A program made the translations under genes and the position numbers. This document shows, piece after piece, positions 1 to 33,217 of a stretch of DNA of 33,217 nt (positions are counted from its first letter, which is position 1; each line of letters starts with the position of its first letter). The notes beneath the pieces are model-generated. The model was not told the DNA's origin and did not search any database. It saw nothing but the letters and a program-made list of their open reading frames with translations. This stretch comes from a virus, in the IMG/VR virus record IMGVR_UViG_3300029787_000190, positions 1-33,217 of that record. The stretch is one strand, 5' to 3'.

Positions 1-56
1 TTAGAGGTTGGAGTCTAGTAGAAGATAAACCTAAAAAGAAAAAAGGTAAAAAATAA
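1..56 (+). CDS. C-terminal end of a truncated gene, probably head or head-tail protein
   Basis: Reading codons from base 3, the frame is open and ends at TAA 54-56. It encodes 17 residues, RGWSLVEDKP followed by a lysine-rich tail (KKKKGKK). The stop overlaps the next start as TAATG, the coupling used between many structural genes here. The window ends inside the major capsid gene and begins with head-tail joining genes, so this fragment is probably the end of a gene lying just after the capsid gene in a permuted genome. Too little is left to name it. Confidence 0.55.
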   Translation, partial: RGWSLVEDKPKKKKGKK

Positions 57-532
57 TGACAACATCAGTATTTAGTGTAGCATTATCTCATGTTCAGGAA
101 TATCAACCTGACATAGCTGGATTTGGTATTGCAAGTTTTGATACACAATTACAACACGCAGAAAATGATGTTATTAGACAGGTAAGAGAAGAATGGTGGG
201 AAAGATACAGACACACAGTAAGATATAAAGATATTACAAAAGTAACTTCCCTAGAATTAGTAAATAGTAAATTAACAGCAACACAATGGAGAAGATCAGT
301 TTGTTATAAGGCTTTAGCTGATTATATATTCCCAATGCTTACAAAGTTTAGAGACCCAGATACAGGTGAGGGTAAAGACAGTTTCCAAGTACAAATGGAT
401 TATTACAAGAATAGATATAATGAGGAATTTCAGGCTGTATTAAGAGATGGTGTTGAATATGATGAAGATAGTAGTGGAACAATTCAAGCAAGTGAAAAAG
501 AGCCAATACATACTTTAAGATTAGTGAGGTAA
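56..532 (+). CDS. Putative head-tail connector protein
   Basis: 158 residues, no membrane segment or signal peptide. The body is helical and rich in charged and aromatic residues (REEWWERYRH, YKALADYIFPML, MDYYKNRYNEEF), with an acidic C-terminal part. Length, composition and position (first gene of the head-tail joining block, before an HK97 gp10-like gene and a tail terminator) fit the small adaptors that bind the portal and begin the neck, such as the gp6-like or DUF1320 families. I recognise no diagnostic motif, so the call rests mainly on context. The start overlaps the upstream stop, and no strong Shine-Dalgarno sequence is seen. Confidence 0.55.
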   Translation: MTTSVFSVALSHVQEYQPDIAGFGIASFDTQLQHAENDVIRQVREEWWERYRHTVRYKDITKVTSLELVNSKLTATQWRRSVCYKALADYIFPMLTKFRDPDTGEGKDSFQVQMDYYKNRYNEEFQAVLRDGVEYDEDSSGTIQASEKEPIHTLRLVR

Positions 533-533
533 T

Positions 534-569
534 ATGTGTATCTGTGATGGTGAATGTATTTGTAAATAA
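534..569 (+). CDS. Eleven-residue cysteine-rich micro-ORF
   Basis: ATG 534 to TAA 567-569 encodes MCICDGECICK. Four of the eleven residues are cysteine, in the arrangement CxCxxxCxC. The ORF begins one base after the connector gene stops, and its own stop forms TAATG with the start of the next gene, so it sits in the same coupled chain as the neck genes. If translated, the four thiols could bind one zinc or iron ion or cap a small metal site; that is inference. It could instead be a spacer whose only job is to carry ribosomes to the next start. Confidence 0.4.
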   Translation: MCICDGECICK

Positions 570-1021
570 TGGTAGCTGATATAAAGATTACTGCAAATAC
601 TGTTGATATTGTTAAATACCTAGAAAGAACTAAGCAAAAAATTCCAAATCAAATACAAATGGCTTTAGCTAAAGCCTCACAGTTTGGTATCATGCGTATT
701 ACTGACAAGACACAAAAAGGTCAGTTGCCTGATGGTGGAAGATTAAGACCTTATAAAAAATCAACTAGGAAATCTAGGACAAAAAGAAAGCGACAGGTAG
801 GTCATGTTGATTTAACAGATACAGGTAGAATGTTTAGATCACTAACAAGTAAAATAAGTAAATCAAAAGGCTCATTATTTTTTAGGAGACAAGAAGAAAA
901 CAAAAAGGCTTTCTTCCATGATACAGGAACAAGATTTATGGACTCAAGACCATTTTTTGCTATTGGACGAAGAGATGAAGATAAGATAAGAGATATATTC
1001 TTTAAGGCAATAAAAATATGA
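569..1021 (+). CDS. HK97 gp10-like / virion morphogenesis tail completion protein
   Basis: 150 residues. A basic central stretch (about residues 58-78, many K and R) is followed by DLTDTGRMFRSL, then FFHDTGTRFMDSRPFFAIGRRDED near the C-terminus. The L.DTG.M..S signature and the G(T).. .RPF(F/L).. end are typical of the HK97 gp10 / Mu gpG-like family that completes the neck or tail end. It sits between the putative connector and the tail terminator, the usual place. Its start overlaps the stop of the micro-ORF by one base, and its end overlaps the next gene by four bases. Confidence 0.75.
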   Translation: MVADIKITANTVDIVKYLERTKQKIPNQIQMALAKASQFGIMRITDKTQKGQLPDGGRLRPYKKSTRKSRTKRKRQVGHVDLTDTGRMFRSLTSKISKSKGSLFFRRQEENKKAFFHDTGTRFMDSRPFFAIGRRDEDKIRDIFFKAIKI

Positions 1022-1461
1022 GTAAAAGAGAGAGTATAGCTGGAGATATTATTACTAAACTAGATGCAGTATCTAGTCCTATTGAATTTAAACTCTTAAA
1101 AAGAGTACCATTTCAACCTGAAGAGTTAAGTAATGCACAGTTTCCAGCCGCATATATACAAACAGGGGACGAAACTAGAGAGTTTTTTTCTATTGGAGAT
1201 GTAGGCTCAGGTAAAAGACAAGGCACTATTGATTTCTTAGTTGTTGGGTTTGTAAAAGGAACTGACTCAAATATTGATACATTACGCAATCAATTAATAG
1301 AAGTAGTAGAAGAAACATTAGATAATGACATAACTAGAAATGGTAATGCTCTTAGTACCCAAGTTGTAGAGGCAAGTTCTGATGAGGGTGTATTATTTCC
1401 TTATGGTGGTGTAAGAATTGTGGTAAGAGTTTTATATGAATTTGTTAGGGGGACTTCATAA
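1018..1461 (+). CDS. Tail terminator protein (gpU-like)
   Basis: 147 residues. It starts with MSKRESIAGDIITKLDAV and alternates predicted helix and strand, with paired strands (GTIDFLVVGFV and GGVRIVVRVLYEF) around a helix rich in acidic residues. This pattern and length fit tail terminator proteins, which cap the growing tail tube and join it to the head. Context agrees: gp10-like gene before, tail tube gene after. ATGA overlap with the preceding gene implies translational coupling. The call is from context plus overall pattern, not from a catalytic motif. Confidence 0.65.
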   Translation: MSKRESIAGDIITKLDAVSSPIEFKLLKRVPFQPEELSNAQFPAAYIQTGDETREFFSIGDVGSGKRQGTIDFLVVGFVKGTDSNIDTLRNQLIEVVEETLDNDITRNGNALSTQVVEASSDEGVLFPYGGVRIVVRVLYEFVRGTS

Positions 1462-1598
1462 TGCCTAAAAGAATAAAAATATATTTTCCTGATGGAGAGA
1501 ACGAGATGGAGATATTTGATAACCAGCTTGAAAATTATCTTGCAAAAGGATTTAAGAAAGATAAAAAAGAAGATAGACCTCTTCAAAAAATGATTTAG
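1461..1598 (+). CDS. Small tail-region protein, 45 residues, possible frameshifted acidic extension
   Basis: ATG 1461 directly follows the terminator stop (TAATG). The product begins MPKRIKIYFPDGENEMEIFD, has a lysine-rich middle and ends at TAG 1596-1598. Short genes here, between terminator and tail tube, are common in related phages, with no known role. The end is odd. The -1 frame is open only from 1577, passes the A6 run at 1585-1590, and reads NDLEEEETNIIEE before TAA 1628-1630, four bases before the tail tube start. A shift in the A run would give about 57 residues with a balanced basic-acidic tail. Either slippage or a one-base homopolymer error could explain it. Confidence 0.6.
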   Translation: MPKRIKIYFPDGENEMEIFDNQLENYLAKGFKKDKKEDRPLQKMI

Positions 1599-1634
1599 AA
1601 GAAGAGGAAACAAACATAATAGAGGAGTAAAATT

Positions 1635-2021
1635 ATGGCAACGCATACAGGATTAAATGGTGTTGTTAAAATTGGGTCTAACACAGTTGGAGAAGTAACA
1701 TCATTTACTTTAAACCAAACTCAAGACACAGTTGAAGATACATCATTAACAGACTCAATGAAAAGTTATAAAGCAGTAAGAGGAGACGCAACAGCAACAG
1801 TTGAATGTCATTTTGACGAAACTGATACTGCTCAAGAGGCGGCAAACTTAGGAACAAGTGCTACACTAGAACTATACCCAGAGGGTGCAGATAGTGGAGA
1901 CAAATATTTCACAGGAACAGCTATTGTTACAGGTGGAGATGTTGGTGTTACTATGGACGGAATTATAACTAGAACTTTATCTTTTCAATTTTCAGGTGGG
2001 GTATCTGAGGCTACAGTTTAA
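1635..2021 (+). CDS. Major tail protein (tail tube)
   Basis: 128 residues, rich in T, G, V and S and with no cysteine beyond one, as expected for a beta-sandwich tube protein. The start MATHTGLNGVVKIGSNTVGEV and repeated strands (TATVECHFDET, TLELYPEG) match small tail tube proteins of siphoviruses. The family polymerises as rings around the tape measure. A stand-alone ribosome site (GAGGAG, 1622-1627) precedes the start, unlike the stop-start coupling of the neighbours, which suits an abundant virion protein. It is followed, as usual, by the tail assembly chaperone and tape measure. Confidence 0.8.
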   Translation: MATHTGLNGVVKIGSNTVGEVTSFTLNQTQDTVEDTSLTDSMKSYKAVRGDATATVECHFDETDTAQEAANLGTSATLELYPEGADSGDKYFTGTAIVTGGDVGVTMDGIITRTLSFQFSGGVSEATV

Positions 2022-2024
2022 TTT

Positions 2025-2369
2025 GTGGTAGAAAAAATAGATTTCTTTGAGGGAGTCAAAAACCATTTTGATTCTCTTGAAGTAAAAATAATTGAAGTTC
2101 CTGAATGGGGTCTTGAAGGCGATAAAGCTATGTATGTAAGACCCTTTACAATGAACGAAAAGGCAAAATTATTTAAGGGTGCTAATGACTCTGATCTAAG
2201 TGTTTTGGTTGATGTAATTATACAAAAAGCTGAAACACAAAGTGGAGACAAGATGTTTGATTTATCTCATAAGCCAAAGTTCAAAATGAAAGCTGATACT
2301 GATGTTATTTCAAGAGTTGCGTCAGCTATTATGTCTCAAGACAATATTACTGATTTAAAAAAAAACTAA
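2025..2369 (+). CDS. Tail assembly chaperone, short form (lambda gpG-like)
   Basis: 114 residues, starting at GTG 2025 (MVEKIDFFEGVKN). It lies between tail tube and tape measure, the invariant place of the G/GT chaperones, which hold the tape measure in solution while tube subunits assemble around it. The reading frame ends with AAA AAA AAC TAA, so the terminator directly follows a slippery heptamer. The GTG start overlaps nothing and has a weak ribosome site, so level control is probably from the upstream gene. The alternative, a plain small tail protein, is unlikely given the frameshift signal. Confidence 0.8.
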   Translation: MVEKIDFFEGVKNHFDSLEVKIIEVPEWGLEGDKAMYVRPFTMNEKAKLFKGANDSDLSVLVDVIIQKAETQSGDKMFDLSHKPKFKMKADTDVISRVASAIMSQDNITDLKKN

Positions 2370-2533
2370 ATTCAGACCCAGAACTTTATAATGTTTTAGC
2401 CTTAGGAGAAAGGCTACATATGTCAGTAAGAGACGTATTGCAAATGTCAGTTCAAGAGTTTAATATGTGGATAGCTTACTTCCAACTTCAACAGGAAAAA
2501 GCTGAACAAGAACAACGAATGAATAAGAGATAA
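2025..2533 (+). CDS. Tail assembly chaperone, frameshifted fusion (gpGT-like)
   Basis: A -1 slip at A AAA AAC (2360-2366) skips the TAA at 2367-2369 and enters a frame that stays open to TAA 2531-2533. The added 55 codons encode LNSDPELYNVLALGERLHMS, then VRDVLQMSVQEFNMWIAYF and a Q/E/K-rich end. The total is about 169 residues. In lambda, G and GT forms at a fixed ratio are both needed for tail assembly. The T part has no start of its own, and its stop overlaps the tape measure start (TAATG), so translation of the T frame also feeds the tape measure. This is seen directly in sequence; slippage efficiency is not. Confidence 0.85.
2360..2366 (+). promoter_or_regulatory. -1 ribosomal frameshift site A AAA AAC
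   Basis: This is a canonical bacterial slippery heptamer in the correct phase (zero-frame codons AAA 2361-2363 and AAC 2364-2366) and is followed at once by a zero-frame TAA. It lies in a run of nine A. It joins the G and T parts of the tail chaperone. I see no strong downstream hairpin; the adjacent stop codon may itself promote pausing. Confidence 0.85.
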
Positions 2534-4830
2534 TGGCTACAAAAAAAGTTAATATTGATATTATTGCTAGGGATAAGTCCAAAAGAGCATTAAACAATGT
2601 TAAAGGTAGTTTAGATAAATTAAAATCATCAGTATTTAATGTTAGAAATGCTTTAGCTGGTTTAGGTGCTGGTTTAGTAATAAGAAACCTAATTAATACA
2701 GGTAAAGAGTTAGAAAATTTACAAACAAGATTTAAGTTTTTATTAAAAGATGCAAATGAAGGTGCAAAAGCCTTTGAAAATCTTACAAAGTTTGCATCAA
2801 AAGTTCCTTTTTCATTAGAAGAAATACAAGCTGGTTCAGGAATATTAGCTACAGTAACGGACAATGCTGATGATCTTCAAAAGATGTTGGAGATTACAGG
2901 TAATGTAGCCGCAACTACAGGCTTAGATTTTAGAACTGCGGCTGAACAAATACAACGATCATTTAGTGCTGGTATAGGTGCGGCTGACTTATTTAGAGAA
3001 AAAGGGGTCAGAAATATGCTTGGTTTCAAAGCTGGTGCTACAGTATCTATTGAGGAAACTGTAGAGGCATTTGAAAATGTTTTTGGAAATGGTGGTCAAT
3101 TTGGAACTGCTACTGATGAACTAGCACAAACACTAGAGGGAACTTTATCTATGATTAATGATAAAGTTTTTACTTTTAAGAAAACATTATTAGATGCTGG
3201 TTTCTTTGCAGAACTTAAAAGACAGTTTGGTGATTTAGATAATTTTTTAAAACAAAATCAAAAAACTTTAGAAGAAGTAGCTACAGATATAGGAAAAGGT
3301 TTGGCTCAAGCAGTTGTAGGACTAGCAGAGGGTATAAAATTTGTAGCAGATAATTTTACATTATTAAAAGCGGCTGTAGGTGGATTTATAGCTTTTAAAT
3401 TAGCTGGTGTAATTATTGGAATTACAAATGCCATAAGATTGATGAGAATACAAACATCAGGTCTTGTAGCATTATCAGGTGCTAAAGGTCTTGCTTTAGT
3501 AGTTGCATCTTTTGCGGCTATGAAAATTGCGGCTAGTGATTTTAAAGAAGAAGTTAGAAATGTAAGAGAGGAACTAAGAGAATTATCATTAAGTGAATTA
3601 ACTAAACGAGCAACAGAACTTAATTTAGAAATACTTAAATTAACCCAACAAAATAAAAATCTTACAGAGTCTTTTAAAGATCAACATGAGGAACTAGGAG
3701 AAACTAATGGTTTTTTCCCTGAACTTCAACTTAACATGGGAAAACAAATTCAGTTAGAAAATGAAGTTGGAAAAGAATATGACAACAACACTTTAAAAAT
3801 ACAACAATTAAATGAAGAACTAAGAATATTAAACCAGCTTATAAATCAAGGGGGTGGTGGAACAAAAAAACTTATTGAACCTCTTGGTGCATTAGATAAT
3901 GATTTAAAAGGTTTTATAAACACCAATAAAGAAACAACTGATGGTATTGAAGATCAAAAAGAAAAAGTAAAAGTTTTAAGAGAGGTTGTTGGTGGAATAG
4001 ATGGGGACTTTAGAAATTTACACCCAACACTTTTAGACACAATTAATTTTAATAAAAATTTAGCTGATAGTTTTAATGAAGTAGAGGAACAGGCAAAAAA
4101 AGTAAAACCAATAATATTTCAAACTAGACCTGACCAACAAACAGGTATGTCAGAAAGAGACAAACAAGCCATAAAAGATAAAAAAGCACATGAAGAAGAA
4201 ATTAATAGAATATTATTAGAAAATAAAATTGAGGGTATGAAAATTGCTCAAGAGATGGCTGATGAAAAATTAAGATTAAATAATATTGAAGTTGAGGCTG
4301 AAAAGAAAAAACAAGAGGAATTAGTTGCTTTAAAAAAACAAGGCAACAAAGAAATGTTTGATAATACAAGATCAAGTTTACAGGCTCTTAGTGGATTAAA
4401 CAGAACCGCATTTGAGGCTTTTAAAAGATTTCAAATTGCTGAGGCTACAATAAATGCAATACGATCCGCAAGTAAAGCATTTGGTCAATATCCATTTCCT
4501 ATTAATATTGGAGTTGCGGCAACAGCTTTAGCAAAAGGTATGGCTATGGTAGCGCAAATTAAATCAACTAGCTTTAGAGAAAAAGGTGGTGCTGTATCTC
4601 AAGGTAAACCATTTATTGTTGGGGAAAAAGGTCCGGAACTTTTTGTACCAAATCAATCAGGAAATATAATTGCAAATAATAAAATGGGTGGAAGTCCTGT
4701 TAATGTTACATTTAATATTAGTACAGTTGATGCAAGAGGATTTAATGAACTGTTAAGTAATAGTAGAGGAACAATAGTAAGTCTGATAAATAGTGCTGTA
4801 AATGAGTCAGGGAGACAGGCTGTTGTATGA
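2533..4830 (+). CDS. Tape measure protein
   Basis: 765 residues, the largest tail gene apart from the tip protein. The N-terminal third holds the conserved tape-measure domain (LENLQTRFKFLL, then KFASKVPFSLEEIQAGSGIL and GLDFRTAAEQIQRSFSAG, about residues 58-150). A hydrophobic stretch follows near residues 278-300 (VGGFIAFKLAGVIIGITNAI). Next comes a long helical, K/E/Q-rich segment (about 330-640). The C-terminus has GGAVSQGKPFIVGEKGPELFVP and a short folded end. The protein sets tail length; at the usual 0.15 nm per residue the tail would be about 115 nm (estimate). Start overlaps the chaperone stop. Confidence 0.92.
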   Translation: MATKKVNIDIIARDKSKRALNNVKGSLDKLKSSVFNVRNALAGLGAGLVIRNLINTGKELENLQTRFKFLLKDANEGAKAFENLTKFASKVPFSLEEIQAGSGILATVTDNADDLQKMLEITGNVAATTGLDFRTAAEQIQRSFSAGIGAADLFREKGVRNMLGFKAGATVSIEETVEAFENVFGNGGQFGTATDELAQTLEGTLSMINDKVFTFKKTLLDAGFFAELKRQFGDLDNFLKQNQKTLEEVATDIGKGLAQAVVGLAEGIKFVADNFTLLKAAVGGFIAFKLAGVIIGITNAIRLMRIQTSGLVALSGAKGLALVVASFAAMKIAASDFKEEVRNVREELRELSLSELTKRATELNLEILKLTQQNKNLTESFKDQHEELGETNGFFPELQLNMGKQIQLENEVGKEYDNNTLKIQQLNEELRILNQLINQGGGGTKKLIEPLGALDNDLKGFINTNKETTDGIEDQKEKVKVLREVVGGIDGDFRNLHPTLLDTINFNKNLADSFNEVEEQAKKVKPIIFQTRPDQQTGMSERDKQAIKDKKAHEEEINRILLENKIEGMKIAQEMADEKLRLNNIEVEAEKKKQEELVALKKQGNKEMFDNTRSSLQALSGLNRTAFEAFKRFQIAEATINAIRSASKAFGQYPFPINIGVAATALAKGMAMVAQIKSTSFREKGGAVSQGKPFIVGEKGPELFVPNQSGNIIANNKMGGSPVNVTFNISTVDARGFNELLSNSRGTIVSLINSAVNESGRQAVV

Positions 4831-5435
4831 GTGGTGCATTACCTAGTGTTGATTTTAAAGCTATTAATTTTCAAAGTGAACAACGAACTTTGCGAAGTAT
4901 TACGGATAGTGGCAAAACCTTTCGTAGGCAAATTGATGGGCAAAGATGGTCATTTACTCTTAGTTATCCATTAAAAACAAGAACAGAATTTGCACCTATA
5001 CAAGCATTTTTAATTAAACAACGATCAGGTAAAGAAAATTTTACTATTACATTTCCAACTTATTTTAATGCTCAAGGTTCAGAAACAGGTACAGTAAGAG
5101 TTAATGGGTCTCATACTGCTGGAGATACAACAATAACAGTTGATGGTCATGCTGGAGATACTGCTGGTTCTTTTAAAGCTGGAGACTTAATTAAATTTAA
5201 TCATAGTAAAGTTTATATGATTGTAGAAGATGTTACCCCAAGTTCTAATGCATCTACACTTACAATAGAACCACCTCTTAGAGATGCTTTAGCTAATGAT
5301 GAGCAAGTTAATTATGATAATATTACTTTTACAGTTCATCTAAGTTCTGATGTTCAAGAGTTTCCAACAAATACTATTGATAAAGATAATAATATTTTAA
5401 TAAGTTACGAGTTTGATGTTATTGAGAGTTTGTAA
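4827..5435 (+). CDS. Minor tail protein, gpM-like
   Basis: 202 residues, overlapping the tape measure by four bases (ATGA). N-terminal part reads like a tail-tip adaptor (LPSVDFKAINFQSEQRTLR, then RRQIDGQRWSFTLSYPL). The middle has an insertion rich in T, G and D resembling a small carbohydrate-binding or Ig-like fold (TAGDTTITVDGHAGDTAG). The C-terminus returns to strand pattern (NILISYEFDVIE). Position straight after the tape measure and before gpL-like and gpJ-like genes matches lambda gpM, which sits where tube meets tip. No lambda gpH-gpM spacing gene is present. Confidence 0.7.
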   Translation: MSGALPSVDFKAINFQSEQRTLRSITDSGKTFRRQIDGQRWSFTLSYPLKTRTEFAPIQAFLIKQRSGKENFTITFPTYFNAQGSETGTVRVNGSHTAGDTTITVDGHAGDTAGSFKAGDLIKFNHSKVYMIVEDVTPSSNASTLTIEPPLRDALANDEQVNYDNITFTVHLSSDVQEFPTNTIDKDNNILISYEFDVIESL

Positions 5436-6001
5436 TGGCAAGAGGTTTATCAAGTGCTGTAAAAACGGAATTAGCAACAGGTAATATAGCACCTGTTCAT
5501 TTAATTCATTTAAACTTTGCTACACCATTATATTTAACTGATTGTAGTTTTGACTTAACCTCAAGTATTTCAGGAAGTTCAAGAACTTATACAGCAAGTG
5601 GTCATATTCTTGGTTTAGGAAATACTCAAGAAGGTACAGAGCCAATTAAAAACTCATTAATTTTAAATTTATCTGGGGTAGATCAAACTTTTATTTCTAT
5701 TGCATTAAATGAAAATATTATAAATGATACTGTGCAAATCTACAGAGGATTTTTAAATAGTTCTAATTCATTAATTGCTGACCCTTTTTTATTATACGAA
5801 GGTTTTATAGATCAGTATTCAATAGAAGATGATACTACAACTGCTGGAATAGGTTTAAGTATTACTTCACATTGGGGTAACTTTGAAAAAGTGTCTGGGC
5901 GAAGATCAAATGATAATTCGCAACAAAGATTTTTTTCTGGAGATAAAGGTTTTGAATTTTCAGCATTAACAGTACAAGATATTAGATGGGGTAGAGAGTA
6001 A
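5435..6001 (+). CDS. Minor tail protein, gpL-like (DUF2163/DUF1833 type)
   Basis: 188 residues. It begins MARGLSSAVKTELATGNIAP with HLIHLNFATPLYLTD, and has FLLYEGFIDQYSIEDD and NFEKVSGRRSNDNSQQRFFSGD near the end. The YEG.ID....D and SGRR.....Q..F.GD segments are characteristic of the tail-tip proteins grouped as DUF1833/DUF2163, functionally like lambda gpL. Lambda gpL carries a cysteine-bound iron-sulfur cluster; here I see only one cysteine (in TDCSFDL, about residue 37), so no cluster is expected. Start and stop are coupled to both neighbours by TAATG. Confidence 0.75.
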   Translation: MARGLSSAVKTELATGNIAPVHLIHLNFATPLYLTDCSFDLTSSISGSSRTYTASGHILGLGNTQEGTEPIKNSLILNLSGVDQTFISIALNENIINDTVQIYRGFLNSSNSLIADPFLLYEGFIDQYSIEDDTTTAGIGLSITSHWGNFEKVSGRRSNDNSQQRFFSGDKGFEFSALTVQDIRWGRE

Positions 6002-9000
6002 TGGGTTGGGGTAGTTTTTTCGGTGGAATAATATCAATAATTAAACCCATAGCATCTTTTATTTCTCCTATACTTTCAACAATTAGTATTGTTTCAATGG
6101 CTCTTACTTGGTTGAGAAAACCAGATGAGCCAGAATTTAATTTTGATACAACAGCAGAAAATATAGCAAAAGGTGTTTTATTAAATAAGACAGCCGCTAA
6201 TGGACAAATACCTATAATTTATGGAACAAGAAAAGTAGGGGGAACTTTAGCTTTCTTAGAAACTTCAGGAACAGATAACCAATATTTATATATGGCTCTA
6301 ATACTTGGAGAAGGAGAGATTGATGATATTACAAAAATATTTGTTAATGATAATGAAGTTACTTTTGATGGAGATTTATCTGATAATACAGAAAGAGATG
6401 TTGCAAGTTCTGACTCTAATTATTTTAAAGACTCAGAAAGTTTAATAAAAGTAAGACCTCACTATGGGTCAGATGACCAAACAGCTTGTAGTTTATTAAG
6501 TACATTAACCTCATGGACAAGCAATCATAGACTAAGAGGTATTGCTTATTTATCATTACGTTTAAAATGGAACTCTGACTCTTTTGGCTCTATTCCAACA
6601 GTTAATGCCATAGTTAAAGGTAAAAAAATTTATAATCCTAATTTAGATGGAACTAAAACAGGGGGTAGTGGTTCACATAGAGAAGATACCTCAAGCACTT
6701 GGGAATATTCAGATAACCCAATTTATCAACTATTAGATTATTTAAGAAATGATAGATATGGAATGGGAATAGCTAATAGTTATTTTGACTCACATTATGC
6801 TGATTGGCAAACTGCTGGGGATATTTGTGATACAAACATAACTCCTTATTCAGGTGCAAGTCAAATTGACTTAATTGATAGTCATGCTGTTGTAGATACT
6901 TCACAAAAAATTATAGATAATACAAAAAAGTTTTTAACAGGTTCAAGATCATTTTTAAATTTTTCGGCTGGTAAATATAAAATTACTGTTGAAAGTTCAG
7001 GAAGTGCATCAATAACTCTTACTGAAGATAATATTATAGGTGGAATAGGAGTCTCAAGTAAAAATAAAAACGAAAGATATAATAGAGTTATAGTAACATT
7101 TATTAATCCTGATAAAAATTACCAAGTAGATGAGGCACAGTTTCCACCTGTAGATGAAACAGGTTTAGCTACTGCTGACCAACACGCAACAATGAAAACA
7201 GCAGATGGTAGTATTTTATTAGAAGGTAGATTTGATATGCCAACATTAACAAGTCCATATCAAGCTCAAGAAATGGCTGAAATAATTTTGCGTAGGTCTA
7301 GGTCAAGTTTAGATGTTACACTTACAGCAGATGGAAACGCAATAGACTTAGTTGTAGGTGATATTGTAAATATAACTCATGCTACTCCAAGTTTTAGTGC
7401 AAAGCCATTTAGAGTTTTATCAACAACTATTAATCCTGACAGTTCTGTTTCTTTGCAACTTACAGAACACCAAGACTCTTATTATACTTTTGGAACACAG
7501 CAAGAAGTGGCAAGTATTCCTGATACAACTCTTCCAAATCCTTTTTCTATTCAACCACCAGCATCTATCACTTTAGCAGATGAGTTAGTTGAATATGCAG
7601 ATGGAATAGTAATAACAAGATTACTAATAACTGTTGGTGCGTCCCCAGATAATTTTGTTGATAATTATGAAGTCCAAATAAAACAAACAAAAGACCAAAA
7701 AGGAATTGCTGTTACTGACTCATTTAAAGAAATATCAGTAGGTAAAATATTAGAATATCAACATTTAAACGTCATAGATGGTGCTGAATATCAAGTTAGA
7801 GTAAGGGCTGTTAACAGTTTAGGTGTTAAATCAACTTTTATATCAGCGACAAGAATAATAGTTGGTGGTGTTGAACCACCAAGTAATGTTGAAGATTTTG
7901 CTGTAGAAATGCACGGACAAGACCATATGAAATTAACTTGGACACCACCAAGCCAAGAAAGTGATTTAGATATTTCTTTTTATGAAATAAGATACCAAGA
8001 TGTTTTAAGTGGTGCTAATTGGCTTAATTCAACAAACTTAGTAAAATGTCCTAGAAGAAAATGTGATAATGTAATTGTACCAGCAAAGACAGGCACATAT
8101 TTAATTAAAGCAGTTGATAAAAATAGTAATACTTCAGCAGAGGCTAATATTGTATCAACAAATATTTCTGGCATACAATCATATAAAACTATTTCATCAT
8201 TTACAGAAACACCAGATATTGTTGGTGCGGCAGATCAAATGGACGCAACATTACCTTTAGCTGTAAAAGTAGATGCAAGTGGTGATGTAGTATTAACTCT
8301 TGATACAGTTACAAATTTTGATGATACTGTTGGAAATTTTGACTCTCCTAGTGGTGATTTTGAGTTAGGTGGTACTGATACAACATCAAACCCAACATTT
8401 TTTAATTCCAATAGAGATGCTAAAGGATTTTATAATTTTGGTAATTCTTTGTCATTATCTAATATTTATGATGGAAACATTGAGCCTACACTTACCTTAG
8501 ATGCAGAAAACCCCTATGATAAATTTGATAGTGGTAAAGGTGCATTATTATTTGACGAGGCAAAAGCACCTTTTGATGGTACTGAGCAAATCCATGCATT
8601 TCACAGAATACAAATAGCAACATCAACAACTTCTTTGGCTGGGTGTACTACTTTTGTAGACATAACACAATCAGCTACCTTTAAGTTTAAATTTGCTAAG
8701 TTTAGATTAAAATTAAGTAATGATGATGACCAAACATCAAGTAATATAAAAACAATGGCAATAAAACTAAATATGGAAGAAAGAATTTTTGCTGAAAGTA
8801 ATTTAGCTACTTCTTCAGGCTCTAAAGTTATCACTTATACAAATCCTTTTTTTGCTGTACCATCTTTAGGAATTGCGGCTCAGAATATGGTTACAGGTGA
8901 TACGTTTACTATAAGTGCAAAAACTGTTAATGGTTTTACTATAGCTTTTGTTAATAGTTCTGGTTCAGCAGTAGATAGAACTTTTGATTATTTAGCAAAA

Positions 9001-9027
9001 GGTTATGGGTTGCAAAGTTCTTCATAA
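6001..9027 (+). CDS. Tail tip / host specificity protein, gpJ-like
   Basis: 1008 residues. It opens with a hydrophobic segment (about residues 5-38: FFGGIISIIKPIASFISPIL...) resembling the membrane-active start of lambda gpI, followed by the conserved tip core (LNKTAANGQIPIIYGTRKVGG, YLYMALILGEGEIDD, YQLLDYLRNDRYGMGI, about 60-260) typical of the Phage-tail_3 family. A mid region has GDIVNITHATPSFSAKPFRV. Two fibronectin-III-like units lie about 515-725 (PPSNVEDFAVEMHGQDHMKL). The C-terminal 250 residues are S/T/D-rich, probably the receptor-facing part. No separate gpK or gpI gene is seen, so their roles may be absent or merged here. Confidence 0.9.
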   Translation: MGWGSFFGGIISIIKPIASFISPILSTISIVSMALTWLRKPDEPEFNFDTTAENIAKGVLLNKTAANGQIPIIYGTRKVGGTLAFLETSGTDNQYLYMALILGEGEIDDITKIFVNDNEVTFDGDLSDNTERDVASSDSNYFKDSESLIKVRPHYGSDDQTACSLLSTLTSWTSNHRLRGIAYLSLRLKWNSDSFGSIPTVNAIVKGKKIYNPNLDGTKTGGSGSHREDTSSTWEYSDNPIYQLLDYLRNDRYGMGIANSYFDSHYADWQTAGDICDTNITPYSGASQIDLIDSHAVVDTSQKIIDNTKKFLTGSRSFLNFSAGKYKITVESSGSASITLTEDNIIGGIGVSSKNKNERYNRVIVTFINPDKNYQVDEAQFPPVDETGLATADQHATMKTADGSILLEGRFDMPTLTSPYQAQEMAEIILRRSRSSLDVTLTADGNAIDLVVGDIVNITHATPSFSAKPFRVLSTTINPDSSVSLQLTEHQDSYYTFGTQQEVASIPDTTLPNPFSIQPPASITLADELVEYADGIVITRLLITVGASPDNFVDNYEVQIKQTKDQKGIAVTDSFKEISVGKILEYQHLNVIDGAEYQVRVRAVNSLGVKSTFISATRIIVGGVEPPSNVEDFAVEMHGQDHMKLTWTPPSQESDLDISFYEIRYQDVLSGANWLNSTNLVKCPRRKCDNVIVPAKTGTYLIKAVDKNSNTSAEANIVSTNISGIQSYKTISSFTETPDIVGAADQMDATLPLAVKVDASGDVVLTLDTVTNFDDTVGNFDSPSGDFELGGTDTTSNPTFFNSNRDAKGFYNFGNSLSLSNIYDGNIEPTLTLDAENPYDKFDSGKGALLFDEAKAPFDGTEQIHAFHRIQIATSTTSLAGCTTFVDITQSATFKFKFAKFRLKLSNDDDQTSSNIKTMAIKLNMEERIFAESNLATSSGSKVITYTNPFFAVPSLGIAAQNMVTGDTFTISAKTVNGFTIAFVNSSGSAVDRTFDYLAKGYGLQSSS

Positions 9028-9046
9028 TAATTTATTAAAAGGATAA

Positions 9047-9361
9047 ATGAGTCAAGTATCTGATGTAAGTTTAGCAAATCAAGGATTTTCGGCATTTAGA
9101 ACCGAATTAAATAATATTCTTGGTGCTATGAACTCAATGCATATAGGGGGTTCAGCACCAGCATCAGTTACAACAGGCACAATGTGGGTAGACAACGGAA
9201 CAAGTGGAGTTCTTAAAGTTAAAATAAATGATGGTTCAGATAATATTGAGTTGTTTCAAATCAATATTTCTAGTAATGCTATTACAAGTGTTATGTCAGT
9301 AACAGGAACAATTTCTGAAACTGACCCTCAAGCGGCGGCTCTAGCAATCGCCTTAGGATAG
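9047..9361 (+). CDS. Short tail-tip-associated protein, unknown function
   Basis: 104 residues after a ribosome site (AAAAGGATAA) 5 bases upstream of the ATG. It has the segment MHIGGSAPASVTTGTMWVDN followed by VLKVKINDGSDNIELFQINI, a pattern I know from phage fibre N-termini and short fibre-like proteins (G.MW.D...G.LK...DG....). The C-terminus is alanine-rich. It probably sits on the tip beneath the fibres; no enzyme motif is visible. Neighbours are the gpJ-like gene before and another small virion-type gene after. Confidence 0.5.
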   Translation: MSQVSDVSLANQGFSAFRTELNNILGAMNSMHIGGSAPASVTTGTMWVDNGTSGVLKVKINDGSDNIELFQINISSNAITSVMSVTGTISETDPQAAALAIALG

Positions 9362-9370
9362 GAGATATAA

Positions 9371-9721
9371 ATGGCTAACACCTTTAAAGTAAAAACAAAT
9401 GCGGCTATGCCCGCAAGCGCTGGAACACCTCTTACTGTTTATACTTGCCCTAGTTCAACTCAAACAATAATTGTTGGTTTGTTATTATGTAATGTTCACA
9501 CAGCATCAGTAACAGCCTCAGTAAATATGCAATCTGATACGTCAGATACAGAAACAAATGAAAATGTTAAATTAATTTCTACAGTTACAATTCCAGCTAA
9601 TTCAACTCTTGAAGTTTTAACAGGTGGTAAAATAGTTATGAGAGCAACTGATGTGTTGCAGATTGACTGTTCAGTTACAGCAAAACTTGACGCAACACTA
9701 AGCATATTAGAAATAACATAG
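9371..9721 (+). CDS. Small virion-type beta-rich protein
   Basis: 116 residues with a ribosome site (AGGAGATAT) before the ATG. Composition is T/S/V/A-rich with alternating strands: PLTVYTCPSSTQTIIVGLLL, then SVTASVNMQSD, STVTIPANSTLEVLTGGKIV and DATLSILEIT. Such single jelly-roll or Ig-like proteins are common near phage fibres or as capsid decorations. The position inside the tail-fibre block favours a tip or fibre role. Three cysteines (residues ~26, ~40, ~100) are present. Function not recognised. Confidence 0.5.
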   Translation: MANTFKVKTNAAMPASAGTPLTVYTCPSSTQTIIVGLLLCNVHTASVTASVNMQSDTSDTETNENVKLISTVTIPANSTLEVLTGGKIVMRATDVLQIDCSVTAKLDATLSILEIT

Positions 9722-9728
9722 AGGGAAC

Positions 9729-10484
9729 ATGGGATTTATTGGAGTTCAACCTAGTTCTGTACCATTAACAGCAAGTGACATTACAAATGATATTATCAAT
9801 GCTGACAAAATAGCTGACAATTCAATTTCTGAAGAACATTTAGACCCAACTGTAATAACAGGACTAAGTGCTTTAGGCGCTGAACCAGCAGACACAGACG
9901 AGCTTTTAGTGTCTGATGCTGGAACACTTAAAAGAATGGATTACTCTTATATTAAAGGTGGTGGAACTCATGTTAAATTATTAGGTGGTACAGCAAGTAG
10001 TTCAGTAAACCATGATTTTCAAAACTTTATGGACGCAACAAAATATAATGTTTATTTAGTAAATTTACATCAAATTACTAATGGCTCTGGGGGTAATCAA
10101 AGAATTGATATAAACTTTATAGCAAATACAACTGTTCAAAATGGAAGTCATTATTGGGGTAGTGTTCTAGGATATAGAAGTGGAGATGCTCAAGCGGAAG
10201 ATGCTTATGAAAGTACAGCAGTAGGTAAGTTAGGTCAAAAATTAATTATGAATGATGGTAATAGAGGAAATAATAGATTTTATATTAATGTTGATACTTC
10301 TCGTGATTTTGGAGTTAATATTTTTGGTGCAAATTGGGGTTACAATAGTTCTTGGGGTGATTGGATGTTTACCAATTATAGTGTTGGTTTTAATGCTACA
10401 GCTACAATTACAGGAATAAGACTTTTTGATTCTGGTGCAAATGCAACAGTTTTTGATTATGAAATTTATGGAATAGCAAAATAA
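9729..10484 (+). CDS. Tail fibre / receptor-binding protein 1
   Basis: 251 residues. The N-terminal 90 residues look like a fibre attachment and shaft (VPLTASDITNDIINADKIAD, then a linker AEPADTDELLVSDAG). From about residue 100 a globular beta-rich head follows (KYNVYLVNLHQITNGSGGNQ, many N, G, Y and W; GANWGYNSSWGDWMF). The end reads ATVFDYEIYGIAK; the other large fibre ends in a similar way (GRIAIYGIKDS), hinting at a shared fold for the head. It is coupled by TAATG to the next, chaperone-like gene, as in paired fibre-chaperone cassettes. Confidence 0.7.
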   Translation: MGFIGVQPSSVPLTASDITNDIINADKIADNSISEEHLDPTVITGLSALGAEPADTDELLVSDAGTLKRMDYSYIKGGGTHVKLLGGTASSSVNHDFQNFMDATKYNVYLVNLHQITNGSGGNQRIDINFIANTTVQNGSHYWGSVLGYRSGDAQAEDAYESTAVGKLGQKLIMNDGNRGNNRFYINVDTSRDFGVNIFGANWGYNSSWGDWMFTNYSVGFNATATITGIRLFDSGANATVFDYEIYGIAK

Positions 10485-10813
10485 TGGTAGATTATAATTC
10501 AATATACACACTAGAAGGTGTAACAAAAACAGAAATAACAGGTGATGAAAAAACACAACTAGAAACTAAAAGAAAAGCTATTGCAGATAATTTACCAAAT
10601 GAAAAATTAGAATTAATTAAATTAATTAGATTACAAAAATTAAAAGAAACAGATTGGTATTCTAACTCTGATGTAACAATGCCTGATAACATAAAAAATT
10701 TTAGAAAAAAAATGAGAGATATACCTCAAGATTTTAATTCATCTAAATATGATGAGTTATTAAATAGAGATAGTGACGGAAACTTAACACATTCAATTTG
10801 GAGTAAACCATAA
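10484..10813 (+). CDS. Tail fibre assembly chaperone-like protein 1
   Basis: 109 residues, acidic/basic and helical. The C-terminal half has LIRLQKLKETDWYSNSDVTM, then FRKKMRDIPQDF and KYDELL-RD-DGNLTHS-WS. The (R/K)..L...TDW.......R..LR.IPQ core matches the phage tail fibre assembly chaperone family (PF16778-like), whose members follow the fibre they help fold or trimerise. It is a paralogue of the gene at 11881-12276, sharing the same C-terminal motif. Coupled on both sides by TAATG. Confidence 0.7.
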   Translation: MVDYNSIYTLEGVTKTEITGDEKTQLETKRKAIADNLPNEKLELIKLIRLQKLKETDWYSNSDVTMPDNIKNFRKKMRDIPQDFNSSKYDELLNRDSDGNLTHSIWSKP

Positions 10814-11880
10814 TGGCATATATTGGAAAAACACCTACTGTTGGAAATTTTGTTAAACTTGATGCTCTGACCGCAAGTGCAACAGCTAGTTATACTATGC
10901 AAGTAGACTCAGTTAATTTTTCACCAGAGTCAGTTAATCATATGCTTGTGTCTTTAAATGGTGTTATTCAAAGTCCAACAACTTCATACACGATTTCTGG
11001 GAGTACCCTTACCTTTGCAAGTGCTTTAACCTCATCAGACAGTATTGATTTTATTATGGTCTATGGAAACGTTCTTGATTTAGGAGTACCAAGCGATGCG
11101 ACTGTAACAAACGCAAAAACAAATTTTGTATCAACATCATCTGCGGCTGGATTACAGATCAAAGGAGATGGAACAACAGACGGAACTCTACAGCTTAACT
11201 GTTCACAGAACTCTCATGGTATTAAATTAAAATCACCACCTCATAGTGCTAGTGCTAGTTATACTTTAACTTTTCCTAATAATGATGGAGACGCAAATCA
11301 AGTTTTAACAACTGATGGCTCTGGTGGTTTAAGTTTTGCTGATGCGGGTGGTGGTGGATTTGTTTATATTACAGCAGTAAATACAACAGCGGCATCAAGT
11401 ATTACTTTATCAAATTGTTTTTCTTCAACATATAAAAATTATGCAATATTTTTTACTAACATAAATTTTGCATCAGATAGTGATTTAGGTTTTCAATTTG
11501 GAAATGACTCTGGCTATGGCACAGATTATAAAGGTGTATCACATGGTTACGAAGGGGGACAAGTAGGAACAGCATATAATTCTGGTCAAAGTTATGCCAA
11601 ACCCGCAGGTGCTTTATTTGGTGTAGATTCAGGTGCAAATAGTCAACAAGGTATGACAGGCTCAGGTATTATTTATATGCCACAAGATTCAACTTCGGCT
11701 GTTTATGGAACATTTCAAGTAGGTTGTAGAAATGAAGCTAACTCTCAATGGGTTATGGCTAACTCTTGGTTTACTAATAATTCTGATGTTAGTTATACTC
11801 ATTTAAAAGCATTATCAACAGGTGGTCATAATTTTACTACACATGGCAGAATTGCTATTTATGGAATAAAGGATAGTTAA
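10813..11880 (+). CDS. Tail fibre / adhesin 2
   Basis: 355 residues. The N-terminus has a beta-rich module seen in many marine phage fibres (SYTMQVDSVNFSPESVNHML, then VSLNGVIQSPTTSYTISGST), up to about residue 95. A collagen-free shaft follows (TDGTLQLNCSQNSHGIKLK, YTLTFPNNDGDANQVL), then a glycine-rich hinge (ADAGGGGFVYI) and a 170-residue globular C-terminus ending HGRIAIYGIKDS. The first module probably docks to the tip and the last binds the host. The shaft repeats and hinge argue for a trimeric fibre. Followed immediately by its own chaperone-like gene. Confidence 0.75.
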   Translation: MAYIGKTPTVGNFVKLDALTASATASYTMQVDSVNFSPESVNHMLVSLNGVIQSPTTSYTISGSTLTFASALTSSDSIDFIMVYGNVLDLGVPSDATVTNAKTNFVSTSSAAGLQIKGDGTTDGTLQLNCSQNSHGIKLKSPPHSASASYTLTFPNNDGDANQVLTTDGSGGLSFADAGGGGFVYITAVNTTAASSITLSNCFSSTYKNYAIFFTNINFASDSDLGFQFGNDSGYGTDYKGVSHGYEGGQVGTAYNSGQSYAKPAGALFGVDSGANSQQGMTGSGIIYMPQDSTSAVYGTFQVGCRNEANSQWVMANSWFTNNSDVSYTHLKALSTGGHNFTTHGRIAIYGIKDS

Positions 11881-12276
11881 ATGAGTTACGAAAAAAACAA
11901 ACCTCAAACTAATTGGGTAACATATACAATAGATGGTGTTGCTTATGAATTAGCACCAGAATTATTAGATGGTGTTGAACAATGTTTATCAGAAACAGAT
12001 GCATTAGAAAGAGCAACTGAAAGAAAAAATTGGAACTCTAATAAAACTACAAGACAATTATTAGAAATAAGAAAAATTAGAAATCAATTATTACAAAATA
12101 CTGATTGGAAAGTAACAATGGCAAAAGAAAAAGGTACTACACTTTCTAGTGGCTTTAAAACTTGGAGAGATAACTTGCGTAAGATACCACAGGATTATAC
12201 AACAGAAACAAAATATGACGAACTCTTAGCAAGAGATGATGACGGCAACTTAACTCATAGTGTGTGGAGTGAATAA
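11881..12276 (+). CDS. Tail fibre assembly chaperone-like protein 2
   Basis: 131 residues. The N-terminal 55 residues (NKPQTNWVTYTIDGVAYELA) are specific to this copy; the rest has LLEIRKIRNQLLQNTDWKV, then WRDNLRKIPQDY and the end KYDELL-RD-DGNLTHS-WS, closely matching the gene at 10484-10813. The shared motif and the same place after a fibre gene indicate duplication of a fibre-chaperone cassette. Different N-termini suggest each chaperone is matched to its own fibre. Start follows the fibre stop directly (TAAATG). Confidence 0.7.
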   Translation: MSYEKNKPQTNWVTYTIDGVAYELAPELLDGVEQCLSETDALERATERKNWNSNKTTRQLLEIRKIRNQLLQNTDWKVTMAKEKGTTLSSGFKTWRDNLRKIPQDYTTETKYDELLARDDDGNLTHSVWSE

Positions 12277-12773
12277 TGGCATTAGTTAAAGCAAGATCAA
12301 GAGGAATTAATTTAGCAGATACTTTCGCCTTTTCTGGTACTGTGAGCGGAGCGGGAGGCGGTAAGATTGGTCAAGTTGTTCAAGGTACAAAATCTGGTGG
12401 TCAAACAATTAGTTCATCAAGTTATACAGCAGTTTCATCTTTAACGGCTAACATAACTTGTTCAGCAACATCTTCTAAAGTTTTAATAATGATTAGTATT
12501 CCAACTATAACTATTTCAAGTACAGATAATGAGGGTGGGGATTACAGTTTATACAGAGGCGGAAGTGCTGAATATAAATTTGGTGGCAATCATGGATATG
12601 CTACTGATAGTTCTGGTAGTAATCAAACAGTTGAATTTACAAAAATACATGAACCAAGTTCAACTTCTCAACAAACATATTCTGTTTATGCAAAAAAAAA
12701 TGGAAATTCAAATTTAGAAATATGTGCAAATAGCACACAAGCAACAATTACATTAATGGAGATTTTAGCATAA
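12276..12773 (+). CDS. Short fibre-type protein 3
   Basis: 165 residues. Starts MALVKARSRGINLADTFAFS, a leader common to marine phage fibres, then a glycine linker (GAGGGKIGQ) and a beta-rich domain (SKVLIMISIPTITISSTDNE, then DYSLYRGGSAEYKFGG and TYSVYAKKNGNSNLEICAN). The domain resembles the small C-terminal sandwich that follows such linkers. TAATG coupling on both sides. Whether it is a separate fibre or a tip ornament is not clear from the sequence. Confidence 0.6.
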   Translation: MALVKARSRGINLADTFAFSGTVSGAGGGKIGQVVQGTKSGGQTISSSSYTAVSSLTANITCSATSSKVLIMISIPTITISSTDNEGGDYSLYRGGSAEYKFGGNHGYATDSSGSNQTVEFTKIHEPSSTSQQTYSVYAKKNGNSNLEICANSTQATITLMEILA

Positions 12774-12997
12774 TGACTAATCAAGAAAAAGTTTGTTCAG
12801 CAATTAAAACTTTAAAAGCTGACGCAGAATTTACATTTGATGAAGAAATAAATACTGAATCTGATTTTAATAAAATTAGATGGGTAACTGATGTTGATAA
12901 TAGTAATGCAGATTTTCCAACAGCAGTATTGAGTGAAACCAACCCTCATAGTGAATTAACATGGACAAAAGTAAAAGAAGAAATGGATAAGTTATAG
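12773..12997 (+). CDS. Small fibre-associated protein, XkdW-like
   Basis: 74 residues, acidic, starting MTNQEKVCSAIKTLKADAEF. The pattern (short helix, then ...DFNKIRW.TD.., then helix) recalls the small XkdW-like proteins beside fibre genes. It does not share the IPQ-D core of the two chaperones upstream but holds the same place, after the third fibre-type gene. A chaperone or docking role is therefore inferred from position only. Confidence 0.5.
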   Translation: MTNQEKVCSAIKTLKADAEFTFDEEINTESDFNKIRWVTDVDNSNADFPTAVLSETNPHSELTWTKVKEEMDKL

Positions 12998-13000
12998 TGA

Positions 13001-13570
13001 ATGAGAAATCCTTTTATTATAGGAATAGTATTAGCAACTATATTAATATTTTTTTTAAACAGCATGATGAACTCAGCATTAAGCGCTGAGACAAATACAG
13101 TAAGTTCTACAGTAATACAATCAACCCCAAGTACAGCTAATGCACCATCAGTTGTTGTAAACAATTCTGATGTTTGCAAAAGTGCGGCTAGTGCAAGTAT
13201 TCAAAATAATGTTTTAGGTTTGGCTACAGGTGTTACAATAAGAGATGAGAATTGTGAAAGAATAAAATTATCAAGGCAACTATATGCTTTTGGAATGAAA
13301 GTTGCGGCTGTAAGTTTATTAACGCAAGACTACAGAGTGTTTGATGCTATGTGGAGTGCTGGAACTTATCCACCTATTAATGGAAAGATAGGAGAAGAGG
13401 CTAAAAACGAGTGGCTTATAAATAAACACTTGATACCTGAAGGAAGTTTTTTATTAAATGAGGAAAAGATATTTATAGAAAAAGAAAAAACTGTAAGAGA
13501 CTTAAATGATTTTGAAAAATTTGTTATTATGGGTATGGCTATGTATATCGGTATTCCTATCCTTTTCTAG
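13001..13570 (+). CDS. Secreted or membrane-anchored protein, unknown function
   Basis: 189 residues. An N-terminal hydrophobic segment (residues 4-24, FIIGIVLATILIFFLNSMMN) followed by ALSA looks like a signal peptide or signal anchor. A T/S/N/P-rich linker leads to a domain with two cysteines (SDVCKSAASASIQ and DENCERIKLS), then QLYAFGMKVAAVSLLTQDYR and a conserved-looking stretch MWSAGTYPPINGKIG. I recall this arrangement from marine phage genomes near the secreted acidic protein, but no function is established. The last 65 bases overlap the start of the next gene in another frame. Confidence 0.65.
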   Translation: MRNPFIIGIVLATILIFFLNSMMNSALSAETNTVSSTVIQSTPSTANAPSVVVNNSDVCKSAASASIQNNVLGLATGVTIRDENCERIKLSRQLYAFGMKVAAVSLLTQDYRVFDAMWSAGTYPPINGKIGEEAKNEWLINKHLIPEGSFLLNEEKIFIEKEKTVRDLNDFEKFVIMGMAMYIGIPILF

Positions 13571-15002
13571 TAAAGCTGTTGATTGTTCTACCGATACAAC
13601 AGGATTATGTACCCCTACAATAGAAGAAATAATAGACGAAGTTATTACAGAAACAGTTGAATTTAAAGCTGATGGAATTTTAACAACTACTACAACTGAT
13701 ACAACAACAACAACAACTACAGTAACTAATGAAGAGTCAGGAAACATTTTAGATAGTGATAATGATTTTGTTGTACCTTCTAAAGATGGAGAAATGAATA
13801 TTGATTGGGGTGGTCAAGGTCCGGCTAGTATGAGATCAGGCTCTTATTGTAATCAACTTGGAACAGATAAATGTGCTGAAATAACAGGCTCAGGTAATTC
13901 TACTTCAACTATGGGAGTTGATGGTATGGGAACTACTTTTATACAAACTGTAGATATTTCAGAACTAAATATAAAATATGGGGGAGAAGTAAAATATTCT
14001 ATTGAGGTAGATAAACAAGACTCTCAAGACTCAGTTTATATGCACATATCAGGAAAAGATGGTTCTAGTGATGTTTTTTCAGGAACAGATATTTTAAGTG
14101 CTAGTGGAACTACATCAGGCTTTCAAGTGTACGAAAACACTTTTGATTTTGGTGGCAATCTTACAACTATAATTGTTGAGGTAGGTGGAAGAGATATAGG
14201 AATTTCTGTGGGGGTGCTTTTTGACTCAGTAAGAATAGATGTTTTTTACAACACAATTAGCACAATAATAACACAGGCAATAACCTCAGTAGAAATGTTT
14301 GTTGCTTTAAATACTGATGCACCTGAAGATGTTATTAATGTTGTTGAAAATATTTTTGATAGTAATGAACCAATACAAACTGATGATGGATTAGCTTTTG
14401 AGCCTATTGCTTTTGATGAGCCTACATATGAAACTGTAGAAATTGAAATTGCAGAGATAGAAGTTTTAGAAATTGAGGTTGATGTAGCTGAGATTGAAAT
14501 GGAAATAGAGGCTGAATTAGAAACTACAATAGAAGAAACAGTAGAAGAGGTTGAGGTAGTAGAAGATATAGAAGAACCAGAACAGCAACAAGAGGAAGTG
14601 CAACAAGAAGAAACCGATAAAGAAAACGAATTAGAAGTAAAAGAAACTGAAAAAGAAGAACCAAAACAAATAGCAGATAAAGAAGAGGAACAAGAAGAAC
14701 CTCAACAAGAAAAAAAAGTATCATCTAAAGAAAAAGCCGCAAAAAAGATTTTGAAAAAAATAGATGATAAAAAGAAATATGATAGTGTTGCTCAAACTAA
14801 AACCCTGATTGTTATGCAAGTATTAGGCAATTCTAAGAGTTTTTTTGAAGATCAGCAACAACTTAATGACACATTAGGATTTTTTACAGATAATAGTTTA
14901 CCTGATACAATAATAAATGATAATGATTTAGCTAGTTACTTTTTGTTTGTAGGGAGTGATGGATTAATGAATGAAATGATAGAGAGTCAATGGCAGAATT
15001 AG
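13506..15002 (+). CDS. Large acidic exported protein of unknown function
   Basis: 498 residues. It opens with a clear signal peptide (LLLWVWLCISVFLSF, cleavage likely after SSKA, residue ~24). A run of threonines (about 60-73) precedes a folded domain (NIDWGGQGPASMRSGSYCNQ, residues ~98-265) with SIEVDKQDSQDSVYMHISGK and a strand FDSVRIDVFYNTI. From about residue 308 to 425 there is a strongly acidic repeat region, first heptad-like (EIEIAEIEVLEIEVDVAEIE) then E/Q/K-rich. A basic patch and a small folded end close it. The region is common in marine phages, but its role is unknown: possibly an exported structural or surface protein. The signal peptide supports the overlapping start. Confidence 0.75.
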   Translation: MILKNLLLWVWLCISVFLSFSSKAVDCSTDTTGLCTPTIEEIIDEVITETVEFKADGILTTTTTDTTTTTTTVTNEESGNILDSDNDFVVPSKDGEMNIDWGGQGPASMRSGSYCNQLGTDKCAEITGSGNSTSTMGVDGMGTTFIQTVDISELNIKYGGEVKYSIEVDKQDSQDSVYMHISGKDGSSDVFSGTDILSASGTTSGFQVYENTFDFGGNLTTIIVEVGGRDIGISVGVLFDSVRIDVFYNTISTIITQAITSVEMFVALNTDAPEDVINVVENIFDSNEPIQTDDGLAFEPIAFDEPTYETVEIEIAEIEVLEIEVDVAEIEMEIEAELETTIEETVEEVEVVEDIEEPEQQQEEVQQEETDKENELEVKETEKEEPKQIADKEEEQEEPQQEKKVSSKEKAAKKILKKIDDKKKYDSVAQTKTLIVMQVLGNSKSFFEDQQQLNDTLGFFTDNSLPDTIINDNDLASYFLFVGSDGLMNEMIESQWQN

Positions 15003-15508
15003 AATTTGCTGGTGTAAAATTTAAAGGTGGGAAAATAGTAGTTATTATTACTGCTCTTACTACTTTGATTGGTGCTATGTGGGGTGGCTTTGAGTTTTAC
15101 AAAGATTATCTTAACATGAAAGATAAAATAGAAAGTTATTCAGCACCAGATTTATCAGGCTTTGATAAGAGATTAGAATTAGTTTCACAAAAGTCTGATG
15201 TGTTACAGCAAGAAATATCAATGATAATGCAAGAAATTCAATTAGTTTCTGATGTAGCTAATGAACTTAAAAATGATTTAAGACAAGATGTTAGACGAAT
15301 AGAAAAAATAGTTAATGATGTAGAGCAACAAGTTAAGGTTGACCAAAGACAAAATAGTGAAGATTTAAAATATACCATGAAGGACATGACGGAACGCATG
15401 AAAGAATTAGAGGATAAGATTCAATCAGCCATGAATGAGCTAGAAGAGAAAATAGAAAAAAGAATAAAACTTGCATTAGAAAATCCTCTTAGTCAATTAA
15501 ATGGTTAA
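14990..15508 (+). CDS. Membrane-anchored coiled-coil protein
   Basis: 172 residues. One membrane segment (about residues 16-36, VVIITALTTLIGAMWGGFEF) is followed by a tether and a long coiled coil (about 58-155; many Q, E, K and L at heptad spacing) ending at LALENPLSQLNG. One transmembrane helix plus coiled coil recalls inner-membrane spanins or membrane-tethered phage proteins. Against a spanin, the anchor follows 15 residues rather than starting the protein, and the gene is well upstream of the lysozyme. It overlaps its upstream gene by 13 bases and the micro-gene after it by 8. Confidence 0.6.
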   Translation: MAELEFAGVKFKGGKIVVIITALTTLIGAMWGGFEFYKDYLNMKDKIESYSAPDLSGFDKRLELVSQKSDVLQQEISMIMQEIQLVSDVANELKNDLRQDVRRIEKIVNDVEQQVKVDQRQNSEDLKYTMKDMTERMKELEDKIQSAMNELEEKIEKRIKLALENPLSQLNG

Positions 15509-15638
15509 ACGATTAGATACAGGTAAAACTATCTTTGATAAAGTAAAGAAAAGAACAAGCATTGGTTATTCATCAAGGTCTAAACCAAAAAATAAACATA
15601 AATTGAAGTCATGGAAAAAATATAATAGACAAGGTTAG
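15501..15638 (+). CDS. Small basic protein, 45 residues
   Basis: ATG 15501 overlaps the coiled-coil gene by eight bases; TAG at 15636-15638 abuts the next ATG. The product begins MVKRLDTGKTIFDKVKKRTS and then is rich in K, R, N and S (KPKNKHKLKSWKKYNRQG). I recognise this small basic protein from other marine phage genomes, where it is conserved but unassigned. High net charge suggests nucleic acid or acidic-protein binding; that is inference. Confidence 0.7.
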   Translation: MVKRLDTGKTIFDKVKKRTSIGYSSRSKPKNKHKLKSWKKYNRQG

Positions 15639-15848
15639 ATGTGGTCTATTTATACAATTATGTGTGTGTTAGGTTTATCAATTAATCCTATGTGTACGAT
15701 TAATGGGACGTTACCTTTAGAGTTTGATAATTTTAAAACTTGTGATAAGGCTGTTGACAGTATTGTGTTAGAATTAAATCAACAATTAAAAGACAGAGGA
15801 ATATCTTTAGTTATGATATGTAAGCCAAATGCCAAAGTTAACACCTAA
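15639..15848 (+). CDS. Small exported cysteine-containing protein
   Basis: 69 residues. The N-terminus MWSIYTIMCVLGLSINPMC is hydrophobic enough for a signal peptide or anchor. Four cysteines follow the usual pattern (at C9, C19, C34 and C60), so one or two disulphides are possible once exported. It immediately follows the basic micro-gene (TAGATG) and overlaps the next gene by 20 bases. Function not recognised. Confidence 0.6.
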   Translation: MWSIYTIMCVLGLSINPMCTINGTLPLEFDNFKTCDKAVDSIVLELNQQLKDRGISLVMICKPNAKVNT

Positions 15849-16017
15849 AACTACAAAAGAACATCTATTAGACATCTATAATAAAATTGATGTTTTAGAG
15901 AATAATCATTTAGCGCATCTTGATAAGAAAATTAATACATTAAATTATGTTTTATGGACTATTGGTTTTATGGTTTTGACACAATTTTTGGCTTGGGTGT
16001 TAAGAATGTTTAGCTAA
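15829..16017 (+). CDS. Single-helix membrane protein, holin- or spanin-like candidate
   Basis: 62 residues. Residues 1-38 are soluble and helical (HLLDIYNKIDVLENNHLAHL), followed by a C-terminal membrane segment (about residues 41-60, VLWTIGFMVLTQFLAWVLRM). Short N-terminal coiled coil plus C-terminal membrane helix recalls phage hemolysin XhlA-like proteins, and such genes can act with holins. It lies 20 bases inside the preceding gene and two bases before the phosphoesterase. A lysis role is possible but unproven. Confidence 0.55.
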   Translation: MPKLTPKTTKEHLLDIYNKIDVLENNHLAHLDKKINTLNYVLWTIGFMVLTQFLAWVLRMFS

Positions 16018-16018
16018 C

Positions 16019-17137
16019 ATGGACGATAAAGAATGGGACGAATTAAAACTCATTCAAGAAAAATTACATGAGGCATTAGATAAAGGTTATCCACCATTGG
16101 GTAAAGGTGGCACTACAAACCCTAAAGGTGCTAAAAAAATAGTTGAAGATGTTTTAGATATACCCAGAACTACTCTTAATAGAAAAATAGATAAGATTGA
16201 GAAACTTGCTCTTGATAGTTCACATTGGACTATTGAGTGGCATAGATACAAAGAAGTTAGACCTGAAATTGTAATAGAAGAATATAAAAAACCAATAATT
16301 AGAATACCAGCACAAAGAACTACATTTAGCGACCCTACAAAAGTTTTTGTAATACCTGATGCTCATATTTCCCCAGAGGAAGATTTATCTAGGTTTTATT
16401 GGATAGGTAAACAGATAGAAGAATACAACCCTGATTATCTTGTTTGTATTGGGGACTTTTGCAGTTTTGACAGTTGTAGTAGTTTTGATAAAAATTGGAC
16501 AGTTAAAGGGTCAAAAAAACCACCAATACTATCAGACATAAATGCAACGAAAGAAGGTTTAAAATTATTATATGAAGGTATGGGAAATGTGAACCCAATA
16601 AAGCATTACTGCTTAGGTAACCATGAGATGCGATTATACAAGTATGAAGATGAGCATAAGGAAGTTGTAGGTGCATTTTCACAGCAATATGAAACATTAT
16701 TTAGAAAAGATGGTTGGGGTATATCAGAATATGGAGAATTTCATTTTATTAAAGGAGTAGCTTTTGTTCATGTACCTCTTAATGAAATGGGAAGAGAGAT
16801 TGGGGGAAAAATGGCTGAGGCAAGTCAGGTCTCAAATGGTGCAACACATGACATAGTTTATGGACATAGCCATAGAGAAAGGTCATGGAGATCATCTAAA
16901 CTAGGAAGAGGAAACTATGTTAAAATTGTGAATGTAGGAACTTGTATGGATTATGGGCATTTAGAAAACTATGCTAAAAATAGTGCAAATGGTTGGAGTT
17001 ATGGAGTCAGCCAATTAATGTTAGCTGATGGTCATATACAAGGACATAATTTTATATCTATGATAGAACTAAAGGAGAAATATGACAAAGGACAAAATGA
17101 TAAAAAAGATAATGAAACGAATGAGTCAGAGGGCTGA
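16019..17137 (+). CDS. Calcineurin-like metallophosphoesterase with N-terminal extension
   Basis: 372 residues. The catalytic domain runs from about residue 108 to 345 and has all core metal ligands: D114-A-H116, G-D146, G-N201-H202-E203, H251 and G-H283-S-H285. Such enzymes use two metal ions to cleave phosphate esters; substrate cannot be read from sequence. The first 105 residues are a separate domain: a helical start, then EDVLDIPRTTLNRKIDKIEK, which has helix-turn-helix character. That could bind DNA, which would make this a DNA-directed phosphatase or nuclease. In phages, the gene is common near lysis modules. It overlaps the next gene by 56 bases. Confidence 0.85.
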   Translation: MDDKEWDELKLIQEKLHEALDKGYPPLGKGGTTNPKGAKKIVEDVLDIPRTTLNRKIDKIEKLALDSSHWTIEWHRYKEVRPEIVIEEYKKPIIRIPAQRTTFSDPTKVFVIPDAHISPEEDLSRFYWIGKQIEEYNPDYLVCIGDFCSFDSCSSFDKNWTVKGSKKPPILSDINATKEGLKLLYEGMGNVNPIKHYCLGNHEMRLYKYEDEHKEVVGAFSQQYETLFRKDGWGISEYGEFHFIKGVAFVHVPLNEMGREIGGKMAEASQVSNGATHDIVYGHSHRERSWRSSKLGRGNYVKIVNVGTCMDYGHLENYAKNSANGWSYGVSQLMLADGHIQGHNFISMIELKEKYDKGQNDKKDNETNESEG

Positions 17138-17309
17138 TGATGGTATAAAAAAATATGGTAGCACTATGGCTCATAGTAAAAAATCTTTTGTTGCTTGGGT
17201 TGATGATGCTCAGGAAGAATTATGGGACGCAATAGTGTATTTAGAAAAATTAAAATCATTACAAAATGAATTAGAAGAAGAGGTAAAACATGAATTTAGA
17301 ATTGATTAA
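17082..17309 (+). CDS. Small MazG-like or unassigned protein
   Basis: 75 residues. A strong AGGAGAAAT ribosome site precedes ATG 17082 and decides this start over M12. The sequence RADDGIKKYGSTM leads to FVAWVDDAQEELWDAIVYLE, in which the EEL-DA-YLE helix resembles one half of the helical core of MazG-type nucleotide pyrophosphohydrolases (all-alpha NTP-PPase family). The full two-helix acidic metal site is not visible, so activity is doubtful; a truncated or half-size relative is possible. It overlaps phosphoesterase (56 bases) and lysozyme (20 bases). Confidence 0.55.
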   Translation: MTKDKMIKKIMKRMSQRADDGIKKYGSTMAHSKKSFVAWVDDAQEELWDAIVYLEKLKSLQNELEEEVKHEFRID

Positions 17310-17721
17310 AGAAGAAATAAAAGAAGAAGAAGGTTACAGAAATAAAATTTATAAAGATACTTTAGGATTTGCTACTATAGGTTATGGACATTTAGTAAAA
17401 CCTACAGATAGTTTTAAAGAAGGAATTATTTATGACTCAAAAGAACTTACACGAATTTTTGAGTATGACTTTCAAATAGCATATCAGGACGCATTATCTT
17501 TAACTAAAGACTTAGATATAAATGAAAAAGCTGTAGAAATATTAATACATATGTGCTTTCAACTTGGAAAACCAAAGGTTATGAAGTTCCAGCGAATGTT
17601 TGATAATTTGCGTAAAAAGGATTATGTTAATGCTGGATTTGAAATGGAAGATAGTAGATGGGCAAAACAGACACCAAACAGAGCCATGAGACTCAGCGAG
17701 AAGATGAAAGAATTGACCTGA
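17290..17721 (+). CDS. Endolysin, T4-type lysozyme (glycoside hydrolase 24)
   Basis: 143 residues. The catalytic triad is plain at the N-terminus: E14 in EEEGYRNKIY, D23 in KDTLGF and T29 in TIGYGH, at the spacing of T4 lysozyme (E11, D20, T26). It also has the late helix NRAMRL.EKMKEL. The enzyme cleaves the MurNAc-GlcNAc bond of peptidoglycan in the periplasm at lysis. There is no signal peptide or anchor, so it needs the holin (17858-18274). Length is slightly shorter than T4 gpe. It overlaps the preceding gene by 20 bases. Confidence 0.9.
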   Translation: MNLELIKEEIKEEEGYRNKIYKDTLGFATIGYGHLVKPTDSFKEGIIYDSKELTRIFEYDFQIAYQDALSLTKDLDINEKAVEILIHMCFQLGKPKVMKFQRMFDNLRKKDYVNAGFEMEDSRWAKQTPNRAMRLSEKMKELT

Positions 17722-17858
17722 GGAAATGCAGAAAAAGAATTACTACCTATGAGGAAAAGCAATTCATATTGGAAACAAGAAAAAAATATCAACATGAGGA
17801 TTTAAGTGCAAAAATGAAAAGAATAAGTGATAAATTAAAAGAAGATGGGAGATTATAA
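17658..17858 (+). CDS. Small lysis-cassette protein, unknown function
   Basis: 66 residues as written from ATG 17658, overlapping the lysozyme by 64 bases. The overlapping N-terminal part is probably not all real; the plausible conserved core is RITTYEEKQFILETRKKYQH followed by MKRISDKLKEDGRL, helical and charged. Its stop forms TAATGG with the holin start, so translation probably feeds the holin. The exact start is uncertain. Confidence 0.5.
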   Translation: MGKTDTKQSHETQREDERIDLRKCRKRITTYEEKQFILETRKKYQHEDLSAKMKRISDKLKEDGRL

Positions 17859-18274
17859 TGGTACTAGGTAAAATATTTGGTGGAGATACGTTAAAAACTG
17901 TTGGAACAGTTATAGATGATTTGCATTTTTCAGGTGAGGAAAAAGAAAAACTTAAACTACAAATGCAAGAGATAGATGCAAAGTTAAAAGAAAAACAAAT
18001 GTCTATAAACTTGGCTGATGCTCAATCAACTGCTGGTGGCATAAGTGGTTTTTTACAAAGATCATGGCGCCCATTGATAGGATTTTCCTGCGCTTTAGCA
18101 ATTTTTTGGGAGTTTGTATTAAGTAAATTTATTTTATTTATTTGTGGTCTATTTCAATACGAAGTGCTAAATATTCCTCAGCTTGACATGGGGACGTTAA
18201 TGCCTCTTGTTATGTCTTTATTAGGAATGGGTGCTTTGCGCACATTTGAAAAAACAAAAGGAGTTGCGAAATGA
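17858..18274 (+). CDS. Holin, three-transmembrane family (PF11351-like)
   Basis: 138 residues. The first 65 residues are a charged helical region (EEKEKLKLQMQEIDAKLKEK), followed by the signature RSWRPLIGFSCALAI (about 70-84) and then hydrophobic segments (IFWEFVLSKFILFICGLF, TLMPLVMSLLGMGALRTFE). RSWRPL and the later LGMGALRTFEK are the hallmark of the holin family widely found near phage lysozymes. It would form the membrane lesions that release the lysozyme. Its ATG overlaps the previous stop, and its end overlaps the next small gene by four bases. Confidence 0.85.
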   Translation: MVLGKIFGGDTLKTVGTVIDDLHFSGEEKEKLKLQMQEIDAKLKEKQMSINLADAQSTAGGISGFLQRSWRPLIGFSCALAIFWEFVLSKFILFICGLFQYEVLNIPQLDMGTLMPLVMSLLGMGALRTFEKTKGVAK

Positions 18275-18384
18275 AACAACGTATAGAAAAATGGTGGGAC
18301 TCATTTTTAAGTTTAAAATGGTGGGTTCAGGCAATCATTATTGTTTTAATAACAATAGCTGTTCATAACTATATTTTACATTAG
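18271..18384 (+). CDS. 37-residue single-helix membrane protein
   Basis: ATG 18271 overlaps the holin stop (ATGA), TAG ends 18384. MKQRIEKWWDSFLSLKWW is amphipathic and tryptophan-rich, and residues ~19-31 (VQAIIIVLITIAV) form one membrane helix. Coupling to the holin suggests a role in lysis, such as an antiholin, pinholin or holin regulator; that is inference from position and topology. Confidence 0.6.
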   Translation: MKQRIEKWWDSFLSLKWWVQAIIIVLITIAVHNYILH

Positions 18385-18393
18385 GGGGTAATT

Positions 18394-18480
18394 ATGCCTT
18401 ATCATTATGGAAAAGGTTCTCATTCAAAAGGAATGAAGAAAAAGGGTAAGAAGAATAAAAAGAAAAAGAAAAAGAAATAA
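18394..18480 (+). CDS. Lysine-rich micro-ORF, 28 residues (YHY motif)
   Basis: ATG 18394 with a GGGGG-A-A ribosome-like site 5-9 bases upstream. It starts MPYHYGKGSHSKGM and is half lysine (14 of 28). Its stop overlaps the next start (TAATG). Small YHY-containing basic peptides like this are common in marine phages. A DNA- or RNA-binding role is plausible given charge; none is known. Confidence 0.55.
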   Translation: MPYHYGKGSHSKGMKKKGKKNKKKKKKK

Positions 18481-18581
18481 TGGCTAAGAAAAAGAAAAAG
18501 AAAAAAGCGCCCAAAGGTTATCACTATATGCCTAATGGGCGCTTAATGAAAAATTCAGCACATAAGAATAGAAAAAAATAA
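18480..18581 (+). CDS. Lysine-rich micro-ORF, 33 residues (second YHY motif)
   Basis: ATG 18480 in TAATG with the gene before. The product starts MAK then six further lysines, APKGYHYMPNGRLM and ends NRKK. It shares the YHY tripeptide and basic character with its neighbour. I recall this AP.G.HYMPNG.LM.. type from other marine phage genomes. Unassigned. Confidence 0.6.
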   Translation: MAKKKKKKKAPKGYHYMPNGRLMKNSAHKNRKK

Positions 18582-18692
18582 ATGAGTGGTATAACTACAA
18601 CTTCTACTCTTGCAGTTATGATTGATAAAAGACCTATGCGTAAGAGACGAAAAAGTGCAAAAAAAAGAAGAAAAAAGAAAAAAAGAAAATAA
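18582..18692 (+). CDS. Third basic micro-ORF, 36 residues
   Basis: ATG 18582 lies one base after the previous stop. MSGITTTSTLAVMIDKRPMR is followed by a run of K and R to the end. It continues the tandem set of micro-ORFs with the same spacing rule. It overlaps in another frame the first 71 bases of the next predicted gene, whose start there is a weak TTG, so in this stretch the basic micro-ORF is the better reading. Confidence 0.45.
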   Translation: MSGITTTSTLAVMIDKRPMRKRRKSAKKRRKKKKRK

Positions 18693-18939
18693 AATAGTTG
18701 TAGATAACAAAAGCTATTATTTACACAAAATTACTTGGTTTGATATTATTGGAGATAGCACGATAGGAAGTATAGAAGAATTTACTAAAATGAAACCAGC
18801 CGAGATTATTACCTACGCATTTATATTTAAGAAAGATAAGAACAATTTATATACTTTTGCTAGTTATAGTCTTGATGGTGGATATGGTGATAGAAATGTT
18901 ATACCTCTAGGGGTGGTGAAGGATTATTGTCAGCTTTAA
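18622..18939 (+). CDS. Conserved hypothetical phage protein, start uncertain
   Basis: 105 residues from TTG 18622; GTG 18655 is an alternative, and the folded part begins about residue 24. Core: SYYLHKITWFDIIGDSTIGS, then EEFTKMKPAEIITYAFIFKK and a C-terminal DRNVIPLGVVKDYCQL. I recognise this ITW.DI.GDS.I...EF..MKP pattern from small marine phage proteins; function unknown. The first ~25 residues are almost only K, E and R and overlap the micro-ORF in another frame. The 3' end overlaps the convergent nuclease gene by 41 bases. Confidence 0.6.
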   Translation: MIKDLCVRDEKVQKKEEKRKKENKIVVDNKSYYLHKITWFDIIGDSTIGSIEEFTKMKPAEIITYAFIFKKDKNNLYTFASYSLDGGYGDRNVIPLGVVKDYCQL

Positions 18940-19294
18940 TCTTAGCATCTGGGAACAAAGCTAGAACACCCTCTAAAACGTCCATATTTGCCTCTACAGA
19001 CCCTTTTATGATGAAATGTGGTGTATGAAAGACTTTTGACACTTTTAACCAATTTTGCTGTGTTTCTGATAGCTTTCCTTTTTCAGCTTTGATCTCAAGA
19101 TAAACCATACGACCCTCAGGAAACTCAAGTATTAAGTCAGGAACACCAGACTTTAGACCCATTTTTACTAATTTGTTAAGAAACCAGACTTTTCTTTGAC
19201 CTTCATTGGGTACAGAGAATATCCTAAACCTATATTCTGATTGTTTAGATTTAAACCAATCCACTACCTCTATTTGTATATCTGACTCTTTCAC
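18899..19294 (-). CDS. VRR-NUC domain nuclease (only - strand gene)
   Basis: 131 residues from GTG (19294-19292). Signature residues are clear: E7/Q8 (MKESDIQIEVV), FRIFSVPNEGQR, then GLKSGVPDLILEFPEG and VYLEIKAEKGKLSETQQNWL. The PDL...E.K (D-X-E-X-K core) is the PD-(D/E)XK-like nuclease site of VRR-NUC enzymes, usually Holliday-junction or flap processing. A stand-alone phage version could trim recombination or packaging intermediates. Transcription runs toward the late genes from a control region it shares with the rightward early operon, so it may be separately controlled. Confidence 0.85.
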   Translation of the reverse strand: MKESDIQIEVVDWFKSKQSEYRFRIFSVPNEGQRKVWFLNKLVKMGLKSGVPDLILEFPEGRMVYLEIKAEKGKLSETQQNWLKVSKVFHTPHFIIKGSVEANMDVLEGVLALFPDAKIKADNNPSPPLEV

Positions 19295-19300
19295 ATACTA

Positions 19301-19328
19301 AATATAGCAAAAGGGTGGTGTTTCTTAA
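19301..19328 (-). promoter_or_regulatory. Candidate leftward promoter for the VRR-NUC gene
   Basis: On the - strand, TTAAGA (19328-19323) and TATATT (19306-19301) are separated by 16 bases. The -10 is only six bases before the GTG start, so a transcript would begin at or next to the start codon (leaderless). No Shine-Dalgarno sequence is seen before the GTG, which agrees. One arm of an inverted repeat (AGGGTGGT, 19312-19319) lies in the spacer and would suit an operator. The match is moderate in very AT-rich DNA. Confidence 0.35.
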
Positions 19329-19458
19329 AGTATTTTAATTGGAGAAAAAAATGCAAAAAAATTAACAACCACCCTATCGGAAGGAATATTTATGAAAAAT
19401 ATTACTCTCAACAAATAGAACAAATAGCGAAAATATGCAAATAAATAAATAAATGTTA

Positions 19459-19474
19459 ATAAATGTTCATTTAT
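19459..19474. repeat. Perfect 16-base palindrome, candidate operator
   Basis: ATAAATG and CATTTAT are exact reverse complements separated by TT. The palindrome contains the second of the AAATGTT repeats (19461) and lies just upstream of the rightward promoter-like boxes at 19478-19505. A dimeric regulator could bind here; no regulator gene is recognised in the window, so a host factor is possible. The AT content makes chance occurrence plausible. Confidence 0.45.
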
Positions 19475-19531
19475 GTATTGAAAATGTTAATAATATAACT
19501 ATATGTATATATATAAACAATGGAGAAAAAA

Positions 19532-19774
19532 ATGAACTTAGAAAAACTTAGTAATGCTTTTGCTGAAAATTATAAAATAATTCATAAAGTAAAAGATCAA
19601 ATTAATTCTTTTTTAGATAAGCACAATTATAAAGATGGAAGTGACGCAGAATATTTTTTGCATCTTTTTGCTCAATTTGAAGAAGAAGTTTGTAATATTA
19701 TCAAAGAGTCTAATCCTAATTTTGATAAAGATAAATTTCAAAATAGAATTATTGATAAAACATTTAGAGGTTAA
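19532..19774 (+). CDS. First early gene, hypothetical helical protein
   Basis: 80 residues from ATG 19532. The upstream in-frame ATG at 19520 lies inside the ribosome site (GGAGAAAAAA), so the later start is chosen. MNLEKLSNAFAENYKIIHKV and later DAEYFLHLFAQFEEEVCNII are helical and acidic. No family recognised. It is the promoter-proximal gene of the rightward early operon, which often carries small host-takeover proteins; that role is only inferred. Confidence 0.6.
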   Translation: MNLEKLSNAFAENYKIIHKVKDQINSFLDKHNYKDGSDAEYFLHLFAQFEEEVCNIIKESNPNFDKDKFQNRIIDKTFRG

Positions 19775-19786
19775 GGAGAAAAAAAT

Positions 19787-20128
19787 ATGAATAAAAAATA
19801 TAAACAAATTATAACTTATAGTGGGTTAGCATCTGATGGTTATAATTTTTGTCAATCTGATACTTATAGTTCTGACACAAAAACTTACAGAAACAAACAA
19901 GCTAGATTTATAAGAAAAAAATTTGATGAATACAAAAAAATTTTTGGTTGCATCAGATTACAAGAGGATAACAGAAATAATTTATCAGGTATTATTAGTG
20001 ATATTATTGTTGTTACTTACAAAGATAATGATGAAGTAAAAATTGATAATTGGATTAATCCTAATTTCAAAATGTTAGTTAGTGAGAGGGGTTGGGTCGT
20101 AAAACCAATAGAAAAAAAATATGCCTAG
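19787..20128 (+). CDS. Hypothetical early protein
   Basis: 113 residues, preceded by AAGGAGAAAAAAAT. Mixed alpha/beta, with SGLASDGYNFCQSDTYSS, KQARFIRKKFDEYKKIFG, then strands GIISDIIVVTYKDNDEVKID and the tail ERGWVVKPIEKKYA. Basic overall. The last eight bases overlap the tiny membrane ORF that follows. No family recognised. Confidence 0.6.
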   Translation: MNKKYKQIITYSGLASDGYNFCQSDTYSSDTKTYRNKQARFIRKKFDEYKKIFGCIRLQEDNRNNLSGIISDIIVVTYKDNDEVKIDNWINPNFKMLVSERGWVVKPIEKKYA

Positions 20129-20192
20129 TTGGTTATTTATTTTAATATTATTTATTAATGCGATACTATTTTTAGTACCACATTGGTTATAG
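20121..20192 (+). CDS. 23-residue hydrophobic transmembrane peptide
   Basis: ATG 20121 to TAG 20190-20192. MPSWLFILILFINAILFLVP followed by HWL is one membrane helix with almost nothing else. It overlaps the gene before by eight bases and sits eight bases before the next start, filling the gap exactly. Short hydrophobic peptides of this type recur in marine phages. A membrane-disturbing or superinfection role is possible; no ribosome site is obvious, so coupling to the upstream gene would be needed. Confidence 0.45.
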   Translation: MPSWLFILILFINAILFLVPHWL

Positions 20193-20200
20193 GAGAAAAA

Positions 20201-20509
20201 ATGTATAAATTAATTGATTGTGGGACTTACCCATTTTTTATAAAAAAATCTAATAAGTATTATCATTGTGTTGCTCATTATGACGGAGAACACAAAAAAT
20301 ATAAAATACAAAATAGTTATGCTAAAAATCTTAATGAGAGAACTAAGTATAGTTATTTAAAAGATCATCTAGCTAACTTTGATAAAGCTAATGACCAATG
20401 GAGTACAACTTTTAAAAAGTTATCTAAGCATTGGAAAAAACTAAATAAAACTTCTTATATGAAAGAGGTTTTAGAACAACTTAAAAACATGGAGAAAAAA
20501 AATGTTTGA
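20201..20509 (+). CDS. Hypothetical early protein
   Basis: 102 residues from ATG 20201, chosen because AGGAGAAAAA directly precedes it (an in-frame TTG at 20183 is poorer). MYKLIDCGTYPFFIKKSNKY and YHCVAHYDGEHKKYKI suggest beta strands, then a basic helical half (KDHLANFDKANDQWSTTFKK). No family recognised. The end overlaps the next gene by eight bases, which carries the next GGAGAAAAAA site within this gene. Confidence 0.55.
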   Translation: MYKLIDCGTYPFFIKKSNKYYHCVAHYDGEHKKYKIQNSYAKNLNERTKYSYLKDHLANFDKANDQWSTTFKKLSKHWKKLNKTSYMKEVLEQLKNMEKKNV

Positions 20510-20762
20510 AATAAATTTATCAGCAACACAAAATCAAGACATTGATGATTTAACAAAGCCTTTAAAATTTAATTCTGAAAAAGAATTGTTAGAAATTATA
20601 GACAAATCTTTTGATAGATTTTCTTTTAGAGGAGATGGTCAATGGCAAAGTATTGGAAATGATGACAGAAAAAAAATGAAGTTATCAAAAAAAGCAGTTC
20701 AAGATTATTATGAATATCGTAGAATTGCTTTAGCTTTAAAACAATTAATAAAAACTAAATAG
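20502..20762 (+). CDS. Hypothetical early protein
   Basis: 86 residues after GGAGAAAAAAA. It starts MFEINLSATQNQDIDDLTKP, has SEKELLEIIDKSFDRFSFRG in the middle, and ends in a helix with YYEYRRIALALKQLI. Charged, no cysteine, no membrane segment. It is coupled to the gene before it by overlap and followed ten bases later by the next early gene. Function not recognised. Confidence 0.55.
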   Translation: MFEINLSATQNQDIDDLTKPLKFNSEKELLEIIDKSFDRFSFRGDGQWQSIGNDDRKKMKLSKKAVQDYYEYRRIALALKQLIKTK

Positions 20763-20772
20763 GAGAAAAAAA

Positions 20773-21312
20773 ATGCAACCATTCGTTAAAGCAAATAGTT
20801 CAAACTTTAATGATATTCCTGTTAAGGAAAGAATAAAGTTAATTCAAAAACAAAGTGAGACTTTAGGTAAACAACATAGATTAACTTGGAAACAAGCAAA
20901 AGGAACTCTTGAATATATTATGAGAGGAGACCGATATATAAATGATACCTATGAAGTTCAACATCAACCAGCAAAAAAAGTTACTGATGTTTGGTCAGAT
21001 GGTTTTAAAGGTAGAATAGATTATCTCTCTATAAAGAGGAGAGATAAAAAACAATGTAGGAATTGGTCTGATTTTCAGGAAATAAAAAACTTACTTTGTC
21101 CTGATGGAGATAAAAGATATGCAGTAGAAATTTATCCACCTGAAAGTAGATTAGTTAATACTGCAAATCAATATCATATCTGGGTTTTACCTTTAGGTTT
21201 TGACATTGGTTTTGGATTTCCAACAAGAGCAGTTTACGAAAATAACGGCTATTCTACAACTGAAGTAAATGGAGTTAAATTTACTACAGGTCAAGGAGAA
21301 GTAAATGGTTAA
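20773..21312 (+). CDS. Conserved phage protein of unknown function (DUF7694-like)
   Basis: 179 residues after GGAGAAAAAAA. The first half is helical and basic (IKLIQKQSETLGKQHRLTWK). The second half has the conserved block CRNWSDFQEIKNLLCPDGDK, AVEIYPPESRLVNTANQYHI and WVLPLGFDIGFGF. The NW.....IKN.L......AVE.YP.ESRLV.TANQ.H.WV pattern is widespread in phage genomes but has no assigned activity. The C-terminus runs VKFTTGQGEVNG. The mid-size for the early operon and its conservation suggest a core role rather than a host-specific one. Confidence 0.65.
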   Translation: MQPFVKANSSNFNDIPVKERIKLIQKQSETLGKQHRLTWKQAKGTLEYIMRGDRYINDTYEVQHQPAKKVTDVWSDGFKGRIDYLSIKRRDKKQCRNWSDFQEIKNLLCPDGDKRYAVEIYPPESRLVNTANQYHIWVLPLGFDIGFGFPTRAVYENNGYSTTEVNGVKFTTGQGEVNG

Positions 21313-21359
21313 AAAATGTATTTTAACTGTTGAATTTTTAACAAATATCACCATATATA
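21308..21359 (+). promoter_or_regulatory. Inverted repeat and promoter-like boxes in a 64-base gap
   Basis: GTTAAAA (21308-21314) and TTTTAAC (21321-21327) form a seven-base stem with a six-base loop, at the end of the upstream gene. TTGAAT (21330-21335) and TATATA (21354-21359) follow with an 18-base spacer. The TATATATATA run resembles the one before the first early gene. This may be a weak internal early promoter; the AT bias makes a chance match likely. Confidence 0.25.
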
Positions 21360-21376
21360 TATAGAAGGATTACATT

Positions 21377-21532
21377 ATGGAAAATAGAGAACAGACTATT
21401 ATGGAGATGATTAATCAAATCAAATCCATGAACCAAGACCAATTAAAAAAATTGGTTGCAGAACTAAGGGAAGAAAAAGATGCTTACCTTCCTAAAATGG
21501 CTGATGCCATAGAGAAAGAATTAATTAAGTGA
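21377..21532 (+). CDS. Hypothetical 51-residue helical protein
   Basis: ATG 21377 after GAAGGAT; TGA at 21530-21532. MENREQTIMEMINQIKSMNQ followed by KKLVAELREEKDAYLPKM and a short acidic end: all helix, probably a coiled-coil dimer. The next gene's GTG overlaps its stop (GTGA), so the pair is translationally coupled. Function unknown. Confidence 0.55.
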   Translation: MENREQTIMEMINQIKSMNQDQLKKLVAELREEKDAYLPKMADAIEKELIK

Positions 21533-21897
21533 TTTCTCAAAAAGAATTAGATCATATCAAAAAACTTGCTCTTGATTATAGGGCAAGTAAAATTTTTACA
21601 TCTTGGGATTGTTATGACCCTAACCCTAATAATTGGGCATTAAATATTAAATGTATTTTTTTACCTATAGGCTTAGGTGCTGAAATAAAAAAAGAACATA
21701 CTTTTTTTTATATGCCTAGAGGTGGCAAACATGAATTACCAAGACCAACAATAAATGGGTTTCCTTGTTTTGACCAAGTACATTGTTTTAACAAGGAGAA
21801 AGAAGATAAGTTAAGAGAAATACTTGTTTTCTTAGATAGTAAAGATCAAGAAAATCTTGATAAAATAACTTTAATGGAAGGAGAAAAGAATGACTAA
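21529..21897 (+). CDS. Hypothetical early protein, GTG start
   Basis: 122 residues from GTG 21529, in a GTGA overlap with the preceding stop. MISQKELDHIKKLALDYRAS, then WDCYDPNPNNWALNIKCIFL and HELPRPTINGFPCFDQVHCF. The four cysteines (in DCYD, IKCIF, FPCFD, VHCF) and the histidine could bind a metal, but the spacing matches no finger type known to me. The C-terminal region is helical and acidic and carries the next gene's ribosome site. Unassigned. Confidence 0.55.
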   Translation: MISQKELDHIKKLALDYRASKIFTSWDCYDPNPNNWALNIKCIFLPIGLGAEIKKEHTFFYMPRGGKHELPRPTINGFPCFDQVHCFNKEKEDKLREILVFLDSKDQENLDKITLMEGEKND

Positions 21898-22024
21898 TTT
21901 AGATAGAGCAGTAAAACTTATTAAGGAGTATGATGCGCTATTAGAAAAATCAATTAAAATGAATAACGAACTTTTAAAAATTTTAAGAGAATTAAATGGA
22001 GAAAAAAATGAGCAAGATGAGTAA
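21890..22024 (+). CDS. 44-residue helical micro-gene
   Basis: ATG 21890 after AAGGAGAAAAG, overlapping the previous gene by eight bases; TAA at 22022-22024. MTNLDRAVKLIKEYDALLEK leads into SIKMNNELLKILRELNGEKN: one continuous amphipathic helix, probably a coiled coil. It overlaps the next start by 17 bases. Function unknown. Confidence 0.5.
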   Translation: MTNLDRAVKLIKEYDALLEKSIKMNNELLKILRELNGEKNEQDE

Positions 22025-22241
22025 TGCTAACTTAGTTGAAAACGAAACACTACAAGAAAATTATCTTGATAGTAAAATACACCATATGGTTACAGAAAAA
22101 TATTATAACCATAAAAGCATGGAGTCATTACAAAAAGAAATAAGTAATGAACTTGAGGCTGAAGGTATATTTATTGATGGACAGGTAGAAAACCAGATAG
22201 GAAATCTTATTATGGAATATTCTGACCATGTTGAGAAATGA
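22008..22241 (+). CDS. Hypothetical early protein
   Basis: 77 residues from ATG 22008, chosen over the in-frame ATG at 21996 because GGAGAAAAAA ends just before it. MSKMSNANLVENETLQENYL, SKIHHMVTEKYYNHKSMESL and EISNELEAEGIFIDGQVENQ: helical, acidic, no cysteine. The end overlaps the next gene by four bases (ATGA). No family recognised. Confidence 0.5.
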   Translation: MSKMSNANLVENETLQENYLDSKIHHMVTEKYYNHKSMESLQKEISNELEAEGIFIDGQVENQIGNLIMEYSDHVEK

Positions 22242-22399
22242 GAAAGTTGTTAAGAATAACTGAGCCTTTGGCTGATACATACCCAGAGGCTTATATTATT
22301 ATTGTTAAATTTTTATGCAAACTATGGAAGGAAAGAAACTATCAAATGTTTTGTATTTTTAACAAGAAGAGAAAATTTTTTTTACAGAGGTTAAACTAA
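22238..22399 (+). CDS. 53-residue basic protein
   Basis: ATG 22238 overlaps the preceding stop (ATGA); TAA 22397-22399 overlaps the lipoprotein start (TAATG). MRKLLRITEPLADTYPEAYI is followed by IIVKFLCKLWKERNYQMFCI and a basic tail (NKKRKFFLQRLN). One weak hydrophobic stretch (about 19-30) with two cysteines. A membrane-peripheral role is possible. Its main visible job is to couple translation to the lipoprotein gene. Confidence 0.5.
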   Translation: MRKLLRITEPLADTYPEAYIIIVKFLCKLWKERNYQMFCIFNKKRKFFLQRLN

Positions 22400-22611
22400 T
22401 GATGAGACTATTATTGTTATTATTTTTATCAGGCTGTTCATATGTTCCTGTATATGACCCAAAAGGTTCTCAAGCTAAAAACTTTTATGGAGATTTACAG
22501 GAATGTAGATTTACTGCTCAAAATCAAATGAGTGGATTTGAGTATGGTTATCACGAAGAAAAAGTGATAAAAACTTGTATGGAAAACAGAGAGTATTCCA
22601 TATTAAAATAA
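22399..22611 (+). CDS. Small outer-membrane-type lipoprotein
   Basis: 70 residues. MMRLLLLLFLSGC is a textbook lipoprotein signal, with the lipobox L-S-G-C and lipidated C13 after cleavage; the residue after it is S, a sorting context for the outer membrane in Gram-negative hosts. The mature part reads SYVPVYDPKGSQAKNFYGDL, then ECRFTAQNQ and CMENREYSILK, with two cysteines that may pair. It could be an exclusion lipoprotein of an infected cell or an outer-membrane spanin, but it is in the early block, away from lysis genes. That favours a superinfection-exclusion or envelope role (inference). Confidence 0.65.
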   Translation: MMRLLLLLFLSGCSYVPVYDPKGSQAKNFYGDLQECRFTAQNQMSGFEYGYHEEKVIKTCMENREYSILK

Positions 22612-22620
22612 GGAGAAAAA

Positions 22621-23037
22621 ATGGAAAATATAATTAAAACTATTTACGACAATACTAAAGATGGGAGACCTAGCTTTAATATTAAAACTGAAGATGGTAA
22701 AACCATGTATGCAAATGAATATGTTTCACTTCAAAGAGGTGATAGTTTCACTTGTGATATGTCTGAAATGAAAACATCAGAACGAGGCAACCAATATTAC
22801 AATGTTAGTAATTTAAAAAAGGTAGGAGATATGCAAACACCACCACCTTATGATGATAGTTACAGTAGAGAAACAGAGGTAAGAACTGTACCAAGTAATA
22901 CAAAACTTAGAGTTGATGCTAGTATGTTTGTTACAGGTGTTGTAACAAGAAGTATGGGGTCAGGTCAATTTGGAGTTGCTGATATTGAACCACTTACTGC
23001 TGAGGCTGTCAAAGTACATCAAAAGTATTTTGGTTAA
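22621..23037 (+). CDS. Putative OB-fold, single-strand-binding-like protein
   Basis: 138 residues after AGGAGAAAAA. N-terminal 65 residues look like an OB-fold: NIIKTIYDNTKDGRPSFNIK, then GKTMYANEYVSLQRGDSFTC and ERGNQYYNVSNLKKV, with aromatic residues on strands (F, Y, Y, Y). A P-rich linker (TPPPYDDSYSRETEVRTVPS) leads to a C-terminal helix-strand part (RVDASMFVTGVVTRSMGSGQ). The pattern is that of small phage recombination or SSB-like proteins. It is next to an HNH nuclease and within the replication region. No family motif is decisive, so this remains a candidate. Confidence 0.45.
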   Translation: MENIIKTIYDNTKDGRPSFNIKTEDGKTMYANEYVSLQRGDSFTCDMSEMKTSERGNQYYNVSNLKKVGDMQTPPPYDDSYSRETEVRTVPSNTKLRVDASMFVTGVVTRSMGSGQFGVADIEPLTAEAVKVHQKYFG

Positions 23038-23284
23038 GTATAAACGCACATTTCTAAAATATTATGGTCTTTCAGAGTATGATACAATTATGTGTTGGTA
23101 TTGTGAGAAAAAGGTTGCAGTTGATTTACACCACATTGAGAGTAAGTCTTTGCAACCTAGTCTCAGAAACGAAGTATCAAATTTAATTCCATTGTGCAGA
23201 GAAGATCACGCAAACTACAAAGTAATATTTAGAGAAAAATATAAACTAAAACAAATTGTTAAGGAGAAAATGAGACATGGTTAA
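23030..23284 (+). CDS. HNH endonuclease
   Basis: 84 residues from TTG 23030, overlapping the previous stop by eight bases; a longer frame from 22970 lies inside the upstream gene and is rejected. The motif is clear: C-x2-C (MCWYCEKK), DLHHIE (tandem histidines of the beta-beta-alpha-metal fold), then NLIPLCREDHANYKV with the third histidine. HNH enzymes cut DNA at nicks or cos-type sites. In HK97-like phages an HNH gene near terminase assists packaging; here it is about 3 kb upstream of it, among replication genes, so either repair or packaging roles are open. Confidence 0.85.
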   Translation: MVKYKRTFLKYYGLSEYDTIMCWYCEKKVAVDLHHIESKSLQPSLRNEVSNLIPLCREDHANYKVIFREKYKLKQIVKEKMRHG

Positions 23285-23465
23285 TAAAGTAAGAGAGTAC
23301 GAACCTCAAAGAGTAGTAATGGAAGTAGATAAAGAATTGCTAGGTAAGTCTAAAGACAAAGTAGAGAAGGAAGTTGGACTAGGGCATTTATCTTATCCTA
23401 AAATATTTAATTATATTATGCAAAAATACATTGGAGAAAAAAATGGCTTTAAGAGAAGTAGTTAA
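23277..23465 (+). CDS. Hypothetical early protein
   Basis: 62 residues. ATG 23277 overlaps the HNH stop by eight bases. MVNKVREYEPQRVVMEVDKE, then VEKEVGLGHLSYPKIFNYIM. The LGHLSYPKIF.YI end recalls small DNA-binding ribbon-helix-helix-like or Arc-type proteins, with a strand (RVVMEVD) then two helices. It could be a small repressor, but that is a guess. It carries the next gene's ribosome site (GGAGAAAAAA) within it. Confidence 0.5.
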   Translation: MVNKVREYEPQRVVMEVDKELLGKSKDKVEKEVGLGHLSYPKIFNYIMQKYIGEKNGFKRSS

Positions 23466-23712
23466 AGAAGTTACAACTTTATATGGTAACTTAATTAGTG
23501 TTCAGGGCAAGTATGTAAAAAGAGCCTATAATGGAAGAGCAAACTTAAAATTAATTTATAAAGGAGATTTTATGATTGTTCCTATGGCTCAATTACACCA
23601 CCCAATAAAAACAAGTATGATACCTGATAAGTTTATTAGAGATAAGATGAATAAACTTTATTATTATCAATGGAAACCTGTTGATGAGAACCAAACAACA
23701 TTATTTGAATGA
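23443..23712 (+). CDS. Hypothetical early protein
   Basis: 89 residues from ATG 23443 (GGAGAAAAAA upstream; the TTG at 23431 lies in the ribosome site). MALREVVKEVTTLYGNLISV, then KLIYKGDFMIVPMAQLHHPI. Small, mixed alpha/beta, ending NQTTLFE. It overlaps the following Mom-like gene by four bases (ATGA), so the two are probably made together and may act in the same process. No family recognised. Confidence 0.55.
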   Translation: MALREVVKEVTTLYGNLISVQGKYVKRAYNGRANLKLIYKGDFMIVPMAQLHHPIKTSMIPDKFIRDKMNKLYYYQWKPVDENQTTLFE

Positions 23713-24359
23713 AAAAATATTCTGTAAAAAGATTATTGAAACAAGAATATATGGAATGGATTTTAAAAAAACATTATGCAAAACGTAGGTGTAGTGTTTC
23801 ATATGCTTTTGGATTGATAAAAGATTTACAGATATTAGGTGTTTGTACTTTTGGTTATCCACCAAACTATATGTATAATAAGGGTAGATGTTTATTTAAT
23901 GATCTTGAGGTAACGACTTTAGAACTTAATAGACTTGTAACAAATGATTTAGATAAAAATTGTTTATCTTACTTTGTTAGTCAATCTTTAAAACTTTTAC
24001 CTCAACCAATGGCTGTTATTTCTTATGCTGACCCTAATGTTAATCATACAGGTTACATTTATCAGGCAACTAATTGGTATTATACAGGTACAAGTACACC
24101 AAAAAAGCGCTACCATTTTGAAGATGGTAGTACGTTTGACATAAGAAGGGGTATTCATACAAAGGGCAATATTGTGAAAGTAGAAAAAATGAAACCTACT
24201 TACCGATACTTGTATTTACTTGGAAATAAAAAGGAGAAAAAAAATATGCTTAGACAATTAAAGATGAAATTATTACCTTATCCTAAGGCTAATAATAAAA
24301 GATATGACTCTAGTGATTTAGAGATGTATATGCAAAATGACTTATTTAATGGAGAATAA
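23709..24359 (+). CDS. Mom-like DNA modification protein (acetyltransferase-related)
   Basis: 216 residues. Segments in order: HYAKRRCSVSYAFGLIKDL, GVCTFGYPPNYMYNKG, ELNRLVTNDLDKNCLSYFVS, QPMAVISYADPNVNHTGYIY and YQATNWYYTGTSTPKKRYHF. The LNRL....KN.LS.FV, SYAD..V.H.GY.YQATN.Y.TG series is the signature of the Mom family, distantly related to GNAT acetyltransferases. Phage Mu Mom converts adenine to N6-methylcarbamoyladenine, which protects DNA from host restriction. All core blocks are present and the length is near Mu Mom, so an active enzyme is likely; the exact modification is inferred. It is in the early operon between a small unknown protein and a nuclease. Confidence 0.72.
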   Translation: MKKYSVKRLLKQEYMEWILKKHYAKRRCSVSYAFGLIKDLQILGVCTFGYPPNYMYNKGRCLFNDLEVTTLELNRLVTNDLDKNCLSYFVSQSLKLLPQPMAVISYADPNVNHTGYIYQATNWYYTGTSTPKKRYHFEDGSTFDIRRGIHTKGNIVKVEKMKPTYRYLYLLGNKKEKKNMLRQLKMKLLPYPKANNKRYDSSDLEMYMQNDLFNGE

Positions 24360-24360
24360 A

Positions 24361-25176
24361 ATGATTGATTTAAAACTATTTGAGAAATTTGAGACAGAAA
24401 ACCACTTACTACCTTTTTCAGCTAGTAGGTTAAAATCTTATAAAAATAATAAAGCTAAGTTCTTTCTTGATTATGTAATGGGTTATCCAAGAGTATCTAA
24501 TTCAAGAATGGAACGAGGTAAAGCTGTTGAAACAGGTTTAGATTACTTTATCAAAAATCAAAACAAAAAAATTTTTGAGTCTTTAAATGTTGCTAAAACA
24601 TTTTATAAATCAGCAACAAATTTTATTGATAATGCTGAAGAAAATCAAAAACAATTTGATATGATTGAGCCTATGCTTTCACAAATCATTTACAGATTTA
24701 CTGATTTTTGGATTTCAAAAGATTATATAGGTAGCCAAATAAGGATTGAGACATTGATTTATGGCTGTCCTTTTATTGGATTTATTGATTATATACTAGA
24801 AGATGAAGAAACTGTTTACATAATTGATCTTAAAACAAAAGATAAGTTTATGGTTACTTATGATGATAAACTACAAATGGCTATTTATAAAAAGGCTTTT
24901 CAGGAAAAAACAAAAAAGAATATTAATTGTAGTTTCTTAGTAGCAACAGGCAAACAGCCTAAAAGAAAAGATCAGAAAGTATGTGAGTTTGTACCTTTTA
25001 TTCCTGATTATGATTACATAGCAGAGGTAGAAACACACATTAAGAGCCTAGAACATACACTTAAACTTGCTAACAGTATTGATGATTTAAAAGTTTTGTT
25101 TGCACCTAAACTTGATGATTATGAATGGAAAGACCCTGATGCTAGAAAAAATAGACAAGAAGTCTGGGGTATTTAG
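24361..25176 (+). CDS. PD-(D/E)XK nuclease, Cas4/RecB-like
   Basis: 271 residues from ATG 24361; ATG 24337 lies inside the Mom gene and GGAGAATAAA is at the later start. LPFSASRLKSYKNNKAKFFL starts the fold, then RGKAVETGLDYF (RG-x4 motif), ETLIYGCPFIGFIDYI (GxxD with D at about 150), VYIIDLKTKDKF (the D-x-K catalytic core) and KLQMAIYKKAF (the QxxxY motif). All five blocks of the Cas4/RecB nuclease family are present. Such enzymes resect or trim DNA ends; in small phages they are paired with recombination or replication genes. There is no cysteine cluster of the Cas4 iron-sulfur type visible. No CRISPR array is present, so a Cas role is not supported. Confidence 0.85.
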   Translation: MIDLKLFEKFETENHLLPFSASRLKSYKNNKAKFFLDYVMGYPRVSNSRMERGKAVETGLDYFIKNQNKKIFESLNVAKTFYKSATNFIDNAEENQKQFDMIEPMLSQIIYRFTDFWISKDYIGSQIRIETLIYGCPFIGFIDYILEDEETVYIIDLKTKDKFMVTYDDKLQMAIYKKAFQEKTKKNINCSFLVATGKQPKRKDQKVCEFVPFIPDYDYIAEVETHIKSLEHTLKLANSIDDLKVLFAPKLDDYEWKDPDARKNRQEVWGI

Positions 25177-25183
25177 GCGAGAA

Positions 25184-25333
25184 GTGAGTAATTTAGCTTT
25201 TCATTATATACAAATAGCAATAGAAACTAATAATACTTGGAAAGGCTTTATGAAAGATTGTATTGATTTGGCTGAAAAAGAAATTGGAGAAAAATATGGC
25301 ACAGAAAATATGGAAGATGGGAATAAGTCCTGA
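25184..25333 (+). CDS. Small 49-residue protein between nuclease and replication protein
   Basis: GTG 25184 to TGA 25331-25333. The start is chosen because upstream sequence in this frame overlaps the nuclease gene. SNLAFHYIQIAIETNNTWKG is followed by FMKDCIDLAEKEIGEKYGTE: one helix pair with one cysteine. It overlaps the next gene by 38 bases and holds its ribosome site (GGAGAAAAAT). Function unknown; adjacency suggests it may help the replication protein. Confidence 0.5.
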   Translation: MSNLAFHYIQIAIETNNTWKGFMKDCIDLAEKEIGEKYGTENMEDGNKS

Positions 25334-26060
25334 TAACTTTATAGCAGACACAGTAAACTTAACAAATGAAGAACTAGGTTTATATTTTAGATTGTTATGT
25401 TATGCTTGGAAGAATGAGGCTAGTTTACCTAAAGATATGGATAGACTAAAAAGAGTTGGTGTAAATGCAGAGGAAAAAATGATTAATTACTTGTTAGCAC
25501 AATATTTTGAGCAAGACGAAAAGGTTTATTATAACAAGGCTCAAAGAGAAGAGTGGAAATGGGTACAAGAAAAATCAGGCAAAGCTACTGAGTCAGCTAA
25601 GAAAAGATGGTCTGATGCGAACGCAAAGCCAACGCAAAGCAGTAATAGTAATAGTAATAATCATAGTTATACTGATATATTTAATAATATATGGTCAGAA
25701 CTAAAACTAACTACAGGAAATAAACAACAGGCTTTTAAGGTTTTTGATAAACTAAAAGATAAACCTGAGTCTAGTTTGATAGTTGAAAAATGGAACAACT
25801 ATTGTAGTTCCGTAGATGATAAGAAGTTTATTATGCACTTTAGAACATGGTTAAATAATAAAGGTTGGGAGAACGAGCCTGTAAAAGAAGAGGTTAAAGA
25901 TAATTTTGGTATTATTACTAGAGACCCTTTTACTAATTTAAGTTCTTGGCAAAAAGGATTTAGAACCTTAAATGATACTGACCAAGATATAATTCAGGCT
26001 TATAAACAAGGAAAAGTATCAAAAGAGGCTATGGATAAAATGAGTATTAGTGTAGAATAA
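25296..26060 (+). CDS. DUF1376-type replication initiation protein
   Basis: 254 residues from ATG 25296, chosen for GGAGAAAAAT directly before it (ORF opens at 25263). MAQKIWKMGISPDNFIADTV, LTNEELGLYFRLLCYAWKNE and SLPKDMDRLKRVGVNAEE form the typical DUF1376 block (about 6-70) found in phage YdaU/replication proteins; a second basic segment KSGKATESAKKRW (about 99-112) is the usual link. A polar, N/S/K-rich linker follows, then a helical domain (LTTGNKQQAFKVFDKLKDKP and FIMHFRTWLNNKGWENEP) typical of the C-terminal part. Such proteins load helicase or bind origin DNA. No helicase-loader gene follows, so it must work with host DnaB. Confidence 0.78.
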   Translation: MAQKIWKMGISPDNFIADTVNLTNEELGLYFRLLCYAWKNEASLPKDMDRLKRVGVNAEEKMINYLLAQYFEQDEKVYYNKAQREEWKWVQEKSGKATESAKKRWSDANAKPTQSSNSNSNNHSYTDIFNNIWSELKLTTGNKQQAFKVFDKLKDKPESSLIVEKWNNYCSSVDDKKFIMHFRTWLNNKGWENEPVKEEVKDNFGIITRDPFTNLSSWQKGFRTLNDTDQDIIQAYKQGKVSKEAMDKMSISVE

Positions 26061-26061
26061 C

Positions 26062-26238
26062 ATGATGGAAGAAGAACTAAAAAAGTTTTTTATAACAATG
26101 CCAGATCATCATGGTAAATTTTGTGCTATCATTCAGGTATCAGGATTTGATACGGAAGAACAAGCACACCAATATTTATTTGAGTACCATCAAGTTAATG
26201 CTGATGATATTTTAAGAGAAGGAATTACTATACATTAA
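26062..26238 (+). CDS. Hypothetical 58-residue protein before terminase
   Basis: ATG 26062 or 26065 (tandem) after the replication gene; TAA 26236-26238 overlaps the terminase start (TAATG). MMEEELKKFFITMPDHHGKF, CAIIQVSGFDTEEQAHQYLF and then NADDILREGITIH. A small beta-alpha-beta fold is likely. No motif recognised. It is coupled to the terminase small subunit, so a packaging link is possible. Confidence 0.5.
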   Translation: MMEEELKKFFITMPDHHGKFCAIIQVSGFDTEEQAHQYLFEYHQVNADDILREGITIH

Positions 26239-26540
26239 TGTCAAGACCTAAGAAGTACGATATTCAAGGCGAAGAAGTACAAAAGTTAGCTAAGTTTGGA
26301 ATGACCAACGTAGATATAGCAGACTTTTTCGGCTGTGATGAAAGCCTTATCCGTAAGAGTTATTCCGAATATCTTACAAAAGGAAGAGCAGAGATGAAAT
26401 TAAGGCTTAGACAGTTACAATGGAAGAGTGCTGAAAAGTTAAATGCTGTGATGTTGATATGGTTAGGTAAACAAATGTTAGGTCAATCTGATATACCGAT
26501 TGGAGAAGATAATCAGCCTTTAGAGTGGACTATTGATTAG
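26238..26540 (+). CDS. terS: Terminase small subunit
   Basis: 100 residues. GEEVQKLAKFGMTNVDIADF, FGCDESLIRKSYSEYLTKGR and LRQLQWKSAEKLNAVMLIWL show an N-terminal helix-turn-helix (about 10-45) and an oligomerising helical part, then KQMLGQSDIP. The FG-T-DIA-FFG...IRK.Y...L.KGRAE pattern is that of phage terminase small subunits that bind the packaging site and stimulate the motor. It is coupled to the large subunit by overlap of TAG with GTG. The packaging recognition site is not identified. Confidence 0.85.
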   Translation: MSRPKKYDIQGEEVQKLAKFGMTNVDIADFFGCDESLIRKSYSEYLTKGRAEMKLRLRQLQWKSAEKLNAVMLIWLGKQMLGQSDIPIGEDNQPLEWTID

Positions 26541-27757
26541 TGCCTCTTAGTGAACCACAAAAAGAAGTAATACTTTCAGAAAAGCGCTTTAGGGTTTTAT
26601 TATCAGGAAGAAGATTTGGTAAGACCTTTGTGGCACTTAATGAACTAGCTAAGTTTGGTAGATTTCCAAACAAAAAGATATTTTACATAAGTCCCAGCTA
26701 TAGACAGAGCAGAGAGATAATGTGGAAACCATTAAAAGAAAAGATGTTAGAGCATAGATGGGTAGCTAAAATAAATGAAACACAATTAACTTTATCTTTA
26801 CGAAATGGGACTACAATAAGCCTGAAGGGTAGTGAAAATGAACAGAGCCTAAGAGGTAGTGGACTATCATTTGTTTGCTTTGACGAAATACAAGACATAA
26901 AGCCTGAGGCTTGGTATGAAGTAATTAGACCTACACTTTCTGATAAGTATACTATGGGTTCAGCTTTATTTTGTGGTACACCAAAAGGTTATGGTAATTG
27001 GTCTTATGAATTATACTCTAAGCAAGACCCTGAGTGGGAAAGTTTTAAGTTTACTACTATTGAAGGTGGTCAAGTAACTCAAGATGAAATAGATCAAGCT
27101 AAGAATGACCTAGATGAGAGAACTTTTCAGCAAGAATATTTAGCTACATTTGTTAATTATGCTGGAGTTATTTATTATAACTTTGACAGGAACAAACATA
27201 TTATTGACACATATGAACAAAAAGAAATAGTTTTACATATTGGAATGGACTTTAACTATTCCCCTATGGCTTGTTGCGTGGCTCAAGTAATCAATAATAA
27301 TTTAATCGTTTTTGATGAGATACAAATATACAACGCAAATACAAATGATATGATTGACGAAATAAAAGCAAGATATGGAGTAAGAAATATTGTGATTTAT
27401 CCTGACCCAGCCGCTAGACAAAGAAAGACAAGTGCTGGTGGCTCAACTGATTTATCTTTATTAAGAAATGCTGGTTTCAATGTTAAAGTAAAAGCAACAC
27501 ACCCACCTGTAAGAGATAGAATAAATGCAGTTAATTCTAAATTGAAAAATGCTAATGGAGTGTCAAGTCTTTTCATAACCAAATCTTGCAAAAATTTAAT
27601 TAAAAGTTTAGAAAGACAAATATACAAAGAGGGAACACATATACCTGACAAGGATAGTGGCTTTGACCATATGGCTGATGCAGTTGGATATATGATTGAG
27701 TATTTGTTTCCTTTGCGTAGAGATTTTAAACCAAGTGAACCGACTAGGTGGAGTTAG
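26540..27757 (+). CDS. terL: Terminase large subunit
   Basis: 405 residues from GTG 26540 overlapping the small-subunit stop (TAGTG). ATPase motifs: Walker A S22-GRRFGKT, Walker B FVCFDE with D115 and E116, coupling motif CGTPKG (about 145-150). The RNase H-like nuclease has its acidic residues at D237 (GMDFNYSPM), in IVFDEI (about 259) and in SGFDHMADAVGY (about 385). The motor pumps DNA into the prohead and the nuclease cuts the concatemer. The type fits the short TerL found in many siphoviruses. Packaging mode (pac or cos) cannot be read from the sequence; no terminal repeats are seen. Confidence 0.95.
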   Translation: MPLSEPQKEVILSEKRFRVLLSGRRFGKTFVALNELAKFGRFPNKKIFYISPSYRQSREIMWKPLKEKMLEHRWVAKINETQLTLSLRNGTTISLKGSENEQSLRGSGLSFVCFDEIQDIKPEAWYEVIRPTLSDKYTMGSALFCGTPKGYGNWSYELYSKQDPEWESFKFTTIEGGQVTQDEIDQAKNDLDERTFQQEYLATFVNYAGVIYYNFDRNKHIIDTYEQKEIVLHIGMDFNYSPMACCVAQVINNNLIVFDEIQIYNANTNDMIDEIKARYGVRNIVIYPDPAARQRKTSAGGSTDLSLLRNAGFNVKVKATHPPVRDRINAVNSKLKNANGVSSLFITKSCKNLIKSLERQIYKEGTHIPDKDSGFDHMADAVGYMIEYLFPLRRDFKPSEPTRWS

Positions 27758-29176
27758 ATGGCGATATATACAAGAGAGTTCTTAACAGCTAGACACAGCG
27801 ACTATGAGAAAAACTTTCATAGATGGAACTTCCATTACAGATCATATTTAGGTGGAGATGATTATAATAATGGTTACTTCTTAAATAGATATATCTTAGA
27901 GTCTGATGAGGAATACATAAAAAGGGTTGGATTTACCCCTTTAGATAATCATTGTAGAAATGTAATTCAGATTTATTCTAGTTTTTTATTTAGAGTTCCA
28001 GCAACAAGAGATTATGGGTCATTAAATGGAGACCCAGATTTAGAGTCTTTTATAGATGATGCAGACTTAGATGGAAGAAACTTTAATAATGTAATTAAAG
28101 AAATGCAAACTCAAGCATCTATTTATGGTACTTGTTGGGCAATAGTAGATAAGCCAAGTGTAATAACAAACACTAGAGCAGAGGAATTATCTCAGGATAT
28201 TAGACCATATATTTCTATTTATACCCCTGATAATGTATTGAATTGGGAATATCAAAGATACCCTAACGGAAAGTTTTACCTTACTTCTCTAACTATACTT
28301 GAAGATTTAACTGATGATGTAGCAACTGTAAAAGTTTGGTCATTAGAAGATATTACTACTTATAAAGTAGATGATTATATGAAAGAATATACAAACTCAA
28401 ATCCTGTATTATTAGACGAGCAACCAAACCCATTAGATGAAATACCAGCAGTTATTCTTTATAATCAAAAGTCTCAAAGAAAAGCTATAGGTATATCTGA
28501 CTTATCTGATGTTGCAGAATTACAACAGGCTATTTACAATGACTATTCTGAATGTGAACAATTAATAAGATTAAGTAACCACCCAAGTTTAGTTAAAACA
28601 CCTAATGTTGAGGCTAGTGCTGGTGCTGGTTCAGTTATTGAGATGCCTGAAGATTTACAGGCTGATCTAAAACCTTACATTATACAACCTTCAGCACAAT
28701 CTTTAGATGGAATTATGAACTCAATTTCAATGAAAGTAGATGCTATTAATAGAATAACACATATGGGTTCTGTTAGAGCCACAGAAAAAACTATTAATTC
28801 AGGCATAGCTTTACAGACAGAGTTTCAATTACTTAATGCTAGGCTATCTGAGAAGGCTGATTTGTTAGAAAATGCTGAAGAGCATATATGGTCTTTCTTT
28901 GCTAAGTGGCAAAACAAAGTATTTGATGGTCAAATAGATTATCCTGATACATTTGATTTAAGAGATTATGCGGCTGATCTACAATTCTTACAGGTTGCAA
29001 AAGCTAGTGGAGTTAAATCAGACACATATACAAAGGAAATAGATAAACAAATAGCAAAGGCAGTTATTGATGATGATGAAAAAATTGATGCAATTAATCA
29101 AGAAATTGATGCAACCTCAACAACAATCGGTCAGTTCCAAACAACTCTTCCCACAGGTGAAGAAGAAGAAGAGTAA
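27758..29176 (+). CDS. Portal protein (DUF4055/SPP1-like)
   Basis: 472 residues, straight after the terminase stop. YTREFLTARHSDYEKNFHRW, NFHYRSYLGGDDYNNGYFLN and SSFLFRVPATRDYG open it; the middle has VWSLEDITTYKVDDY and SQRKAIGISDLSDVAELQQAIYNDYSE (a hallmark of portals); the clip and wing part includes EMPEDLQADLKPYIIQPSAQ. It ends with a helical crown part (DATSTTIGQFQTTLPTGEEEEE). Portals form the dodecameric DNA entry ring. Size is at the small end of the family, fitting the short TerL. Confidence 0.9.
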   Translation: MAIYTREFLTARHSDYEKNFHRWNFHYRSYLGGDDYNNGYFLNRYILESDEEYIKRVGFTPLDNHCRNVIQIYSSFLFRVPATRDYGSLNGDPDLESFIDDADLDGRNFNNVIKEMQTQASIYGTCWAIVDKPSVITNTRAEELSQDIRPYISIYTPDNVLNWEYQRYPNGKFYLTSLTILEDLTDDVATVKVWSLEDITTYKVDDYMKEYTNSNPVLLDEQPNPLDEIPAVILYNQKSQRKAIGISDLSDVAELQQAIYNDYSECEQLIRLSNHPSLVKTPNVEASAGAGSVIEMPEDLQADLKPYIIQPSAQSLDGIMNSISMKVDAINRITHMGSVRATEKTINSGIALQTEFQLLNARLSEKADLLENAEEHIWSFFAKWQNKVFDGQIDYPDTFDLRDYAADLQFLQVAKASGVKSDTYTKEIDKQIAKAVIDDDEKIDAINQEIDATSTTIGQFQTTLPTGEEEEE

Positions 29177-29367
29177 TGGCAAAGAAAAAACGAAAAAAAA
29201 GAAAAGTACCAAAAGACAAGGACTCAGGACTTCCAAAGAAATATCTGTCAGGTCTAAAAGGGTCAAAAAGGTCAAGAAGAGCAAGTCTAATTAAAAGGGT
29301 AGCATCTATTTATAAATCAGGTGGTGTTATTCCTAAATCATTATTGAGAGCAAGGACTAAAGCATAA
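29176..29367 (+). CDS. Very basic small protein 1 (packaging region)
   Basis: 63 residues, of which 24 are K or R. KKKRKKRKVPKDKDSGLPKK is followed by YLSGLKGSKRSRRASLIKRV. The GLPKKYLSGLKG...R..LIKR segment recurs in marine phages. TAATG coupling with portal and with the next gene. Its charge suggests binding to DNA or to acidic scaffold in the prohead, but no assigned role is known. Confidence 0.7.
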   Translation: MAKKKRKKRKVPKDKDSGLPKKYLSGLKGSKRSRRASLIKRVASIYKSGGVIPKSLLRARTKA

Positions 29368-29609
29368 TGGCTGTTCGTAGAAAACCTTTATCAGCTAGTG
29401 TTAAGGCTACTCTTAGAAGAAAAGCCAAAACATCAAAGCGCTATACCTACGGAACTTTAGCTAAAGTTTATAGAAGAGGACAAGGTGCTTTTTTAAGTGC
29501 TGGTTCAAGGAGAGTTCCTATGGCGGCTTGGTCTATGGGTAGAGTCAATAGTTTCCTTAGAGGCTCAAGAAAACATGATTTAGATTTACGCAAAAAGAAA
29601 AGAAAATAA
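29367..29609 (+). CDS. Very basic small protein 2 (packaging region)
   Basis: 80 residues with 25 K or R. SASVKATLRRKAKTSKRYTY, then TLAKVYRRGQGAFLSAGSRR and AAWSMGRVNSFLRGSRKHDL. The TYG.L..VYRRG.GAF..GSRR.....W...RVNSFL block is a short domain that I recognise from phage genomes near portal and capsid genes, with no proven role. Ends in a run of K and R. TAATG coupled on both sides. Confidence 0.7.
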   Translation: MAVRRKPLSASVKATLRRKAKTSKRYTYGTLAKVYRRGQGAFLSAGSRRVPMAAWSMGRVNSFLRGSRKHDLDLRKKKRK

Positions 29610-29887
29610 TGGCTAAATACAGAGGAAGAACTGTTAAGCTAAATAAACCTTTTAGAACTTCAGGTGCAAGGAAGAAGTTTGGGGTTTATGTCAAAAATAA
29701 GAAAACAGGTAATGTTCAAGTGATAAGATTTGGAGACCCTAATATGTCTATCAAAAAGAACAACCCAGCTAGACAAAGAAGTTTTCTAGCAAGACATGGT
29801 GCTATCCTTAAAAAAGTAAAAGGACAAAAAACCTTAGCACCTGTCTATTGGGCAATAAAGTCTTGGAGAAAAGGCTTTAATGTATAA
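29609..29887 (+). CDS. Very basic small protein 3 (packaging region)
   Basis: 92 residues. KLNKPFRTSGARKKFGVYVK, then GNVQVIRFGDPNMSIKKNNP and ARQRSFLARHGAILKKVKGQ, ending APVYWAIKSWRKGFNV. The V.FGDPNM.IK...P.R..SF.ARH......K......YW..K.W block is a domain found in phages, usually with cysteines near the ARH motif; here the cysteines are replaced, so any metal site is lost. Its neighbours are basic proteins 1 and 2 and the MuF gene, all chained by TAATG. Confidence 0.7.
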   Translation: MAKYRGRTVKLNKPFRTSGARKKFGVYVKNKKTGNVQVIRFGDPNMSIKKNNPARQRSFLARHGAILKKVKGQKTLAPVYWAIKSWRKGFNV

Positions 29888-31497
29888 TGGCAAGACAAGA
29901 ATTATTAGAGAGGTTAGCAGATAGCCACGAAATACAAATCAAGAAAACACTTGAAGATTTAGAGGCTAGAATAGTATCACAAATATCAACTCTTACTGAG
30001 GGTGCTGATGCAGTTTCAACACAAATAGCTATTGATCTCAGAACAGATTTAAAAAGATTTATTGATGAAACATATAGAACTACAGCCGATACTTTAGTTA
30101 GGGATTACGACCAAATAGTAAAAGAATTTATGGAAGAGTTTGGTGGCTTAGATATTCCTGATAAGTTTAAATCATTAACTAAGGTAGATTTACTTACTAT
30201 TAATCAATTAAAGTTTCAGCAGTTTGCTGGTTTTGAAGATTTAGCTGGTAGATACCTTAATGAAATATCATCTCAAGTTTATCAAAACGCAATAGCTGGT
30301 AAGCCTTTTAATGATATGGTTAAAGACCTGAGAGGCTTAATTACAGGTGAAGTTGATAGAAGAGGTAGACCAATGAGTACCTATGCCTCACAAATTGCAC
30401 ATGACTCAGTAATGCAGTTTGATGGTCAGTTTACAGTTTATAAATCTAAAGAGGCTGGATTAGATAAGTTTAAATATACAGGAACTTTAGTAGGAGACTC
30501 AAGACCTCATTGTGTTACCCATTTAAACAAAGTTTATACTGAAGAGCAGATTAGAAGTATTTGGCAATCCTCTTGGGCTGGTAAATCTGAAGGAGACCCA
30601 TTTACTGTTAGAGGTGGTTATAGATGCAGACATACTTGGTTGCCTGTTGCTGATGAGTTCTTTGATGCTGAAGAACCTCAAGATACACCTATACAAGTTC
30701 CTAATATTCCAAGACAAACAGGAAGAATAAAAGCAAATCAATTACAAGGCATAGGATATACTACCTTAATTGCTAAGTTAGATGATACATTTACCAAAAA
30801 TGCTAATGATAAAAGATATGTAATTAATCCAATTACAAAAGAACCAGCTAGAATTTTTAAAGGTAGCAAAATTGATGATTATGGAAAAACTAAAATTACA
30901 AAGATTGAGAATAGAAATTCAAGAAGATATGGAAAAGAAACATTTGAATATTCAAATGAAGATTATGCGGCAATTAATTTAGTTGTTGAAGAACTAAATG
31001 ATTTAGCAAAAAAATATAATATTCAATCTATCAGAGGTATAAAAAAAGTAGGTGGGGATAGAGTTGTTGCAAATATGGGTGATGGAGTTTTAGGTCTTAA
31101 TATAAAACATATAAGGTTAAAATCTGAAAGAAATACAAGGACTACTTCTAAATGGAAATTTGGAGATGATAAATCAAAAAGACCATTTACTGTTGAGCAA
31201 TATTTTGATGACCCATTAGATAGAACAAGGGCAACTTTATATCACGAATTTGGACACCATTTACACCAACAAATGTTTGTTAAAAATTTTAAAGAATATA
31301 GAAACCCAAAACTTGAAAAAGATTTAATAAGAATTCCATATTTTAAAAGAAAAGGTGCATCTTTATATTCTGATGTAAATTCAAAAGAATGGTTTTGTGA
31401 AAACTTTGCTTTATTTCATATGGATAAAAAAGACCTAGTAGACCCAGAATGGATTAAATTTTTTAAGGAGAATATAGAAAATGTCAAAGGAATTTGA
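29887..31497 (+). CDS. MuF-type minor head protein fused to a zinc metallopeptidase domain
   Basis: 536 residues. Residues 1-150 are helical portal-contact region. The MuF domain follows (about 150-255): HDSVMQFDGQFTVYKSKEAG, then VGDSRPHC209VTHLNKVYTE and GGYRC247RH249TWLPVADEF, where the C and H positions are the conserved core of Mu gpF/SPP1 gp7 proteins. After a linker (about 270-400) a metallopeptidase-like domain begins: YH453EFGH457HLHQ is a textbook HExxH zinc motif, and KE501WFCE505NFALF supplies a likely glutamate ligand, a zincin pattern. MuF proteins ride in the virion with DNA. The fusion could act as a delivered effector or as a maturation protease (see findings). Confidence 0.85.
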   Translation: MARQELLERLADSHEIQIKKTLEDLEARIVSQISTLTEGADAVSTQIAIDLRTDLKRFIDETYRTTADTLVRDYDQIVKEFMEEFGGLDIPDKFKSLTKVDLLTINQLKFQQFAGFEDLAGRYLNEISSQVYQNAIAGKPFNDMVKDLRGLITGEVDRRGRPMSTYASQIAHDSVMQFDGQFTVYKSKEAGLDKFKYTGTLVGDSRPHCVTHLNKVYTEEQIRSIWQSSWAGKSEGDPFTVRGGYRCRHTWLPVADEFFDAEEPQDTPIQVPNIPRQTGRIKANQLQGIGYTTLIAKLDDTFTKNANDKRYVINPITKEPARIFKGSKIDDYGKTKITKIENRNSRRYGKETFEYSNEDYAAINLVVEELNDLAKKYNIQSIRGIKKVGGDRVVANMGDGVLGLNIKHIRLKSERNTRTTSKWKFGDDKSKRPFTVEQYFDDPLDRTRATLYHEFGHHLHQQMFVKNFKEYRNPKLEKDLIRIPYFKRKGASLYSDVNSKEWFCENFALFHMDKKDLVDPEWIKFFKENIENVKGI

Positions 31498-31690
31498 AGA
31501 GGCTTTTAAACTAAGTCAAAATGAGGAATTATCAGTAAAAGATTATTTACGAATAAAAGAATTATCTAGGTTAATACCTTTAAGTGAAGATTATGAAATG
31601 GGTTGGTTATTAGAGTCATTGTATTTAAAAATACCAAAACTTGTAGATAAAGAAGGTAATGATAATTTTCTTGAAGAAGAAGATAAATAA
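31481..31690 (+). CDS. Small acidic protein overlapping the MuF-peptidase end
   Basis: 69 residues. AAGGAG (about 31465) precedes ATG 31481, which overlaps the MuF stop by 17 bases. MSKEFEEAFKLSQNEELSVK, then LRIKELSRLIPLSEDYEMGW and an acidic C-terminus (EGNDNFLEEEDK). Two helices, acidic, no membrane segment. Position after a MuF-effector-like gene is that of immunity genes in polymorphic toxin systems. It could also be a small head gene or scaffold helper. Immunity is inference from place and charge only. Confidence 0.6.
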   Translation: MSKEFEEAFKLSQNEELSVKDYLRIKELSRLIPLSEDYEMGWLLESLYLKIPKLVDKEGNDNFLEEEDK

Positions 31691-31719
31691 TATAAATCTT
31701 AAGCAAAAAGGAGACTAAT

Positions 31720-32421
31720 ATGGCTGACGAGCAAAAAACGGAACAGGAACAACAACCTGTTGAAAATAATGTTGAGACTACAGTAGAAGAAAAAGAACCA
31801 ATGGTATCTCAAGCTGAAGTTGATAAAATAGTTGAGAGAAGATTAGCTAGAGAAAAATCTAAATATGAAAAGATGTATTCAGGTATTGACCCTGAACAAG
31901 CTAGAAAACTATTAGAAGAAAAAGAAAATAAACAAATGGAAGATCAAAAGGCTAGAGGTGAGTTTGAAAAAATATTAAAAGAACAAGCTGAAAAGTCTAA
32001 CAAAGAAATATCTGGTTTACGATCTGAAATTGAAAAAGTTAAAGTTGATGGTGCAATAGTAACAGCCGCATCTAAAAATCAAGCAATCAATCCTGAACAG
32101 GTAAAAGATTTGTTAAAAGGTAATGTTAAATTAACTGATGATGGAAAAGTAGAAATACTTGCAGAAAATAAACAGCCAATGTATAACAAAGACGGAGACC
32201 TGAAAAGTATTGACGAATATGTAAAGGACTTCATTACAGAAAACCCACACTTCCAAACAGCAACCCCATCAGGGTCAGGAAGTAAGGCAAATCTGGGTAA
32301 GGTTGACGCAAAACCTTTTAATATTGCGGATTTAGATATGACAAAACCTGAAGATAGAAAGCGATATGCTGAATATAAAAAGGATAGGGATAGTAAACCC
32401 ACAGTCATAAATTTAACTTAA
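31720..32421 (+). CDS. Scaffold protein
   Basis: 233 residues after AAGGAG. The first 30 residues are Q/E-rich (KTEQEQQPVENNVETTVEEK), then VSQAEVDKIVERRLAREKSK and long helices rich in E, K and Q (about 40-115), a flexible end (TPSGSGSKANLGKVDAKPFN) and a C-terminal helix-K segment (RKRYAEYKKDRDSKPTVINL). Shape, charge and place (before the capsid gene) are those of phage scaffolds, which guide capsid assembly and then leave or are cut. No prohead protease motif (serine protease S78/U35) is seen in it, or elsewhere in the head block. Confidence 0.8.
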   Translation: MADEQKTEQEQQPVENNVETTVEEKEPMVSQAEVDKIVERRLAREKSKYEKMYSGIDPEQARKLLEEKENKQMEDQKARGEFEKILKEQAEKSNKEISGLRSEIEKVKVDGAIVTAASKNQAINPEQVKDLLKGNVKLTDDGKVEILAENKQPMYNKDGDLKSIDEYVKDFITENPHFQTATPSGSGSKANLGKVDAKPFNIADLDMTKPEDRKRYAEYKKDRDSKPTVINLT

Positions 32422-32441
32422 ATATTAAAGGAGATTAGCAA

Positions 32442-33217
32442 ATGGCTGATGAAACAACAAGTTCAACGATCTCGGAACTATATACAGAGATCATAGCAGA
32501 GGCAATGTTCGTAGCAAATGAGAAATCACTTATGCGAGGATTAGTTAAAAATTATACAATCGCTGGTGGTGGTAAATCGGTAGAAGTACCTATTTATGCG
32601 GCTGTAAGTGCGGCGGCAGTATCAGAGGCGGCAGATTTATCTAATACTGCAGTTAATCCAAGTTCTGTAACTATTACAGCATCAGAAGTTGGTATTATGA
32701 CAACATTAACTGATTTAGCTAGAAATAGTTCATCAAGAAATGTTGGTGCAGATATTGGAAGATTATTTGGTGAGGCAATCGCTAAAAAAATTGATGTAGA
32801 TTTAATCGCATTATTTGATGGATTTAGTAAAATCGTAGGTGGCGCAGATGTTGCTTTTTCTGCGGCAAAACTATTTGAAGCAGTAGCTGAATTAAGAAAT
32901 TTAGCAGTACCATCATCAGATTTAGCTTGTGTGGTACACCCATACATAGCTTATGATATGAAATCAGGAGTATCTAATACTTTTGGTGCTGGATCAGGTG
33001 CTACTACAGATATTGGTAATGAGGCGATGAGATCAGGATTTGTAGGTACAGTAGCTGGTGTTCCTGTTTATGAGTCAGCAAACATTTCTAACACAGGTAC
33101 AACAGGTGATTATAAAGGTGCTGTATTCCACAGAGACGCATTAGGACTAGCTATGATGCAAGACCTTAAACTTGAAACTCAAAGGGACGCATCTTTACGA
33201 GCAGATGAGATTGTGGC
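32442..33217 (+). CDS. Major capsid protein, truncated by the window end
   Basis: ATG 32442 after AAAGGAG, open for 258 residues to the window end. Starts MADETTSSTISELYTEIIAE, then SLMRGLVKNYTIAGGGKSVE and IYAAVSAAAVSEAADLSNTA; later VAGVPVYESANISNTGTTGD. The MRGLV..., GVPVY.S.N pattern and alanine-rich P-domain-like part fit HK97-fold capsid proteins with a separate scaffold. There is no long N-terminal delta domain. Codons are less AT-ended than in neighbouring genes (many GCG, GAC, ATC), as expected of a highly expressed gene. The C-terminus is outside the window. Confidence 0.85.
   Translation, partial: MADETTSSTISELYTEIIAEAMFVANEKSLMRGLVKNYTIAGGGKSVEVPIYAAVSAAAVSEAADLSNTAVNPSSVTITASEVGIMTTLTDLARNSSSRNVGADIGRLFGEAIAKKIDVDLIALFDGFSKIVGGADVAFSAAKLFEAVAELRNLAVPSSDLACVVHPYIAYDMKSGVSNTFGAGSGATTDIGNEAMRSGFVGTVAGVPVYESANISNTGTTGDYKGAVFHRDALGLAMMQDLKLETQRDASLRADEIV

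Follow-up and report, generated by a model that had tools for sequence, protein, structure and literature searches.

The window, a 33,217-nucleotide stretch of marine phage DNA (IMG/VR record IMGVR_UViG_3300029787_000190), encodes a Mom-family DNA modification protein with intact key residues, whose gene is under purifying selection and whose clade-specific C-terminal tail has the conservation pattern of a sliding-clamp-binding motif, as established by sequence comparison and structure prediction (Table 1). The protein is probably a protective Mom enzyme that is tethered by this tail to the host sliding clamp DnaN and modifies DNA during replication. In the proposed mechanism, the Mom-family adenine hypermodification enzyme would shield phage DNA from host restriction, and a flexible C-terminal peptide, QNDLF, would hook it onto host DnaN. 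The host replisome would copy the phage while Mom travels with the clamp, and new DNA would be modified at the fork during its synthesis, ahead of any attack by restriction enzymes. Within this mechanism, we infer catalytic activity, product, target sites, clamp binding, and replication coupling. If the mechanism is true, phage DNA would be modified fast enough to outrun restriction by a modifier riding the replication fork, and a "Mom-like" annotation would become a testable mechanism, with the same device indicated on phage methyltransferases.

Table 1. Features of the Mom locus, with positions in the window, strand, and supporting evidence
Feature	Position	Strand	Evidence
HNH endonuclease gene, early block, true start not fixed	22970..23284	+	HNH, E 1.6e-6
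89-aa protein, no known family, translationally coupled to Mom, ends QTTLFE	23443..23712	+	ORF list, profile searches
QTTLF near C terminus of 89-aa protein, possible second clamp-binding motif	23692..23706	+	Motif scan
Mom-family DNA modification gene, 216 aa	23709..24359	+	Pfam, PHROG, AlphaFold versus 8bv8, dN/dS
GNAT-like catalytic core, residues 1-193, to conserved PYPK (Mu Mom end)	23709..24287	+	Alignment with Mu Mom
C-terminal tail, residues 194-216, predicted disordered	24288..24356	+	pLDDT, tail comparison
QNDLF, residues 209-213, predicted sliding-clamp (DnaN) binding motif	24333..24347	+	Consensus, conservation, tree
PD-(D/E)XK (RecB/exonuclease-like) protein, Mom neighbor	24361..25176	+	PDDEXK_1, E 6.9e-15

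Family membership, fold, and selection

The Mom reading frame is uninterrupted, and its product contains the sequence blocks of a Mom-family protein at residues 72 to 76 (ELNRL), 105 to 108 (SYAD), and 118 to 122 (YQATN). All three core blocks had been picked out in the sequence-only reading, which placed the protein in the Mom family, and database searches bore out that placement. The Pfam profile PF25680 (Mom) matched with an E value of 2.4e-28 and 99.6 bits, against a curated cut-off of 27.1, with residues 4 to 193 covering positions 2 to 202 of the 202 in the profile. PHROG 1384, annotated as a Mom-like DNA modification protein, matched with an E value of 5.4e-47, and phmmer recovered the phage Mu Mom crystal structure (PDB entry 8bv8) with an E value of 3e-10, although the identity to Mu Mom is only about 25 to 29%. 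The 216-residue protein is a true relative of Mu Mom, far beyond chance. Weak Pfam matches to Pallilysin, DIM1, and ATLF were judged to be chance. An AlphaFold model, built from an alignment of 34 window and locus sequences, has a mean pLDDT of 83.7. Its best PDB matches are 8bv8_B and 8bv8_A (E 7.2e-12; TM 0.69 to 0.75), followed by GNAT acetyltransferases, and the window Mom is predicted from this model to have the GNAT fold seen in the Mu Mom crystal structure.

Alignment to Mu Mom, which had been proposed as a check on the key residues, was run, and those residues are retained. H22, E72, R75, D108, and Y118 correspond to H58, E108, R111, D149, and Y159 of Mu Mom, and S87 is aligned to S124 (241-residue numbering), so that H, E, R, S, D, and Y at these positions are common to two proteins of the same family and fold. 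The 8bv8 entry is described as an inactive S124A mutant of Mu Mom; the roles of the other aligned residues are presumed here from general knowledge and from their conservation. Work cited in PMC10002423 describes Mu Mom as an enzyme that binds iron and acetyl-CoA and adds a methylcarbamoyl group to DNA. The window Mom would be catalytically active and would share this methylcarbamoylation chemistry. Its gene has a dN/dS of 0.05 to 0.07 in comparisons with close relatives, below the values for neighboring genes, and of 0.16 at 75% identity. The Mom gene is under strong purifying selection.

The C-terminal tail as a candidate clamp-binding peptide

Mu Mom ends at PYPK and has neither a tail nor QxxLF, whereas the window Mom has both, continuing for 23 residues past this point to the ending QNDLFNGE. 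The pLDDT of the model is below 50 over residues 196 to 216. Bacterial proteins bind the sliding clamp (DnaN) through a motif whose general form is QxxLF (PMC12309361, PMC9690074) and in which positions 1, 4, and 5 count most (PMC12309361). QNDLF fits this consensus and lies in a C-terminal segment that the model predicts to be accessible. Bacterial clamp clients, including PolC (QLSLF), carry the same consensus, often at the same C-terminal position (PMC12309361), but these clients are polymerases and repair proteins, unlike Mom, and the open-licence literature yielded no phage Mom among them. A functional analogy is provided by eukaryotic Dnmt1, in which a PCNA-binding motif tethers a modifier to the sliding clamp, so that modification takes place at the fork on newly made DNA (PMC9690074), although Dnmt1 is an unrelated enzyme that uses another clamp and methylates cytosine.

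When the best 80 viral and 53 cellular relatives were compared, the QxxLF-type ending was present only in the clade of the window Mom. Conservation was counted in 74 non-redundant Mom sequences (<90% identity); an upstream tail signature served to select them, and the figures are conditional on that choice. Position 1 is Q in 71, position 4 is L or M in 71, and in 70 sequences position 5 is F, L, or I. The intervening positions 2 and 3 rank with the most variable columns in the protein, their entropies in the same 74 sequences being 2.6 and 3.5 bits. Positions 1, 4, and 5 therefore appear in this alignment to be selectively conserved, as in known clamp-binding motifs. A further scan, seeded on catalytic peptides rather than on the tail, listed 80 loci, and the majority end in Q..[LMI][FL], a figure that is also conditional, as the scan retains matches nearest to a motif-bearing query. 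Since the 74-sequence set and the scan list were selected through the tail signature or a motif-bearing query, a tree built from the core alone, with the tail left out, is the less biased test. This tree recovered a 22-row clade (support, 98/93) that holds all 20 motif carriers, with L010 and L181 as its rows without the motif, and the motif label changes 3 times on it, versus 18.4 times in shuffles.

These patterns also bear on the reading that the protein is an ordinary Mom that reaches DNA by diffusion and whose tail serves solubility, folding, or DNA binding, QxxLF being inherited and without clamp function. Mu Mom works without a tail, and a sister clade, comprising the Mom-like proteins of Listeria phages A511 and P100, Bacillus phage Riggi, Staphylococcus phage Alsa, and Acinetobacter phage JeffCo (35 to 40% core identity), has a different tail (YELGTR...), which is conserved yet lacks QxxLF; both facts are as this reading would have them. 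It is nevertheless unlikely, given that the 74 sequences show conservation at motif positions 1, 4, and 5 with free variation at positions 2 and 3 and that the same motif ends unrelated phage methyltransferases.

The methyltransferases emerged from the motif background. Endings of the form Q..[LMI]F occur in 15 of 2,983 distinct non-Mom ORFs of the Mom loci, and among these 15 are five members of the N6/N4 DNA methylase family (PF01555) and another of a C5 methylase family. Of the 10 ORFs that carry a methyltransferase signature at the C terminus, 5 have the motif, compared with 10 of the 2,973 others (Fisher 3.8e-10), the methyltransferase ORFs stemming from phages that also carry Mom and thus not being a random sample. 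The phage N6/N4 methyltransferases are unrelated DNA modifiers that share the clamp-type ending. Their endings are QLTLF (L029:1302-2003 and L178:10389-11006), QIKMF (L042:1614-2225), QQRLF (L227:2442-3077), and QTTLF (L228:6754-7473). In the window, 2 of 130 ORFs end in Q..[LMI]F, namely, Mom and the 89-residue protein coupled to it. We lean slightly toward a broader reading, in which a large clade of aquatic-phage Mom proteins and unrelated methyltransferases have gained C-terminal clamp-binding peptides that couple hypermodification to replication through the host clamp, and in which the second, coupled protein of the window uses the same clamp.

ClpXP or Lon can recognize a hydrophobic C terminus, and on these general grounds the terminal QxxLF could be a signal for degradation that keeps a toxic modification enzyme in check. 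Expression of Mom is toxic (PMC12707154), which would supply a reason for such a signal. We consider a C-terminal degron very improbable and have rejected it: in the group of the window Mom, variable residues (NGE, YGEKND, NGEKNDQ, or KYA) follow a constant QxDLF, and a degradation signal gives no account of the invariant Q that lies five residues before the C terminus.

For the tethered enzyme, the clamp would be that of the host. DnaN, Pol A, and Pol III alpha were not found in the phage record, but as this record is linear and possibly incomplete, their absence is not proven; because the phage, for which neither a polymerase nor a clamp was found, would be copied by the host replisome, Mom would ride the host clamp. 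A phage-encoded clamp was considered as the tether and dropped, as none was found in the window. In 18 phages of the clade, a search for a T4-type clamp gave no match, but it gave none in the control either, and a weak DnaN-like match below the family cut-off was obtained in 1 of the 18. This match is a DnaN-like stretch at positions 37244 to 37444 of the 40.7-kb phage record of L178 (PF00712, E 1.7e-6) and is perhaps a phage-encoded clamp. Counting against the tether, QxxLF peptides can bind weakly, as does the QMGLF peptide of Bacillus subtilis DnaE, at about 78 uM (PMC12309361), and G likewise occupies position 2 in many members of the Mom clade. A search of the open-licence literature found nothing that links Mom or phage methyltransferases to clamp binding, and the clade-specific clamp-type tail appears to be undescribed on Mom, the Mom gene itself being common in kind.

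Mom genes also occur in tandem arrays: L014:5897-9978 has five adjacent copies and one further copy from another Mom clade, L013:2173-4256 has three, and L163:2072-3759 has two. Each clade member in these arrays bears its own C-terminal QxxLF, and the copies might have different target specificities.

Gene neighborhood and the coupled small protein

Mom lies within a same-strand block of small genes that runs from holin/endolysin to terminase and has HNH, PD-(D/E)XK exonuclease, and primosomal genes near Mom, for which "early operon," the term used in the sequence-only reading, is a fair description. Mu Mom, in contrast, is a late gene. The same reading had treated the lack of a visible restriction partner as an oddity, but it is the usual state of Mom phages. 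The role of Mom is anti-restriction, and Mu has no restriction partner beside it; the missing partner is therefore no puzzle; the Mom-like genes of the sister clade are likewise single and without a restriction partner.

The direct placement of the PD-(D/E)XK gene 3' of Mom, together with the prediction of Mom domains fused to REase-fold domains in jumbo phages (PMC7824862), would fit a phage restriction-modification pair formed by Mom and the adjoining HNH and PD-(D/E)XK genes. Such a pair is highly unlikely. In L009, a more distant relative with a 75% identical Mom, the order of the nuclease genes is retained and Mom is placed after the primosomal gene; the PD-(D/E)XK protein resembles phage exonucleases in PHROG; and pelagiphages without Mom have annotated HNH genes, some of them also exonuclease genes. 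The linkage between Mom and the nucleases is broken in both L008 and L009, with the nuclease genes still present. Because L009 keeps the nuclease order with Mom elsewhere, the nucleases are not dedicated Mom partners, and a restriction partner next door was discarded; the HNH and PD-(D/E)XK genes look like replication genes rather than Mom partners.

The position of Mom within the early region is shifted in L008 and L009 relative to the window. Compared with window positions 23709 to 25176, Mom is 75% identical in these two records, and its PD-(D/E)XK neighbor is only about 27% identical. By this comparison, Mom is under much tighter constraint than the genes around it. A putative ParB-like protein, recognized by eye, recurs beside Mom in L029, L030, L031, L036, L040, L058, L060, L062, and L079.

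The coupling of Mom by ATGA to an 89-residue protein of no known family, as originally described, was confirmed: the ATG of Mom overlaps the stop of the 89-residue gene (start ATG at 23443) at positions 23709 to 23712, and the small protein has no family match in Pfam or PHROG. Mu Mom is likewise encoded after a small overlapping gene, but the upstream Mu protein, Com, is a CCCC zinc-finger translational activator. The 89-residue protein contains no cysteine, and with no profile match either, it was rejected as a Com-like regulator. Its gene is next to Mom only in the close siblings L002 to L007 and was not detected beside Mom in L008 or L009, and it was not retained as a general Mom partner. 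The C-terminal motif of the protein drifts, to QTNFFE in L005 and to QRLIWE in L006 and L007. In other lineages, small proteins near Mom have endings similar to that of the 89-residue protein, namely, QYQLFEE (L008:2548-2769), QLEFFGD (L009:8871-9086), and QLKLF (L171:1481-1738), the last being a winged HTH protein.

Candidate target sites, host, and occurrence of Mom

The phage has a GC content of 31.6%, in keeping with its description as AT rich, a property from which it had been argued that very many sites could be modified. Mu Mom recognizes the consensus (C/G)A(C/G)NY. Under this consensus, which is that of Mu and may not be that of this phage, 5.5% of adenines in the window are candidate sites, versus 11.5% in Mu. 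Low GC therefore means fewer Mu-type sites, and the counts contradict the argument that AT richness means very many.

TerL of the phage is 53 to 55% identical to that of four SAR11 pelagiphages, and some tail proteins are 75 to 78% identical. Since TerL and the tail proteins resemble those of pelagiphages, SAR11 or a relative is the likely host, as judged from the phage relatives only. At least 231 catalogued phage records match Mom by tblastn. In the pelagiphage isolates HTVC026P, HTVC111P, HTVC112P, and HTVC202P, Mom was not detectable; their structural genes and general layout are related to those of the window phage, but their early region is unlike its own. The window Mom places a DNA-hypermodification enzyme in relatives of SAR11 phages, a placement of which no published mention was found in the open-licence literature. 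HTVC111P (L085), a phage without Mom, carries a DNA methyltransferase gene of PHROG-757 at positions 5853 to 6470, after a DnaD-like gene, an arrangement that suggests a slot for interchangeable DNA modifiers.
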